This document shows, one piece after another, positions 1-64,000 of a stretch of DNA of 64,000 bases. The position numbers and the translations under genes are program-made. Source of the DNA: Pigmentibacter sp. JX0631. Lineage in GTDB: Bacteria; Bdellovibrionota_B; Oligoflexia; Silvanigrellales; Silvanigrellaceae. Every line of letters starts with the position of its first letter. Within the stretch, counting starts at the first letter, position 1. Where the stretch lies: contig NZ_CP123622.1 in the NCBI RefSeq assembly GCF_029873255.1, forward strand, positions 1,948,501 through 2,012,500. The letters run 5' to 3'. The notes beneath the pieces are model-generated. The model was not told the origin of the DNA. It ran no database searches and saw only the letters and a program-made list of their open reading frames with translations.

Positions 1-156
1 AAAATGTGTTAGCAGAATTCAAGATTCGTTTTTTACTGGGTATTTAAAATTTAGAGGTGCAATCCATTTTAATGTAGGCGCACAATTTTAATAAATTGCT
101 TTTATTTCCTATAAATTCTCGATATGAAAAGGCTCTTATATTTGTTTGGAGAGCCT

Positions 157-1242
157 ATGACCGATGTGCAAAAAAGTACATATTTTAATCATTCTAGAAT
201 GTTGAGTTTGGGTATTGATTTCCCGTTTCTAATAGCACCAATGGTTGGGTTGTCTCATTTAGCATTTAGAGAACTCATTAAATTCTATACTCCAAAGAAT
301 ATAAATGTTCTAAGGTTTACAGAAATGCTTTCAACAAGAAGAATCCCAAATGAAAAGCTGGACTCTACTAATGAGCTTCGCACAAGTAGCAATGAAAGTT
401 TTTATATCCCACAAATTTTAGGTAACGAAGAAAAGTTTATTAAACCTAGTATTGAAAAATTATCTTCAAAAAATCCCTGGGGATTTGATATCAATATGGG
501 TTGTCCTGTTTCACATACTCTAAAACATAATTGGGGTGTGAGACTTATGGGTGATAAAAAATATGCTTCAGACATTGTGAAAATAGTTAAAAATTCTACG
601 GACAAACCCGTTAGTGTTAAACTACGTGGCGGTATTTCAGATGAAGAAAATTTTGATTATTTATTAGACTTTACTTCTGAACTACAGAATGCTGGAGCTA
701 ATTTTATTACTATTCATGCACGAACCAGAGCGCAAAAGCATAGCGGATCAGCTAATTGGGATTTGGTTGCAAAAATAAGAAATAATTTAACCATTCCAGT
801 TATAGCAAATGGTGATATTCAAACTGCTGAAGATGCTTTGTACTTATTAAATACATTAAAAATTGATGGAGCAATGATTGCCCGCGCTGCTGTAGCAAGA
901 CCTTGGATTATTTGGCAAATATCTGAATTACTAGGAAACAATATTACTCCTGAAGCTCTTGCAGGCCGGCAAGCGCCAAAAACACCGACGGAAGAAGGAA
1001 AAGAGTATATCAATGCATGCCTGTTACTTTTAAAGATTTTTAAAGAGCATTTTCAAGATGAAGAATATATTTTAGAAAAATTTCGTTTTTTTGTTGCTAC
1101 AGGTGCGCGCTGGTTTCAATTTGGACATCACTTTTGGCGGCTTTCTATGCGGAGCAAGTCAGTCGAAGAATTGACAACTCAAATACATGAATTTTCTCAA
1201 AATAGTGATAATCCAATGAGTTACAGAATTAAAATGTTATAA
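157..1242 (+). CDS. tRNA-dihydrouridine synthase (Dus family)
   Basis: FMN-dependent enzyme that reduces uridines in the D-loop of tRNA. The N-terminus carries the family phosphate/FMN-binding start (FPFLIAPMVGLSH). The catalytic cysteine lies in DINMGCPVS near residue 116, followed by VSVKLRGG, ITIHARTRAQ and IPVIANGDI, all standard Dus TIM-barrel strands. About 361 residues is a normal length. I chose the ATG at 157 because GGAGAG lies just upstream; an in-frame ATG at 124 has no Shine-Dalgarno. Whether it is DusA-, B- or C-like in specificity cannot be read from motifs. It stands alone, 83 bases before the TPR operon. The 156 bases before it show nothing I recognise. Confidence 0.9.
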   Translation: MTDVQKSTYFNHSRMLSLGIDFPFLIAPMVGLSHLAFRELIKFYTPKNINVLRFTEMLSTRRIPNEKLDSTNELRTSSNESFYIPQILGNEEKFIKPSIEKLSSKNPWGFDINMGCPVSHTLKHNWGVRLMGDKKYASDIVKIVKNSTDKPVSVKLRGGISDEENFDYLLDFTSELQNAGANFITIHARTRAQKHSGSANWDLVAKIRNNLTIPVIANGDIQTAEDALYLLNTLKIDGAMIARAAVARPWIIWQISELLGNNITPEALAGRQAPKTPTEEGKEYINACLLLLKIFKEHFQDEEYILEKFRFFVATGARWFQFGHHFWRLSMRSKSVEELTTQIHEFSQNSDNPMSYRIKML

Positions 1243-1325
1243 ATAGTCAAATTTAAAACACAATAAGTAAAATTTATCAAACTTCATGAATTATTTAATG
1301 GCAAAATTAAGTTACTGAGGTTTGT

Positions 1326-1958
1326 ATGTGCAAAACAATTCAATATATTATTCCAATAATTATTTTTTTTGTTCTTATTCATAGTAATAAAGGATTAGCA
1401 GAAACTAATTACTTACCACCAGATCCATTTTTGATCATTGGTGATAACAATGATTTATCTAATGCAGATGAAATAGCAACAAAAATTGCTCAATTACAAG
1501 AGCAAAATAAAAAAATGCGTTCTAAAGTTTTATCTCTGCAAGATTTACTAATTTCAAAGTTTAAAGATAGAATGGAACTTAAAGTTGAAGTAATATCAAA
1601 AAATAGTGAAAGAGAATTACCGCAATTTGGTGTAATTGAACTCTCAGCTATTATTAATAATATTTCTTTGATACATTATAATAAACCAATTTTTTTTGAT
1701 AGAAAAATATATCTTCCAATATTTAATGGTCCGCTTCCATTAGGTACTTATAAAATAAAAATTAATGGTATAGTTGGCCAATTTAATAATAATTGGCCTT
1801 ATGTGTTACCTCAAGGAAAATGGAAAATTGAAAAAGAAATTGATGTAATAGGAACTCTTAGTTCACCTATCCATGATATAAAGATAGTCCTAAGACAAAA
1901 TAGTATGACAAAATTACCAGAGTTAATTACTGAGGATGAAGAGCAAAAAGGAAATTAA
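1326..1958 (+). CDS. Exported coiled-coil protein, first gene of TPR operon
   Basis: Family not recognised. Residues 1-25 form a signal peptide (hydrophobic run, then GLAETN). A short heptad-like segment at about residues 45-75 (ATKIAQLQEQNKKMRSKVL) suggests a coiled coil. The rest is beta-rich and ends in an acidic tail. It should act in the periplasm. The gene is 2 bases upstream of the next one and heads a set of four co-directional genes for exported TPR proteins, so it is probably a component of the same envelope complex. The product is 210 residues long. Confidence 0.75.
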   Translation: MCKTIQYIIPIIIFFVLIHSNKGLAETNYLPPDPFLIIGDNNDLSNADEIATKIAQLQEQNKKMRSKVLSLQDLLISKFKDRMELKVEVISKNSERELPQFGVIELSAIINNISLIHYNKPIFFDRKIYLPIFNGPLPLGTYKIKINGIVGQFNNNWPYVLPQGKWKIEKEIDVIGTLSSPIHDIKIVLRQNSMTKLPELITEDEEQKGN

Positions 1959-1960
1959 TA

Positions 1961-4477
1961 ATGAAAAAATTACAAATTATATTCATTATTTTTTTTCTTT
2001 TTAAAATTAATGCTTATTCTTTTGAACTAACAAATTCAGAAAAAAATATTTTCCAAGATAATGAAACAATAAGAGTAAAACAATGGAATCTTCTTCAATC
2101 AGTAAATACAAAATTGGAAATTCTTCGCAGTAGTATTTTTAGCATATCATATCTCTCAAATGTTGCTGATCCAAATTCAAAATATTATTTAAAAGAAAAA
2201 ACACCACTAGGTCTTAATAATGATCCTATTCGTGTTAAAATAAATTTAATAAAAGCTCAAGACCATATGTACTTAGGTGATGACTTAGCTGCAATTGAAA
2301 TTGTTGAAAATGAATTAAAAAATATTGACCCAAGAAATAGAAGTTATATTTCTTGGGCAAATAAAATATTATTTCAAGCAAATAGAATGTTAAAAAATCA
2401 TGAAAAATCAACAAATATATGTATTAAAATGCTTTATATAGGAGGAGCTGAGGAAAATTTATTTCCTGATAAATTTAAATTAGCATGTTCTAATGAATTT
2501 ATTAATGAAGCAATGATCTTGAATAAAGAAAAAAATTATGAAAGTTTCAAGCAAAAACTCGTAATATGGTCGAATTCACCCATAATAAAAAATGACTCTA
2601 AATTGATGGTTTTAAGTTCTGCTTATATCGCTTTAAGCTATAGAAAAATTTATTCAGATAACTCTTTTGCAATAAAATATTTACAAGAAGCAATTAGCCA
2701 TACAAAACTTGGGAATAATTTAATTGGTCGTGCATACCTAGTATTGGCTTTATTATTGTATGAAAATGAGAAAAAAGAAGAAGCATTATCCCTTATTCGC
2801 TTTTTATCAGGAGATTTTAAAGGTTATGGAGATAATTTGAAATATTTTGAGGAAGATGAATCGACTAAAGTCCTAGCAAGACTTTGTTTAGCCAGATTTC
2901 ATGCTTCAATGTTTAATTTACTTGCCTCAGAAAATTGGTATCGAGATGTTTTAGAAGAGGAAAATGTAACAGGATTTAAATTAAATGCAAAAGAAAAAAT
3001 AAAAGTTCAACTTGAGTTTTCTCACATTTTATACTTGCAAAAAAAATTTAAAGAAAGTGCAATAGAGTACAAAAAATCAATCGATAAAATATCAGGTGAA
3101 TTAAATTACATTTTCGAAGAAAACCCGCAAAATCGCTCAAATAAAGTTAGGATATCGAAATTTATATTAGCAAAAATACTTTCAAAAACTGAAGTAAAAA
3201 ATAATGATTCGAAACTACTACTATTAGAGTTATATGGAGATGTTTTAGCTGATTTAGAATTTCTTGAAAAAATAAAGAAAAGTAATTCAGTAGATAGTAG
3301 TGAGCAAATTGAAAATGTTCTTGCTTTGTCTAGTTTATCTGAAGAATATGGTATTGATTCAAAACTTGTTACCACCGCTTCTTCTTTTAGAAAAGCATAT
3401 TATAATTTAGAAAATGAATTAAGATTTATTCGCTCCGATCTTGCAAATGCAATTAATGTAAATGATTTGGCATATAGCGGAATTCTTGAAGCAAGAGCTG
3501 TATCATCTTTAACAAAAGTAGATTCTATATTAGATTCTTTTAAAGATTTGGTTTTAAATTTAGATTTACTTGAATTTCAATTATGGGATTCAGAAAAATC
3601 TGGTAGTAAATTTGCTATAAATAATAGATATGAATTATTAAAAAGATTATCTTCAATTAATGATGAAATTAGTAAATATAAATTAAAAAGCGAAATAGAA
3701 GATCGAATTTTTTCACCTAAATTCCCTAATTCTTTAAAAATGTTAAACAATAATATTAATAATTTAAATGCAGAATTATCGGGATTGAAGTTTTTATTTG
3801 CTCTTAACAACAATAAAGTTCCAGAAAAAGCTCAACTTGAAGATATTGAAATATTAGAGAAATCTTTTGCAAATTATTCAATAGATATAATGGAAGAAGA
3901 ATTAGTAAAAAATACTATTGAAGAAAGAATATTTCAAATTTCAAGAAGTTTGAAACCGACTGCAAATTTACTATTTGAAAAAAAATATGTTATCTTGGAT
4001 GAAACTTTTAAATCTATATTTTCATTACATCAAAAAAATAAAGAAAAATCATATTCAATTGGAGAAATTGAAATTGATGAAACTATGAAAAATACTTGGT
4101 TGAATTTATTTTCAACTTTGAAGCAATTAGAATTAACTCTAAATCAAGTGAAAGATAGAATTATTGCTGAAAGAAAAGAAGTTATGGAAAAAATAAATGA
4201 AATAAATAATCATTTACTTTTTGCAGAAAAAATTAATATAGAGTTAAATAAAAAAATTATTAAAGAGTATAATTCAATATCGAATGAGCTAGCAGACCTA
4301 CTTTTTCCAAGGATAAAACAATTTAAAGATTACATTAATATCTCATTAGCAAATTACTCAGAAGAAAATATCTCATTGTCGAAAGAGAAGAATGATAAAA
4401 TTAAAGAAGCAGCTGAACAAAGAGAAAATTGGATAAATTCTTTAAAAAAATCTGTACAAATGGATTTGATGCGATGA
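1961..4477 (+). CDS. Large exported TPR/coiled-coil protein
   Basis: An 838-residue protein with a signal peptide (residues 1-20, hydrophobic then NAYSFE) and long helical repeats. The TPR-like stretch at about residues 95-330 includes pairs such as YLGDDLAAIEIVENEL and GRAYLVLALLLYENEKKEEAL. The C-terminal half (about 470-830) is charged and predicted coiled coil, rich in Glu, Lys and Asn. There is no catalytic motif. It is probably a periplasmic scaffold. The stop codon overlaps the next gene's start (ATGA at 4474-4477), implying translational coupling. In architecture it recalls the periplasmic TPR proteins of myxobacterial gliding/Agl-Glt complexes, but no sequence-level assignment is possible here. 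Confidence 0.75.
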   Translation: MKKLQIIFIIFFLFKINAYSFELTNSEKNIFQDNETIRVKQWNLLQSVNTKLEILRSSIFSISYLSNVADPNSKYYLKEKTPLGLNNDPIRVKINLIKAQDHMYLGDDLAAIEIVENELKNIDPRNRSYISWANKILFQANRMLKNHEKSTNICIKMLYIGGAEENLFPDKFKLACSNEFINEAMILNKEKNYESFKQKLVIWSNSPIIKNDSKLMVLSSAYIALSYRKIYSDNSFAIKYLQEAISHTKLGNNLIGRAYLVLALLLYENEKKEEALSLIRFLSGDFKGYGDNLKYFEEDESTKVLARLCLARFHASMFNLLASENWYRDVLEEENVTGFKLNAKEKIKVQLEFSHILYLQKKFKESAIEYKKSIDKISGELNYIFEENPQNRSNKVRISKFILAKILSKTEVKNNDSKLLLLELYGDVLADLEFLEKIKKSNSVDSSEQIENVLALSSLSEEYGIDSKLVTTASSFRKAYYNLENELRFIRSDLANAINVNDLAYSGILEARAVSSLTKVDSILDSFKDLVLNLDLLEFQLWDSEKSGSKFAINNRYELLKRLSSINDEISKYKLKSEIEDRIFSPKFPNSLKMLNNNINNLNAELSGLKFLFALNNNKVPEKAQLEDIEILEKSFANYSIDIMEEELVKNTIEERIFQISRSLKPTANLLFEKKYVILDETFKSIFSLHQKNKEKSYSIGEIEIDETMKNTWLNLFSTLKQLELTLNQVKDRIIAERKEVMEKINEINNHLLFAEKINIELNKKIIKEYNSISNELADLLFPRIKQFKDYINISLANYSEENISLSKEKNDKIKEAAEQRENWINSLKKSVQMDLMR

Positions 4478-7400
4478 AATATATTAAAATATTTGTTATT
4501 ATAAATTTATTTCTATTTACAAAAATTAATGCAGAAGAATATTTCATTCCAAAATTAAATTCTGAACCTTTCTTTTATACATTACAAGATGAAACAAACT
4601 TGAAAAATGATAAACAATTAAATTTTATTTATCGAGATTTATTTGACTTGCATTTTAATACTTGGAAGACTGAATTTCAGAGACATACTGAAGAAATTAA
4701 GGAAAAATACAATAATTTGGATAATGATATTAAAAATGAAAATGATAAAATAATTGAAGAAGAAATAAAAAATGAAATTATTAAACTGAATGAAGTTATT
4801 AATGAAAAAAATAATTCTCAAACATATGCTGAAGCATGTTTTAAATTAGCATTGTATTCCTACATGAATAAACAAATAGATGCAGAGAAAGCAAGATATT
4901 TAATAGATGATGGCTTGAAAGAATTAAAAAGCTATAAAGAAAATACTAAACTTTATATTCGAATGAACTTACTAGCCGGTGATCTCTCAATTTTAAAAGA
5001 AAACTTCTCTGAGGCAAAAAATTACTTCATAAATATTGTAACAAAAGATATTGATAAAAATGAATTTAGAGAAGATATAATAAGAGCATATATTGGTTTA
5101 GGTGATAGTGAATTTGAAACATTTCATTTCCAAGAAGCGAAAGCAGCATATTCTAAAGGATTAGAATTTAGTCAAAACTTTATTTCATATTCAGAAGATA
5201 AATATTCACTACTTCTAGCTGAAATAAAATTGCGACTCATTTGGTCAAGCTATAGGAACGCAGAATATGATTTAGCTTTTAACTATGTTCAGGAGTTTTC
5301 AAGAGAAAAAGGAAGGTATGAAAATTTGATATCTAAAAAAGTTATGGATGATGTCGTGAGAGTTGGAGCATTATCTTTATTTGAATCAAAGAAAAAAGAG
5401 AATTATCTTAAAATATCTAAAGATAGATCTGCGGGTGACTTTGGAAAAAAAATAATAATTTCTTCATTTTATTACTTTACTGCTGCTGGATATCCTAATG
5501 AAGTTGAAAATATGGCAAAAGAAATTGAAAGAGAATTTTATGCATCTAGACTTTTGCCCGAATTTATTAAAAGTAGATTAGTTGCTTTAGCAAAAGCTGA
5601 AAATATAAATCGATATAATGAACTCGCTTATTTCGGTACAGCATTTATTGCAAAAGATTCATTATGGAAAAGTAGATTTGAATTATCTGAAGCAGAAGAA
5701 TTAAATAGAAGAGAAATGGTTGAAAATTTATCACTTCAAGCAGGACAATATTATTATAATCTTGGGATATCTACAAAGTCTAGAAATGAATTTTTAAAAA
5801 GCGCACAAATTTATCATTCAAGAATTATCGAACATTTTCCTGAAGATTTAAGAGGAGTTTTATTTCAGTCTTATGGTAATGCTTTGTTTATGTCAAAAGA
5901 CTACCCAGCTGCTTGGTTAGCTACAGAAGAAAGTTTGAAACATCCTTTAGATGAATTCAGCCTAAAACTTTCTTGGTTTCAATTAGTTAATATTGCAAAA
6001 GAACAAAGCTCTGAAGTAACAGATACCAAAACAATTGAATTTGAAAAATATGAAAAAGCTGTTGACGGTTTTATTGCACATTTTCCTCTCTATTCAATAG
6101 CAAGAAATTTTTTATTTGAATATGCAAAGCGGTGCGAGATTCTCGGTGATTATGAAAATTCAAAATTAAAATATGAAAAAATTTTATCTTTACCGAGCTT
6201 AGAAAATATTGAGCAAGCGCAGGAAGAAAAAGATAGAGTAAGTTTAAATTTAGCAAATTTATTAAAAAAAATGAGTGCAGAAAATTCAAATATAATTGCA
6301 GGTGCAGGTTCATTAGAAAAAATTGCAAAAGAATATTCGGTTTCTTCAGAAGTTATGTCCGTTGTCAAAATCACCAATTATTCTTTAGCTATTGAATATG
6401 CAAAAAATTTAAAAGAAAAAGGTGAGCTTTATAATTCAGCAAAATTTTTAGAATTATGGGGAAAGAATTATCAAACTAATGAGCAAGCTGGAGAAGCATT
6501 GGAACTTTCAATTAAGGAATATGCTAGCTTACAGAAATGGGAGCAAGTAAATTATGTTTCTAGTTACTTTATATTAAATAGAAAAGATGATTTGCGAATC
6601 CATGAAGTTATGTTTTGGAAAGCGCGGGCAATTGATGCTTTACTGCAATTTTCAAGTGCAGCAAAATTTTATATATTATGTTCGAATAGCAATAGTAATA
6701 TACCTGATTTAAATACTAAAAAGTATGCATTAAATAGAGCGGTTGAAATCCTTCAAATGGTTAAAGAAGATGACCTAGTTCCTGAATTACTAGAGAAGCT
6801 TGCTAATTTTGAAAAACTTAGCAATGAAAAAAATAAAAACTATGAAGTAACAGAAATGGAGTCTGCTTATAATTATTTAAAAGAAAAAAAATATGTAGTG
6901 GCTAATAAAATATTCAAAAATATTATTGCAAGAAAAAAGATAAATAATTTAATGCAAGTAGATGCAAATATAGGTTTGTTAACATCAAATTTATTTATTA
7001 GTAATTCAAGAATATCTTCAGAAAATGCATTTGATAAATATATAAAAGATACTGTTTTAAAAATAGATGATTCTTACTCAAGGAATTTTTATCTAAAAAA
7101 ATCTATTTTATTTTTAAATGATTTTGATTATACAAATTTTCTTAAAGAAAATGAGAAAAATTTTGACAAGTATAATTATCAAACGATTTTAGCTATGGGG
7201 AAAAATAAGCAGTTTGTAGAAAATAGAATTAAGTACATTGAAAAAGTAAATAATGTTGATGATATTTTAACAAAAACATATATTACATATGGTAAAATGA
7301 ATTTAAAATTAAGTGATTCATATGCTCTTCTGTATAAATTTTATGACAAAAAGGATTTATATTTAACTGAAAATGATAAATTAAGAACAGAAGGAAAAAA

Positions 7401-7611
7401 ATATTTATATCTATCTCTCTCTTATATAAAAGAAAAAGTTAGTAATGAAGATAATTTAGAATTATCTGCGTTAATATCGAGGTTTGATAAACGAAGGTTT
7501 ACTGTGAATGTTCCTGCATCTATAGCAGATAAACAAGATTTTTTTGATATTTTAGAATATTTACCAAGTGCTATGAGTTTAAATAGTAAAATAGAAATTG
7601 GAAGGTTGTAA
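4474..7611 (+). CDS. Very large exported TPR protein
   Basis: The start is taken at the ATG at 4474, which overlaps the upstream stop codon and gives a clean signal peptide (MKYIKIFVIINLFLF...INAEEY). An upstream in-frame ATG at 4429 would bury that signal behind charged residues. The mature protein, about 1030 residues, is almost wholly alpha-helical repeats. TPR-like units are visible around residues 120-290 (AYIGLGDSEFETFHFQEAKA) and 420-480. No enzyme motif is seen. It is likely a periplasmic repeat scaffold. The stop codon overlaps the next ATG by one base (TAATG). AgmU/GltD of Myxococcus is a comparable large TPR protein; this is an analogy, not a demonstrated orthology. Confidence 0.75.
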   Translation: MKYIKIFVIINLFLFTKINAEEYFIPKLNSEPFFYTLQDETNLKNDKQLNFIYRDLFDLHFNTWKTEFQRHTEEIKEKYNNLDNDIKNENDKIIEEEIKNEIIKLNEVINEKNNSQTYAEACFKLALYSYMNKQIDAEKARYLIDDGLKELKSYKENTKLYIRMNLLAGDLSILKENFSEAKNYFINIVTKDIDKNEFREDIIRAYIGLGDSEFETFHFQEAKAAYSKGLEFSQNFISYSEDKYSLLLAEIKLRLIWSSYRNAEYDLAFNYVQEFSREKGRYENLISKKVMDDVVRVGALSLFESKKKENYLKISKDRSAGDFGKKIIISSFYYFTAAGYPNEVENMAKEIEREFYASRLLPEFIKSRLVALAKAENINRYNELAYFGTAFIAKDSLWKSRFELSEAEELNRREMVENLSLQAGQYYYNLGISTKSRNEFLKSAQIYHSRIIEHFPEDLRGVLFQSYGNALFMSKDYPAAWLATEESLKHPLDEFSLKLSWFQLVNIAKEQSSEVTDTKTIEFEKYEKAVDGFIAHFPLYSIARNFLFEYAKRCEILGDYENSKLKYEKILSLPSLENIEQAQEEKDRVSLNLANLLKKMSAENSNIIAGAGSLEKIAKEYSVSSEVMSVVKITNYSLAIEYAKNLKEKGELYNSAKFLELWGKNYQTNEQAGEALELSIKEYASLQKWEQVNYVSSYFILNRKDDLRIHEVMFWKARAIDALLQFSSAAKFYILCSNSNSNIPDLNTKKYALNRAVEILQMVKEDDLVPELLEKLANFEKLSNEKNKNYEVTEMESAYNYLKEKKYVVANKIFKNIIARKKINNLMQVDANIGLLTSNLFISNSRISSENAFDKYIKDTVLKIDDSYSRNFYLKKSILFLNDFDYTNFLKENEKNFDKYNYQTILAMGKNKQFVENRIKYIEKVNNVDDILTKTYITYGKMNLKLSDSYALLYKFYDKKDLYLTENDKLRTEGKKYLYLSLSYIKEKVSNEDNLELSALISRFDKRRFTVNVPASIADKQDFFDILEYLPSAMSLNSKIEIGRL

Positions 7612-8753
7612 TGAGAGTAAAAACTTTCTTTTTGGCAAGTATTTTTTTTCTAATAACAGCTTGTGAAACTCCAAAAAATAATGAAATTATCGTTGATTCA
7701 AAATTATTGAATTTACCAAATTATCAAACTTTTTTTTACTACCCAGAATCTACTACAAAGGAACAACGATTATCAGCTAGCAAGAAATATATTCCCAATG
7801 AAGTTATTGATTACTTAAAGAGTAATAAAGAATCTAGTTTCCTTGATATAGTTTCTAGTAATCCTATTTTAAATAAAACAATACCTAGCACATTAGATGT
7901 TATTGCAAGTTCTATAGCAGACATAAAAAGGGGTGACTATCAAAAAGCAATTGAAAAAAATAAAAATATTTTAAATATTTTAGAACGACAAAGGACAAAA
8001 ACTTTAGATGAAGATTATGCAGTTTCTCCATTTAGGGAAGCAATGTTAATACTAGCTTTAGCTTATATGCAGGCAGGTGAGGAAAAGCAGACTTTACAAA
8101 TTTTAGAAAAATTAATTATTTCATCAAACCATTGGACACCAGCTTATTTAGCTTTAGGTGAATTTTATTTTAGTAAAAAAGCTAATAAACTTGCTCTAGA
8201 TGTAGCTGTAAAAGGAATCGATAAATGTTCAAATGATTTACTTTATCTTTATATTCTGCAATTAAAATCAGAAAGAGAAATGGGAAATTTAATATCAGCA
8301 AAACAAATTGTGAATCGTTTAAATACTCTGTATCCAAAAGACAGTAATGTCTTACTTTGGCAAGGGATTTTATATCAAGATGATAAAGATTATTTAGCTG
8401 CTTGTAATTCCTTTAGAAAAGCTTTTGAAGAAAATAGAACCAATCCTTATATTTCTCATAATCATGCATATTGTTTAATTCAAAGCGGACAGTATGATGA
8501 AGCTAATGAAATTTTAATGCTTGCTATGACCAATCATCCTTCTGTTCCATTTTTGTATTATTTAAATGGTTTTCTAGAAAATAAAAGAAAAAATTATTTA
8601 TCTGCCTATAAGTCTTGGGAGGCATATTTAAGTATGATTAGTGAAAATGATCCAAATTATCGAATTGTAAATTTTAAACTTACCCAAATGGAAAATGAGA
8701 ATTTACTCGATTCGTATCCAGAATTTTCTGGATTACCAGTTACATCTAATTGA
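7611..8753 (+). CDS. TPR lipoprotein, last gene of operon
   Basis: Lipoprotein signal with lipobox LITAC (Cys at about residue 18) followed by Glu, so sorting to the outer membrane is likely. The C-terminal 250 residues contain several TPR units, for example LALAYMQAGEEKQTLQILEK and HNHAYCLIQSGQYDEANEIL. At 380 residues and in its position after two giant TPR proteins it resembles the TPR lipoprotein AglT/GltE of the myxobacterial gliding locus. I infer that it anchors the periplasmic TPR proteins to the outer membrane. It is translationally coupled to the previous gene. Confidence 0.8.
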   Translation: MRVKTFFLASIFFLITACETPKNNEIIVDSKLLNLPNYQTFFYYPESTTKEQRLSASKKYIPNEVIDYLKSNKESSFLDIVSSNPILNKTIPSTLDVIASSIADIKRGDYQKAIEKNKNILNILERQRTKTLDEDYAVSPFREAMLILALAYMQAGEEKQTLQILEKLIISSNHWTPAYLALGEFYFSKKANKLALDVAVKGIDKCSNDLLYLYILQLKSEREMGNLISAKQIVNRLNTLYPKDSNVLLWQGILYQDDKDYLAACNSFRKAFEENRTNPYISHNHAYCLIQSGQYDEANEILMLAMTNHPSVPFLYYLNGFLENKRKNYLSAYKSWEAYLSMISENDPNYRIVNFKLTQMENENLLDSYPEFSGLPVTSN

Positions 8754-8759
8754 AACTGA

Positions 8760-8788
8760 TTGACTTTTTTAAATTAGATTTGTAATAT
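8760..8788 (+). promoter_or_regulatory. Sigma-70-type promoter of the RRM gene
   Basis: TTGACT (8760-8765), a 17-base spacer ending in TG, then TAATAT (8783-8788), giving an extended -10 promoter. The predicted start near 8795 gives a leader of about 130 bases before the RRM gene. Confidence 0.5.
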
Positions 8789-8798
8789 TTTCCCACCA

Positions 8799-8904
8799 GC
8801 AAGCTCAATTCATAATTGCAGTTTTGAAATCAGAAGTAAAACTGAAATTAAGTTGCTTGCAAGGTGATTATTGATTTATGTGTCGATTCTCTCGTATTAG
8901 AGAA
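8799..8904 (+). promoter_or_regulatory. Structured 5' leader of the RRM gene
   Basis: Nested inverted repeats are visible. GCAAGC (8799-8804) pairs with GCTTGC (8855-8860) and encloses CAGTTTT (8819-8825) with AAAACTG (8838-8844). A second hairpin pairs TTCTCT (8887-8892) with AGAGAA (8899-8904) just before the ribosome-binding site. Long structured leaders are typical of cold-shock-regulated RNA-binding proteins; a thermosensor or autoregulatory role here is inference. Confidence 0.4.
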
Positions 8905-8925
8905 CGCTCCTTGGAGGCATGTCTC

Positions 8926-9234
8926 ATGGCTAAGAAGTTATATGTAGGAAATCTTCCTTTTAGTTGTACTGATAATGAGCTATCTCAAGCTTTTATTCAG
9001 TATGGTGTTGTAACTAGTGCTCGAGTTGTTACAGATCGTGAAACTGGAAGCAGTAAAGGGTTTGGTTTCGTTGAAATGGAAGAAGAAGGCGATGCTTTAA
9101 AGGCTGTTGAAAGCCTTAATGGTAAACCTTTTATGGGACGACCTTTAACCGTTAATGAAGCTAGACCTAGAATGGATAATAAACGTGAGGGAGGCTATCA
9201 ACAACGTCGAGGATATAACGACAGAAATCAATAA
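8926..9234 (+). CDS. Small RRM-type RNA-binding protein
   Basis: A 102-residue protein made of one RNA recognition motif and a short Arg/Gly/Gln-rich tail (GGYQQRRGYNDRNQ), as in bacterial Rbp/glycine-rich cold-inducible RNA chaperones. RNP2 is KLYVGNLPF near residue 3 and RNP1 is KGFGFVEM near residue 43. I take the ATG at 8926 because TTGGAGG precedes it; an in-frame ATG at 8878 would add 16 residues outside the domain. It is cytoplasmic and binds single-stranded RNA. A strong terminator follows, so it is a single-gene transcript, and its long leader suggests post-transcriptional control. Confidence 0.92.
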   Translation: MAKKLYVGNLPFSCTDNELSQAFIQYGVVTSARVVTDRETGSSKGFGFVEMEEEGDALKAVESLNGKPFMGRPLTVNEARPRMDNKREGGYQQRRGYNDRNQ

Positions 9235-9263
9235 CTCAGTTTAAATCGGAAATTATTTAAATT

Positions 9264-9287
9264 AGGTGCTCCGAAGCACCTTTTTTT
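9264..9287 (+). terminator. Rho-independent terminator after the RRM gene
   Basis: AGGTGCT (9264-9270), loop CCGA, AGCACCT (9275-9281), then a T run. A perfect 7-bp stem 30 bases past the stop codon. Confidence 0.9.
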
Positions 9288-9364
9288 ATTATACAAAATA
9301 TTTTTCTAAAAATAAAAAATTTATTGCAGATTAATTTTTTTATTTTGAAAAATTTTAGGAAAAA

Positions 9365-9817
9365 ATGCTTAAGAAAAACTTAAAAATCAAAACAATGGTA
9401 GTTCCTATTACAGTGGCAAGTTTGGATTTATTTTGGCTAGTAATTTCTCAAATACTTTCGTATTTGATTTATTTTAATAAAATTCTCAGTTTTTATCACA
9501 TCATTATAAATACTTTTTTTATATTCACAGTTCTAATCCCTGTTTTAAAAATTTATCGATTATATAGTTACTTTATAAAGAAAAATTTACTTAGTTTAAT
9601 TGAGAAATCTTTATTAGCATATGGAGCATTTTTTGTTATTTTTAGTACAATTATATATTTTATGAATCAAAATGAATTTAAGCTAAAATTTATTTGGCTT
9701 TTAACTCTTACTGTATTTTTAATGTTTATGTCTATGATATCGAGAGTAATAATATTTTTATTCGTTAAGTTTAAAAATAAAAAATATCTCAAAAATACTA
9801 AAAATATTATTTTATAA
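9365..9817 (+). pseudogene. Remnant of a polyprenyl-phosphate sugar transferase (N-terminal membrane part)
   Basis: A 150-residue product with about four to five hydrophobic segments (around residues 12-35, 42-65, 82-102, 110-133). Layout and spacing match the N-terminal membrane domain of WcaJ/EpsL-type polyprenyl glycosylphosphotransferases. The reading frame ends at KNTKNIIL, the point where those enzymes continue into a Rossmann-like segment (typically hydrophobic residues followed by GxG). The catalytic C-terminal half is absent. The 3' end overlaps a convergent carotenoid-locus gene by 6 bases, so the rest was probably lost when that locus was joined. A self-standing small membrane protein is the alternative. 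It has a ribosome-binding site (AGGAAAA). Confidence 0.5.
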
Positions 9818-11332
9818 TTTGGAAAAATTTCCTTTAAAAGCTCTTTCCCATGCAATTATTCCACAGACAGTTGATGAAATAACCCCCTGTCCTGGGAAGT
9901 AGTTGTCTCCAATTAAAAAGAGTTTGGTTTTATTATTAGGATGAGTGTATACATTAGGTATTGGATTTAATAAAGTATTGAGAGAATTCACAATTAAGCC
10001 CCCTACCCTTCCTTCGGATCTTTGGGTATAATATGCAAAAGAATGATGCATAGAAAATTCAGGAGATTTAATTTTAATATTTAAATTTTTTTCAATTCGC
10101 TCTATTAAATTTACTTTATATGTTTCTTTTAATTCATTTTGTACATATTTAGATTTTACATGAATCGTAGCAGTAAAAGATCTAATACTATTTTTTTGTT
10201 CATAAATTGATAAATACAGCGAACTTTTAAGCTCAAGAATTTCTTCATCAGGTGGAAATATTTGTATATATCTTGGTTCCTCTGAAGGTGAAATAAAATC
10301 TTCAAAATAACCATACAAAGAAAAGGCTTGCCAAGTTTCGAAAGTTTGAGCTAGATTTGTTAATTTCTTCTTATATTTATTATTTACTTGAAAGATTTCT
10401 AGAAAATCCCAGAGGGTTATATTAAGAAACAAATTATCTGTAACAGTTAGATAATGATAAATATTTTTTTTAAGATCATGAACTTTTATTTTAAAACCAG
10501 TTGTTTCTTCGTAAATTTCTATAACTTTAAACTGATAAAATATTCCTAATTCATTTTTTTTTATTTGCAAACTTAAATTATAAAAATAACTTCGCATTCC
10601 TTCTTGATATCTATAAATTCCATTATTTATAATATTTAAGCCTAGACTACCAAATAGCCAAGGAATTTTTTCCATGGTATTTTGCACTGTGTCAAGTAAC
10701 AAAGAATTAAAAATTTTATTACTGATAATATATTTTTTTTTGTTTCCAAATATCAAACAAATATTTTTAGTAGATAAAAGTGTTGTAAGTATAATTTCAA
10801 GTTTAAATTTTAATTCCAGAAATAATTTTGCGTTATGAAGCACTTCTGAAAATCTAAAAACTGGAAACTTAGGTATTTTTTTTAGCAAATTCCAAAAGTT
10901 TTCACCAATTTTTTTTGAATAATTTAATACTTTTTTAATGTATTTTAGTTCTTTATCGCTTATTATACCTTGAATAATATTTATACTATTATCATCATTT
11001 ATTGTTAAATGAATGCATTTTTCAGGGAATAAAAATTCTATTCTTTTAATTTTAACATATTTTGGGTATTGCATATCACTTTTAAGAGTAAATAATTTAT
11101 GATGTATATCATTTTCTGTGATAGCAACCATTTGAGTAGCACCCACATCATAAACTCTTTTAGGAACTCCTCTTGCAAAAAAACTAGAACATCCACCTGG
11201 TGAATAATGTTGCTCTAATAGAATAGTATTTTTAGAGTGTGAAGTTACCGAGATCAATTTTGCGACAGTGATTCCTGCTGCACCTGAACCTACAATTAAA
11301 TTTTCATATATTGGTTTCAATTCAGAATTCAT
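9812..11332 (-). CDS. FAD-dependent carotenoid desaturase/isomerase-like oxidoreductase (CrtI/CRTISO superfamily)
   Basis: Residues 8-35 form the FAD-binding Rossmann motif (LIVGSGAAGITVAKL), followed by LLEQHYSPGGCSSFF and YDVGATQM, the order seen in CrtI, CrtD and CRTISO proteins. The C-terminal FAD signature is FLIGDNYFPGQGVISSTVCG. At 506 residues it is the expected length. It is the last gene of a leftward three-gene set divergent from the carotenoid operon; it overlaps the upstream gene by 4 bases. Likely role: desaturation, isomerisation or oxidation of the carotenoid chain. The exact reaction cannot be told from motifs. Confidence 0.75.
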   Translation of the reverse strand: MNSELKPIYENLIVGSGAAGITVAKLISVTSHSKNTILLEQHYSPGGCSSFFARGVPKRVYDVGATQMVAITENDIHHKLFTLKSDMQYPKYVKIKRIEFLFPEKCIHLTINDDNSINIIQGIISDKELKYIKKVLNYSKKIGENFWNLLKKIPKFPVFRFSEVLHNAKLFLELKFKLEIILTTLLSTKNICLIFGNKKKYIISNKIFNSLLLDTVQNTMEKIPWLFGSLGLNIINNGIYRYQEGMRSYFYNLSLQIKKNELGIFYQFKVIEIYEETTGFKIKVHDLKKNIYHYLTVTDNLFLNITLWDFLEIFQVNNKYKKKLTNLAQTFETWQAFSLYGYFEDFISPSEEPRYIQIFPPDEEILELKSSLYLSIYEQKNSIRSFTATIHVKSKYVQNELKETYKVNLIERIEKNLNIKIKSPEFSMHHSFAYYTQRSEGRVGGLIVNSLNTLLNPIPNVYTHPNNKTKLFLIGDNYFPGQGVISSTVCGIIAWERAFKGNFSKL

Positions 11333-12720
11333 ACATTAACTTTAATCGATGTTTTTATTAAATGCCTATTGAATAAAAACATAACAAATTTATGAATATT
11401 TGCTTGAAAAATTCTGTAAATTGGCCAAGGTAATGAAGGATAGTAATCATGAATGGCTGCAATTGCCGTTTGTTCATGAGGGCTTATACGAAACTCAAAC
11501 CTAGCATGTGGAAAATTTTTTTTGATAACTAATAAACCGCCTTTTATATAAAATAATTGCCTGTCTTTTGAACTTCTTTCTTGTGAAAACTCAAGTGTTA
11601 GTAAATTAATATTGAAAAAAGAAAATCTGACAACATTATTTTTTACTTTTGAACGGATAATAGTAAAGAAAATTTTAGGTAACCAATTTATGTATTCCCT
11701 GCCAAGTTTCATTGCATCCCAGCCAATAGGTAAATAAAGTCTTTGCACCGTTCTTACTTTGCTTTCTTCATGCGCTTTATTTTTATCTTTAATTTTTTCA
11801 TATTTTTTAGTTTGAGAAATGGCTCTTTGTAGTGAATCATTTAAACAAACTGGGTTTGGAATGTATTTATTAAAAAGCACAGAATTGGATGCAATTAAAT
11901 TATATTTTAAACTATCTACTAAAGGAGAAATGGTAAAGTAATCAATTCCTGTAATTAAGTGCAACCAGAACTTGGAAAGTCCTAGACTAAAAAAAGGGAC
12001 TGTGATTGCAATTCTTCTAAGATTTAATATATTTGATATTTTTGTCATTAATTCATTGTAAGATAACAATTCAGATCCGTGTACATCAATCGTTTTATTA
12101 AATGTTTCTTCATTCCCAATACAATGGAAAATAAATTCAGTAACATCCTGAACGTCAATTGGTTGTGACAATGACTTAGTCCATTTTGGGGTAATCATCA
12201 CTCTAAGTCTTTTTATAAGGCGATATAAAATCTGAAATGAACTGCTTTCTGCTCCAATTATTATTGCGGCTCTAATTGTTGTTAATGGGATACCTGAGCA
12301 AGATAAAACTATTTCTACTTCATTTCTACTCTTTAAGTGCTTTGATATATTTAAATTTACTTCGGGTAAAATACCTCCAACATAAATAATTTGTTTTATT
12401 TTATTTATTTTTGCAGAACGCATTACATTGTCGGCAATAATCAAATCTAAATCATCAAAACTGCTTTGAGTTAATCTGTTGCCTTTTTTCATTGAATGGA
12501 TTAAATAGAGAATGTAATCACAATCTTTAAATGCATTCTCAGCCTCTTTTAAATTGTAGAGATCACAAGAATGCCAATGTACATTATCTTTATATGAATT
12601 TTTATTTGCGGGTACTTTTCTACTTAATGCCTTAATATTAAAATCATCAGCTAATCGGTTTATAGCCGCTTTTCCAATAAAACCACTTGCTCCAGCTATT
12701 GCTAATTTAGGTTTTTTCAT
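11329..12720 (-). CDS. NAD(P)-binding epimerase-like protein with C-terminal extension (YbjT-like)
   Basis: An atypical/extended SDR. The glycine motif GASGFIG lies at residues 10-16 and the typical YbjT-like segments YILYLIHSMKKG and IYVGGILPE follow. The first 300 residues look like the YbjT/NmrA class. The last 160 (from about LYLPIGWDAMKLGREYINWL) are an added domain resembling the DUF2867-type extension found in long YbjT homologues. It overlaps its downstream neighbour by 4 bases and follows the SDR gene by 8 bases, so the three are one operon. Substrate unknown; a role in tailoring the carotenoid is inferred only from position. Confidence 0.65.
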   Translation of the reverse strand: MKKPKLAIAGASGFIGKAAINRLADDFNIKALSRKVPANKNSYKDNVHWHSCDLYNLKEAENAFKDCDYILYLIHSMKKGNRLTQSSFDDLDLIIADNVMRSAKINKIKQIIYVGGILPEVNLNISKHLKSRNEVEIVLSCSGIPLTTIRAAIIIGAESSSFQILYRLIKRLRVMITPKWTKSLSQPIDVQDVTEFIFHCIGNEETFNKTIDVHGSELLSYNELMTKISNILNLRRIAITVPFFSLGLSKFWLHLITGIDYFTISPLVDSLKYNLIASNSVLFNKYIPNPVCLNDSLQRAISQTKKYEKIKDKNKAHEESKVRTVQRLYLPIGWDAMKLGREYINWLPKIFFTIIRSKVKNNVVRFSFFNINLLTLEFSQERSSKDRQLFYIKGGLLVIKKNFPHARFEFRISPHEQTAIAAIHDYYPSLPWPIYRIFQANIHKFVMFLFNRHLIKTSIKVNV

Positions 12721-12729
12721 ACTTATTCT

Positions 12730-13464
12730 TTATATTTTTGGAGGTGTTCTTATTCTTGTAAGACCACCATCAACATTTAAAACATGACCTGTTATAAAAG
12801 AGCTATTATCACTTAATAAAAAAGAAATAGCATGCGCAATATCTTCCGGAATGCCAATTCTTTTTATAGCATTAAGAGATATAGTTGATTTTACTGCAAT
12901 TTCATTTTGTGTTAAAAATTTAGCCATTTTTGTGTCTGTTAAGGAAGGTGAAACGCAGTTCACTCGTATTCCATAATTTGAATAAGTGATGGCTAACGAG
13001 CGGGTTAACGATTCGACCCCTCCTTTGGCTGCTGATATACTTTCGTGGTTCATGAGACCTATTTGCGCAGCGACTGAAGATACTAAAACTATCTGTCCTT
13101 TTTTTTGCTTTATCATAATAGGTAGTACATATTTTAAGGCATAAAAAATACTATTTAAATTTAGATCAATTGTTTGTAGCCACTCTTCTTTAGTTTGGCT
13201 GTGTAAGGGCTTTAAGGTAATAGAACCTACTAAATGTACATATTGATCTATTGTCTGATATTTTTTTTGAATATTTAATATAGTTTCTTTAATTTCATCA
13301 TGATCAATTGCATTAGATAAAAATAAATTATTTTTATCTTCATTTAAATCAGTATTACTTCGAATTATTTTAATTACAGTTGAATTTTTTTCTTCTAGTT
13401 CAGCAAGTTTTTTACCAATGGAGGAATTTCCACCATTTATGATTAAATTTTTTGAATGACTCAT
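12730..13464 (-). CDS. Short-chain dehydrogenase/reductase lacking the catalytic tyrosine
   Basis: A FabG-like classical SDR of 244 residues. The cofactor loop is degenerate (NGGNSSIGKKLAE), the catalytic serine sits in VLVSSVAAQIG, and the C-terminus ends in NSSFITGHVLNVDGG. The usual YxxxK is ISAAK in NHESISAAKGGVESL: Lys is kept but the general-acid Tyr is Ile (codon ATA, checked on the reverse strand). I recall an SDR subgroup with NHEAIAAAK-like motifs, so this is probably a subgroup trait rather than damage. Its start faces the carotenoid operon across a 252-base region, and it is the first gene of the leftward unit. Confidence 0.8.
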   Translation of the reverse strand: MSHSKNLIINGGNSSIGKKLAELEEKNSTVIKIIRSNTDLNEDKNNLFLSNAIDHDEIKETILNIQKKYQTIDQYVHLVGSITLKPLHSQTKEEWLQTIDLNLNSIFYALKYVLPIMIKQKKGQIVLVSSVAAQIGLMNHESISAAKGGVESLTRSLAITYSNYGIRVNCVSPSLTDTKMAKFLTQNEIAVKSTISLNAIKRIGIPEDIAHAISFLLSDNSSFITGHVLNVDGGLTRIRTPPKI

Positions 13465-13621
13465 TTTACTCCATAAGTTATTTTTAATTGATCAACATAA
13501 AAGAATAAAGCGAACCTATTTTATAAATATAATTTATTTATTTAAAATAATCAAGAGATAAAGTAAATTTTGTTATTTATTAGAAATTAATAAAATTATA
13601 AAATGTATAACTTGTCATTTT

Positions 13622-13656
13622 TGAATATATCAAAATGTAAAATCTTGATATATTCA
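13622..13656. promoter_or_regulatory. 12-bp perfect inverted repeat between divergent carotenoid operons
   Basis: TGAATATATCAA (13622-13633), an 11-base spacer, TTGATATATTCA (13645-13656). It is placed between the divergent SDR and crtD starts, where an operator controlling both directions would sit. The right arm ends inside the ribosome-binding site of a short upstream reading frame, so an RNA hairpin is also possible. The regulator is not in this window. Confidence 0.5.
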
Positions 13657-13663
13657 GGAGATT

Positions 13664-13699
13664 ATGATATTTAATTATTGTTGCTTACTAAACATATAA
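13664..13699 (+). CDS. Possible 11-residue leader peptide ahead of the crtD-like gene
   Basis: AGGAG at 13656-13660 is followed 3 bases later by ATG and an 11-codon frame (MIFNYCCLLNI) ending in TAA at 13697-13699. The main gene's own Shine-Dalgarno starts 5 bases after the stop codon. The spacing would allow translational coupling to the ATT start at 13717. It is not in frame with the main gene. The evidence is signal placement only. Confidence 0.3.
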   Translation: MIFNYCCLLNI

Positions 13700-13716
13700 C
13701 TTATTAGGAGATAACT

Positions 13717-15207
13717 ATTAAAATTGCAGTTATTGGTGCTGGAGTATCAGGTTTAACAGTTGCAAATTTATTAGTTAAACAAGGGTTTAATGTTGAAATA
13801 TTTGAGTCTGCCGAAAGATGTGGAGGAAAAATGTTTCAATATAAAAATGCAGATGGTATTTGTTGGGATACAGGACCAACATTAATTTCCTTGCCACAAG
13901 AATTAAATAATCTTTTTTTGGATCTAAATATCTCTGATATTGAGTTACTTAAGCTTCAAACTGGAAGCCAATTGAATTTTTCTGATGGTACTAATTGGGA
14001 ATTACCAGTTGGATTAGACAGCATAAAAAATTACTTTGCAAAATATAGTAATAAATTGCGACAAGAAATATCTGATGCATTAGAAATTTCTAGTGCAATT
14101 TTTGATTTTGCTGAAAAAAATATATTTTATAAAGATCCTCCAAATGTAATTTCATTAGGTTTTAAATCATTTGCTTCAGGTTTAATATTAAAGCATCCAA
14201 AACTTACCTTAACTCCATATCGGAAAGTTGTTGATACTCTGATTAGTGATCTAAATATGCGCGAGTTTTTTTATCATTTTTCAAGCTATGTTGGAATGAA
14301 TCCGGATGAAGCACAGGGAGGTATTTTAAGCATAGCACATGTAGAATTAGTTTCTCCAGTTGTTTTTCCAAAAGGGGGGGTTTACCAAATTGCCTCCATT
14401 TTGGAACAGGAAGCGCTAAAAAATAAAGTAAAAATACATTTAAATTCGTTAATTTTATCTGCGCAATTAAAAAACATAAATAATCCATTAGAAGGTTGGA
14501 ATATAGAGATTAAAAAAGATGATAAAACTCATTTAGCACATTATGACATTGTAATTTCAAATTCAGATCCATTTACAGCAGCATTTACATGGTTGAATAA
14601 AACTGATATTGCAAAAAATTATCTAGATAAAATTTCTAAAAATATGTATCGCCCATCCGAAAGTCAATTTGTTATATTATTTGACCTTTATGACGACATT
14701 GAATTGCATCATCATGTTAAAATATTTCCTGAGAGTTGGCGTGAAAGTTTTATTCAGGTTTGTGAATATAACCAACTACCAAGTGATCCTTGCATATATT
14801 TAGTTTGGCCACATGCTACAGATAAAAGTATTTCACCAAGAGTATTATTTATTTCAGCAATGGCACCAAATAATCTTTCAGGAATAAATTGGTCAAATGA
14901 TTTTAGCTTGAAGTATGCAGAACAAATATTAGAAATATGCAGAAAACGATTGAAATATGCATTTAAAGGAAAAATCTTTAAAATGGTATCACCCCAAGAA
15001 TTGGAAGATAGAGCAAACAGTTTCAAAGGTGGAATATATAGTGCTTGTTTGAAAAAGTTTAATCCTTTGGCTTTTCATGAATCAGGCTCAACAAAGTATA
15101 AAAATTTATATTTTGTTGGAGCTGGTATTCATCCAGGCGCTGGTGTTACTATGGTTATAAAATCTGCTAAAAGAATTGCTCAGCACATTTCTAAAAATTT
15201 TAAATAA
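13717..15207 (+). CDS. crtD: CrtD-like carotenoid C-3,4 desaturase with ATT start
   Basis: FAD-dependent desaturase of the CrtI/CrtD family, 496 residues. The Rossmann motif (KIAVIGAGVSGLTVANLLV) lies before the first in-frame ATG (13831), so that ATG cannot be the true start. An in-frame stop (TAG, 13705-13707) bounds the start upstream, and TAGGAG at 13705-13710 is 6 bases before an ATT at 13717; no ATG, GTG or TTG is available in between. Other motifs are WDTGPTLISLPQEL near the N-terminus and LYFVGAGIHPGAGVTMVIKS at the end, which resemble CrtD more than CrtI. In purple bacteria CrtD introduces a double bond in 1-hydroxy carotenoids, consistent with the downstream CrtC domain. It is the first gene of a seven-gene operon. 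Confidence 0.75.
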   Translation: MKIAVIGAGVSGLTVANLLVKQGFNVEIFESAERCGGKMFQYKNADGICWDTGPTLISLPQELNNLFLDLNISDIELLKLQTGSQLNFSDGTNWELPVGLDSIKNYFAKYSNKLRQEISDALEISSAIFDFAEKNIFYKDPPNVISLGFKSFASGLILKHPKLTLTPYRKVVDTLISDLNMREFFYHFSSYVGMNPDEAQGGILSIAHVELVSPVVFPKGGVYQIASILEQEALKNKVKIHLNSLILSAQLKNINNPLEGWNIEIKKDDKTHLAHYDIVISNSDPFTAAFTWLNKTDIAKNYLDKISKNMYRPSESQFVILFDLYDDIELHHHVKIFPESWRESFIQVCEYNQLPSDPCIYLVWPHATDKSISPRVLFISAMAPNNLSGINWSNDFSLKYAEQILEICRKRLKYAFKGKIFKMVSPQELEDRANSFKGGIYSACLKKFNPLAFHESGSTKYKNLYFVGAGIHPGAGVTMVIKSAKRIAQHISKNFK

Positions 15208-15220
15208 AGGTTAGAGTAAT

Positions 15221-15772
15221 ATGGATTTAAAAACATTATCTTGCCTATTTTTATTAATTTATTTAGTGATAGCTGTCATTGATGGATTTTATTTTCATAT
15301 TTACAAGTACAAATTATACGCCAGAGAAGATTCAAAAAAAGAGCATTTCCTTCATACTTTAAATGCAATTTTATTTCCTTGGTCAATATTTTTTGTTTTC
15401 TGTGATAAATTTAAAGGTCTATTTTTGTATTTTGGAATTTTCTTATTAATATTATCTTTAATTATTGAATTTTTTGATCTTTATGAAGAATTAAAAAGTC
15501 GAAAATCATTGGGAGGATTAACAAGTAATGAATATGCTATGCATTTTTCATTATCCGCATTAAGGGCAACATATTCTACATTAATTCTTGTTAGTAGACC
15601 AACATCTGATTGGATTATTTCTAATTCACACATAAACTATAATTATAATGAATCGCTGCTGGTAACTTATTTTATATATCCTGTAATTACGGTAGGAATT
15701 TTTACTGCTATTTTTCATGTAATTCTTTTTTTCATTAAAACTGATAACGTTAAAGAGATAGAAAATTTATGA
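15221..15772 (+). CDS. Conserved-looking membrane protein in carotenoid operon
   Basis: A 183-residue protein with about four membrane segments (around residues 5-25, 50-90 as two, 145-170). Conserved-looking polar residues near the membrane are Asp21, His26, Glu41, His42 and His45, plus a loop with EFFDLYEELKSRK and GGLTSNEYAMH. Similar D-xxxx-H...EHxxHT patterns occur in an uncharacterised membrane family, but I cannot name it. It is not an obvious CrtY, CrtYcd or CrtW. It lies 13 bases after crtD and overlaps crtE by 4 bases, so a carotenoid or prenyl-lipid role is likely by context only. Confidence 0.7.
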   Translation: MDLKTLSCLFLLIYLVIAVIDGFYFHIYKYKLYAREDSKKEHFLHTLNAILFPWSIFFVFCDKFKGLFLYFGIFLLILSLIIEFFDLYEELKSRKSLGGLTSNEYAMHFSLSALRATYSTLILVSRPTSDWIISNSHINYNYNESLLVTYFIYPVITVGIFTAIFHVILFFIKTDNVKEIENL

Positions 15773-16905
15773 ATATAAAAGAAATCAATTACTATGCATT
15801 AGACTATAATTACTTTCTAAAAGAATTAAGTAATTTTTTAGAAAAGGATATATATAAAAATTTTCCAAATGAATTTATAGATTTTAAACCATTTTTAGAT
15901 AAAAATTTGCTAACAATTGCAAAAGATTCAATGCTTGCTGAAGGAAAAAGAATTAGACCTCTTTTGTGTTATTGGTTGTTTAGAAATTTTTCATTAGAAA
16001 ATAATTCATTAGTTTCCTTAGATATTATTGAAAAAAATAACAAAAAATTGTTAGATACAGTAACTCAAGTAGCAATTGGAATTGAAATTTTGCATTGCGC
16101 AAGTTTGGTAATTGATGATATTGAAGATGGCAGTAGTGAGAGAAGAGGGAAAGTTTCATTACATTTATTGCACGGCATGCCGAAAGCTTTGAATGCTGGA
16201 AATTGGATGTACTTTTTAGCTTTAAAACAGTTTCCTGCTGTATCAAAATCAATTGCAATAGAGACTTTATTTGATTGTCACATAGGTCAGGCATTTGATT
16301 TATCTAGTAATGATGATTTTATTAATAAAAAATATTTTTATGCAGATGAAAATACCCGTTGGTCTTTTTACGAAAAATGTGTTTCTTTAAAAACTGGTAA
16401 ATTAATTCAACTTCCTTTAGCATCTTTAAAAAAGATTTTAAATATTTCAGACACTGATATGAATTTAATAAATAAAATATTCAATTCATATGGCATTATT
16501 TATCAAATATTTGATGACCTAAAAAACTTTATTCCAGAATTAAATAAAAATAAATTGTATGAAGATCTTAATTGTGGATTAAGAAGTGCTGTTGTGCATT
16601 CTTTTATTGATATATTAAATGAAGAAGAAAAAGAACTAGCTTATTTAGAAATTACAAAAAATAATTTTAAAAATTTTTTTTTACAGCACTATAAGAAAAT
16701 TCAGTCACTTGAAAAATGTTACTATAAAGCTTCATATTTGCTGCATATAAATTCTGTTCAATTAGAAACAATCCAAATTAATAGAGAATTAAAGGAATAT
16801 TTGTCTGACATTATTGAAAAACCTTTTGATATGATCAGAAAAAATATTTTTTCTATTATTCAAGTGAATTACAAATTAAAAATGGAAGAAACGCTTTCGT
16901 TATGA
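15769..16905 (+). CDS. crtE: Polyprenyl diphosphate synthase (geranylgeranyl diphosphate synthase type)
   Basis: Trans-isoprenyl diphosphate synthase that would supply GGPP for phytoene. The substrate region EGKRIRPLLCYWL is near residue 60, the first aspartate-rich motif DDIED near 116 (LVIDDIEDGSSERRGK), and GKLIQLP near 210. The second aspartate-rich motif is DDLKN (near residue 250) instead of DDxxD, with Asn in the last position, a mild deviation. Length is 378 residues, slightly longer than usual owing to a C-terminal extension. It overlaps both neighbours by 4 bases. Chain length is assigned as C20 from context with CrtB, not proved from sequence. Confidence 0.85.
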   Translation: MNIKEINYYALDYNYFLKELSNFLEKDIYKNFPNEFIDFKPFLDKNLLTIAKDSMLAEGKRIRPLLCYWLFRNFSLENNSLVSLDIIEKNNKKLLDTVTQVAIGIEILHCASLVIDDIEDGSSERRGKVSLHLLHGMPKALNAGNWMYFLALKQFPAVSKSIAIETLFDCHIGQAFDLSSNDDFINKKYFYADENTRWSFYEKCVSLKTGKLIQLPLASLKKILNISDTDMNLINKIFNSYGIIYQIFDDLKNFIPELNKNKLYEDLNCGLRSAVVHSFIDILNEEEKELAYLEITKNNFKNFFLQHYKKIQSLEKCYYKASYLLHINSVQLETIQINRELKEYLSDIIEKPFDMIRKNIFSIIQVNYKLKMEETLSL

Positions 16906-18941
16906 AAATATTAAAAATTGATAATTGTGATATTTCTTTACTATGTTCAAATAATCCAATTATTTTTTCAAAAATAGATCCAAAAGTAAGTTACGAATGG
17001 TTTTACATTGAAATAATGAAAGATGATCTTCACTTAGTGTGCATATTATCATATAAAGATTGTTTTAACTTGGATAAAAATAGTGTTGAGCAGCAATCTA
17101 TTTATTTTACCTTGTATAAAGGAAAAAAAATTGTAGCTTATAGTTATGTTTATTTTGATGATGAAAGTAATAAAAATTATAAAGAAGAACTTGATCAATG
17201 GCTAAGTGGAAAAAATAGTGTTTTCAGTTTCTGGATACCGGATCATTCTTTGAAAAAATTTATAAACATAAATATTAAATATGAATTTAAACAAAATTCA
17301 GAAATGAGCAAACTAAGTGAAAATAATGAGGGACACTTTTGGCAGTTTATTGATTCAGGAAATAATTTATCTGCTGTTGTTAATATATATAATGTTTCAG
17401 AAGAGTTTTCATTTTCGCATCTATGTAAAAGAAATTCATTCTTTTTTGACTATCCATTAAAATTAAAGCTCCAGAATCAAAATTATGGGGTCTTTGATTT
17501 TAAAAAAGCATCTTTCTATTTTGATCACAATTATGGCTATTCACCTTTATATTCTATAAAAGAACCTTGGTACTGGTGGCATGAAATTATACAAAATGGT
17601 ACACAAGTTAATTACTATTTTCCACATTTAGAAAGTATGTATCAAGTTAAAAAAACTAATGATCAATCTAAATATTCTTATACATATGAAATATCAAATG
17701 CGAAAGAAATTAATATCATTAAAAAATTTAAATTTAATATTTTTGGTATAAAGTATCCTAAAATACTAAATTTAAATAAAGAAATAGTTTATGATTTCAC
17801 CTTAGAATCAGCACCATTTTATCATAGAGTAAAGTCTTTTGAATTACGGAGTACATTAGAAGTTTTATACCCTAAAAAAATAGAAAATTTATTTAATCAA
17901 ACTTTAATAAAATCTAGAAAAATTAAAATAATCAAAAATATCAGTTCTAAAAATGAAATAAGATCTTATTTAAATTTTTCTCAAATATGTAAAAAAATTA
18001 CATACAATCATGGAAAATCATTTTATATTTCTTCTTTAGTTTTAGGAGAAAAGCAAAGAAATAGTTCTTACTTTATTTATGTTCTTTGTAGACTTATAGA
18101 TGATGCAACCGATGAAAGAAACTGCTTTATTGACAGCAGTAAAATAGGTTCCACATTTTCGAATGAAATATTAGAATACCTTTGGTCAGAGTGTGATTTA
18201 CTATCAGATGATTTTATTGAAACATTTATCCAACATTTAAGTAATAAAGTTTTTTCATTAGTAAACTATGATTCGGCAATAGATTTTATATTAAGTGCAA
18301 GGATTTTAATTAAAGAGTTAGAATTAGAAAAATCCTATTTTATTGATTTAATAAACGGCCAAAAAATGGATGAAAATTTTGTTCAACCATTGAATATTAG
18401 CGATTTGTATTTATATTGTTTTAGAGTTGCGGGTGTAGTTGGAATTATGATGGCTAAAATATTTCATGCTAAAAATAATTTAATAGCAATGAATGCAGCT
18501 GAAAAGTTAGGCTGCGCAATGCAAATAACAAATATTCTTAGAGATATAAAAGAAGATTATGAAAATAACCGTATTTATATACCTGCTGAATTATTTTCTA
18601 AATATAAGATTGAAAATTTTTCATTACTATTTTCTAATAACTATGAATCTATAAAGAAAAACAATTTAATTAATGAGCTTGTTAATTTAGCTATTTTATA
18701 TTACTGTGAAGCTATTGAAGGATTAAAATATATCCCATCTTTTAGGGCTAGGCTGTGTGTTAAATTGATGATTGGAGTTTATGGCTCAATTTTGGGGAAA
18801 ATTGTATTTGATAAATCAATTGTTTTTAAACAAAGAATTGTCATTTCACATTTCAAAAAGTTAATTATTTTTTTTAAAATTTTATTTGGATTTCATCCTT
18901 TAAAAGTTGCAAATCTGATTAACGAAAAGGAATTGTTATGA
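16902..18941 (+). CDS. CrtC-CrtB fusion: carotenoid 1,2-hydratase plus phytoene synthase
   Basis: A 679-residue protein with two carotenoid domains. Residues 1 to about 340 resemble CrtC (hydroxyneurosporene synthase/1,2-hydratase): YEWFYIEIM near residue 32, and FYFDHNYGYSPL followed by EPWYWWHEI near 205-225, matching the CrtC pattern of aromatic-rich strands with a D-x-N-x-G turn. Residues from about 355 to 679 are phytoene synthase: LCRLIDDATDE (first Asp-rich motif, near 400) and ILRDIKEDYENNRIYIP (second, near 548), as needed to condense two GGPP. There is no stop or start between the domains and the reading frame is continuous. This joins the first committed step with a late hydration step. 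Translationally coupled to crtE and crtI. Confidence 0.85.
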   Translation: MKILKIDNCDISLLCSNNPIIFSKIDPKVSYEWFYIEIMKDDLHLVCILSYKDCFNLDKNSVEQQSIYFTLYKGKKIVAYSYVYFDDESNKNYKEELDQWLSGKNSVFSFWIPDHSLKKFININIKYEFKQNSEMSKLSENNEGHFWQFIDSGNNLSAVVNIYNVSEEFSFSHLCKRNSFFFDYPLKLKLQNQNYGVFDFKKASFYFDHNYGYSPLYSIKEPWYWWHEIIQNGTQVNYYFPHLESMYQVKKTNDQSKYSYTYEISNAKEINIIKKFKFNIFGIKYPKILNLNKEIVYDFTLESAPFYHRVKSFELRSTLEVLYPKKIENLFNQTLIKSRKIKIIKNISSKNEIRSYLNFSQICKKITYNHGKSFYISSLVLGEKQRNSSYFIYVLCRLIDDATDERNCFIDSSKIGSTFSNEILEYLWSECDLLSDDFIETFIQHLSNKVFSLVNYDSAIDFILSARILIKELELEKSYFIDLINGQKMDENFVQPLNISDLYLYCFRVAGVVGIMMAKIFHAKNNLIAMNAAEKLGCAMQITNILRDIKEDYENNRIYIPAELFSKYKIENFSLLFSNNYESIKKNNLINELVNLAILYYCEAIEGLKYIPSFRARLCVKLMIGVYGSILGKIVFDKSIVFKQRIVISHFKKLIIFFKILFGFHPLKVANLINEKELL

Positions 18942-20479
18942 GTATTTTTGATGTTATAGTAATTGGTAGTGGATTTGGCGGTTTGGCTAGTGCATTGACT
19001 TTGAAAAGCATGGGATTAAATGTTGCTATTATTGAAGCTCTAGATAAAATAGGTGGACGAGCATATGCCGAAGAAAAATCTGGATATAAATTTGATAGAG
19101 GTCCTTCGATAATTACCGCACCCTTTTTAATAGATGATATATTTCAGATGTCAGGAGTAAATAGAGAAGATTATTGTAAGTTTGTTCCTGTTGATCCTTT
19201 TTATACCGTTAGATACCATGATGGAAGTCAAGTAAGTCATTATAATTCTCAAGATAAATTTCTTGCTGAAATTGCAAATATAGCTCCAACAGAAATAGAA
19301 AATGTGAAAGAATTTTTTTTGTATGCAGACAAAATTTTTCAAAAAGGATTTATTGAATTGGGGGATAAAAATTTTGCTAATCCATTTTCTATGCTAGGGG
19401 TTGCACCCCAATTATTAAAACTGAATGCAGTACGACCAGTGTATTCAATGGTTTCTAAATTCGTTAAGGATGAAAAAATTCGCCAGTTTTTAAGCTTCCA
19501 TCCATTGCTTATTGGTGGAAACCCTTTTCGTGCAGCTGCTGTGTATAGTTTAATTAATCGACTTGAAAGAGCCTATGGAGTTTATCATCCAATTGGTGGA
19601 ATGCATGTTTTAGCTGAAGCATTTAAAAAACGTTTTACTGAATTAGGTGGTTTAACGTTTTTATCAACTCCTGTAGAAGTTGTTGATAAAAATGTTTTAG
19701 GGCATTTTGAAATTACAACACCAAATGGAATGTTTACTGCAAAAAATATTGTTGTAAATGCAGATATGCATCGTTTCGTTAAATCCGTTTTAAAAAATGA
19801 TGCATATCCTAGAAAACTATCTAGAAAGTTGGAAAAGGCAGACTTAAGCATGTCAGCTTTTTTACTGTATTTAGGAACGAATAAAACTTGGCCTGAATTA
19901 TCTCAACATACAATAGCTTTAGGTCCAAGATATAAAGAATTACTTGATGATATATTTATTAAGAAAATAGAATTTGAAGATTTTAGTGTTTATATCCATA
20001 TTCCTACAAGAACAGATGCTTCTCTAGCGCCGAAAGGTGGAGAAGTTATTTATGCTTTGGTACCTGTGCCAAATTTACTAAGTCAAACAAATTGGGATAA
20101 CTATAAATCTGTAATGGTTGAGAGAGTAAAGAAATTCTTGGCAGAAAAGTTTATGCCTGGATTAGAAGAATCAATTATCTGTGAAAGTATTTTTACTCCT
20201 AGCGATTTTGAATCGACTTTAAAAAGCCATTTGGGAAATGCATTTGGTTTAGAACCTTGGATTTTGCAAAGTGCAGGCTTTAGACCTTCAAACAGTTCAC
20301 CTGAAATTGATGGATTATATTTTGTTGGAGCAAATACTCAACCAGGAGCTGGATTACCAGGAGTTATATTAAGTTCGAGGATTACTTGCAGATTATTAGC
20401 AAAAGATATTGGAGCTACTAAAATGCCTTCTCTGCTGGCAAAATTACCTTCAACTTATTCGTATATTAATTCAATTTGA
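18938..20479 (+). CDS. crtI: Phytoene desaturase
   Basis: CrtI-type FAD desaturase of 513 residues converting phytoene to neurosporene or lycopene. N-terminal dinucleotide motif VIVIGSGFGGLASAL (residues 6-20), IEALDKIGGRAYAEE, and FDRGPSIITAPFLIDDIF. The C-terminal carotenoid-desaturase signature is LYFVGANTQPGAGLPGVILS at about residues 460-479. It is a peripheral membrane enzyme. It overlaps the CrtC-CrtB gene by 4 bases. Its composition is less AT-extreme than that of crtE or crtCB, which may reflect high conservation. The number of desaturation steps cannot be told from sequence. Confidence 0.93.
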   Translation: MSIFDVIVIGSGFGGLASALTLKSMGLNVAIIEALDKIGGRAYAEEKSGYKFDRGPSIITAPFLIDDIFQMSGVNREDYCKFVPVDPFYTVRYHDGSQVSHYNSQDKFLAEIANIAPTEIENVKEFFLYADKIFQKGFIELGDKNFANPFSMLGVAPQLLKLNAVRPVYSMVSKFVKDEKIRQFLSFHPLLIGGNPFRAAAVYSLINRLERAYGVYHPIGGMHVLAEAFKKRFTELGGLTFLSTPVEVVDKNVLGHFEITTPNGMFTAKNIVVNADMHRFVKSVLKNDAYPRKLSRKLEKADLSMSAFLLYLGTNKTWPELSQHTIALGPRYKELLDDIFIKKIEFEDFSVYIHIPTRTDASLAPKGGEVIYALVPVPNLLSQTNWDNYKSVMVERVKKFLAEKFMPGLEESIICESIFTPSDFESTLKSHLGNAFGLEPWILQSAGFRPSNSSPEIDGLYFVGANTQPGAGLPGVILSSRITCRLLAKDIGATKMPSLLAKLPSTYSYINSI

Positions 20480-20491
20480 AAGTAATTTGGG

Positions 20492-21244
20492 ATGAATTTT
20501 AACGAAAAAGATTGTATTATTTTAGGCTGTGGATATGTTGGTAAACACTTTTTATCTATTCATCCATCTTGTTTATTTACTCAAAGAACTAAAGAAGGAA
20601 ATAGTAACAAAGGCTTGAAATTCGATCTGGCCAATAAAGAAACTTGGGAAAATTTAAAAAATTGTAAGTTTGTACTTTGGACTTTTTCGCTGACTGATCC
20701 TATTTTAAATTTTGATTTAATTAATGAATTTTACAACTATTTCTGCAAAGATAAAAAAGTTATTATTTTATCATCAACATCTGCATTTCAATTTAATACA
20801 GAAAATATTCAAATTGATGAAAGCTTTCCATTGCAGACTGAAGATCAACGTTACTATAAAGAAGAATATCTAAGAAAAATGGGAGCTGTTATTTTACATC
20901 TTTCAGGAATAATAGGTCCAAATCGTTATCCAAAAAAATGGTACCTTGAGAAGAGAGTTAAAAATGGAAGTAATATCTTAAATTATATTCATGTTATCGA
21001 TATTATTTATTTTATTGAAAAACTCTTTAGCTTATTTATTCCCTCAGAACGTTTTATTTTATCTTCTGGAGATACAAAAACACATTTTGAAATTGCTAGT
21101 AAATTAGGTTTAGAAAATTCTTTTGATAATTATGATCTTTCAAAAGGAAGTAAAATTCTTAAAAATAAAAAAATTATCAAATATTTGCAGGAAGAAAATT
21201 ACAAATTTTTAAAGTATCCAGAGGACTGTGAAGTGATCCTATGA
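20492..21244 (+). CDS. NAD(P)-binding epimerase-like protein
   Basis: A 250-residue Rossmann-fold protein with GCGYVG at residues 12-17 (YeeZ/ExtSDR style) and a SSTSAFQFN segment corresponding to the SDR active-site strand. The usual YxxxK is altered: YYKEEYLRKMG keeps only a loose YxxxxK-like pattern. It probably belongs to the extended/atypical SDR class with unknown substrate. It follows crtI by 12 bases and overlaps the methyltransferase start by 4 bases, so it belongs to the carotenoid operon and may modify an end group or attached sugar (inference). Confidence 0.6.
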   Translation: MNFNEKDCIILGCGYVGKHFLSIHPSCLFTQRTKEGNSNKGLKFDLANKETWENLKNCKFVLWTFSLTDPILNFDLINEFYNYFCKDKKVIILSSTSAFQFNTENIQIDESFPLQTEDQRYYKEEYLRKMGAVILHLSGIIGPNRYPKKWYLEKRVKNGSNILNYIHVIDIIYFIEKLFSLFIPSERFILSSGDTKTHFEIASKLGLENSFDNYDLSKGSKILKNKKIIKYLQEENYKFLKYPEDCEVIL

Positions 21245-22158
21245 AATGCCCATTATGTGGATCAATAGAGTCTGTTTTTGTGATGAATTCAAAAACACAA
21301 TTGCAAAAAGATAATAAAATATTTCAATTTGATAGTTGCTTACATTGTAATTCCATTTATTTAAAAAATCCTCCAATTGAAGATGAATTAAAAAAATATT
21401 ACACAGATAATTATTTACCTTATTCTACTTCAAAACCTTGGGGAAGATATACATTTATTGTAAATATATGGCAAAGTATTGTTGATAGTAAAAAATGTAA
21501 ATTATTAACAAAACATACTAAAAATAAAAAAATAGTTCGTGTTTTAGATTTTGGCTGTGGTAAACCTACATTTCTAAAAAAATTAAGCAATTACTATCAG
21601 GGAGATTTTGTTGGCTTTGACTTTAGCGACCTTGGATGGAAGGATTGTCAGCAACAGTTTTTAAAATTAAAACTTTTTTCTAATGAATTTGAAAAAATTC
21701 AAGAAAAATTTGATGTCATTACTTTATGGCATAGTCTTGAACATCATTTTCGGCCAGTTGAATTGCTTACACAATTAAAAAGTAAATTAAATTCTAAAGG
21801 GATAATTATTATTGAGTTGCCTAATTACAAATCTTTCTTTGCAAATAGACAAAAAGGAGATTGGGGTGGTCTGCATACACCTCGGCATAGTGTTATTTAT
21901 TCGCCAGAATCATTAATTTTTTTAATGCAGGAAAATGGATTTCAAATCAAAAAAATATTAAAATACGGTTCACTCGATGCTTTTACCCTCTGGTGGCTAG
22001 GTAGAGCTTCTAATTATAACATATATAATAGCCTATATCCCTTCGAAAATTTATTTATAAAATTTTGTTTATTGAAAGTTTTGACTTTTCCTTTTTTTGT
22101 ATTTGAAAAATATTTAAATTTAGGAGTAATGACTTTTGTTTGTGAAAAAAAAGAATGA
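21241..22158 (+). CDS. Class I SAM-dependent methyltransferase with N-terminal zinc ribbon
   Basis: Residues 1-40 hold a CxxC...CxxC ribbon (Cys3, Cys6, Cys33, Cys36). The SAM-binding motif VLDFGCGKP begins near residue 101, followed by DVITLWHSLEHHFRP and GIIIIELPNY, typical of Methyltransf_11/23-type enzymes with a zinc-ribbon start that often act on sugars or lipids. It is the last gene of the carotenoid operon. It could O-methylate a hydroxyl made by the CrtC domain, but it is not close in motif to CrtF, so the target is open. 305 residues. Confidence 0.75.
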   Translation: MKCPLCGSIESVFVMNSKTQLQKDNKIFQFDSCLHCNSIYLKNPPIEDELKKYYTDNYLPYSTSKPWGRYTFIVNIWQSIVDSKKCKLLTKHTKNKKIVRVLDFGCGKPTFLKKLSNYYQGDFVGFDFSDLGWKDCQQQFLKLKLFSNEFEKIQEKFDVITLWHSLEHHFRPVELLTQLKSKLNSKGIIIIELPNYKSFFANRQKGDWGGLHTPRHSVIYSPESLIFLMQENGFQIKKILKYGSLDAFTLWWLGRASNYNIYNSLYPFENLFIKFCLLKVLTFPFFVFEKYLNLGVMTFVCEKKE

Positions 22159-22553
22159 TCTGTTTTCTCTAAACATGTTAAATTATTAATTTCTAAGATA
22201 ATTAATAATTTTTAAATTTAAAGTAGATTTTCTTCAATGGCTTTAAATTAAGATAATGATTTATTTTTATAATAAATATATTTTATTTTATAATGTAAAT
22301 ATATTTATGTATTTTGTTTTTTATTTTTTATTACAATATCTTATTTTTAAGAAAATATTTTATTTTAAATTTAACAATGCCATTAAAAATAGATTAATTT
22401 AGTATTGATAAAAAATAGAATTTTGGTAAGCTGTATTTAGTTCATAATACTCTTAAAAAGTAAATGAATTATTTAAAATAAACTAGCATATTTCCCCTTT
22501 TTAAAGGGGAAATTTTTTTATATCAAATTTGGATTTCAACAGAGGAATTTGTC
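22159..22553. other. 395-base AT-rich intergenic region
   Basis: No gene seen. Very AT-rich (long runs of A/T). The only clear structure is a terminator-like hairpin at its right end, described separately. A weak Fur-like string (11 of 19) begins at 22252 and I do not support it as a site. Confidence 0.6.
22491..22519 (+). terminator. Terminator-like hairpin just upstream of the SGNH hydrolase gene
   Basis: TTTCCCC (22491-22497) pairs with GGGGAAA (22506-22512), followed by seven T. It lies 333 bases beyond the methyltransferase stop but only 35 bases before the next start codon, with no good promoter in between, so it could be an attenuator in that gene's leader rather than the operon terminator. 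Confidence 0.6.
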
Positions 22554-24125
22554 ATGTCTAGATCAAAACCTAAAATTGAGCGGGTCGTTATTTTTGGTGA
22601 TAGTCTAAGTGATACAGGTAGAATGCATAATTCAAAAACAGCAATTATTGCGAGAAATATTCTGAATCACATTACGCCTTCACCTTATGGTAGATTCACC
22701 AATGGGTATAATTGGACTGATTGGTTAAAATCTTACATTTTTAGGAATGATTTAGAAAGAATGTTTGCCGATCAAATTATGAATGAAGCATATAAATATA
22801 ATTATAACATAGAATATACAGAGAAACACATTCCAGAAATTTTTAGAGATTTTCCAATTCTAAATTACTCAATTGGGGGTGCTACCGCTGTAAATTTTAA
22901 AGAAATCGATGTTGATGATTATGAAAAGGAAAATTACTTTGAAAAGGTCAATAAAAATGGATTTAATGATAAAATAACTCGGAGATTTATTTTAAAAAAT
23001 TTAGATGATCAATTTAATGATTTTTTAGAATACAGCTGGGAAAAAGTAAAGAAATATTATGCCAGTAAAATTCGACGTAAAATGAGTAATGAATTTATGA
23101 AGGAATTCTGGAAAAGCATAGAAAAGGATAAAGACAATTTACTAGGATACTTCTTAGGAAAAGATCTTTATATTATTTGGATTGGGGCAAACGATCTTAT
23201 TACTGTTGGGTGGGATACCTCCATTGCTGTTAATGAAATTACGTTACAAATTCAAAATTTGATACAGAAATAAATTAAAAAAGGTGCAAAAAACTTCATG
23301 GTATTCAATTTACCTTTTTTAACTTCTTCTCCTAAATTTATAAAGGCAGATGTAACTAAAAAGCAAAAATTAGATGCATTAATTTCTGAATACAACGATA
23401 TGTTAATGGAAAGAATTAAAGTACTAAAAAAACATTTTCCAGAAGTTGATTTTATAACTCAAGATATTAATTCAATTATGGTTGATCTCAGTGCTTCTAA
23501 TTATGAATATTTAGATGTTAGACACAATTCTATTTTTTCTAACGAGAATATTTCAAATATTGTGTCTTATGGGAAAATATTTGATGAACGATTTTATACT
23601 CGGATAACTAAATTTGAGGAAGGTATGAATGCATCACCAGAATTAACGGGAAGTTCATTGGGTTCAAGATTATTTCGCAAAAGATCAAACGTACAAGTTC
23701 TTTCTGAAGTAAATATTAATACTAAAAGATCAAGACTTTCTCAATTAGAAGAGAACGGCGATGTATATCCGCATATTAATCCTTATATTTATGATCCAAA
23801 TATTTCAGATGAGTTCAGAAAAAAGATAAAAGAAATTGAAAAATTAAAAAAGAAAGAAGAAAAAAAGAAAACAGATTCGCTAAAAATTTCTGCTTCACAA
23901 AATACTGAAACTAAAAATGGTAGTATATCTAAAAAAAATGAAGTTTATGCCTTTCATGATGATGTCCACCCTGGGAAAGAAATTCATCACTTACTTGGTC
24001 TCATTATTTCTAAAAAAATACGACTACTATATAATATTAACTCTTTAATGGATAAATTTGAGGATTTTACTACAGAGAAAAAAATGCCAAATCCAAGAAT
24101 CTTGAAAAGAAGTAATTCAGTTTAA
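22554..24125 (+). pseudogene. SGNH/GDSL hydrolase interrupted by one in-frame stop codon
   Basis: The frame 22554-23273 ends at TAA (23271-23273), and the same frame continues without another stop to 24125. Aligned with the intact paralogue at 46521-47861, LIQK-stop-IKKGAKNFMVFNLP corresponds to LIKRLMNYGGQNFVIFNLP, so TAA stands where the paralogue has Leu (a one-base TTA to TAA change). The nucleophile Ser is in GDSLSDTG (residue 17), block III is GANDLIT, and the Asp/His pair is in HDDVHPG, after the stop codon. The truncated 239-residue product would lack the catalytic His. Read through, it would be 523 residues. No signal peptide is visible. An ATG at 23298 with no good ribosome-binding site could at best express the C-terminal half. 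Confidence 0.8.
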
Positions 24126-24151
24126 ATTTAAAAAATTAATTTTAATCAAAA

Positions 24152-24919
24152 TTAGTTATTACTTAAATATTTTTTAAATATTTTTTCAATTTTATTATCT
24201 TTATTATTTATTAAAATTTCTTTTTCAATTCTATCTCTAATTTTTTTATCTAATTTTTTTGAATATCCTGCAAAAACACTTTGCTCTTGTCCGGGGATTT
24301 TAACAACTTTTATTTGATCAAAAATATTTTCTTTTTTTATTACATACAATAAAGGTAAAATATTTAAAGCATAAATGGCATCAATTCTTTTGCTAATAAG
24401 TCTTTTTGTTACATATTCAACTGAATTTTTACCTGGAGAATACTCAACTTTGAATTTATGAAGATTTTTTGCCATAAAAGGGCATAGAGCAGAATCTTGC
24501 CTTATCCATATAACATAATTTCTCAACTGACTCGCTGCAGTAATTTCTTTGTAAGGAAAATCATTTCGAGTTATAATAAAATTTTTATTTTTATGAAGAA
24601 CCGATTTTCCAGTAATAAAATTCATTTTTATTTTATCACTTGAAGTTACAGCAATCATGTCAATTTCCCCGCTTTCAATTTCTTTTAACATTCTTGAATA
24701 TGGATATCCGAGAAATTTTACTTCATAAGGAAGATTTTTAAAAACATAGTCAGTATAGAATTCAATTAAAGCACCCTTGGGCTGTTTGTTTTCATCTTCA
24801 AAAGTTATTCCTGGTAGAATGAAAAAGCCAATTTTAATAACTTGTTTTGTTTCGCTTGAAAAGGATGATATTTGAATTAAAAGTAAACCTATAAATGTAA
24901 GTATGAATTTTGAACCCAA
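24152..24919 (-). CDS. Periplasmic solute-binding-like protein (SBP_bac_3 type)
   Basis: A 255-residue exported protein with an N-terminal hydrophobic signal (about residues 3-22). The fold signature of amino-acid-type solute-binding proteins is visible: IKIGFFILPGITFED, then GALIEFYTDYVFKNL, EIESGEIDMIAVTSS and RLISKRIDAIYALN. The start is TTG at 24919 with GGGG upstream; I see no better ATG. There are no ABC permease or ATPase genes nearby, so it is an orphan binding protein and may serve as a sensor or scavenger. A similar protein is encoded at 61305-62087. Confidence 0.75.
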   Translation of the reverse strand: MGSKFILTFIGLLLIQISSFSSETKQVIKIGFFILPGITFEDENKQPKGALIEFYTDYVFKNLPYEVKFLGYPYSRMLKEIESGEIDMIAVTSSDKIKMNFITGKSVLHKNKNFIITRNDFPYKEITAASQLRNYVIWIRQDSALCPFMAKNLHKFKVEYSPGKNSVEYVTKRLISKRIDAIYALNILPLLYVIKKENIFDQIKVVKIPGQEQSVFAGYSKKLDKKIRDRIEKEILINNKDNKIEKIFKKYLSNN

Positions 24920-25014
24920 GTATATACCCCGAAATACTGATCTTTAAAAGAATGTCACTTTATTTTTCAAATAAAACTATAGTAATATTCTTTTTCGGCT
25001 ATTTTTTAAGAAAA

Positions 25015-28000
25015 CTAATCTTTATCATCTTCCTTTTTATTACTTTCTTTTATCTTTTTCTCAAGAACTGTAAATGTTTCTTTATATGCATAATGTATAA
25101 TTTCTGATTTTGCTTTGTTAATAGCAAAATTTTGAATGTTTTTATAAGTAATATCTGATATTTTGTTAACTACGAATGCCTTCACTATAGCATTGATATT
25201 TGTAGAATTAATTTTAGTGATAACAGAATCTTTAAATTCTACTAAATTTTTTGTTATTCCTGAATCTGGCTTTTCTTGTAAGGTATATCGAGTTTTAAAT
25301 TCAATTCCTTTTTTTGAGATATTTAAGCTTCTTTTTACTGAAAATGATGGGTCTTTTGGTACTTTTATATTTTCTTCTAATCCGTTACTTTCAATTGGTG
25401 ATTTGCTTAAATCAGTTACTTCTTGTCCAATTTTTGAAAACTTAGTTAAAACAACGTTATTATCTGCAGAAGCAGCTCTGACTATTCCGCTTTCTATTTC
25501 TTCTCCTGCAACAAATGAAGCTAAACCGCTTATGGCGCTACTCGCAAAAGAACCAACAGCTCCACCTAACCCACTTTCTAATGCACTTAAAGCAACATCC
25601 ATCCCAGGTTTTTTTCCATCAACCACATCACTTATTGTTTGGCTAGTTGCTCCAATTGCAGCTCCCGAAACAGATGCAACACCAATATTTACAGCAGCAG
25701 AAGTTATTGTTGCAGCTGCTGTTCCTGATTCAATTTCTAGTGCAACAGCTGCAGCGGCTCCAGGAGAGGCGGCACCTGCTGTTACAACTGAGACAACAAC
25801 TGCAAGAGCAATGCTTGCAACAATTCCAAAAATCATCCCAATCCAACCGCCAACACTCATGTGTCCGCTAGGATCACTAAACATAATAGGATTGTTTTTC
25901 GCAAACGAATATCCATTTATACCACCTTTATCAAATGGCGATAAATTATCATAGCTCATAAAGTGTCTTAAAGATGGGTTGTATGCTCTGTAACCTTCGC
26001 CCAAAAATTGAAGATGAATTTGCGAATCGGTAAGTTGGCCATCAAATCCTACATTATTTATTTCAATCGAATTTTTACTTTGCTGCGTTGGTAAAAATGC
26101 AGTTTCAATTCCATAAGGCGAGTAAGCTTTTTCTTGTAGCAAAGATAAATTATTTAAGTTACTTAATTGACCACTTATTTCATTTACTATTGATCCTGAT
26201 TGATCAAAGCCAAAATAAGTAATGGCAGAATTTCCAAATGAATTGTCTGAAACAATTCTTGCAACTTTACCACTTAATCCATTTAAATAATTAGTCACGG
26301 TTTTATCTTGTCTTTCATTGATTAATGTATTTGTATCATAGATTTTTTCAATAGGAGATTGGTTTGGAATCAATTGTAATACTTGTCTGCCAGTAAAATC
26401 ATAAACATAATTAGATAAATTAGTATTGTTAGAAGTTTTAATACTGATTGTTTGTCCTAATTCATTGTAATAATATTTATTACCTTTGTCATCTTGAGTG
26501 ATATTTCCATTGCAATTATATTCAATAGTTAAGCTATCAGAAAAAATATTTTTTGCTGAGTTACTGTATTTTATTAACCGCATTGGATCAGTTTCATCAT
26601 AGAAGTAATTTGTAGTATTTTGTATATTATCTCCAGAATCTTTTAAAATTAAAGAAGATGTAACTGAGATAATATTATTAAATACATCAAACGTATAATT
26701 TTCTTCTTGTATTTTGTTACCTAGAGAATCTTTGGGGCAAAGTTCTCCTTTGCAGTGATAGTTTGCTAAATTATTCATATTGTCATAGTTGTAGTTTTCT
26801 TCAGCAAATTTGTCTTGACCATTAGTTCTTAACCTTTTCTTTAAATTTCCATTATTGAAATAATCTGTAAATTTAAACTCTGTTACTATATTTCCATTTA
26901 ATTTATTGCTTAACTGAGCAATTCTAGACAAATCATCATAAGCATAATCTCGACTTACTTTTGAGTTTTGAAAGTACTCCGATTTTAATCTGTTGAGTTC
27001 ATCATACTCATATTTTGCAGTTTCAAACTGAAACTTATCATTCCAATATTGAATTTCTTGAATTTTTCCAAATTTATCAAAGCTAAAAATAGTCGTTTTA
27101 GAATTTGCATCAGTTGATGAAAGAAGATTCCCTATTCTATCGTATAAACCATATAATATTTTATAGTTGGATACTTTTTTACCTTCTATTCCTCCTTCTG
27201 AAGTATGTTCAATTGATTTTAATGCGCCATTTGTATAGTAATTGAAAAATTTCGCACCCGTTTTATCATTTACTTGTTTTAGAAGTAATGTAGATGAATC
27301 ATAGATGTAATTCACATTTTCTGTAGAATTATTTTCAATTGATTGGGACAACTTTTGATGTGTAATTGGGTCATATGAATAATGAATTATGTTATAATTA
27401 CTTCCATTATCTTTCGGAATTTGAATTGATTGAAGATCATTTGTGACATCATTATAATTAAATATTGTAGAAAATCCATAACTATTAGTTTCTGAGATAA
27501 GTCTTCCTAGTTCATCGTATTCTCTAGTACCTAATGTTTTTATTATTTTTCCATCAGTGCTTGATGTACTAATATTTTTTACATGGCCTAGCAAATTATA
27601 GGTATAATAAATGTTTCCATTATTTGTAGAAGTAATTTGAGCTAGAAATCCATTTGGATTGTATTTATACATTGTTTTTTTGTTATCAATATCAGTAACT
27701 GACAATAAACGTCCAAAACCATCATAACTATACGCTTTAAAATATGTTTCATTTCCATTGGGGTCTAAAATGCTTTCTTTGACTAGTTTATCAGAGTTAC
27801 TTAGTTGTTTTAAAGTAACAGGTGTTTTTGATTTTTTGTCACTTGAAATTTTAAAAGTTTGTGAAATATTTTTATCATTATCATATTCAGTAATTTGCGT
27901 AATTCCATCAGGGAATAATATCTCTGTTACTCTTCCCAATAAATCGTACTTTAATTCTGTTGCTGCAGATACTTCTTGCAATTTATCATTAAAATAAATT

Positions 28001-30414
28001 GTATTATAGACAGTCGCTTTGCTTTTTCTACCAAACTCATCATAAAATGTTTCAGACAACGGCAAGAAATTATTTCCATCTAGAATACTTCTATCTGCGT
28101 CAGTTGGTGTTCTGTATAATTTTGTATCTCGCCCTAGCCCATCAAGAGCAGTTTTTCTTTTTTGCCCAATAGGTGATGTCTCTATAACATAATTTATATT
28201 TCCAAATTCATCAGCTTTATTTAAAACATAATCATAGCTAAAAGTTTTAGCTTGAACTGTATCTGCAAATTTAGTTTTTGTGAGAATTCTGCCCCAAAGG
28301 TCGTAAGTATGTGTTGTTTTTATTCCTTGCGAATCAATTTCAAACATAGATTTATTTGTATATCTATTTATTGCAGAAATTTCAGAGAGAGAAACTTTTT
28401 TTTCACCATAAGTTTTTTTTATAATTATATTTGATTTATCTATGCTGTAATAATAGTTATTGCTGAACGATTCATTTTGATTGCTTATTTTTGAATTTTT
28501 TGGATAACCATAAAATGGGGCATTTTTATCAGAATAAAAATCAGTTTCTGCCGTCGAAAATATATTTTCGTTAAAGTACTGCTCAGATTTTATTGGCAAA
28601 GAAAAATTTAATCCTGATTCTTTGCTATCGTATTTGCCATAGTAGAAAAGCGTTGTGTATTTATCAGGAGAGCTGGATGAACTTACTTCAATTTTTTTAA
28701 GTTGCTTTTCAAAACCTGACGAGTCTGGTTTACATTGGCTATTATCTTCAGTTATTTTACAGTATGTATAAGCTTTTACGGTGCCATCTGCATCTGTAAA
28801 TTTAACCAAGTTTCCATTCTCATTATATTCAGACAGTGTTGTTATTTGTCTACTGCCAATCCTTATTTCTTTTTTTATAGGGAAGGCATAATTACTTGGA
28901 AGATTTTCAAATGATTCACTTAAATCAATTGGATAAGTATAAATTACGGTATTTATCGGAGCTGAGGATGTAAACATTCTTTCAGAATTTGATTTCTTTT
29001 TTCCTAAAGAATTTGTGAATATAGAAATAAACCAATTAATAATAGTGTTCCAAATACTATCATTTACGGCATGAAATTTTTCATTTTTTGTTTCACTAAA
29101 TCTTTTTCTTTTAGAATCTTGTGCTGGATATGTTTCTTGTTTTTCTACTAAATGATATTTATTATAAGTAGTTAAAACGTAAGTAAGTCCATTATTCACC
29201 CCTACCTGATATTGATAACCTTTGTCAGTTCCATATAGTGGATCTTCACCCATAGTGAATGCAGCTGTTCCTCCATTATGTCCTAAGAAATTATGACCAT
29301 CTGCGTTTCCATAAGAATAACTTGTGACAATCTGAGGTTGATTTTCTCCTGGATCAAGAACATGTTTTGCTACCGCTTTTACTGAAGAATTATTTTGAGA
29401 TAATAGTTCGGTATATTCTAAGTTTATTTTGGCTCCAGTTGGAAATTCTACTGAATTTATTAAAAATGGATTGAATGTATAACCGGGACTATTTGACTGG
29501 GTACTATCTTTTTGTTGCGGTAAAAATATTTTACTAACATAATTAAAACCATTTTCGCTTCCAATTGAAACCATGGTTTCTTGCCAATTACCATCTGCAG
29601 ATAATGAGTAAATAAATTTATTGTCGCCACTAAAATCAATTTTCAGTTTAATATTTTTTCCATCTGTATCATCTGAAATTGATTGAAATGAACCATTACT
29701 GTCATAATTAAAATAAATGCTGTTTCCTAAATTATCAGTAATTCTTTCAAGTTCACCTACTGAGTTTAAATATTCTCTTCGTCCATCTTTCGACACAATA
29801 ATTAAGTTTCCACTATCACTAACTTCTAATCGAATATTTAAGCCTTTATCATATTGTAAGGTAGGATTATCACCTATAAATAGGACTTTAAACACCTGCC
29901 CACCATCTAGATAGAGCATTTTTGAATTTGCATCGTAGTGAGTTAAATTTAGATCCCAATTTCTTCCAAAACCAAAACGATCTATGGGTGAAGAGTTTTG
30001 CTGATAATTTAACACCAGTGCAAAAGGATTGCTTAATTCTTTTCCAAAGAGTTGCCCAACCTGCATTGAAAATTGATAAACTCCTGTCCGAGAATCGACA
30101 CCTTGTTTTACAAGGGAAGAAAAATTATATGCATTAGAAAATACTTGATTTCCATTTGATGAATCACTTGAATAATTTATTTTTTTTTCTGTTTTTGAAT
30201 TTTTTTCGGGTTTGAATTTTTCATCAGCAGTCTGATATTTACTAGGCGCTAACTTGTTACTTAAGTGAGTTTGATTGTTTTTTAAGGATTCTGCTTTAAC
30301 AACAGAAGGCAGTAATATTGATATTATATAGATAGTCGTCATGAAACACGAAGTAGCAATCGATAAAATAGATTTTTCTTTTTCCTTAAATTTATTATAT
30401 TTTATGTTTTTCAT
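25015..30414 (-). CDS. Large secreted RHS/YD-repeat protein with hydrophobic post-core tail
   Basis: 1799 residues. A signal-like N-terminus (hydrophobic residues about 18-42) is followed by a low-complexity linker and an N-terminal shell region (TGVYQFSMQVGQLFG, LNYQQNSSPIDRFGFGRNW). Many YD repeats follow (YDLLGRVTEILFPDG, YDGFGRLLSVTDIDNKK, YDELGRLISETNSYG). The RHS-associated core ends at YNPSLRHFMSYDNLSP...NNPIMFSDPSGH, about residue 1518. The last 281 residues are the variable tail: an Ala/Gly-rich hydrophobic stretch (about 1520-1640) that could insert in membranes, then about 150 residues with no recognisable toxin motif. RHS proteins encapsulate and deliver C-terminal toxins; the tail here is of unknown activity. 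No immunity-type gene follows directly. A secreted protein of unknown function is encoded upstream on the same strand. Confidence 0.88.
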   Translation of the reverse strand: MKNIKYNKFKEKEKSILSIATSCFMTTIYIISILLPSVVKAESLKNNQTHLSNKLAPSKYQTADEKFKPEKNSKTEKKINYSSDSSNGNQVFSNAYNFSSLVKQGVDSRTGVYQFSMQVGQLFGKELSNPFALVLNYQQNSSPIDRFGFGRNWDLNLTHYDANSKMLYLDGGQVFKVLFIGDNPTLQYDKGLNIRLEVSDSGNLIIVSKDGRREYLNSVGELERITDNLGNSIYFNYDSNGSFQSISDDTDGKNIKLKIDFSGDNKFIYSLSADGNWQETMVSIGSENGFNYVSKIFLPQQKDSTQSNSPGYTFNPFLINSVEFPTGAKINLEYTELLSQNNSSVKAVAKHVLDPGENQPQIVTSYSYGNADGHNFLGHNGGTAAFTMGEDPLYGTDKGYQYQVGVNNGLTYVLTTYNKYHLVEKQETYPAQDSKRKRFSETKNEKFHAVNDSIWNTIINWFISIFTNSLGKKKSNSERMFTSSAPINTVIYTYPIDLSESFENLPSNYAFPIKKEIRIGSRQITTLSEYNENGNLVKFTDADGTVKAYTYCKITEDNSQCKPDSSGFEKQLKKIEVSSSSSPDKYTTLFYYGKYDSKESGLNFSLPIKSEQYFNENIFSTAETDFYSDKNAPFYGYPKNSKISNQNESFSNNYYYSIDKSNIIIKKTYGEKKVSLSEISAINRYTNKSMFEIDSQGIKTTHTYDLWGRILTKTKFADTVQAKTFSYDYVLNKADEFGNINYVIETSPIGQKRKTALDGLGRDTKLYRTPTDADRSILDGNNFLPLSETFYDEFGRKSKATVYNTIYFNDKLQEVSAATELKYDLLGRVTEILFPDGITQITEYDNDKNISQTFKISSDKKSKTPVTLKQLSNSDKLVKESILDPNGNETYFKAYSYDGFGRLLSVTDIDNKKTMYKYNPNGFLAQITSTNNGNIYYTYNLLGHVKNISTSSTDGKIIKTLGTREYDELGRLISETNSYGFSTIFNYNDVTNDLQSIQIPKDNGSNYNIIHYSYDPITHQKLSQSIENNSTENVNYIYDSSTLLLKQVNDKTGAKFFNYYTNGALKSIEHTSEGGIEGKKVSNYKILYGLYDRIGNLLSSTDANSKTTIFSFDKFGKIQEIQYWNDKFQFETAKYEYDELNRLKSEYFQNSKVSRDYAYDDLSRIAQLSNKLNGNIVTEFKFTDYFNNGNLKKRLRTNGQDKFAEENYNYDNMNNLANYHCKGELCPKDSLGNKIQEENYTFDVFNNIISVTSSLILKDSGDNIQNTTNYFYDETDPMRLIKYSNSAKNIFSDSLTIEYNCNGNITQDDKGNKYYYNELGQTISIKTSNNTNLSNYVYDFTGRQVLQLIPNQSPIEKIYDTNTLINERQDKTVTNYLNGLSGKVARIVSDNSFGNSAITYFGFDQSGSIVNEISGQLSNLNNLSLLQEKAYSPYGIETAFLPTQQSKNSIEINNVGFDGQLTDSQIHLQFLGEGYRAYNPSLRHFMSYDNLSPFDKGGINGYSFAKNNPIMFSDPSGHMSVGGWIGMIFGIVASIALAVVVSVVTAGAASPGAAAAVALEIESGTAAATITSAAVNIGVASVSGAAIGATSQTISDVVDGKKPGMDVALSALESGLGGAVGSFASSAISGLASFVAGEEIESGIVRAASADNNVVLTKFSKIGQEVTDLSKSPIESNGLEENIKVPKDPSFSVKRSLNISKKGIEFKTRYTLQEKPDSGITKNLVEFKDSVITKINSTNINAIVKAFVVNKISDITYKNIQNFAINKAKSEIIHYAYKETFTVLEKKIKESNKKEDDKD

Positions 30415-30552
30415 ATTATTTACCTTAGTAATTATTATTGAAGATTGGAAAATAAAATTCTAAAAACTTGGAAAACCTCTATTACAATATAAAAGAGGTA
30501 AAAAGTATGCTTTAAATTTTTAAAGGTTATGCTTAATACTAATTAATAGGTG

Positions 30553-31836
30553 TTAATTATCTATTGTTAAATCAATATTATTGTATGAGTAGGTATTTCC
30601 ATATTCATCAATTATTTTAAAATTAACATTTATGGAGTCGTAATCAGATGAATACATGTTTGCATAATTAATGGATTCCATGAAAACGATTCCTTTTTTC
30701 CCATTTTTTACGGGTTTTAAGCCGTCACTGGAATAATCAAATGTTCCATAACATGCGTCAGTACTAAAATGCCTTAACGAAACTTTCCCTGGATCACGCA
30801 TGTCTCCTGCATACACAGAATACATATCTCCATGTGCCCCAATTCGCCAAGCATGATCATCATTACAGCTTGAGCCATCTGTTTCTGTACCATAGGGATA
30901 TTGATCTATTCCGTTTACTGAGGCATCGAGAAGTTGATCAATGCTTCTATAGTCTCTTAAAAATACTGATTGATGTGAAACTTTTAAAACAGGATCCCAA
31001 TTTGACCAATATTTATTTCCATCTCTTTTATGTACTGAGAGATCTAAAGATGGTTGTGGAGCAGGAGCAATTGCTTCTATAAAAAAAGACTGCGGATTAA
31101 TTCCTTTGCAAAAATCAGTCTCAGGTAAGTGATATGTTTTTCCATTGATAGATTGTGTTTTTTCTGGGATAAATAAACAGATTTCTGTCGGACCAGTTTT
31201 GTTTGTGACTAAAAGATAGTCTAGGTTTATTTTAGTTTCACCTGAATTAAACATTAGATTTGACATAGATCTATTATTTTTTACTTTATTTTTTTTCTTA
31301 TTTTTATTGGTTTTGTTGAAAGGTGCTTTTCTGACAGAACTTAATCTTTGCACATTTGGAATCATTCCAACCTTATAATGTAACATTTTTTCATTGTATA
31401 TGAAATCTGGAAATGATTCGTAACTTAATTCAGTAGCAGCATTTAAATCAGGATGTGGATTTGATCCGCCTGTCATCCATTGTAAATTTTTTCCAGCATC
31501 ACGATCGCGAAAATAAAGACCTTGAAAAAAAGTTCTTGATTCACTGCTACTGAAAAAGTTTGCACAATCTATATCTTCTTCTCCTGCTTCATCTTTTTTG
31601 CATTGCGGTGTGATATGGACTGATACATCCATGCGTTGTAAGCCATTTGCATATATCTTCCAAGCGTCAATAGCTGCACTACCTTTATTGTAAGGAGCTA
31701 TATCATTATTGGTAGAAGTAAACGTAATATTTGTAACATTAATTGTTACTGCATTAGCGGTAATTGGAATTACTGTTATATAAATTACTGGCAGAGAAAA
31801 AATGCAATACCTATTTAAAAATCTAAAATTATTCAT
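30553..31836 (-). CDS. Secreted protein of unknown function upstream of the RHS gene
   Basis: A 427-residue product with a signal peptide (hydrophobic residues 9-29, ANAVT cleavage-like site). The mature part is rich in aromatic and polar residues and contains six Cys (including ITPQCKKDE, DIDCANFF, ITEICLF-like and GSSCNDDHAWRIG contexts), suggesting disulfides after export. A basic Asn/Lys linker (about residues 175-190) splits two beta-rich regions. No family recognised. Same strand as and 138 bases upstream of the RHS gene, so the two may be co-expressed and form a secreted set (inference). Good ribosome-binding site (AAGGA). Confidence 0.7.
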   Translation of the reverse strand: MNNFRFLNRYCIFSLPVIYITVIPITANAVTINVTNITFTSTNNDIAPYNKGSAAIDAWKIYANGLQRMDVSVHITPQCKKDEAGEEDIDCANFFSSSESRTFFQGLYFRDRDAGKNLQWMTGGSNPHPDLNAATELSYESFPDFIYNEKMLHYKVGMIPNVQRLSSVRKAPFNKTNKNKKKNKVKNNRSMSNLMFNSGETKINLDYLLVTNKTGPTEICLFIPEKTQSINGKTYHLPETDFCKGINPQSFFIEAIAPAPQPSLDLSVHKRDGNKYWSNWDPVLKVSHQSVFLRDYRSIDQLLDASVNGIDQYPYGTETDGSSCNDDHAWRIGAHGDMYSVYAGDMRDPGKVSLRHFSTDACYGTFDYSSDGLKPVKNGKKGIVFMESINYANMYSSDYDSINVNFKIIDEYGNTYSYNNIDLTIDN

Positions 31837-32165
31837 ACAATAATCCTTATTTTAAGGGAAAAAGATGACTTTTAAAAATTTACACAGGGAACAGTACAAG
31901 GAATGAGATTGGACGAGAAACGTATACCACGTTTCATAGCTAAAACAAAATTAAAACATTAAATTTTGCTTTATAAATGATTTTATTTTGTTTTTTAAAT
32001 TGTTTTTCCTTGAAAGTGGAAATGAATAAACTGTTAAAAATATTTAGATAACCAAAAATAGTGAAACTAAGTAAAAATAATTTTACTTAGTTTTATTTAT
32101 AAATTGAATTTTTTTCATTTTATTTTTTTTGAAGGATAATTTAGTTCATTTCTAATTTTTAGAAT
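31837..32165. other. 329-base intergenic region
   Basis: No gene seen. A short inverted repeat GAAACG (31917-31922)/CGTTTC (31930-31935) lies upstream of the leftward secreted-protein gene and could be an operator, but it is only 6 bp. The rest is AT-rich without recognisable signals. Confidence 0.5.
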
Positions 32166-33434
32166 TTAATTAAGAATCAAATTTGGGCAAATTTGATTAT
32201 AATTTTGAATACAATTTCCTTCTGAAGAGCATATTTCATAACTTGTATTTATCGGAGTCAGGACATTTATTTCATCTACTGAAAATTGAAATCCTTGTGG
32301 AATATAATTTTTATGGCTTCGATATTCATATTTATCATCTAAATATTTATAAAATCTTTTAAATTTATTATTTAAAATTGTTAATTTTCTAACTCTATTA
32401 TTTTCATTATTGTATTTATTACAATTTGGTGTGTAAATATTTTTTATGTAATCATCAAGTTCTGTTTTGAAATCAAAAGTAAGTTCATCTTGTTCTTTTT
32501 TTAATAATTGCAAATCTAGACTTGGCGGTTCTAATGAATATTCCTCAAATGAAAATTCAGCATACCAAAGTTTACTGTCATTCCAAGAACCACTTTGAGT
32601 ATAAACTAAAGAGTAAGATTTATTTAGTTGTAAATTTTTACTTAAACATCCTTCTAATTTGCTTAAATCAGATCTTTCAAAATTTGAAAAATTTGCATGG
32701 TCACTAATTTTGCAATTAAAATCAGTTACTTTATATTTTTCGTCAAATATTTTTTTAATATTTGTAGTTTTATCATTATATTTAAATAAACTTGAACCTT
32801 TTAATCTATCAAAATAACTATTTATTTTTAATGTTACAAAATCAGTTGGTATTGAATCAGAAGAATAATGAAATTTGATATTGTCAAGTAATGAAATTTT
32901 ATTACCTTTGTTAATTAAAATATCATTTTTATCAATGACAATTTGAGATATTTTTGGTTCAGAAGTATAGAATACTATGTTTTCTTTATTCATTCTAATA
33001 TTCAAGTAGATTTCATATTTTTCATCATGAGATCGAAATAAAATAGGACTTATTTTGTTTTTAAACAATCCATCTTCACCTGCTTTAAATACAAAAATTT
33101 CATTGGGAGAGACTTTTGTAAAATCAATTTTTTCACCATTGAAATTCTTAGATTCAAGAATAATTTTATCAATGTTAACAACACAATTTTTGTCGGTAGA
33201 AAAGTTTAAATTTTTAACATTGTTAAAATATTCTTTTGAAGAATCAAGCTCACATTTTTTATAACCACTAGCATAATAATTAAAATCATCACCATATGAG
33301 GCTGCAAAATTTGAAGAAACCGCTTTCGTATTTTGCTGATCATTGCTTTGTGTATCATTATTAGAATTTTTGCACCCTAAAAAAGCTGCTAACGTTAAAC
33401 TAATGCAAGTAGACAAAAATATTTTTTTTTGCAT
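32166..33434 (-). CDS. Lipoprotein, paralogue of the 33754-35220 product
   Basis: I place the start at the ATG at 33434, which gives a clean lipoprotein signal (MQKKIFLSTC..., lipobox FLGC) preceded by GGAA; a longer frame from 33530 would bury it. The mature protein, about 400 residues, starts with a Ser/Asn/Gln linker. It shares organisation with the next lipoprotein: KKCE near the start, a central beta-rich region (SPILFRSHDEKYEIYLNI versus YPVVFKANDPNIPEHYLG), and a helical C-terminal segment ending in YRSHKNYIPQGFQF versus DRSDKDYVPQGFEL. Function unknown; outer membrane or surface location expected. Confidence 0.75.
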   Translation of the reverse strand: MQKKIFLSTCISLTLAAFLGCKNSNNDTQSNDQQNTKAVSSNFAASYGDDFNYYASGYKKCELDSSKEYFNNVKNLNFSTDKNCVVNIDKIILESKNFNGEKIDFTKVSPNEIFVFKAGEDGLFKNKISPILFRSHDEKYEIYLNIRMNKENIVFYTSEPKISQIVIDKNDILINKGNKISLLDNIKFHYSSDSIPTDFVTLKINSYFDRLKGSSLFKYNDKTTNIKKIFDEKYKVTDFNCKISDHANFSNFERSDLSKLEGCLSKNLQLNKSYSLVYTQSGSWNDSKLWYAEFSFEEYSLEPPSLDLQLLKKEQDELTFDFKTELDDYIKNIYTPNCNKYNNENNRVRKLTILNNKFKRFYKYLDDKYEYRSHKNYIPQGFQFSVDEINVLTPINTSYEICSSEGNCIQNYNQICPNLILN

Positions 33435-33691
33435 AAAAATTCCAATATTATTAGAAAAATTAAAAATATTCATGAATTTAATAAGCATGAATACTGTATC
33501 TTTGTAGTATGACATTTTAATTTTCGTCAAATGAATTTGTTTTAACTAAACTGCAGGTTAAAATTTTATTTTTATAATACGCTTACCAAGTGGTAATAAA
33601 ATTTGGAATAGATAACCATTAAAGTAAAAAAATATATTGCCTAAAAATTATTTTTATTTTGTAACATTTCTAAAAAATATTGTAAATAGAA

Positions 33692-33721
33692 AGCTAGATT
33701 TTTATTATAAAAAATCTAGCT
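33692..33721 (-). terminator. Hairpin downstream of the second lipoprotein gene
   Basis: AGCTAGATTTTT (33692-33703) and AAAAATCTAGCT (33710-33721) form a 12-bp perfect stem with a 6-base loop. On the minus strand it lies 33 bases after the 33754 stop codon and is followed by a modest T-rich stretch, so it is probably that gene's terminator. Confidence 0.6.
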
Positions 33722-33753
33722 AAGTGTGGTTGTAGAATGGAGAAATTTATTTT

Positions 33754-35220
33754 CTAGGAATTTGCTTCATCTTCCTTAGTAGTGGATTCTTCAGCGTTAT
33801 TGTCTAATTCATCAGCATCTTTTGGAAGATTTGTATTCTCATCACTATCAACATTATTCTCTTCTTGCGTATTTTCTTCAATTATAGTTTCTTCAGTACT
33901 TGGATTATTATTTTGATCTGGTACTTTAGGTAAATCTATATTGTTTAAATCTGAATCTGAACTTCCATCAGCTACTGTATTGCTATTAGGTTGTTGAGGC
34001 TGCTGTGGTTGTTCTACAGTTTTATCTTCTACTTGTTCTATTTCGTTGTTTTTTAACTCAAATCCTTGTGGAACATAATCTTTATCAGAACGATCTTTAT
34101 AAATTTCATTTAATTTTTTGTAGTAAGCTTTTAATTGAGCTTTTAAACTTGCAATCTTATCTTGATCATTCTCCTTATTTAGAAGACTTAGTTTGCTAAT
34201 ATACTTATTGGTATACGCATCAAGTACATCTTTGAATTTATTATTTAAACGATTTAATTCCTCTCTTACTGTCTCTGGAAGAACTTTTGGAAAATCTTCA
34301 GCTAATATTTCATTGCTAACTGGTAATATGTAACCAATTTTAACTTTGTTTAAATCCCATGTTCCTTCTTCAGAATATAAAATGGTATATTTTTTATTAA
34401 ATTCTAAAGTAGAATTGCATGATGGAAGAGATGATATGGAATCATTTGTCAAACTACTAATATCTTCAGTTGTTATTTTGCATTTTGTTGCATCTGCTTG
34501 TTCATTTAAAATTATTTTTAGTTCTAATGAGTTTTCAAGAAGCTCATATTTATCTAAAGCAAATTTTCTATTAAACTTTGCTTTTTTCTCTAAGTTTATT
34601 AAATTCTCTGGGAGTGTTCCTTTAACAAAAGAAAATGAAATATCTAATTTTCTTTCTTCAGATGGAGCATCAGGTATGCTTGTAAGTAATTCAACTTTTT
34701 CAGCTATAAGTTTTGCTTCAATATATGTAAGAGAATTTAAAATAAGATTCAAATTATCATTACTTAAATTGGCTCCAAGATAGTGTTCCGGTATATTTGG
34801 ATCATTTGCTTTAAATACTACTGGATAAATTGAGGTTAATTTTCCTTCTTTATTAATGCTTATAACCAAATTCTTATTTGCTTCTTTTGGAGTGAATATT
34901 ACTATTTTATTATCTTCTTTTCCTTTTGCAGAAAGAGATTTTACTATAATTTCGCAATTTTCTCCTTCATTAATATTAACATCATTTACATCTGTAAATG
35001 ATGTACTGTTGAAATCTGTCTCACATTTTTTTTCACCACTTAAGGCATATGAATATTTGTTTCCTATAAAAGTATCAAAACTTAAAGAAAGATTTTTTGC
35101 AATTTTTTTCTTACTAGCCGTTGTACTAGTCGGAGCTGATTTATTGTCGGAGTTTTTACAGCTGTATAAAGCAATTGAGGAAAGGCTTAAACAAGAAACT
35201 AATAAATATCTGCGAAGCAT
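33754..35220 (-). CDS. Lipoprotein with acidic C-terminal tail
   Basis: 488 residues. Lipobox LYSC at about residues 18-21 (ALYSCKNSDNKS). The body is paralogous to the 32166 product (shared KKCE start, central region and PQGF motif). Residues 335-385 are helical (KLSLLNKENDQDKIASLKAQL). Unlike its paralogue it ends in about 85 residues of low-complexity acidic sequence rich in Glu, Asp, Asn, Thr and Gln (EQPQQPQQPNSN, ENTQEENNVDSDEN), typical of disordered surface linkers. The ribosome-binding site AAGGAGA precedes the ATG. Function unknown; the tandem pair suggests duplication and divergence of a surface lipoprotein. Confidence 0.78.
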   Translation of the reverse strand: MLRRYLLVSCLSLSSIALYSCKNSDNKSAPTSTTASKKKIAKNLSLSFDTFIGNKYSYALSGEKKCETDFNSTSFTDVNDVNINEGENCEIIVKSLSAKGKEDNKIVIFTPKEANKNLVISINKEGKLTSIYPVVFKANDPNIPEHYLGANLSNDNLNLILNSLTYIEAKLIAEKVELLTSIPDAPSEERKLDISFSFVKGTLPENLINLEKKAKFNRKFALDKYELLENSLELKIILNEQADATKCKITTEDISSLTNDSISSLPSCNSTLEFNKKYTILYSEEGTWDLNKVKIGYILPVSNEILAEDFPKVLPETVREELNRLNNKFKDVLDAYTNKYISKLSLLNKENDQDKIASLKAQLKAYYKKLNEIYKDRSDKDYVPQGFELKNNEIEQVEDKTVEQPQQPQQPNSNTVADGSSDSDLNNIDLPKVPDQNNNPSTEETIIEENTQEENNVDSDENTNLPKDADELDNNAEESTTKEDEANS

Positions 35221-35723
35221 AAATTCTCCTTATAGAAAATTATGAATGTTAGAATTGTTGTATTTAAACATAAAATACAACAAATATTTAATTCGTTTAT
35301 TTTTATAAACGAAAGTTTAAATAAAAATCAAATTAATTTAATTTATTACAATTTAAATTATGGGAGACATGTTTTATAATTTTATTATTTTAGTATGTTA
35401 ACTTAATGAAAATAATTTCATTTGATTTTAATAATTACTTTTTTTGCTAAAAAAATTTAGAAGTTAATAATATTTTATAAACATAAAGATCATAATAAGT
35501 AAGAAATAAAAATTTTCTAATTAATTTTAGCAAGTTGATAAAATATTCAGACGATAAATTCGGATTGTTTAATATTTTATTTTTTACTAGTAATATTAAA
35601 TTACTACGTAATTATGATTAATTATATAGCGGTCTGTTTTTTAAAGCTAATAGATTTTTTTAATTTTTATCGTACTGTAAGCTAGTGAGAAGATTTTTTT
35701 CTTGGATAGGAAATAAATAAGAT
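35221..35723. other. 503-base AT-rich intergenic region
   Basis: No gene seen. It separates divergent genes, so promoters for the leftward lipoprotein and the rightward DUF4153 gene must lie here. I see no clear -35/-10 pair, repeat or RNA structure that I can support. Confidence 0.5.
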
Positions 35724-37556
35724 ATGAATAAAATAAAACTTTTTTCCCAGAATTTTAATCAAGCAAGGGATTCATTCCTTCGGTTTCCTAGCACATTGTT
35801 ACTCTGCTTTGTTGCAACAGCTTTGGCTATTCTGCTTTCTAGTAAAGAAGAGCAAGTCTTAGAATTGTTAAAATTTTTCTTTTCATGTTCTGTTATGATA
35901 CCTTTAAGCATAGCATTAACTTTATGTTTTGAAAGTTTTCGTGTAAAATGGGGGCAACTTTATACCTTAGCAATTACATTCGGTTGTATAATTCTTCATT
36001 ACTTATTTACAGTTAGTGATGTTTCTTTAAGTTATTCGTATAAAGTAATCCATTTGTTTCTTTTGTTTCATTTAATGGTATCTTTTTCTCCATTTTTGAA
36101 AAAAACTAATGACAAGTCTTTTTGGCAATTTAATCAAATTTTATTATTGAAATTGGTTGAAGCTATTTTTTATGCTGCTGCTAGTTTTATTGCTCTTTTC
36201 ATCATGTGCTCTCTAGCTAGTTACTTATTTGATCTAAACTTAAGGTCTGAATTTTATTTGAAAATATTTGTTGTCTGTTTGTTTATAATACAGACTTGGA
36301 TCTTTCTTTTAGGGATTCCAAATAAATTTAATTTAGGAGACGAACCTTATCCAAAACGGTTAAAATTATTTTTACAATTTATCCTTATCCCCTTAATTTT
36401 AATTTATATTGGAATTATATATGTTTATCTTGGGAAAGTTGTTGTTGGTTGGAATATTCCTAAAGGACTAACCAGCTGGTTTGTATCTGGCCTTGGTATT
36501 GTCGGAGTTTTTGGTTATTTAATTTTAAATAATAAAATTGCGCAAATAAAAGTAAAATGGATTACATTTTTTGAGCGATACTTTTTTTACTTATTAATTC
36601 CATTAATTGGGCTTCTGGTTGTTGCTTTAAATACTCGAATTCAAGATTATGGAATAACAATTAATAGATACATTTTATTTGTTTTAGCATTATGGCTTTT
36701 TTCTTTGTCGCTCTTTTTTATCTTGAAAAAAAATGCAAGCTTAAAAGTTATTCCAATGTCCTTAGGCGTTACTATGGCGTTGGCTTATTTAGGGCCCTGG
36801 GGTGTGTATCAATTTTCTTTTTTTAGTCAAAAACAAATCGCGCAAAAATTTTTAAAAGAGAAAAATTTTCTAAATGTAAAATTAGAACCCCAAAAAAGTG
36901 AAGTTAAGTTATCCTTAGAAGAAAGAAAAGAAATTACTGCTTTATTTACTTATTTAACAGATTATTTTGGTGATAATGCCGTGCAGCAAATTCTGGGTTC
37001 TGCATTTCTGCAAAATACAGAATTAAGCAAAAATAGAAAATTCTATTTTTTAAGTAGTTCTTATAATTATGAAACTGTAAATGCTATTTTAGATAAGTTA
37101 GGAATTAAGCATGCATCTACTTGGGAAAGAGAATTAAATAAGGATAATTTTAATTTACAATTTAATTATACTGATTCAGTTAAAATTGTTGCTGGATATG
37201 ATGAATATTTTGAGTTTGATACTTTTCATAAATATGTAAAAGAAGTGGAAGATTATAAAATAAAATTTGCAGAAAAAGGTTATGATTTATTACTTTCAAA
37301 GAATAATGAACTTTTAGTAACAATACCATTGAACGAAAAAATAATTTCTTTAATTAAACAAATTGAAAACAACGAAATTGTATGGAGTGAAGATACAATA
37401 CTTGACACTGAAGAAGAAAGTATTTTGGTTGAAAATAAAAAGGTTAAGTTAAAAATGCTTCTTTCATCGTTTAGTTATTCAAAGGAAAGAAATAATGAAA
37501 ACGATGATGAAAGATATGATGTTAGAGGGGCTATTTTAATTAGGTATAAAAAGTAA
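35724..37556 (+). CDS. DUF4153-type integral membrane protein
   Basis: 610 residues. The first 370 form about ten to eleven hydrophobic helices (for example 22-40, 47-66, 75-95, 139-165, 172-195, 217-237), followed by a soluble C-terminal domain of about 230 residues that is Lys/Glu-rich. The opening pattern (ARDSFLRFPSTLLLCFVATALAILL) and the paired-helix layout match the DUF4153 family, whose function is not known. The gene is isolated, with a leftward lipoprotein on one side and a convergent Fic gene on the other. Family assignment is from recalled pattern only. Confidence 0.7.
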   Translation: MNKIKLFSQNFNQARDSFLRFPSTLLLCFVATALAILLSSKEEQVLELLKFFFSCSVMIPLSIALTLCFESFRVKWGQLYTLAITFGCIILHYLFTVSDVSLSYSYKVIHLFLLFHLMVSFSPFLKKTNDKSFWQFNQILLLKLVEAIFYAAASFIALFIMCSLASYLFDLNLRSEFYLKIFVVCLFIIQTWIFLLGIPNKFNLGDEPYPKRLKLFLQFILIPLILIYIGIIYVYLGKVVVGWNIPKGLTSWFVSGLGIVGVFGYLILNNKIAQIKVKWITFFERYFFYLLIPLIGLLVVALNTRIQDYGITINRYILFVLALWLFSLSLFFILKKNASLKVIPMSLGVTMALAYLGPWGVYQFSFFSQKQIAQKFLKEKNFLNVKLEPQKSEVKLSLEERKEITALFTYLTDYFGDNAVQQILGSAFLQNTELSKNRKFYFLSSSYNYETVNAILDKLGIKHASTWERELNKDNFNLQFNYTDSVKIVAGYDEYFEFDTFHKYVKEVEDYKIKFAEKGYDLLLSKNNELLVTIPLNEKIISLIKQIENNEIVWSEDTILDTEEESILVENKKVKLKMLLSSFSYSKERNNENDDERYDVRGAILIRYKK

Positions 37557-37590
37557 TATTTTTAAATATAAAAGAATTAATGTGTCATTT

Positions 37591-38364
37591 TTAAATTGGA
37601 GGTTCTTCAATTCCAGAAAAATCTGCAGGATTACTTAATTTCAATTTTAGCCATTGTTTTAAAGGTTCGAAAGCTTTTCCTCTTTTAATTAAATTTTCAT
37701 GATTATATAATTTATGAGCTATTCTTAAAGCATTGATATAGTTTTTTTCATCAGTTTTGTGAATATCAAATCTTTCAAATTGAAAACTTTTTGAATGAAT
37801 TCCCATTAGAATTAAAAACATTCTTCCTGTTCGTCCATTACCATCAGGAAATGGATGGATTCTGAAAAAACTTTCTAAAAAAATAGAACATAATCTTAAA
37901 AATCGTTCCTCATTATTCCAAATTTCTTCACTCAGGTTCAAAAAATAATTATGATACAAATCTGTTAATTCAGAAGCTATATTTTCAGGTTTTGATCCTT
38001 CTCTTTGATGCTGATCTTTATCAAAGAATATTTTACTTGTTCTAAAATTACCGAAATAAGATATTTTTGTCATATGAAATATTTCGTAATTGAACTCTTT
38101 TAAAATTTTAATAAATTTTTCTGCTGAAGTAGGAAAGGAATAGTAGTTTGACTCAATTTTTATTTTAAGTTTCAAATAAGAAGATTGAATTTCTTGTGAA
38201 AACTGAATCATTTTTTCTTCTGTCATTTTTTCATTAAAAAATTCAAAATAGTTTTTTACAAGAAGATGATCATATTTTTCAAACAGACACATTTTATTAA
38301 AAATACAATCGTATTTAAAGGACGTAATAGTATTCTTTTCTTTACATTCAGGACAATTTCTCAT
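37591..38364 (-). CDS. Fic-domain protein (predicted AMP/NMP transferase)
   Basis: 257 residues. The catalytic Fic motif is intact: HPFPDGNGRTGR with His at about residue 170, preceded by the usual FLESFFRI helix. Fic enzymes transfer AMP or related groups onto target proteins. The N-terminus has CPECKEK (Cys4, Cys7) and two further Cys within 30 residues, a possible zinc site that is unusual for Fic. I could not find an (S/T)xxxE(G/N) inhibitory helix in the protein, so it is probably restrained by a partner. Its start overlaps the upstream Panacea-domain gene by 4 bases, which fits antitoxin-toxin order. Confidence 0.88.
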   Translation of the reverse strand: MRNCPECKEKNTITSFKYDCIFNKMCLFEKYDHLLVKNYFEFFNEKMTEEKMIQFSQEIQSSYLKLKIKIESNYYSFPTSAEKFIKILKEFNYEIFHMTKISYFGNFRTSKIFFDKDQHQREGSKPENIASELTDLYHNYFLNLSEEIWNNEERFLRLCSIFLESFFRIHPFPDGNGRTGRMFLILMGIHSKSFQFERFDIHKTDEKNYINALRIAHKLYNHENLIKRGKAFEPLKQWLKLKLSNPADFSGIEEPPI

Positions 38365-38954
38365 GAGTTTTTAAAATAAAGTTTTTTTGCAGTTTCTACA
38401 AGTTCGTCAAATGAATTATAACCAACAGTTGGTATTCCATCTATTTTAAAACTGCTTAAGTCAAAAACATATTCAGGTCCAATTATTTTGGAACCGGATT
38501 TAAAATATTTTTCAAAAAAGCATTTTTTAATTTCAAGATTATCAATTTCTGAAATTCCTTTATTAAAAGCTTTTATCCAAGGCTGTTCTAAATGAGATTG
38601 TTGTCTTATTTTCCATGGAGTTAGGCTTCCATACAAGAGAAGCACTTTTGTAAGCGCAGAATGTAGTTTTTGATGAATATCAAAATTTGGTTGTGAAACA
38701 TTTTCTTTTTGAATTTCAGAACTACCATAAGACTTAAATTCATTATAAATAGATCTGCAAACAGGACCATGTTTCCAAGCTTCAAAAATAAAATCTCTAA
38801 AAAACTCATCAAATCCCTGTGCAATTGATATCCCATAACAGTAATAAGAAAGTTTTTGCAATTTTAAATGTGTCAACTCACTTTTGTCTGAATATATATT
38901 TGGAAAATTATAGACTATCCAGTGAGCTAGTTGTACAGGGGTAATTTTTTTCAT
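38361..38954 (-). CDS. Panacea/SocA-type (DUF4065) putative antitoxin
   Basis: About 197 residues. The start is taken at the ATG at 38954, with GGAG 5 bases upstream; a frame from 38969 lacks that spacing. The domain opens with TPVQLAHWIVYNF, then LTHLKLQKLSYYCYGISIAQG and the family hallmark FEAWKHGPVCRSIYNEF. Panacea domains act as antitoxins to many unrelated toxins and also occur in SocA, a proteolysis adaptor. Being upstream of and coupled to fic, it likely neutralises the Fic protein. The C-terminal 80 residues are less recognisable and may hold the partner-specific part. Confidence 0.85.
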   Translation of the reverse strand: MKKITPVQLAHWIVYNFPNIYSDKSELTHLKLQKLSYYCYGISIAQGFDEFFRDFIFEAWKHGPVCRSIYNEFKSYGSSEIQKENVSQPNFDIHQKLHSALTKVLLLYGSLTPWKIRQQSHLEQPWIKAFNKGISEIDNLEIKKCFFEKYFKSGSKIIGPEYVFDLSSFKIDGIPTVGYNSFDELVETAKKLYFKNS

Positions 38955-39250
38955 AAAAACTCCAGCCATTATTTATGGCTCTTATATTTTGGTATTTTAG
39001 CTTAAATTTTTTTTGTTTCATAGATATTTTTAAAAAAAATGAAAGCTAATATTTCTCAAAAAATTCATACTCTTAAGTTTATTTGAACGTAAATATTAAA
39101 AAAAAGTATAAAAGGTAATTTAATATTGGTTTATAAGGCCCCCTCTTTTTTTAGAGTTTTTTTTAATTTCACTAGATAAAATTTTCACTCCGTCAAAAGT
39201 ATGACGAAAATATTTGACTTAGAATAATTTTTGTTAAGTTATGTATTTTT

Positions 39251-39274
39251 GAGTGATGTGGCGTCACATCACTC
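39251..39274. repeat. 24-bp palindrome, copy 1
   Basis: Arms GAGTGATGTG (39251-39260) and CACATCACTC (39265-39274) are 10 bp and fully complementary, with GCGT between. It abuts the tcdA stop codon. The same core recurs at 41676-41695 beside parA. No T run follows on either strand, so it is not a normal terminator. Possible ParA-system centromere or operator. Confidence 0.6.
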
Positions 39275-40149
39275 TATTTTGGTTGTCCAAGGTTTAAAAC
39301 CTTTTTAAATTCATCATATGTGGGTGTTTTTTCAAAAGTGTCACGATTTTTAAGGTCAATACCTTCTAAATAATGCTTTAAAAGGTCTCCTGCTAACCAC
39401 ATACCAAAGATTGGCGGGATGTAGCTATTTGTTCCCAACATAACCCGTTTGTGTTGGCAAGCACCAAATTCTTTTTCAATGGTTGGACAAATACAATGCC
39501 ATTCTGTTCCTGGGACTGCTTGTTCGGGATCAATCGCTTCTTCCGTAGAATAAACAACTCTTACACCTTCAGTAATTCCTTGTTCCCTTAATTTGAGACG
39601 AATTTGTTTTGCAAATTTATCTACTTTTGTTTCAGAAATATCAGCACATTTAATTTGTGCAGGATCTAGCCTACTAGCAGAACCCATCGAGCTCCAAATT
39701 GGAATATTTTTTTCTTTGCATCGAACTATCAAATCTACCTTTGGAATCAAGGTATCAATACAATCTATTACTGCGTCCACAGGTTTACCCGCTAAGCGTT
39801 CTGCTTCTGCAAAAATAAAGTCATTTTTATCTGGATGATGATGTTCTGCAATAGCATGATAATTTGCTAAAGGATTAATTTTTTGCAGGCGTTCAACCAA
39901 AAGCTGGACTTTTTTCTTACCTACAGTATCTGTAAAAGCGTGTAATTGTCTGTTTACATTAGTAACACAAACTTCATCATGATCTACCAAGGTTACAGAA
40001 CCGACTGCTGCGCGTGCAATCGCTTCAGCAGCAAAGCTCCCTACTCCGCCAGCGCCCACTATCATGACATGTAAATTTCTATAACGGCTTAAACCTTCTT
40101 TCCCTATTAAAAGTTCTAAGCGACTAAAACGATGATTCCGAAATGCCAT
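39274..40149 (-). CDS. tcdA: tRNA threonylcarbamoyladenosine dehydratase
   Basis: E1-like ATP-dependent enzyme that cyclises t6A37 to ct6A in tRNAs decoding ANN codons. The Rossmann ATP-binding motif VGAGGVGSFAAEAIARA lies at residues 31-47, followed by LVDHDEVCVTNVNRQLHA, the adenylation signature of the MoeB/ThiF family, and later PDKNDFIFAEAERL and VIDCIDTLIPKVDLI. Cys residues typical of TcdA are present in the second half (WHCICPTIEKEFGACQ). 291 residues, with N-terminal FSRLELLIGKEGL as in CsdL/TcdA. It is less AT-rich than its neighbours, as expected for a conserved gene. Confidence 0.9.
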   Translation of the reverse strand: MAFRNHRFSRLELLIGKEGLSRYRNLHVMIVGAGGVGSFAAEAIARAAVGSVTLVDHDEVCVTNVNRQLHAFTDTVGKKKVQLLVERLQKINPLANYHAIAEHHHPDKNDFIFAEAERLAGKPVDAVIDCIDTLIPKVDLIVRCKEKNIPIWSSMGSASRLDPAQIKCADISETKVDKFAKQIRLKLREQGITEGVRVVYSTEEAIDPEQAVPGTEWHCICPTIEKEFGACQHKRVMLGTNSYIPPIFGMWLAGDLLKHYLEGIDLKNRDTFEKTPTYDEFKKVLNLGQPK

Positions 40150-40303
40150 AAGTTTTCCTTATTAGTTACCAAAAGATGAGACATTTGACTTTTTTTACAT
40201 AGATATTTTTCAGACAAAGTTCTAGGGGATTTTAATCATAAAGGAAGGCTTTTTAAAATATTATTATTCTATGGTTTGACTTTTAAGAAACGTCAAGCAA
40301 AAA

Positions 40304-40708
40304 TTAATCTAAAAAAACCTGTGGTGATTTTTGAATACTAAGCCGTTTCCAACCTCTTATTGATCTTACAGCAATGACAGAAGCCCCAAATAAAAATAGG
40401 AAGAAAGATAAAATCCAACCTAAAAAAGGAATAATGGCAAAAAGCCAGCCCAAAATAAAAAAAGGGGTGGAAAACCAAAAGGTTTGAATTTGCCACCTAA
40501 AATGATTGTCAATCCAAAGCCCCTGTGACTTTGTCCTAGATAAGATACTGATAGTAAGAGGGATTAGAGAAAAAAGCCCCCCAGTAAATATAGAGATTAG
40601 TTGCAAAATATAAACTGCAATTGAAATATTCTGAAGGGATTCATTTGAAGGTAAATTGCTTTTTTTTGGAGAACGAAAAAAACCGCTACGAGACATAATC
40701 TTCCTCAT
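40304..40708 (-). CDS. Small membrane protein (DUF4870-like)
   Basis: About 130 residues with three hydrophobic segments (around residues 28-52, 72-95, 97-112). The phrase WIDNHFRWQIQTFWF between helices one and two is a pattern I know from small DUF4870-like membrane proteins of unknown function. The start overlaps the end of the DNA-binding gene upstream by 23 bases. Two ATGs (40708 and 40696) are possible and neither has an ideally spaced Shine-Dalgarno. Likely co-transcribed with the ParA-associated genes. Confidence 0.7.
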   Translation of the reverse strand: MRKIMSRSGFFRSPKKSNLPSNESLQNISIAVYILQLISIFTGGLFSLIPLTISILSRTKSQGLWIDNHFRWQIQTFWFSTPFFILGWLFAIIPFLGWILSFFLFLFGASVIAVRSIRGWKRLSIQKSPQVFLD

Positions 40709-41636
40709 GAACTACGGACGTGGCACCAATGTGCTTGTGCGCAGTATACCTACTTTCTTGTGACTTTGAAAGAATTTCTGAAATTTTTGTCATTTCTGTA
40801 GTTAAATTTTGGAAAGCTCCTAAAAGACTCCATTTTTCAGATTGTTCTAACTCATTGAGATTGAGATGATCTAATTGTAATTTTATTTTTTCTAAGTTTT
40901 CAGTAATTTGCTTAATAGTCGATTTACTATTTGGCTGGGCAAGTTTTTCACCACTGCTTTCCAATGTTTTAGAAATAATATTTCTCAGTGTCTTGACGCT
41001 CACACTTGATGGGACTGTTTCTAAAATTCCTTTTCGTTTTTCGCTAGGAACAGGTAACAAGGCTTTAAAATGTTCAAACCCAAAATCCGCTCGAAGTGAT
41101 GTAACAGCATCAAACTCTTCCGAAACTCTAATATACTGGTTAGCAGTAGTATAATTCATATTTAAATGTTCTTCACAAAAATATTTCCAGCCATTTTTAT
41201 TTCCCTCATAAAAACGTTGTTTCATTTCTCCAATCAGTTTTCCTTTTAAAAAAAAGGCTTCTGTTTGTGCATTATCAATTCGATGGATGAAATTTATGTA
41301 TTCTGATTTATCCCATTTGTTTCTTTCTAATTTTAAGTGTTCAAAATTATATTGAATTTTTGTTATGGAATAATCACCTTGTTTACTTTCGGTATTTACT
41401 TGATCCATTTCTTTTTTTGTAACAACTGCTGTTTTATTTATATCTTGAGTAGAATCTTGAATAATAGAATCATCGCTTATTTTTGAGTGCTCAACTTCGG
41501 AATTTTGTATTTTTGGGACTGGTTTTTCTTCTGTTTGAATTGGCTTTGTTTCAATTTGTTGGGTTTCGCTCTCTGATGTAGGTTCGGTTCTGGTAAAAAG
41601 TCCCCTAAGTGCTTTTTTGGGTTTTGTTAATTCCAT
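40686..41636 (-). CDS. Putative DNA-binding partner of ParA (DUF3102-like)
   Basis: 316 residues. The first 105 are low-complexity and acidic/Gln/Thr-rich. The middle (about 120-200) reads AQTEAFFLKGKLIGEMKQRF...WKYFCEEHLNMNYTTANQYIRVSEEF, the helical HTH-like pattern of DUF3102 and related plasmid proteins. Then PSEKRKGILETVP resembles the helix after a ParB-type HTH. The C-terminal helix (about 235-290) may dimerise. No ParB CTPase motif (GERRxR) is seen. It lies 62 bases after parA, with a 16-bp perfect palindrome in between, so I infer it is the site-binding factor of this ParA. The ribosome-binding site GGAGG is strong. Confidence 0.55.
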   Translation of the reverse strand: MELTKPKKALRGLFTRTEPTSESETQQIETKPIQTEEKPVPKIQNSEVEHSKISDDSIIQDSTQDINKTAVVTKKEMDQVNTESKQGDYSITKIQYNFEHLKLERNKWDKSEYINFIHRIDNAQTEAFFLKGKLIGEMKQRFYEGNKNGWKYFCEEHLNMNYTTANQYIRVSEEFDAVTSLRADFGFEHFKALLPVPSEKRKGILETVPSSVSVKTLRNIISKTLESSGEKLAQPNSKSTIKQITENLEKIKLQLDHLNLNELEQSEKWSLLGAFQNLTTEMTKISEILSKSQESRYTAHKHIGATSVVHEEDYVS

Positions 41637-41675
41637 TTTAATTATTCCTCCAACAAGTTTTTGTTAAAATTTTAA

Positions 41676-41695
41676 GAGTGATGTGACGTCACATC
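41676..41695. repeat. Palindrome copy 2, between parA and its partner gene
   Basis: GATGTGACGTCACATC is a perfect 16-bp palindrome (41680-41695), extended on the left by GAGT to match copy 1 at 39251. Over 21 bases (GAGTGATGTG-R-CGTCACATCA) the two copies differ at one central base. Candidate centromere-like or autoregulatory site for the ParA/DUF3102-like pair. Confidence 0.65.
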
Positions 41696-41698
41696 AAA

Positions 41699-42619
41699 CT
41701 AAGGAGCTGAGTCAGCAGCTACTTCACTATTAGCACTCAAAGGAACTATTTTAGAGATATTTTTGTTTTGTTCACAAATTTCTTTACTGAGAGCCAAATA
41801 ATCTTCAGCTCCTGTACAAGATTGATCATAATTAAGAACTGATTTTCTTGCTTTCACCGCTTCTGCAAGTTTTACATTTTGGCGAATGCAAGTTTTAAAA
41901 ATGCAAGTTTTTAATAATTCTATATTTGTTACTTTGTCTACTATTTCTCTTGATAGCTTTGTGCGTGAATCAAACATTGTTACTACTAGACCAGATATTT
42001 TTAACTTAGGATTTAGCTCTTCTTTAATTAAAGTAATTGTTTCAAGTAACAAATTTAGTCCATCAAAAGCAAATGGATGAGCTTGTAAAGCAATTTGTAC
42101 TTCAGTTGCAGCATTTAAAGCATTAACACTAAGTAATCCCAAACTAGGTGGAGTATCTAATATAATAAAATCATATAAGCTGTGTAGAGGTAACAAAGCT
42201 TTTTTTAATCGATTTTCTCTCCCTATTTCACCTGCCATTCTACTTTCAAACTCAGATAATTCAATTGAAGCTGGCGCGATATGTAAATTATCATATTGTG
42301 TTTCTAAGATAACATCTTCAAGATTTGTTTTTTTAGGCTCAACAAGTAATTCAAACATACTTTTTTCAATATCTTTAGTATCAATTCCAAGCCCAGTGGT
42401 TGCATTACACTGAGAATCTAAGTCAACAACCAACACCCGTTGACCTAATTTTGCTAATCCTGCAGCTACATTTATAACTGTAGTGGTTTTTCCACATCCA
42501 CCTTTTTGATTACAGATAGAAATAATGCGAACAGTGGAAGGTCGATCATATACAGAAATTTTTTTCTCAGAAATATTTGATTTTGTTGCACCAATTCTTT
42601 TTACCTTTTTTTCAGACAT
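41699..42619 (-). CDS. ParA-family ATPase
   Basis: 306 residues. The start is taken at the ATG at 42619, with GAGGTG 7 bases upstream; a longer frame to 42805 has no such signal and an atypical composition. The deviant Walker A is KGGCGKTT (residues 39-46), with Walker A' LVVDLDSQCNATTGLG and Walker B FIILDTPPSLGLL, followed by QIALQAHPFAFDGLN. A 30-residue basic N-terminal extension precedes the core, as in ParA/Soj proteins that bind DNA non-specifically. Probably partitions DNA or positions a cellular cargo. It is separate from any oriC genes in this window, so it may be a second partition module or an integrated plasmid remnant. Confidence 0.88.
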   Translation of the reverse strand: MSEKKVKRIGATKSNISEKKISVYDRPSTVRIISICNQKGGCGKTTTVINVAAGLAKLGQRVLVVDLDSQCNATTGLGIDTKDIEKSMFELLVEPKKTNLEDVILETQYDNLHIAPASIELSEFESRMAGEIGRENRLKKALLPLHSLYDFIILDTPPSLGLLSVNALNAATEVQIALQAHPFAFDGLNLLLETITLIKEELNPKLKISGLVVTMFDSRTKLSREIVDKVTNIELLKTCIFKTCIRQNVKLAEAVKARKSVLNYDQSCTGAEDYLALSKEICEQNKNISKIVPLSANSEVAADSAP

Positions 42620-42847
42620 GAAATCACCTCGAATGTTTATAAAATAAGAGCAGTCGCACCTTGTTTGAAAAATCGATTTTACATTATGCTTACTTTTAAC
42701 TGATTTTAATTTTTTAGGAAAAAACAAAATCAGTTTTATTATACAATGCAGTTGGAAACTTTTGTTTTTCTTTAGATGCATTGCGCGAAAATGAAAAATC
42801 GTCAATATTTTGACAGATGATATCTAAACTATAATAAGGAATTGAGC

Positions 42848-43204
42848 ATGTTTTATCAAAAATTATTTTCATTTTTTGGCTTTCTTGGGGTTTCTCTGGG
42901 AGCTTTTGGAGCGCATGGTTTGAAAAATAAGGTTTCCTTAGAAAGTTTGGAAATTTGGAAAACAGCAACACTTTATTTGCTTGTGCATGTAATTATTGGT
43001 TTGCTTTCATTATTTTTTGCAAAATCAAAAAAATCAGCGTTTTGTTTTGCATTAGGCTCATTTCTTTTTGCTGGATCTTTATACTTATTAGTTATTCTGA
43101 ATATGCCGATTTTAGGAATTGTGACTCCATTTGGTGGAACTGCATTATTAATAGGGTGGATATTTCTCTTTTTTGATTTTAAAAAAGAGATCTTTCAAAA
43201 ATAA
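42848..43204 (+). CDS. DUF423-family membrane protein
   Basis: About 118 residues, four membrane helices. The family start FLGVSLGAFGAHGLKNK is clear, and the end PFGGTALLIGWIFL is typical of DUF423/YgdD. I take the ATG at 42848, 8 bases after AAGGA; a TTG two codons earlier is less likely. Function of the family is unknown. It is divergent from parA and 18 bases before the permease gene, with which it may be co-transcribed. Confidence 0.88.
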   Translation: MFYQKLFSFFGFLGVSLGAFGAHGLKNKVSLESLEIWKTATLYLLVHVIIGLLSLFFAKSKKSAFCFALGSFLFAGSLYLLVILNMPILGIVTPFGGTALLIGWIFLFFDFKKEIFQK

Positions 43205-43222
43205 TGCATTGATTGAGGAAAT

Positions 43223-45238
43223 ATGAACGACAATAAAAAACAAACAAAAGATACTAAAGATTACAAAAATAAAACACAAAAAGTGATTTCAGGTGTTTCT
43301 TTTTTTCTTACTAAATTATTTTATTTTAAAGTAAAAACAGGCCCTGCAGTTCAAGAAAAAACCCACCACTGGTTTAGTGTTCTGTGCTTAACGGGCGTGG
43401 ATTATTTTTCAACACTGGCTTATCAACCCGGTATTGCCTTAATGGCTGTGGGCGCATTAGCTCCTTTTTCTTCGTTTCTATTGGTTCTTGTTACTTTATT
43501 TGGCGCAGTTCCCACCTATCGGGAAGTGGCAAAAAGATCCTATACAGGGCAAGGATCTATTGCCATGTTGGAAAGTTACTTAAAAGGTTGGCTCGGAAAA
43601 TTCTGCGTTTTAGGTTTAATTTCTTTTGCAATGACCGACTTTTTTATTACGATAACTCTTTCAGCATCAGATGCTGCCGCACATATGGTAGAAAACCCTT
43701 ATTTTAGTCAAATTGTTGGGCATTCTAATTTAGGCATCTCTATCATAATGGTTTTAATTTTAGGTTTCATATTTTATATGGGATTTAAAGAAGCCATTTT
43801 ATTTGCAATGCTTTGCACTTTACCCTTTTTATTTTTAACTTTAATTGTTATCGGCGTTTCAGGTTATGAAATAGTTAAAGACATTTCATTATTTTACCAA
43901 TGGATCAATGAACCAATATTTAAAGTTGATTTATTTGGTTTATTTATTATTTCGGCATTAGCATTCCCGAAACTTGCACTTGGACTCAGTGGTTTTGAAA
44001 CTGGTGTGTCAGTTATGCCTCTTATTAGTAATGGCAAAAATAACGATCAGCATCCTCATAACAAATTAATTAGTTATGTACCTTTAGAAAGAATAAAAGG
44101 AACGAAAAATTTATTACTTTGTTCAGCAGTAATTATGTCGGCCTATTTATTAACTTCAAGTGTTGTTACCTCAATTCTTTTAAAACAAGCGCAAGTAGTC
44201 GACGGGGGAGAAGCTGCAGGTAGAGCCTTATCGTTTCTAGCGCACAAATACGTAGGAAATATTTTTGGTACAATCTATGATATATCCACAATCGTTATTT
44301 TAGGTTTTGCTGGTGCATCTGCTTTAGCAGGATTGCTTAATATCATTCCAAGATATCTTCCTAGATTTGGAATGGCTCCCCAATGGGCATCATTTCGCAG
44401 ACCATTAGTCATTCTAATTACATTAATCAGTATATTAATTTTAGTAGTATTTAAAGCAAATGTTAATGCTCAGACAGGAGCATATGCGACAGGAATTTTA
44501 GCATTAATTTTATCGGCTTCTATAGCTGTTATGATAGCGTTAAAAAGAGAAGCAAAACTAAATCATTCTAAAAAAATTAAGTTCAAAATATTTTACTTCG
44601 CTTTAGTTTCTTGTGTATTTACTTATACTTTAATAGATAATATTAAAATAAGACCTGATGGTTTAGTTATTGCCTTTTTATTCTTTATCGCAATTTTACT
44701 AGCGAGTGCTATTAGCCGTTGGCGTAGAGCATTTGAATTACGTGTTGAATCTCACACATTTTTAGGAAAAGAATCTGAAAATATGTGGGAAGAAATGAAA
44801 AATAAAAAAGTAAATTTAGTCCCAATATCTTTTGGAGATAAAAATTGGTTTAAGCGCAAAGAAGAAAAGATTAAAGAATACTATAAATGTGAATCGCCAT
44901 TAGCTTTTTTGACAATTTCGTTGCGTGATGATCGTAGTGAATTTGAAACACCTCTTGTCATTAAAATTTCTAAGATGGATAATAATCTAAGTAATTATTT
45001 GATTGAGGTTTCAGGAGCTGTTGCTTTACCAAATACTATTGCTTATATCAGTGAACAAATTGATCCTATAGCAATTTATTTAGGTCTCGCAAGACAAAAT
45101 GCAATGGAGCAAGCCATCTTTTACGTTTTGTTTGGTGAAGGCGAAATTGGAATCTTAACTTATAAGGTTTTAGTTCAATATTGGGAGTCGACTGATGAAG
45201 ATGATGTAAGGCCAGTGATTTTTCTTATGTCAGAGTAA
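43223..45238 (+). CDS. APC-superfamily permease
   Basis: 671 residues with about 12 to 13 hydrophobic helices in the first 510, then a soluble C-terminal domain of about 160. Early motifs HHWFSVLCLTGVDYFSTLAYQPG and GALAPFSSFLLVLVTLFGAVPTYREVAKRS follow the amino-acid/polyamine/cation transporter plan, where the first broken helix binds substrate. The length and cytosolic tail resemble KUP-like potassium or large APC transporters; the substrate is not determinable. It is followed 32 bases later by the DUF2652 gene. Confidence 0.8.
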   Translation: MNDNKKQTKDTKDYKNKTQKVISGVSFFLTKLFYFKVKTGPAVQEKTHHWFSVLCLTGVDYFSTLAYQPGIALMAVGALAPFSSFLLVLVTLFGAVPTYREVAKRSYTGQGSIAMLESYLKGWLGKFCVLGLISFAMTDFFITITLSASDAAAHMVENPYFSQIVGHSNLGISIIMVLILGFIFYMGFKEAILFAMLCTLPFLFLTLIVIGVSGYEIVKDISLFYQWINEPIFKVDLFGLFIISALAFPKLALGLSGFETGVSVMPLISNGKNNDQHPHNKLISYVPLERIKGTKNLLLCSAVIMSAYLLTSSVVTSILLKQAQVVDGGEAAGRALSFLAHKYVGNIFGTIYDISTIVILGFAGASALAGLLNIIPRYLPRFGMAPQWASFRRPLVILITLISILILVVFKANVNAQTGAYATGILALILSASIAVMIALKREAKLNHSKKIKFKIFYFALVSCVFTYTLIDNIKIRPDGLVIAFLFFIAILLASAISRWRRAFELRVESHTFLGKESENMWEEMKNKKVNLVPISFGDKNWFKRKEEKIKEYYKCESPLAFLTISLRDDRSEFETPLVIKISKMDNNLSNYLIEVSGAVALPNTIAYISEQIDPIAIYLGLARQNAMEQAIFYVLFGEGEIGILTYKVLVQYWESTDEDDVRPVIFLMSE

Positions 45239-45270
45239 TTTATTCTTTTTCTTAAATAGGCTGAGGTGTA

Positions 45271-45996
45271 ATGAGCGTCATAAATAACGAAAAAGAAGCT
45301 CTATTATTTTTTGCCGACATCAGTGGATATACTGAATTTGTTAAAAAACATACCTCAACATGGGCTCACGGACAATTTATTATTTCTGAATTGCTTAAAA
45401 TTATTTTACAGGAAATTGATGAACCTTTGAAGATTGCAAAAATAGAAGGGGATGCTATCTTTTTTTATATGCCTGTTGAACTTACCTTTGATCAAAAATT
45501 GATTAGTAACAAACTTCTAAAATTTTTTAGTGAATTTGATAACAAAAAATTATCACTAAATTCTGTAAGAAGTTGCGAGTGTCAATGCTGTTCTAATGTT
45601 GAAAAATTAAAACTAAAAATTATTGTCCATTTTGGGAAAGTTTTAATATATCAAATAAATCAATTTCAAGAATTATCAGGATTGGATGTGATTATTTTAC
45701 ATAGATTATCGAAAAATTCTGTGCAAAAAAATGAATATTTAATGCTAACTGAATCCGCTTTTAATAAAATTGCATATTTTAAAGATATTTCTTTTACTGC
45801 AAAAAAAGAGCATTATGAAGATATTGGAAATGTAAACACATTAGTATATTTTCCTAGCGCAGAACAAAGTCAAGGTAAAGAAGTTATTTCTAGTAATTTC
45901 GAAAAATTTTTATTTAAATATAAATTACTATTTATGACCTTTTATTTAATTATGAGGTCTGTTGTGCAATTAAAATTCTTGAATGTTCGGAATTAA
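45271..45996 (+). CDS. DUF2652 protein (nucleotidyl-cyclase-like fold)
   Basis: 241 residues. The opening LLFFADISGYTEFVKKH, followed by KIAKIEGDAIFFYM and a second-half LKIIVHFGKVLIYQ, matches the DUF2652 family, distantly related to class III adenylate cyclases. The first Asp of FADISGYT would be a metal ligand. A CECQCC cluster sits at about residues 106-111. The C-terminus ends with a hydrophobic segment (LLFMTFYLIMRSVVQL). Catalysis is unproved for this family. Likely in one transcript with the permease. Confidence 0.75.
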   Translation: MSVINNEKEALLFFADISGYTEFVKKHTSTWAHGQFIISELLKIILQEIDEPLKIAKIEGDAIFFYMPVELTFDQKLISNKLLKFFSEFDNKKLSLNSVRSCECQCCSNVEKLKLKIIVHFGKVLIYQINQFQELSGLDVIILHRLSKNSVQKNEYLMLTESAFNKIAYFKDISFTAKKEHYEDIGNVNTLVYFPSAEQSQGKEVISSNFEKFLFKYKLLFMTFYLIMRSVVQLKFLNVRN

Positions 45997-46520
45997 ATCT
46001 AGTATAATAATAGCTACTAAAAAATAGATTTTAAAGTCCATTATGTTTTATCAAAATGGTAATTAAAAACTCATTTTCCTGTTTGGGTGAATTTCTTTCT
46101 CGCAGGCCAACAATTGTGCTTATAAAAAAAATGCATGAAAAGAAAAACATTATGTTTTGTCAACTCTAATTATTAAACCAAAAAAAATAAACAGTTACAT
46201 TGTAAATTTAGAAAATTTGTTCGAGATATTTATAAGTATTTGATCGAAAAAAATTTCATAATTTTCAAAAAATGTAAATTTTAAATAAAAAATAAATAAT
46301 TTCATATTAATAAATTAATTAAAGTAATAATTTCTGTTAAAATTTATTTTTAAATTTCCTTGATATTAAATAAAAAAAAACTAAATAAATAGTGATAAAT
46401 ATTTTATAAAAAAAATATGCTAATTTTATATAAAAAATCAGTATGTTTTTTTAAAAACAAGAAAACAACTTTAATACTTGAAATTTAAATGGTATTTTAT
46501 AATTTTTATAAGGAGTTTGC
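45997..46520. other. 524-base AT-rich intergenic region
   Basis: No gene, tRNA or clear repeat seen. The first 150 bases have mixed composition, the rest is almost pure A/T. A TATAAT at 46498-46503 lies near the next start but its best -35 (TTGAAA) is only 14 bases away, so I do not support a promoter there. Confidence 0.5.
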
Positions 46521-47861
46521 ATGATAAATATAAATAGAATAGTTATTTTTGGAGATAGTTTAAGTGATTTTAATAGAATGCAAGATAGCATTTTAGGAAA
46601 AGTAAGTAAAACTATTGGAAAAATTCCTCGTTCACCTTATCAAAGATTTACAAATGGATATGCTTGGGGTGACTGGTTAAGAACATATCTATTTAGAAGT
46701 AAAGTAAAAAGAATGAGTGGAATAGAATTAGTAAACGAAGCTTATTCGGTAAATTATATTCCAAAATACTTGCCACCTGATACAGAATTTATTAAATTTA
46801 AAATTGAAAATTATGCTGTAGGTGGAGCGACAGCTATAAATTTTAAAAAGGTAAAAAAAGGAAATTTAGTTTCAAATTTTCTTGACAATTTATCGTCTGA
46901 ATGTGATTTATTTCTTAAAGAAAATAGAATAAATTCTTCAAACGAAAATCAAAATCTATTAAATAATGATCTTTATATCATATGGGCTGGAGCTAATGAT
47001 TTTATTACGGCTGGATGGGATGATTTTGAATGCGCAAATCATGCAACAGAAGCTATTCTTGATTTAATAAAACGCTTAATGAATTATGGTGGGCAAAATT
47101 TCGTAATATTTAATTTACCATTTTTTACAGCTGCACCTAGATTTAGATTGAGTGAAGAGGAAAATAATGAGGTCAATAAAATACGTAATGTTCATTTAGA
47201 TGACTTAGTAAGATACTTTAATTTTTTGTTAAACGAAAAAGTTAACAGTTTTTTAAATCAAAATTTAAATAGCTCAAGAGATAATATAAATCTTGTAAGA
47301 AAATCAAGAGAAGCTCTAACTAGGGTTGCCAATGATCTTCCAGCTACTGTATCAAAATCTGTATATGCTGATCTTGCAAAACCATTAAATAATTTTAATT
47401 TAAATATTGAAATAAAAGATTTAAATTCAGTAATGATCAATTTAGATGAAAATAAATTTCAAAAACTTGAATTTGAAAATGAAGTTTATCCTACAAAAAT
47501 TACAGAATATAAAAAAGGAATGACTCAAATAGATAAATCTAGAATAAAAAATCGTGAGGAACAAAGGCTTTCAACTATGAATAGTAATACAATTTTAACG
47601 AGAACTTCGCAGATAATTTCCTCAAATAACTCGAACCCTTATATTGATGATCCTAAAAATTACAAAGAAAAATTTATAAGGAAAAACTCTTTGGGAGATA
47701 AAAATCCAAATGAAAAAAACTCTTTACTTAAAGTTTATGCTTATCATGATGATGTTCACCCAGGAAAAGAGATTCATAATTTACTAGGAATTATAATTTC
47801 TAAGATGTTAAATAAATCTTTTAATTTCTTTGCTCCTACAAGTAGATCATTTGAAATTTAA
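46521..47861 (+). CDS. SGNH/GDSL hydrolase (intact paralogue)
   Basis: 446 residues. Block I is GDSLSDFNRM (Ser13), then YQRFTNGYAWGDWL, block II-like YAVGGATAINF, block III GANDFIT near residue 157, and the catalytic Asp/His in HDDVHPGKEIH near 410-413. This is the layout of GDSL esterases, phospholipases and acyltransferases. Between blocks III and V is a long insert (about 230-395) that is Asn/Lys-rich. No signal peptide is visible, which is unusual for this group and could mean cytosolic action or a non-Sec route. Paralogue of the split gene at 22554-24125. The ribosome-binding site AAGGAG precedes the ATG. Confidence 0.88.
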   Translation: MININRIVIFGDSLSDFNRMQDSILGKVSKTIGKIPRSPYQRFTNGYAWGDWLRTYLFRSKVKRMSGIELVNEAYSVNYIPKYLPPDTEFIKFKIENYAVGGATAINFKKVKKGNLVSNFLDNLSSECDLFLKENRINSSNENQNLLNNDLYIIWAGANDFITAGWDDFECANHATEAILDLIKRLMNYGGQNFVIFNLPFFTAAPRFRLSEEENNEVNKIRNVHLDDLVRYFNFLLNEKVNSFLNQNLNSSRDNINLVRKSREALTRVANDLPATVSKSVYADLAKPLNNFNLNIEIKDLNSVMINLDENKFQKLEFENEVYPTKITEYKKGMTQIDKSRIKNREEQRLSTMNSNTILTRTSQIISSNNSNPYIDDPKNYKEKFIRKNSLGDKNPNEKNSLLKVYAYHDDVHPGKEIHNLLGIIISKMLNKSFNFFAPTSRSFEI

Positions 47862-47943
47862 TTTAGAACTATTTACTAATAATGTGCACTGTATATTTAT
47901 ATTAGATGAATTAATTTTAAAGTAGATTATTTTAGATTAAAAA

Positions 47944-48393
47944 TTAAGAATTTCTAATAAAATAAATTTGCTTTAAATTTTGATAATTGAAATTATTACA
48001 TTGCTGTTGAATCATTTCTATAACCCATTCGCGTGATATTTCTTCAGATAATGGAATTGCAAGATCTTTAATATTCTGTTTTTTACAATGTTGGAGAAGG
48101 GATTCAAATACAGGTTCTAAATTACTTATTTTTATTTTTTCTTGCCAATTATTTTTTACTGTCATTGTTAAAATGTGTTTCGTGCCAAATAATGCGGATA
48201 TACTATAATGATATGTATGATAAGGTTTTAATTGCTTTCTGATACAAGCCCTAGCATATTCACGGTAATAGTCAGGCCATACACGTTTCATTTTTTTGGT
48301 TAAAGGATCATGACTTAACCCAATACAGTTAATGGGGTGAATAACCGCTTCAGGATAGATATCAAATACATTTTCAATTGTTGTAAATATCAT
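47944..48393 (-). CDS. Macro-domain-like protein
   Basis: 149 residues. AVIHPINCIGLSHDPLTKKM, WPDYYREYARACIRKQLKP and later LAIPLSEEISREWV follow the order of macro domains of the DarG/ADP-ribose-processing type, with Asn in PINCIG corresponding to the catalytic/ligand Asn. The glycine-rich phosphate loop usually seen after IP (IPxLGxGxGGL) is replaced by SEEISREW, so hydrolase activity is doubtful and it may only bind ADP-ribose. It lies 12 bases after the membrane-protein gene, in the same operon. Antitoxin-like or phage-derived origin is possible. Confidence 0.7.
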   Translation of the reverse strand: MIFTTIENVFDIYPEAVIHPINCIGLSHDPLTKKMKRVWPDYYREYARACIRKQLKPYHTYHYSISALFGTKHILTMTVKNNWQEKIKISNLEPVFESLLQHCKKQNIKDLAIPLSEEISREWVIEMIQQQCNNFNYQNLKQIYFIRNS

Positions 48394-48405
48394 AACCCAC
48401 CAACA

Positions 48406-48858
48406 CTATTTATTAAGCATCCTTATAGACAGGTAGTTAAAGATTGTTGCAACCAATGCTGCGCTACTGCCTACCCATAAACCATAGCCTATTTTTATTT
48501 GATTTGTCGCTAAAGCAACAACACCAAACATTTCAACTGGCAATGTTTTAGCAATCGTAGTTTGATATGCTATACGGGCTAGTTGGTAGTAATAAATGAA
48601 AGTAATGCATAAAGAAAGTAAAAGTAAAAAATATAAGATAAATTTCTTTGCTTTTGCAGTCCTTCCTAAAATAAAAGACAATATAAGCATTACTAGAGAA
48701 AGTAGTAAGATGAGTAAGACGGAATTTCCTCCTACGTCTAATCCCGTCTTTGAGCCAACACCATAGGACATCCAGGGCAATAGAGGGCAAGTGAGCATCA
48801 ATAAACAAAGGATATTCAAGGTATAGTATTTTAACTTTTCTGCTTGATTCATAATCAT
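48406..48858 (-). CDS. Four-helix membrane protein behind a Fur-like box
   Basis: About 150 residues with four hydrophobic helices (around residues 11-30, 43-65, 71-92, 118-145). No family recognised. Polar residues between helices one and two include YGVGSKTGLDVGGNS. The gene has a Fur-like box 14 bases upstream of the start codon, so it may be iron-repressed together with the macro-domain gene downstream. An alternative start 6 bases downstream (ATG AAT) is possible. Confidence 0.65.
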   Translation of the reverse strand: MIMNQAEKLKYYTLNILCLLMLTCPLLPWMSYGVGSKTGLDVGGNSVLLILLLSLVMLILSFILGRTAKAKKFILYFLLLLSLCITFIYYYQLARIAYQTTIAKTLPVEMFGVVALATNQIKIGYGLWVGSSAALVATIFNYLSIRMLNK

Positions 48859-48871
48859 TCCTTTAGTTAGT

Positions 48872-48890
48872 AAAAATGAGAATCATGATT
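48872..48890 (-). promoter_or_regulatory. Fur-like box upstream of the membrane/macro-domain operon
   Basis: AAAAATGAGAATCATGATT matches the 19-base Fur consensus GATAATGATAATCATTATC at 14 positions and contains TGAGAATCAT, a common core in Fur sites. On the minus strand a TATAAT (48894-48899) precedes it, so the box would cover the predicted transcription start. The -35 is poor (TTTTAA). Confidence 0.45.
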
Positions 48891-49187
48891 TTTATTATAG
48901 TATAATTTTAATATACTTAAAAATTTTTAATAATATCATTTTCTTTTTTACCAAGATTTTCTTAAGATGAAAATCTAAATAAAATTAAAATGCAATCTTA
49001 TTAGAATTTTATTGAAAGTATTTTAATTTTTTATTTTAAAAAATATTTTTAATATTTTCTTTTTTTAAATGATTTAGTTTTATTTTAAAGTAATTATCTA
49101 TATAAAAATTATTTTCATTCAATTAATTTAAAATTTAGATAGTTTAATTTATTGAAATAACTGAAAATTAATTTAATGAAAACTAAA

Positions 49188-49216
49188 TTGACAACAAAAT
49201 AATAAAAATATATTTT
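49188..49216 (+). promoter_or_regulatory. Consensus-like sigma-70 promoter
   Basis: TTGACA (49188-49193), a 17-base spacer, TATTTT (49211-49216). It reads into the 49253 gene, and its -10 lies inside the 47-bp palindrome. The rest of the intergenic region 48859-49187, apart from the Fur-like box, is AT-rich without other signals. Confidence 0.6.
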
Positions 49217-49254
49217 CCTAATTAATAACCCTTTTATTAGTTAGGAAAATATAT
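49208..49254. promoter_or_regulatory. 47-bp near-perfect palindrome from -10 box to start codon
   Basis: The arms are 49208-49228 and 49234-49254 (21 bases each, 20 complementary plus one T/G that would be a wobble in RNA), with the 5-base loop CCCTT. The right arm includes the Shine-Dalgarno TTAGGA and the first two bases of the ATG at 49253. It can act as an operator over the promoter. The predicted RNA start (about 49223) would retain only part of the left arm, so a translation-blocking hairpin would be shortened. Confidence 0.65.
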
Positions 49255-49999
49255 GGGAATTATGTTAAAAAAAAATGCGTTTGATTTTTCAACCTCTAGT
49301 TTACTAGAACAATATAAATCAGATAATGATTGGTTTGCAAACGGTTGGAATATTTTATCTAATGAAAAACATATATCAACAGCATATAACTTATATTCTT
49401 CATCTTATTCAACAAAGCATGAATTTTTGCTTTTAGGTGATAGTGATATTCGAACAAATCCTGAACTTGTGAATGACTTTGGAAAAACAACAGGAGCAAG
49501 AGCCAGTATAAATATGGCTGGTACTAATGGCGCTATTTTAGATGATATTTACTGGTCACCATTACTAAATGATTGTTTTATTTTAGGAGGTATTCATAGA
49601 AATTTAGACTTTTGTTATGCTGAGGTAAACTCAAATCGTATAAATTATCTTTCTAATCCAACATCATTTGACTATCTAAATACATGGATCGAGTTTTTTA
49701 ATAAGAATCCTGATATTTTATTTATAAAGAGTAATAGATTAAAAAAATTTAATCCTAGAGTATTTGCAAGAGAACTTCTTGGTTTAAAACTTTTTGGTTA
49801 TGAAACGGTTTTAGATAATCTTCAATTATCTTTCAAATGTATGGATAAAGATAAAGCTAATAGCGCAAGTTTTTCAGAATATATAAATTATTTAAATAAG
49901 TTTCCTTTTAATGTTAATTTAGAAGGTGTTAAAAAAGAAATATCTAAATTTTTGTTTGGTAATGAACAAGCGCTCCAAATGGATTTAAAATACAAATAA
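49253..49999 (+). CDS. Protein of unknown function under palindrome control
   Basis: 248 residues; family not recognised. No signal peptide or membrane segment. The central part FLLLGDSDIRTNPELVNDFGKTTGARASINMAGTNGAILDDIYWSP and CFILGGIHRNLDFC looks like a folded alpha/beta domain, followed by a helical C-terminus (ARELLGLKLFGYETV). It is not a GDSL enzyme: GDSD has no matching other blocks. The ATG at 49253 has AGGA 7 bases upstream; a second ATG at 49262 is possible. Single gene with its own strong promoter. Tight control suggests an inducible product. Confidence 0.65.
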   Translation: MGIMLKKNAFDFSTSSLLEQYKSDNDWFANGWNILSNEKHISTAYNLYSSSYSTKHEFLLLGDSDIRTNPELVNDFGKTTGARASINMAGTNGAILDDIYWSPLLNDCFILGGIHRNLDFCYAEVNSNRINYLSNPTSFDYLNTWIEFFNKNPDILFIKSNRLKKFNPRVFARELLGLKLFGYETVLDNLQLSFKCMDKDKANSASFSEYINYLNKFPFNVNLEGVKKEISKFLFGNEQALQMDLKYK

Positions 50000-50210
50000 A
50001 ATCATTCATATAAGAAAAAGTAGAAGTTTTTATGCTGAATTAATAAACAGAGCTTTGAATGCAATTTATTTAAGCTTTATTTTATTGAAATAATTAAAAA
50101 TAATAAATTTACATTTTCCCTTAAAAAAATTAAAATTCTTTTGCAAACAATTTTGTTTCTTTATTTTTTGCATCCAATTTTCAAATTAATTTCTAAGGGT
50201 CTAAAATAAA

Positions 50211-51290
50211 ATGAAAAAATTTAATTATTTAATTCCTGTTTTTTCTCTTTTAGCTATAAGCTGCGGAAAATCGAATAATGATTCTGATAAAAATAAGAGT
50301 GAATATACAGTTAATAATAAATATGAATTTAAAGATACTCCATCAAAAGGCTTTAATGATAGAATTAGTGCATTAGTATTTCATTATACTGCACTTGATC
50401 AAGATAAATCTTTGGAAACTCTTATTAAAGGTAACGTTAGCGCGCATTGGTTAATTCCTGAATCAGGAAATACTGTGTATAAATTGGTGAGCGAAGACAA
50501 ACGATCATACCATGCCGGGATCAGTTCTTGGAAACGAAGATCTGATCTCAATGATACTTCCGTTGGAATAGAAATAGTTAATTTGGGTTATACTTGTATT
50601 AATAACCCAAAGAGTGATCAATGCCCAAAGAATGAAAAAAAATGGTACAAATATACCGATGATCAAATATCTATGATTCTTAATTTAGCAAAGGATATTC
50701 AAAATCGATATAAAATTGATCCTTTATGCGTCGTTGGTCACTCAGATATAGCTGTAGGTAGAAAAGTTGATCCAGGTCCCTATTTCCCATGGCAACAATT
50801 AGCAAATGCTGGAGTTGGTGCTTGGGTTACTGAAGATGAAATTCAACAACAGCTTAAGTTAATTCAAAATAGTATTAGTGATGATATAACTACTTTTACT
50901 CTACAAACAAGATTATATGAATTTGGTTACGATATTCGGAATTCTAACTACACAGACAAATTTATAGATAATGAATTAACAAAAAAAATATTTCCTGAAT
51001 TTTCAGATACTGACAGTAAAATAAAGAATTGGAAAAGTATACCTTTTGATAATCTAGTTTTATTAAATAAATTAAATACATATTCTTCAAAAAATACTAC
51101 TGATGCAATTAATATAAAAGATATTTTTGATATTAATCTAACTATGAGTGCTATTGATGCTTTTGCAATGCACTTTTTACCAGAAGAATTTTTATCTAAT
51201 GAGGTTGCTGATAATAAAAAACTTCTTGCGACTATACAAGCTTTACTAATTAAATATCCTAATAGAGCCAAATCGGGGTGTGGGTACTAA
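50211..51290 (+). CDS. N-acetylmuramoyl-L-alanine amidase lipoprotein (AmiD-like)
   Basis: 359 residues. Lipobox AISC at about residues 15-18. The Amidase_2 domain spans about residues 50-200: zinc ligand His in LVFHYTALDQ, then SAHWLIPESGNTVYKLV, YHAGISSW, VGIEIVN with the catalytic Glu, and GHSDIAVGRKVDPGPYFPW with the last His and Asp. The C-terminal 130 residues include a peptidoglycan-binding-like start (LQTRLYEFGYDI). It resembles E. coli AmiD, an outer-membrane amidase that cleaves peptide from MurNAc in the periplasm during wall recycling. All metal and acid residues are in place. Monocistronic; start ATG preceded by a weak purine-rich site. Confidence 0.92.
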   Translation: MKKFNYLIPVFSLLAISCGKSNNDSDKNKSEYTVNNKYEFKDTPSKGFNDRISALVFHYTALDQDKSLETLIKGNVSAHWLIPESGNTVYKLVSEDKRSYHAGISSWKRRSDLNDTSVGIEIVNLGYTCINNPKSDQCPKNEKKWYKYTDDQISMILNLAKDIQNRYKIDPLCVVGHSDIAVGRKVDPGPYFPWQQLANAGVGAWVTEDEIQQQLKLIQNSISDDITTFTLQTRLYEFGYDIRNSNYTDKFIDNELTKKIFPEFSDTDSKIKNWKSIPFDNLVLLNKLNTYSSKNTTDAINIKDIFDINLTMSAIDAFAMHFLPEEFLSNEVADNKKLLATIQALLIKYPNRAKSGCGY

Positions 51291-51312
51291 AATCTCTTAT
51301 AAATTTACTTAA

Positions 51313-51969
51313 TTAATATTTTTTAGTGAAAAAATCTTTGATGTACATAGGTAATGGGGTTTTATTTCTACTGTCAGCTAAGGCATCCGAATAAGATATC
51401 TCGCATGGAATGATTCCAGACCAAGTATCGAATTCTTGATCCATTTCTTTATCAACAGGAAATCCAGTTCTTGTTTTTGCAGACGCTTCGTCAAGATTAA
51501 ACGCAATAACTTCTGTTATTTTTGTTTCATGCTCGGTTGGTTGTCTTACATTTTCCCATCGTTTTGGTAGTATTTTATTTGTTAAAGCTGCAAATATTTT
51601 GTATTTTTCATCGCTTTTAGTTACCTTTTGTCCATTTGAAAATATAACAACGGAACGGTAGTTTAATGAATGGGAAAATGCGGACTTTGCTAAAACCAAG
51701 CCGTCAACTATACTTACAGTTATACAAGTTTTTTTTTCATTGCTTAATGCTTTCATCATTCTGCTACCAATGGAACCATGGATATAAATTTTATTTTCGA
51801 TTCTTACATACATAGTAGGCATAACAAAGACGTTTGCATTTTCATCTACAAAACCAATATTACATAAGTAACAGGAATCTAAAATATTATAAATAATTTC
51901 CTTGTCATATGAACCTCTGTCTGGATAGCGATTTAGCGTCGTAATTGTTTTTGTTTTAGTATCTGACAT
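51313..51969 (-). CDS. Pyridoxamine 5'-phosphate oxidase-like flavin-binding protein
   Basis: 218 residues. Split-barrel FMN-binding pattern: LDSCYLCNIGFVDENANVFVMPTMYVRI, IYIHGSIGSRMMKAL and TVSIVDGLVLAKSAFSHSLNYRSVVIFS, which matches the Pyridox_ox_2/NimA-like group. Such proteins often reduce small molecules or quench nitro compounds; the true substrate is not clear. It is divergent from a MocR-type regulator with only 58 bases between, a common arrangement in which the regulator controls it. GGAG precedes the ATG. Confidence 0.85.
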   Translation of the reverse strand: MSDTKTKTITTLNRYPDRGSYDKEIIYNILDSCYLCNIGFVDENANVFVMPTMYVRIENKIYIHGSIGSRMMKALSNEKKTCITVSIVDGLVLAKSAFSHSLNYRSVVIFSNGQKVTKSDEKYKIFAALTNKILPKRWENVRQPTEHETKITEVIAFNLDEASAKTRTGFPVDKEMDQEFDTWSGIIPCEISYSDALADSRNKTPLPMYIKDFFTKKY

Positions 51970-52016
51970 CTACATTCTCCTCTCTTCTGTTACTTTTCAC
52001 TCTGTTATTTTAAGTT

Positions 52017-52065
52017 AAACTGGTCTAATGTTAAGGACCAGTTTTAAAGAAAGGCTTAGACCAGT
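52017..52065. promoter_or_regulatory. Putative MocR operator with three half-sites
   Basis: AAACTGGTC (52017-52025) and GACCAGTTT (52036-52044) form a 9-bp perfect inverted repeat, and GACCAGT recurs at 52059-52065 as a direct repeat 23 bases after the second half-site. This fits regulators of the MocR/PdxR type, which bind repeated half-sites between divergent genes. The site overlaps the annotated start codon at 52028. Confidence 0.55.
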
Positions 52066-53542
52066 GAAAGAATTTTCTCTTCAACTAGCAAATACAAATC
52101 GTTGCTGTTATCTGAATTTTGCTGAAAGCATAAAAAATGCAATAAGAATTGGAGTTTTAAAAGCAGGTGAAAAATTACCTGCAAGTAGAACATTTTCAAA
52201 AATGCTTGGAATTCATAAAAATACAATCTTAGCTGGATTTGAAGAGTTACAAGTAGAAGGGTGGATACATTCGAAACAAAGAAAAGGGTATTGGGTTTCT
52301 GAAACATTACCTAATTGTTTCTTTAAATCTAAAAAATTAAAAGACGAGATTAAATTCTCACAAAATAATTATTCGGAATTAAATTGGGATTTAAATAAAG
52401 TCCCTTCTGTTAATTTAAATTTAGTTACAAAAAATAAAATTAGATATCATTTTAAAGGAGCAGGCCCTGATATTAGAGAGTTTCCTTTAGATGATTTTCG
52501 TTCTTATTTAAATGAAAGCATAAAAAGGGCTGGAACAAAATTATTTAGTTATGATTCGCCAAGAGGGTATGATCCTTTTCTCGATCAAGTTAGTATTTAT
52601 TTACGTAGAGTAAGAGGTTTTATTCCACAAGAATTAGTAGTTACTCATGGAGCGCAAGAGGCTCTTTTTATTATAGCGCAAATATTAATAAAGACTGGTG
52701 ATTATGTAGCTGTAGAAGAATTAGGGTATCAATCTGCCTTTGCGGTATTTAAAAATTTTGGCGCAAATTTAATTCCTATTCAATTAGATGAAAATGGTAT
52801 TATTCCTGAGCATTTGGAAGAGCAAGTAAAAAAACAAAAAATAAAATTACTCTACCTAACTCCTTTACATCAGTATCCAACAACTGTTACTTTAACAATT
52901 GAAAGAAGATTGAAGATTTATGAAATTGCTGTAAAAAATAATATTAAAATTATTGAAGATGACTATGATCATGAGTTTCATTATAAAACACAGCCATTAC
53001 CTCCAATGGCTGCTAACGATCCAGCGGGCATTATTCTATATGTCACTACCTTTTCTAAAATTTTTTCACCTTCTGCGAGAATAGGAATTTTAGCCATTCC
53101 ATCATTTCTTCTTGCGCATGTTTTAAAAGTAAAAAAAATCATTAGCTATCAAAACGATCTTTTGCTGCAAGATGCATTGTGGCGATGGATGCGTGCTGGG
53201 GGATTTGAAAAGCATTTACGGCGTATGCGCAAAATTTATCAGGAACGAAGAGATGTTCTAAACTCTAGTTTGTTACTTTTGCAAAAGCAGCTGTCTTCTT
53301 TATCTTGGAGAAACCCAAATGGAGGAATGGCTATTTGGGTGGACTTAGGATTTTCTAGTTTTGAATTCTCAAAAAAGGCTTTACGCAAAGGGGTTTTAAT
53401 AGGGCACGAAAGTGAGTACACAAGTCGGGAGAGTAATAATAAAAATAATTCTAGTAATGGAAATCACATTCGGTTATTTTTTGCTAATTTAAAATCAGCC
53501 GAAATAAAAGAAGGAATGCAAATATTGGGTGAGCTTTTTTAA
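52028..53542 (+). CDS. MocR/PdxR-type GntR regulator with aminotransferase domain
   Basis: 504 residues (492 if started at the GTG at 52064). The N-terminal winged helix is ESIKNAIRIGVLKAGEKLPASRTFSKMLGIHKNTILAGFEELQVEGW, at about residues 35-85. The fold-type I aminotransferase domain follows: THGAQEALFIIAQIL, LYLTPLHQYPTTVTLT, EDDYDHEFHY, and the PLP lysine in TTFSKIFSPSARIG near residue 344. Probably controls the divergent flavoprotein gene and perhaps vitamin B6-linked genes. The ATG at 52028 lies within the operator; the GTG at 52064 has AAAGG upstream and leaves the operator outside the gene, so I consider it an equally good start. Confidence 0.9.
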   Translation: MLRTSFKERLRPVKEFSLQLANTNRCCYLNFAESIKNAIRIGVLKAGEKLPASRTFSKMLGIHKNTILAGFEELQVEGWIHSKQRKGYWVSETLPNCFFKSKKLKDEIKFSQNNYSELNWDLNKVPSVNLNLVTKNKIRYHFKGAGPDIREFPLDDFRSYLNESIKRAGTKLFSYDSPRGYDPFLDQVSIYLRRVRGFIPQELVVTHGAQEALFIIAQILIKTGDYVAVEELGYQSAFAVFKNFGANLIPIQLDENGIIPEHLEEQVKKQKIKLLYLTPLHQYPTTVTLTIERRLKIYEIAVKNNIKIIEDDYDHEFHYKTQPLPPMAANDPAGIILYVTTFSKIFSPSARIGILAIPSFLLAHVLKVKKIISYQNDLLLQDALWRWMRAGGFEKHLRRMRKIYQERRDVLNSSLLLLQKQLSSLSWRNPNGGMAIWVDLGFSSFEFSKKALRKGVLIGHESEYTSRESNNKNNSSNGNHIRLFFANLKSAEIKEGMQILGELF

Positions 53543-53607
53543 TTCACTCCACTATTATTATTTAAAACTAATTTTTAAGTTGTAAGTAGAGAAAGTTAAG
53601 AGATTTA

Positions 53608-53684
53608 TGGTGACAAGGAGTGGACTTGAACCACCGACCTGAGGATTATGAGACCTCCGCTCTAACCAGCTGAGCTACCCTGCC
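53608..53684 (-). tRNA. tRNA-Met (anticodon CAT)
   Basis: 77 bases including an encoded CCA (53608-53610 on the plus strand). Loop CTCATAA places anticodon CAT. Acceptor pairs are GGCAGGG with CCTTGTC (two G-U). T-loop GTTCAAG is normal. The first base pair is G-C, so it is not the initiator; elongator Met or lysidine-modified Ile2 cannot be told from this alone. The pair at 31-39 is T-T, a mismatch at the top of the anticodon stem. Confidence 0.9.
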
Positions 53685-53788
53685 ACAATCGTGAATGAAG
53701 CAAATATTATGTTATCGTTTAAAAGTCAAGCAAGGGCTTTGAGGATTTACAACTTTTGCCCTTTGAATGAAGTACTGAAACAAGTAGG

Positions 53789-56536
53789 TTATTCAGTTGC
53801 TTCTTCAGCACTTTTCTTAGTCTTTTTAACTACTTTTGCTTTATTACTAGCCTTTTTAGGAGCCTTCTTCGGAGCCGTAGAAGTATCTTCTCCCAGTAAA
53901 GCTTTTCTAGAAACAAACTTAAATTCAAAATTTCCATTCTCTTTTAAGTGCAATGCGGCAGCAAATGGACGACCTTTTTTCGACTTAAAGTCTACAATAG
54001 GAGGAGTTGAGCCTGTGATTAGAAATGACTTATAATCATCCAAAGTCATTTCTTTTCCACATAAAATTCGCGGCATTCTTGAAATCAGCTTTTTAACTTT
54101 TTTAGGTTTTGCTGGTTTTTTAGGAGCAGCCTTTTTTCGAGTTTTCTTTGGTGGATTATCAGATTCCTGAGCATTATCTGTAGATTCTGGCTTTAACGTT
54201 TGATCAACTGCGCCAAATTCACACATGTATGCCGTTTCTGTTACTTTTATTGTGCCCGGTTTTTTTAAGAAAGTTTCTGGTAGATATTCTTCATGCAAGA
54301 CAACTATATCATAACCAGTTAAGGACTCTTTCGGGGTCCCATCTTGTTCACAAAAAATAATCCCTTTTACTGGGGAAATTGTTAAATATTCTTCATGAAA
54401 AGAGGTGCCTGTTGAGTTGCTAAACTCAAATGGTCCGGCAATTTTACTTGTTAAAACTTCTTCAACCAAACTTCTATCTATATAACGATGGTTTTTTTCT
54501 TTCCAAATAATAAAGTTACATTCATTCTCTTCTTTTTCTTTTGTATTGACAGCTAAGTTACATTTGTAACCCCAAAAGCCTTCAAAAACTTTACCATTTT
54601 TGCAAACCGGACATCTACCTAGGGTTGGATCATTTTTATAAATAGCGTCGTATTCAAATGTTCTTGTTTTTTCTACAACTGATGAGGTAAAATCAAACAT
54701 TTCTTGCATAAATTCAGATCTTTTTTTCAAACCTTTTTCCATTTTGCGAAGATCATATTCAATTTCACCGGTTAACTCTACCTTTGAGAGCATATCTATT
54801 GGAATACGGCTAAGAACATCAACAAGTCGAATTCCTTTGGAAGTTGCTCTTAATGATTTTCCTGTTCTATTTACGTATTCTTTAACAATTAAATTCTCGA
54901 TAACTTCTGCGCGAGTAGCAGGTGTTCCAATCCCTTTATCTTTTAATACTTCAGCAATTTCTTCATCTGCAATAGATTTACCACAATGCTCCATCAAGGA
55001 AAGAAGCTTTGCTTCAGTCAAGCGGGCTGGAGGTTTAGTTGCATTTTGAAGTGGAGATATTTCTTCTGTTTGAACTGGTGTAACGGCCTCTGGATTTTTT
55101 TCATTTAATTTAGGCAATTTACTTTCTTCTTCAGTATCCAAACCATAAACTTCTCTCCAACCTGGTTCTTGTAAATCTTGAACTCGAGTCCGAAAATGTT
55201 GTTCTCCAACTTTAGTAATTCTTTCAACTTTTGCCCAAATAGCATGGGTCATAAAGGCTGCAAGAAAACGTTTTAAAACTAAATTGTAGATACGTGCGTC
55301 ATCACCGTCTAATTTTTCAGTTGGTAATTGTCCTGTTGGGATAATTGCAAAGTGATCGGAAACAAATTTATTATTAAATATTCTATCTTTATTTAATAAT
55401 CCTGTTTTCATAATTGTTTTACAGGCTTTTGTAAATTCTGTCGGGACAGCAGAAAACTCTTTGATCACATTTGTTACGTTTTCTACATAATCTTCAGGAA
55501 GGTAACGCGAATCAGTTCTAGGATAAGTTAACAATTTGTGTTTTTCATACAATCTTTGCGCTGCTTGTAACGTTCTTGATGCCGACATGCCTAATTTTCG
55601 ATTGGCTTCACGTTGCAATAAAGTGAGATCAAACAGTTGTGGAGCAATTTCTTTGGATTCTTTCCGCACTTCAGAAGCAGTAGCTTGTTTTCTATGTTTT
55701 TCAAAATCTTTTAAGATATCATCTAATTTATCTTGCGAAAATATTCTGTCTTCTTTTTCAACGTAATGAATAAGATCGTCTTCATCCAAGTTTGGCTTTT
55801 TAAAGTTTGGGTCAAACCAAGCACCAGAATATTCATGTGTGACAGTAGAAAAACGTCCTTCCAATGTAAAATAAGGTTGTGGACGATGTTTCAGATGATC
55901 TAATTCTCTTTTCGCAATTAGAGCTAAAGTTGGAGTTTGTACTCTACCAACGGACCAAACACCTTTTGTATTTCTAGATTTTAATCGTTTCGTTACGGCT
56001 CTAGTCGCATTCATTCCTATAAGCCAATCACTTTCAGCTCTACAACGGGCAGCGTCACCAAGGTTATCGTATTCGCTGCCACGTTTCATAACTTTAAAGC
56101 CGTTTCGAATAGCTTCGGGAGTCATACTTTGAAGCCATAATCTTTTTGAAGGCTTATTTTGCTCACAAAAATCATAAATTTCACGGAATATAAGTTCACC
56201 TTCTCTGCCGGCATCACATGCATTTATAAGACCCATAACATCATTTTTTTTCGCTAAACTTTTTATATGTTGCAGACGTTCTGTTTGGCCTTTTTTGGGT
56301 TTGTACTGAAATTCATTTGGTAAGATAGGTAAATCTTGTAACAACCAACGTTTGTACTTTGGATCTAGTTCTTCTGGTTCGAGCAATTCTAGTAAATGCC
56401 CGACTGCCCAGGTGATATAGTATTGTTGCGATTCATAATGGTCGCTTTTTTTCTCAAATCCACCTAATGCTTTAGCGAGATCTCCAGCTACTGATGGTTT
56501 TTCAGTAATAACGAGCCATTTGGAAGCTTTATCCAT
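53789..56536 (-). CDS. DNA topoisomerase III-like type IA topoisomerase
   Basis: 915 residues. TOPRIM start VITEKPSVAGDLAKALGG, with acidic motif DAGREGELIFREI near residue 108, then GRVQTPTLALI. The catalytic Tyr is in LLTYPRTDSRYLPEDY near residue 339. The opening differs from topoisomerase I and matches TopB, which decatenates using single-strand passage. After the core is a Cys-rich zinc-ribbon-like segment (GRCPVCKNGKVFEGFWGYKC) near residues 645-665 and a Lys/Pro/Ala-rich basic tail (PKKTRKKAAPKKPAKPKK, and APKKAPKKASNK at the end) flanking a small C-terminal repeat (ILCGKEMTLDDYKSFLITG). This is longer than E. coli TopB (about 650) because of the added tail. Confidence 0.9.
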   Translation of the reverse strand: MDKASKWLVITEKPSVAGDLAKALGGFEKKSDHYESQQYYITWAVGHLLELLEPEELDPKYKRWLLQDLPILPNEFQYKPKKGQTERLQHIKSLAKKNDVMGLINACDAGREGELIFREIYDFCEQNKPSKRLWLQSMTPEAIRNGFKVMKRGSEYDNLGDAARCRAESDWLIGMNATRAVTKRLKSRNTKGVWSVGRVQTPTLALIAKRELDHLKHRPQPYFTLEGRFSTVTHEYSGAWFDPNFKKPNLDEDDLIHYVEKEDRIFSQDKLDDILKDFEKHRKQATASEVRKESKEIAPQLFDLTLLQREANRKLGMSASRTLQAAQRLYEKHKLLTYPRTDSRYLPEDYVENVTNVIKEFSAVPTEFTKACKTIMKTGLLNKDRIFNNKFVSDHFAIIPTGQLPTEKLDGDDARIYNLVLKRFLAAFMTHAIWAKVERITKVGEQHFRTRVQDLQEPGWREVYGLDTEEESKLPKLNEKNPEAVTPVQTEEISPLQNATKPPARLTEAKLLSLMEHCGKSIADEEIAEVLKDKGIGTPATRAEVIENLIVKEYVNRTGKSLRATSKGIRLVDVLSRIPIDMLSKVELTGEIEYDLRKMEKGLKKRSEFMQEMFDFTSSVVEKTRTFEYDAIYKNDPTLGRCPVCKNGKVFEGFWGYKCNLAVNTKEKEENECNFIIWKEKNHRYIDRSLVEEVLTSKIAGPFEFSNSTGTSFHEEYLTISPVKGIIFCEQDGTPKESLTGYDIVVLHEEYLPETFLKKPGTIKVTETAYMCEFGAVDQTLKPESTDNAQESDNPPKKTRKKAAPKKPAKPKKVKKLISRMPRILCGKEMTLDDYKSFLITGSTPPIVDFKSKKGRPFAAALHLKENGNFEFKFVSRKALLGEDTSTAPKKAPKKASNKAKVVKKTKKSAEEATE

Positions 56537-56570
56537 AATTCACCTTAATTCGTAGATTACAAAGTTGCGT

Positions 56571-57179
56571 TTACCTTGGACTGATTTGTTGTAAAATGTT
56601 CTGTCCAAGATCAACTATATCTTTTTGTTCCGATTTTATTAAATTACGCGCTGTGTTAAGTAAAGCAGATTCGTAATCAAGTTTCGGAATCGTTAGCAAA
56701 ACCCATACTATATAAAATCTTTCTGGTCCGTTGTCAGTATCCCGTTGACGATATTCCCAATAGATTTCTTTAGGATTGGCTGGCTGAGAACGGATTGTTA
56801 ATCTATTCTCTTTAATTTTTTGCGATAATTCAGATAAAATAGATTCATTTTTTATAGAATTTTTCTTTGTAAATTCATTTAATTTATTTAATAAATCTGT
56901 TTGTATCTTCTGCATTATTAAATAAGACGTTTGTAAAGTAGCAGCAGCCTGGGCTTGTTTTAATCCTAAGTAAAGATTATAAATATCACTTTTTTTATAA
57001 ACTAAAAAGATATTTTCATTTGTATTAAAGTTTTTATCTTCACTGTAAGTCCAAAGAGGTGTATCTTTGTTACTTTTTTCTAATATTATATCTTGGTTTT
57101 GAAAACTAACACAACCGCAAAATAATAAGATGAGGCTAAGATTCATTGCTTTAAAATAAAGTATTTTTATTTTTTTCAT
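56571..57179 (-). CDS. Putative lipoprotein of unknown function
   Basis: 202 residues from the ATG at 57179, with AGGAG 9 bases upstream; a TTG two codons earlier is less likely. Lipobox-like FCGC near residues 22-25, followed by VSFQNQD. The mature part begins TPLWTYSEDKNFN and has helical and beta segments, including SKQKE-like charged stretches and PANPKEIYWEYRQRD. No family assigned; it recalls LPP20-like or FlgN-unrelated small lipoproteins but without firm motif. Downstream of, and co-directional with, the phosphatase gene, 67 bases apart. Confidence 0.7.
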   Translation of the reverse strand: MKKIKILYFKAMNLSLILLFCGCVSFQNQDIILEKSNKDTPLWTYSEDKNFNTNENIFLVYKKSDIYNLYLGLKQAQAAATLQTSYLIMQKIQTDLLNKLNEFTKKNSIKNESILSELSQKIKENRLTIRSQPANPKEIYWEYRQRDTDNGPERFYIVWVLLTIPKLDYESALLNTARNLIKSEQKDIVDLGQNILQQISPR

Positions 57180-57246
57180 AAACAAGAGCTCCTAGCATAA
57201 CGACTTATTCAGATTATTAAAATAAAAGTAGATTATAAATAATATT

Positions 57247-58050
57247 CTAAGCAAATCTTTTTGCGAGTTCAACTATATTTGAACAATTAATAGGCAAATT
57301 TTGCGTATCAATAGGATAAGCTATACTGTTTCCTTTTTGTAAAATAGCATTCCCTTCCCAATTGTGGATGGCAAAACCAGCTTCTGGCAGTATGACATGA
57401 AAAGGCGCTACATCCCAAATTTCAACTTTAGGATCAATAAAAGCTTTAATAGAACCATTCAATAAGAGATAATAACCTAATGCATCTGGATATGTTCTAG
57501 TTTTATAATTATCACTGTATAACTCTTGAATAAATTCACCTTTATTTTCTAAGTAAAACCTATAAGGATCAGCTGTAGCTATTAATTCTATCAATGGGTT
57601 ACCTACTAATTTATTACGCGAATAGGGCTCATCATTGATAAAGACCCCAGAACCTTTCATCGCACTCATCGTAATATTTAATGCGGGTAAAGCAGCAAAT
57701 CCTATAATAGGTTTTCCTTCTTTTAATACCGCAATCAAGGAAGAGTAAAAGGGAATATTATGGACGAAACTAAAAGTTCCATCAATAGGATCGAGTATCC
57801 AAGTATAAGCGTCTTTTTCACAATTTACAGAACCGCCTTGCTCTTCACCAAGAATAGAATGGTCAGGATGATTTTCAAAAATTATTTTTCGCAATTCAGC
57901 TTCAATGTTTTTATCTGCTTCGGTTACCCAAGTTTTATCTTTTTTCAAAGTTTGAGAGTCAACACCATGCTTAAACTCAAGACACATTTTTGATGCAAGT
58001 TGAGAACATTTCTTGGCGGTTGCAAAAATTTTGTTGTCAGAGTTCATCAT
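57247..58050 (-). CDS. Inositol monophosphatase-family phosphatase
   Basis: 267 residues with all metal-binding motifs: GEEQGG near residue 67, WILDPIDGTFSFVHNIPF near 85, and the last motif EIWDVAPFHVILPEAG near 210. WVTEADKNIE supplies the N-terminal threonine/acidic site. Its closest functional types are histidinol-phosphatase (HisN) and myo-inositol-1-phosphatase; sequence features alone do not decide. No his genes are nearby. It lies 4 kb from a possible cyclitol operon at 62.4 kb, so inositol-type substrates are worth testing, though they are on opposite strands. Confidence 0.88.
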   Translation of the reverse strand: MMNSDNKIFATAKKCSQLASKMCLEFKHGVDSQTLKKDKTWVTEADKNIEAELRKIIFENHPDHSILGEEQGGSVNCEKDAYTWILDPIDGTFSFVHNIPFYSSLIAVLKEGKPIIGFAALPALNITMSAMKGSGVFINDEPYSRNKLVGNPLIELIATADPYRFYLENKGEFIQELYSDNYKTRTYPDALGYYLLLNGSIKAFIDPKVEIWDVAPFHVILPEAGFAIHNWEGNAILQKGNSIAYPIDTQNLPINCSNIVELAKRFA

Positions 58051-58146
58051 TTAAATCCTCAAGATTGTTATTGCCGAACAACTTTTACAGTATTAGTGTA
58101 TCTGTATTAAAAACGCAAAAGGGTGTTTTTTTCTTTGGAGCTTTTT

Positions 58147-58686
58147 ATGTCTTCTGAAACCATTTACGATGAGTTAAGATTCTTACAAACAAACCGCTCC
58201 TTTTTAGGAAGAGAGTTTTTAACTTGGCTTTGGTTTAAAACAGAAACTCAAAATCATAAATTAAATATTGGTAATTTTGGTTCTTTTCATTTGTATATTG
58301 ATGATAAAATTGTATTAAGTAGTTCAAATGGTTCTGTGCGAGAAAATAGTTTAAAAGGAGGAACTCCTGCTTATGCATTTGAAGCAGGAAGTGCGCTAGG
58401 TACAGGAAAATTGGTACATGAAGCAAAATTTATTTTACAGGACTCACAACGTCAGTGGAGTTTTTCATTGGTAGGGGAAGATTTATCGCTGCGAAATGTT
58501 CGCTTACCAGTAATTTCCGAAGCTGATTCACAAGCCCATATTACCCAAAGAGTTTTATCCATTCAATTGTTAGCGAATATAATTGATGAACTCTTTAAAC
58601 AATTTATGGAAATTAGAATTTCTCAAAAACTGGAAGCTGAATTAACTGAAATAAGAAATTGGGTGGAAAATAAAGTTACTATTTAA
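58147..58686 (+). CDS. Conserved-looking cytoplasmic protein, possibly RdgC-like
   Basis: 179 residues from the ATG at 58147, with TGGAG 5 bases upstream; the longer frame from 58123 lacks a Shine-Dalgarno. The opening FLGREFLTWLWFKTE is a phrase I recall from proteins annotated as RdgC-like C-terminal parts in delta-proteobacteria, but the recall is weak. A LKGGTPAYAFEAGSALGTGKLVHEAKF segment follows, then a helical C-terminus (VLSIQLLANIIDELFKQF). No signal peptide. A strong bidirectional terminator follows. Confidence 0.6.
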   Translation: MSSETIYDELRFLQTNRSFLGREFLTWLWFKTETQNHKLNIGNFGSFHLYIDDKIVLSSSNGSVRENSLKGGTPAYAFEAGSALGTGKLVHEAKFILQDSQRQWSFSLVGEDLSLRNVRLPVISEADSQAHITQRVLSIQLLANIIDELFKQFMEIRISQKLEAELTEIRNWVENKVTI

Positions 58687-58690
58687 TTTA

Positions 58691-58726
58691 AAAAAAAGCT
58701 GGTTTTGAAAACCAGCTTTTTTTTAT
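58691..58726. terminator. Bidirectional terminator between convergent genes
   Basis: AAAGCTGGTTTT and AAAACCAGCTTT form a 12-bp stem around a single G, bounded by A run on the left and T run on the right. It serves the rightward gene at 58147 and the leftward lipoprotein gene at 58740. Confidence 0.9.
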
Positions 58727-58739
58727 TAATATTGCTAAA

Positions 58740-59015
58740 TTACTTAGCAGGAGCTTCAGCAGGAGCCGCAGGAGCTTCAGCAGGAGCTGCAGGAGCTTCA
58801 GCAGGAGCCGCAGGTGCTTGAGCAGTTGCATCGGCCGCAGGAGCTGCAGGTGCATTTGCATCAGCAGGAGCTGCAGGTGCGTTTGCATCAGCTGGTGCAG
58901 CTGCAGGTGCGCTAGCGTCAGCCGCAGGTGCTGCTTCTTTTGATCCACAAGTGCTTGTACAACCAGAAAGCAAAACAGCTGAAATTGCAAAAAGAGGGAG
59001 GGACTTAAGTGCCAT
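58740..59015 (-). CDS. Small Ala/Pro-rich lipoprotein
   Basis: 91 residues. Signal with lipobox LSGC (residues 16-19), then a mature part of about 70 residues made of repeats: ADANAPAAP-type units followed by three APAEAPA-type units. The matching DNA is a 24-base tandem repeat at 58743-58815 that is much more G+C-rich than its surroundings. Extended Ala/Pro spacers like this occur in wall- or envelope-spanning lipoproteins and antifreeze-like mimics; no function can be assigned. Copy number may vary by slippage. GGAGA precedes the ATG. Confidence 0.8.
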   Translation of the reverse strand: MALKSLPLFAISAVLLSGCTSTCGSKEAAPAADASAPAAAPADANAPAAPADANAPAAPAADATAQAPAAPAEAPAAPAEAPAAPAEAPAK

Positions 59016-59191
59016 GATAATTCTCCAATTAATTTATAGGAAAAAAGTTAAAACTAAAAAAAAGCTGCCACCAACTCCAGTTTAAATAAAGAACCTAATA
59101 AGAGTTTTGGCCAACCTGGTAACTATAACGAATTATATTGTGATATGTAAATAGTCAAGTCCATTTTTTAAATTCATAAGGGTATGAAACT

Positions 59192-60844
59192 ATGTCGATC
59201 AATATAAAAACAGAAAAGATACTTCAAATTCTTTCGCAAAATAAGCAAAAATGGCTTCATCTTTCTCTTCAACATAAAATTAATTATTTAGAACAAATTC
59301 AAGATAATTTACTGCTAAATGCTAAGCAATGGGCTGAAAACTGTTGTAAAGCTAAAGAAGGAAATTTAGATTCAAACACGATAGGTCAAGAATTATTAGC
59401 AGGACCTGTTATTGTGATGCGGCAAATAAAGTTTTATTTAACTGCACTAAAATATAATGGAAAACCACCCTTATTAAAAGTAAAAACAAACGATAATGAA
59501 CAAATATCTGTCAAAGTTATGCCAGAAAATTTCCAAGAAAAAATTCTTTGGAAAGGATTTTCAGCTGATGTTTGGCTAGAAAAGAATAAACCTTTATTAC
59601 AAGGTGAATCTTTTAAAAAAGGTAATAAATTAGGAGAATTAAGTTTAATATTAGGAGCAGGGAATGTATCAAGTATAGCTCCATTAGATATTTTATATAA
59701 ATTATTTTTCGAAGGAAATATTTGTATCGTAAAACTAAACCCAGTAAATGATTATTTATATGAAATCTTTAATAAAGTTTTTTCAAGTCTTATCAGAGAT
59801 GAATTTTTAGCTTTTACAAAGGGTGGAGAAGAATTAGGAGAATTTCTTTGTAATCATTCACTTGTTGATAATATTCATATTACTGGTTCACATATCACTC
59901 ATGATAAAATTGTTTGGGGAAATGGATCTTTTGAGGAAATTCAAAAAAAGAAACTATCTCAGCAATTTAAGTGTAACAAAAAAATAACTTCAGAATTGGG
60001 ATGCGTGACTCCATTCATCATAGTACCTGGGGTTTGGAGTGATGAAGAATTAATTTATCATGCAAAGCAAATTGCAAGTGCAGTAACAAATAATGCAAGT
60101 TTTAATTGTAATGCAGCTAAGTTGTTAGTCACTTGCCAAGGTTGGCAACAAAGAGATCTTTTTCTAAAATATTTAAAAAATGAACTCACTATTGCAAGAG
60201 CAAGGAAGGCTTATTATCCAGGCGCTTGGCAGAGATATTCAAGCTTTTTAAAACATTATCCTCAGGCAGAAATAATAGGAGAGAATAAACCCAACTGTAT
60301 TCCTTGGACATTTATTCCTAATATTTCAAATCATGACTTTGCCTTAAATCATGAAGCTTTTTGCGGAGTTTTGTGCGAGACTTTTATTTCTGCAAAGAAT
60401 ATTCCTGAATTTCTGCAAAAATCTGTTGATTTTTGTAACGAAAAAGTTTGGGGTACTTTAAGTTGTTCGCTTGTAATCGATCCTCTGACAGAAAAAATAT
60501 TTAAAACTGAATTTAGTCTTGCTCTGCAAAATTTACAATATGGAGCAATTGCAGTTAATTGTTGGTCTGCTTTAGTTTACGCACTTTGTTCGACTACATG
60601 GGGAGCATTTCCAAACAGTTCATTGGAAAATATAAAATCAGGTATTGGAGTTGTTCATAATGGATATTTTCTAGAAAATGTAGAAAAATCTGTAATAAAA
60701 GCTCCCTTTAAAATAACTCCAACTCCTCCCTGGTTTCATGACAATAAAAATACAGAAAAAATAGGTTATGCTTTACTTGATTACGAATATAGTGAAAATT
60801 TTTGGAACTTTTCAAAACTGATCTTAGCAGCTTTTAAAGGATAA
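59192..60844 (+). CDS. Aldehyde dehydrogenase-superfamily protein
   Basis: 550 residues. NAD-binding and catalytic motifs of the ALDH fold are visible: LGAGNVSSIAPLDILYKLFFEGNICIVKLNP (cofactor region), ITGSHITHD, TSELGCVTPFIIVPGVW where the general-base Glu lies (ELG), and the catalytic Cys in NASFNCNAAKLLV near residue 306. The Cys context and length suggest an acyl-CoA- or fatty-aldehyde-acting subfamily rather than a metabolic ALDH. Substrate unknown. Single gene, immediately before tmRNA. Confidence 0.75.
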   Translation: MSINIKTEKILQILSQNKQKWLHLSLQHKINYLEQIQDNLLLNAKQWAENCCKAKEGNLDSNTIGQELLAGPVIVMRQIKFYLTALKYNGKPPLLKVKTNDNEQISVKVMPENFQEKILWKGFSADVWLEKNKPLLQGESFKKGNKLGELSLILGAGNVSSIAPLDILYKLFFEGNICIVKLNPVNDYLYEIFNKVFSSLIRDEFLAFTKGGEELGEFLCNHSLVDNIHITGSHITHDKIVWGNGSFEEIQKKKLSQQFKCNKKITSELGCVTPFIIVPGVWSDEELIYHAKQIASAVTNNASFNCNAAKLLVTCQGWQQRDLFLKYLKNELTIARARKAYYPGAWQRYSSFLKHYPQAEIIGENKPNCIPWTFIPNISNHDFALNHEAFCGVLCETFISAKNIPEFLQKSVDFCNEKVWGTLSCSLVIDPLTEKIFKTEFSLALQNLQYGAIAVNCWSALVYALCSTTWGAFPNSSLENIKSGIGVVHNGYFLENVEKSVIKAPFKITPTPPWFHDNKNTEKIGYALLDYEYSENFWNFSKLILAAFKG

Positions 60845-60913
60845 ACATGATCTTGCTTAAAGGTGTAAAATAGCATAATGCTATGTTCTTCAAGAGCATG
60901 TCAGGTTCTTTTT

Positions 60914-61277
60914 GGGGGTGAACTGGTTTCGACGGAAAGAGTTGAGTGAAAGGAGCATGCAGGGGTTGGTTACAGCGCCTCTTCAAAACGTTGTGGCAGC
61001 CAGAAGTGGCAAAAATACTAACTTAGCTCTCGCTGCCTAATTAAGCACAGAGCCAGTGACTAGGGTGTGGCAGCACGTGCATCTTTGTTCGCTGTTAATT
61101 TACGTGCGGGTTATTTCTAGCTTCTGTTCGTAGTTAGTTTAACCTATTAATCGAGCTGGCTTATGCAGTAGGGTGTCTTTCCTCGGCTGTTAAGTAAGAT
61201 TCAAAGAAAGAAGAAGCATGTGGCCGCCAATTGCGATGCCTGTCCGGACCCGGGTTCGATCCCCGGCACCTCCACCA
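60914..61277 (+). ncRNA. ssrA: Transfer-messenger RNA
   Basis: 364 bases. 5' end GGGGGTGAACTGGTTTCGACGG, 3' end GTTCGATCCCCGGCACCTCCACCA; GGGGGTG pairs with CACCTCC (one G-U). The encoded tag reads GKNTNLALAA from GGC (61008-61010) to TAA (61038-61040), with the ALAA end expected for ClpXP recognition. The resume codon is GGC (Gly) rather than the common GCA (Ala). A promoter-like CATAAT lies at 60874-60879 with a poor -35. Confidence 0.97.
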
Positions 61278-61280
61278 TTA

Positions 61281-61306
61281 AATCCCGCTAAAAAGCGGGA
61301 TTTTTT
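61281..61306 (+). terminator. Rho-independent terminator of tmRNA
   Basis: AATCCCGCT (61281-61289), loop AAAA, AGCGGGATT (61294-61302), then T run. Perfect 9-bp stem, 3 bases after the tmRNA CCA. Confidence 0.92.
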
Positions 61307-62087
61307 ATTTCACTAATTTATCTATTTCCTTGTTTATTTTTTCTATGATTTCATTTCCGACAATTTTAGAACACATCATGTAACGCTTTTCCCCATTGGG
61401 TACATCTATTAAATCTTTAATTTTCAGCTTTTTATTAAATTCAGAATTTACATTTAATAGATATTCAGCCTCATTCCTTCCGATAAACATGTAATCAGCT
61501 TTCCTGGTTAAAATATCTTCCAACATTAAATTATTATCACTAGAAGTAAAAGTAACATTTTCTGCTTCTTGTGATTTTGTTTCTGCCAAAGATATTTTTT
61601 TAAATTTCAAAACTTTTTCATCAATAAATGTGCCGTAACTAAATCCAATTTTTACTAGCAACTTTAAATCATTTTGTTTTAAAAAATCATCAGTTTTATT
61701 AAATTTACTGATAATATCATTATCAAATCTATAAATAATTACGGTCTTTTTATCTTGAAAAATAGATTTTGAAAAAATGGCAAATTCTTCTCTCTCTTTA
61801 GTTTTGAAGGAAGAAGGTGAACAAACTTTAATTTTATTTTCCTTAATAGTTTGATAAGTTCTGATAAAGGGAACTTTTTTAAATTCAAAAGGAATATTCG
61901 TATTTTTGAATATTTTTGTTACAATGCGATATATTTCTCCGTCTGATAATTCTCCATCATTATTTGCGGAAATAAAATATGGAGGCCTTATTATATAATC
62001 AATATTTATTGTTTCTAACTCATTAGAATAAGTTGACGGAAAATAAATAAATAATGTAACAAAAAATAAAAATAGTTTTTTCTCCAT
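61305..62087 (-). CDS. Periplasmic solute-binding-like protein (SBP_bac_3 type), second copy
   Basis: 260 residues from the ATG at 62087 (AGGAAA upstream), which gives a signal peptide (MEKKLFLFFVTLFIYFPSTYS). The fold cues are INIDYIIRPPYFIS, GEIYRIVTKIFKNTNIPFEFKKVPFIRTYQTI, KEREEFAIFSKSIFQDK, and LEDILTRKADYMFIGRNEAEYLL. No transporter genes adjoin. Like the 24152 product it appears to be an orphan binding protein of the extracellular solute-binding class 3, a group expanded in some delta-like genomes (inference). The two share organisation but little direct sequence. Confidence 0.75.
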   Translation of the reverse strand: MEKKLFLFFVTLFIYFPSTYSNELETINIDYIIRPPYFISANNDGELSDGEIYRIVTKIFKNTNIPFEFKKVPFIRTYQTIKENKIKVCSPSSFKTKEREEFAIFSKSIFQDKKTVIIYRFDNDIISKFNKTDDFLKQNDLKLLVKIGFSYGTFIDEKVLKFKKISLAETKSQEAENVTFTSSDNNLMLEDILTRKADYMFIGRNEAEYLLNVNSEFNKKLKIKDLIDVPNGEKRYMMCSKIVGNEIIEKINKEIDKLVK

Positions 62088-62337
62088 TAGGAATTTCCTT
62101 TTTTCTTTACATTTTAGAATATAATAAAAATTTTCCATTAATTCTTTAAATTATTAACAAACGTCAAATTCTTCTAGGAAAAAATTTCATAGTAAAAGAA
62201 TTATCAAATTTCTAAGAAAATTTTAGTACAGTAACAGTCAATAATAAACTTGATTTAGGAGAAACCCTTTAAGATATAAATATATTTTATATCTTCGTGA
62301 TTAGTTCTGAAAAAAATTGATAAATTTAGCCGAGGCA

Positions 62338-62368
62338 TTGACTTCATATCATAATGATTCTTATTATC
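62338..62368 (+). promoter_or_regulatory. Promoter with overlapping Fur-like box, upstream of the cyclitol operon
   Basis: TTGACT (62338-62343), an 18-base spacer, TATTAT (62362-62367). The 19 bases 62350-62368 (CATAATGATTCTTATTATC) match the Fur consensus GATAATGATAATCATTATC at 15 positions and cover the spacer and -10, the classic place for iron-dependent repression. The remaining intergenic sequence to 62424 shows nothing else. Confidence 0.6.
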
Positions 62369-62424
62369 AATTAGGATTTTTGTTTTAAAATTTTATATTT
62401 CTTTTATTAGAAAAGTGAGAACCT

Positions 62425-63549
62425 ATGAGTATTATGCCTGTTGTTGAGTTAAGTACTGAATTAGAAAAACCAACTCCTTTTTTCTTTGGCTATCAAATTG
62501 AAGAAATGCTCATAAGTAAACTAGCTAATTGTCAGTTTGATAAATTGTTTTTCCTTACTGAAGAATCAGTTTTTAAACTTTATGGAGAAAAGTTATTCGA
62601 AAAGCTTAAACTCAATTTTCCAAATATATCATTGAAGTTACTTTTAGCTGGCGAGCAAAACAAATACTTCAAAAATTTAGAAGAACTCTGCGAAAATTTA
62701 ATTGAGCAGAATGTATCGAAAAAATCTATTCTTCTAGCATTTGGCGGAGGGGGAGTGGGTAATTTGGTGGGCCTCACTGCTGGTTTGTTATTTAGAGGTA
62801 TTCGTTTTATAGAAATTCCAACAACTTTTACTGGGCAAACAGACAGCACTCTAAGTAACAAGCAAGCAGTAAATGGAAAAACTGGAAAAAACCATTTTGG
62901 ATTATATCATGCTCCATTATATATTTTTGCAGACACTCAATACTTAATCACTGAACCAAAAGCTGCTAGAAGATCTGGAATTGTAGAAGGAATAAAAAAT
63001 GGCTTTATTTCTGACAAAGATTTTTTTACATATTTGCACAATTATTTGAGTTATGATGATCCAAAAAATGTTATTAATACTTACGATTTAGCTCTTAAGA
63101 TAATAAAATCTAAATTAAAAATAATAAGAGATGATCCTTCTGAAAAAAATTATGGAATTATTTTAGAATATGGACATACTTTTGGTCATGGCATTGAATG
63201 GTTATTGCAAGGAAAAATGATTCATGGTGATGCAGTGTCTTTTGGAATGAGAATAGCAGCAGAACTTTCATTTGAAATTGGGTTATTAAAAAGAGAAGAG
63301 GTTGAATTACATTATGACATAATTGAAAATAAATTAGGCCATAAAGAAAAACTTCCAAATGAAATTACTACAGAACGATTAATTGATGCAATGATTAAAG
63401 ATAATAAAAAAACTGGTAGAGAATTACGCTTTGTATTACTAGAAAAGATTGGAAAGTGTTATAATCCAGAAGGAGATTATTTAGTTACTGTAAATATAAA
63501 TACTGTTAAAAAGGTTTTAGATAAATTTTTACTAAATAATAAATATTAA
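62425..63549 (+). CDS. Sugar-phosphate cyclase, 2-deoxy-scyllo-inosose-synthase-like
   Basis: 374 residues of the dehydroquinate-synthase fold. NAD-binding motif AFGGGGVGNLVGLTAGLLFRGI at about residues 107-128, followed by IPTTFTGQTDSTLSNKQAVNG. The SNKQAVN phrase and 'GLLFRGI' are closer to 2-deoxy-scyllo-inosose synthase (BtrC type, ...SLKQAVN) than to AroB (...GGKTAIN). Zinc ligands are present: Glu in RRSGIVEGIKNG, and His in EYGHTFGHGIEW and MIHGDAVSFGM. Likely converts a sugar phosphate to a cyclitol ketone. Its promoter carries a Fur-like box, and a TIM-barrel isomerase gene follows, so it heads a biosynthetic operon. Confidence 0.82.
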   Translation: MSIMPVVELSTELEKPTPFFFGYQIEEMLISKLANCQFDKLFFLTEESVFKLYGEKLFEKLKLNFPNISLKLLLAGEQNKYFKNLEELCENLIEQNVSKKSILLAFGGGGVGNLVGLTAGLLFRGIRFIEIPTTFTGQTDSTLSNKQAVNGKTGKNHFGLYHAPLYIFADTQYLITEPKAARRSGIVEGIKNGFISDKDFFTYLHNYLSYDDPKNVINTYDLALKIIKSKLKIIRDDPSEKNYGIILEYGHTFGHGIEWLLQGKMIHGDAVSFGMRIAAELSFEIGLLKREEVELHYDIIENKLGHKEKLPNEITTERLIDAMIKDNKKTGRELRFVLLEKIGKCYNPEGDYLVTVNINTVKKVLDKFLLNNKY

Positions 63550-63585
63550 AAAAAATATTAGGTGAAATTTTTGAAAAGGAAAGTT

Positions 63586-64000
63586 ATGTATACAGTATTA
63601 AATATTACAAAAGATCATGATGCTAACAATAGTAAAATGAGTTCAAATTTAGGGCATGAGGAATTAGATTTTTATCAATCTTGCAAATTAGCAAAAAAAC
63701 ATGGTTTTAAAGGGATAAATATTGATCTCGAATATCCAAAATATTCAGCAACTGAGATGAAATTTTTCTTGAATGAATTTGAATTAAAACCTGTATCATT
63801 TCATTTAACAGTAAAATTAGAAGGAACTGAATTAGAATATACAGAATCATTAAAAAGATTTAAACAGCAAGCAAAAATGGCTGAAAAAATTGGTTGTTTT
63901 TTAGCACTAAAATATATACCACCTTTTTCTGAAAAACTAAATTTTGATAAAAATTTTCGTTTATATATGCAGAGATTAAATACATTAAAGAATATTTTAG
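63586..64000 (+). CDS. TIM-barrel sugar isomerase/epimerase, partial (runs off window)
   Basis: The first 138 residues only. The ATG at 63586 has AAAGGA upstream. The start MYTVLNITKDHDAN, then ELDFYQSCKLAKKHGFKGINIDLEYP, PVSFHLTVKLEG, and RFKQQAKMAEKIGCFLALKYIPP follow the AP-endonuclease-2/xylose-isomerase-like barrel (IolE/IolH type). It begins 36 bases after the cyclase gene and is surely co-transcribed. With a cyclase beside it, a cyclitol or aminocyclitol precursor pathway is the natural reading; its own reaction cannot be fixed from a fragment. Confidence 0.7.
   Translation, partial: MYTVLNITKDHDANNSKMSSNLGHEELDFYQSCKLAKKHGFKGINIDLEYPKYSATEMKFFLNEFELKPVSFHLTVKLEGTELEYTESLKRFKQQAKMAEKIGCFLALKYIPPFSEKLNFDKNFRLYMQRLNTLKNIL

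Follow-up and report, generated by a model that had tools for sequence, protein, structure and literature searches.

What does a near-perfect palindrome do when it lies across the promoter, the ribosome-binding site and the start codon of a single gene whose product resembles no recognised family? The question is raised by a locus of Pigmentibacter sp. JX0631, analysed here within a 64-kb window (the whole stretch of DNA under analysis, 64,000 nucleotides). The elements at issue are these:

49188-49216, plus strand: predicted σ70-type promoter (TTGACA at 49188-49193, a 17-nt spacer, TATTTT at 49211-49216), a consensus match only
49208-49228, plus strand: left arm of the palindrome, ATATATTTTCCTAATTAATAA, overlapping the -10 hexamer
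49234-49254, plus strand: right arm of the palindrome, TTATTAGTTAGGAAAATATAT, lying over the Shine-Dalgarno sequence AGGAAAA (49243-49249) and over the ATG at 49253 as far as its second base
49253-49999, plus strand: gene for a 248-residue protein whose family is uncharacterised and patchily distributed, with the motifs FG, GxILxxxxWxPLLND and RVxxRExxGLxxxGY

The palindrome is real and exceeds chance. Its two arms of 21 nt, complementary at 20 of 21 positions and separated by a 5-nt loop (CCCTT), make up 47 bases, and a wider, imperfect symmetry (33-nt arms, 82%) surrounds them. The preliminary description had given these dimensions and had the palindrome reach from the -10 box over the Shine-Dalgarno sequence to the start codon; the coordinates bear out both. 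When palindromes are scored at +1 per match and -3 per mismatch, it ranks second among the short-loop palindromes of the window, behind a terminator-like hairpin at 58689-58725. Its score was reached in none of 20 shuffles of the whole window and in 0.03% of 3000 shuffles (about 1 in 3000) of the 441-bp, 86% AT leader.

Other inverted repeats are present in the window. The top-ranked one, at 58689-58725, is an 18-bp perfect palindrome with A and T runs alongside, and is probably a bidirectional terminator between convergent ORFs. A perfect 13-bp repeat, AAACTAAGTAAAA/TTTTACTTAGTTT, lies between two minus-strand ORFs at 32064-32093. Within the same AT-rich leader, just upstream of the promoter, a second inverted repeat (49112-49129 and 49165-49182; 18 nt, 94%) has its arms 35 nt apart. 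Several familiar elements were considered for the palindrome and set aside: no intrinsic terminator was detected, the leader matched no known leader RNA or riboswitch in Rfam at E values up to 5, and the core boxes of an integron attC site do not fit, as judged by eye.

The promoter had been described as consensus-like. It is the only site in the window with an exact TTGACA and a matching -10 sequence, a combination found in 1.2% of shuffled leaders; a general consensus scan of the window, on the other hand, is no richer than shuffles (12 sites found versus 12.9 expected). The TTGACA-17-TATTTT arrangement predicts a transcription start near 49222, inside the left arm. The exact translation start is uncertain, because the start codons of homologues align with a second ATG at 49262; a well-placed Shine-Dalgarno sequence is present at 49253 only.

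Because almost the entire 248-residue ORF aligns with its relatives, it is judged to be a real gene. On plasmids, a protein-level search (tblastn) retrieved Roseibium aggregatum homologues with 27-28% identity over 96% of the query (E 9e-21 to 3e-19), together with shorter matches in Rahnella, Serratia and Streptomyces. An alignment-based scan across 84,980 species genomes picked out 18 loci, among them Roseibium, Stappia, Labrenzia, Aliikangiella, Thalassolituus, Microbulbifer, Fangia, Streptomyces and a Bacteroidetes MAG; the weakest, in a Fimbriimonadaceae MAG, is doubtful. The family thus found in Alpha- and Gammaproteobacteria, Streptomyces and the Bacteroidetes MAG, in part on plasmids, is about 25-37% identical to the window protein. 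The family alignment (A3) comprises 17 sequences, and its invariant columns include F76, G77, L96, W101, N106, D107, V170, R173, E174, G177, L178 and Y183. The window protein carries all three conserved motifs.

Relatives in Roseibium (e.g. WP_229006314.1), Stappia, Microbulbifer, Aliikangiella, Thalassolituus and Streptomyces and on Serratia and Rahnella plasmids are homologous to it nearly throughout and share its conserved residues; like the window gene, theirs are stand-alone and sometimes plasmid-borne genes for a "hypothetical protein". The window protein differs from them in being divergent and in lacking an insert around the NGIQD motif. Branches in the family tree are long, and the branching order around the window protein is not settled. 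Thus the picture of an unknown, isolated gene needed revision: the product has no recognised family, but the gene is a member of a scattered one, and the homologues on plasmids and at the 18 genomic loci rule out a lone orphan.

Nothing credible came up when the window protein was compared with Pfam, NCBIfam, PHROGs and PDB sequences. Profiles from Pfam, NCBIfam, PHROGs and PADLOC were neither significant for it nor consistent across the 17 relatives, so that the claim of a protein outside the recognised families stands even when all members are scanned. Structure prediction, which the preliminary description had proposed, was useless without an alignment (pLDDT 34), while AlphaFold2 with the family alignment returned a fairly confident model (pLDDT 77, pTM 0.81). 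A Foldseek search of this model against PDB and viral structures found no match at E <= 0.001, and all TM-scores were low. The product probably works alone in the cytoplasm and has a compact alpha/beta fold.

Three assignments for the gene were tried and rejected. A phage gene is contradicted by the lack of relatives in phage records and viral contigs, where the one phage match had an E of 0.7. A known defence protein does not fit, given that PADLOC matches were inconsistent, one member matching PbeC at 0.0039. As for a toxin-antitoxin or effector-immunity pair, no partner gene recurs in the neighbourhoods of the relatives, and the Rahnella copy near tssH is a single case. That copy, on a Rahnella plasmid (L060 4914-5662), is a disrupted homologue; about 0.6 kb away is a hypothetical gene adjoining the type VI secretion cluster gene tssH. 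The family gene seems dispensable, since the Rahnella copies appear to be broken in two and the Bacteroidetes copy is also split. Several Roseibium and Stappia homologues (L020, L022, L029 near 5000) share one site beside a gene for what we take, from its sequence, to be a YidC-like membrane insertase of 606 residues, which suggests long residence at that site.

In JX0631 the gene stands alone between two neighbours, on a segment that its closest relative lacks:

48906-50056, no strand: segment without a counterpart in the closest relative, about 1.15 kb, extent approximate
48406-48858, minus strand: gene for a small hydrophobic protein, divergent, the left neighbour
50211-51290, plus strand: N-acetylmuramoyl-L-alanine amidase gene, the right neighbour

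The closest relative (G005) keeps both flanking genes, at 96% and 87% identity, with 225 bp between them versus 1352 bp in the window. Homology to the relative is regained near 48906 at the left end and near 50056 at the right; these borders are fuzzy by tens of bases in this AT-rich sequence. At meaningful scores, no copy of the gene turned up in the 7 remaining genomes of the genus or in any other genome sampled from the class. With an empty, collinear site in the nearest relative and no copy in the sampled relatives, the simplest reading is that the segment was probably acquired by the JX0631 lineage, that is, a gain here rather than a loss in the relative. The gene is close in composition to the amidase gene (G+C 26.5% versus 29.4%; third position 14.5% versus 16.7%), so any acquisition left no clear compositional mark. 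No flanking direct or inverted repeats of at least 8 bp were found at the borders, no target-site duplication, and no integrase, transposase or regulator gene on the segment. Farther to the left, 47944-48393 (minus strand) encodes a macro-domain protein resembling the DarG antitoxin (PADLOC DarG E 1.4e-15; Pfam Macro 1.9e-5), and 46521-47861 (plus strand) a GDSL lipase/acylhydrolase-like protein (Pfam Lipase_GDSL 1.6e-14).

As proposed earlier, then, the palindrome lies where expression could be controlled, over the -10 sequence, the Shine-Dalgarno sequence and the start codon. The reading that we tentatively prefer is that it acts in cis at the RNA level, insulating an acquired gene from stray transcription so that it would be expressed from its own promoter only. 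The single gene, with its promoter, would have arrived on the segment of about 1.15 kb. A transcript begun upstream, in the leader or beyond, would form a hairpin of 21 bp in which the Shine-Dalgarno sequence and the start codon are buried, and would not be translated. One begun at the gene's own promoter would form no hairpin, because its start falls inside the left arm, and would be translated. Since only the upstream-begun transcripts would fold and stay silent, the gene would be insulated.

Multiple results are consistent with this fold-back. In the sense RNA all 21 positions pair, the sole arm mismatch being a G-U there; by itself, this is weak evidence for an RNA hairpin. The computed hairpin has a free energy of -20.1 kcal/mol (z -8.3). 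As far as computed folding goes, it hides the ribosome-binding site of transcripts begun outside: the Shine-Dalgarno sequence is 0.1-0.3% unpaired in transcripts starting at or before 49208, and about 70% unpaired in those starting at 49220-49226, the start region expected of the predicted promoter. The uniqueness of the site, the background level of its half-sites, the solitary ORF without a regulator on its segment, the empty site in the nearest relative, the lack of the gene in 57 other genomes of the class and the family members on plasmids of distant bacteria also favour fold-back. Against it, the promoter is a consensus match, the upstream neighbour is divergent, which makes strong read-through from that side less than obvious, and the segment bears neither a mobility gene nor a target-site duplication. 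In addition, a single sequence affords no covariation, and the hairpin is not kept in the relatives of the protein.

The chief rival, possible but less probable, is a DNA operator, on which a dimeric or tetrameric repressor would block RNA polymerase at the -10 sequence and leave upon a signal. The long symmetric arms, placed over the -10 region and the start point of the window's only promoter-like site with an exact TTGACA, speak for it. The protein itself belongs to no recognised DNA-binding family, and since the segment encodes no regulator, the repressor would have to be encoded elsewhere or be the gene product. A search of the genome and the genus, allowing up to 3 mismatches, found no second copy, which speaks against the operator of a regulon; half-sites occur at the level of a reversed-pattern control and of shuffles. 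The preliminary description had named loss of the palindrome in relatives that keep the gene as a ground for refutation. No comparable palindrome was found upstream of the family gene at any of about 19 loci with scorable upstream DNA (loci without a usable start were left out). This agrees with that ground and speaks against a palindrome conserved across the family, but all are distant relatives, so that loss in close ones does not follow. Its lack of conservation and of a second copy weakens the operator reading. Thus the earlier proposal that a blocked promoter gives tight, inducible expression is not supported, given the lack of a second site, the background level of half-sites, and the absence of a regulator on the segment and of a comparable site at the relatives. 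A predicted RNA hairpin over the ribosome-binding site fits the same anatomy without need for an unseen protein.

An unlikely explanation is that the palindrome has no regulatory role and is a by-product, for example of template switching in replication that turned an AT-rich quasi-palindrome into a near-perfect one, or is left over from acquisition. Its single, non-conserved copy, the very AT-rich surroundings and the wider imperfect symmetry would all be expected; its rarity even at the local composition and its exact placement over the -10 sequence, the Shine-Dalgarno sequence and the start codon would not. Least probable is a switch in the leader of a main transcript with its start upstream of 49208: a thermosensor, a leader responding to a ligand or a protein, or, as in IS200 tnpA, a device that keeps translation weak. 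Although every upstream-begun transcript folds in this way, the stem is AU-rich and IS200 offers a precedent, Rfam gave no match, the best promoter match is at the left arm rather than upstream, and 21 continuous pairs (-20 kcal/mol) exceed the usual thermosensor stems.

If the fold-back reading is true, acquired cargo genes can carry the type of protection against stray transcription that transposase genes have, which would help to explain how foreign genes survive insertion in AT-rich, promoter-like DNA. Fold-back insulators have so far been described for transposase genes. In its fullest form, in which a transposon-style insulator protects a horizontally moving gene that is not a transposase and whose product represents an undescribed family with a new fold, the proposal is doubtful. 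Current family libraries lack the protein family, which extends over several phyla, is plasmid-borne in some cases and has a predicted fold unmatched among solved structures; this makes it a sensible choice for a first characterisation.

Among known systems, repressor operators that overlap a -10 box are alike in position and symmetry, but the palindrome here is single, with no linked regulator and no half-site above background elsewhere. The leader of the IS200 tnpA gene contains an inverted repeat whose stem-loop hides the ribosome-binding site (PMC12594629; Beuzon et al. 1999), and 5' elements silence insertion sequence genes that have inserted in transcribed regions (PMC2965389, which cites Davis, Simons and Kleckner on Tn10). 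The window resembles IS200 in having an inverted repeat in the 5' leader with a stem over the ribosome-binding site; it differs in that the IS200 hairpin lies within the transposase's own transcript; the window leader matches no Rfam family. The window protein matched none of the transposase families, and the segment has no defined element ends. In 1985, Davis, Simons and Kleckner reportedly described how the IS10 (Tn10) transposase is protected from external promoters by fold-back of its mRNA. Unlike IS10, the window gene encodes no transposase and has neither insertion sequence ends nor a target duplication, and its fold-back is a computed one. Yet as in IS10, an inverted repeat lies over the promoter, here a predicted one, and the ribosome-binding site, an arrangement in which transcripts from outside would fold and the gene's own transcript would escape.
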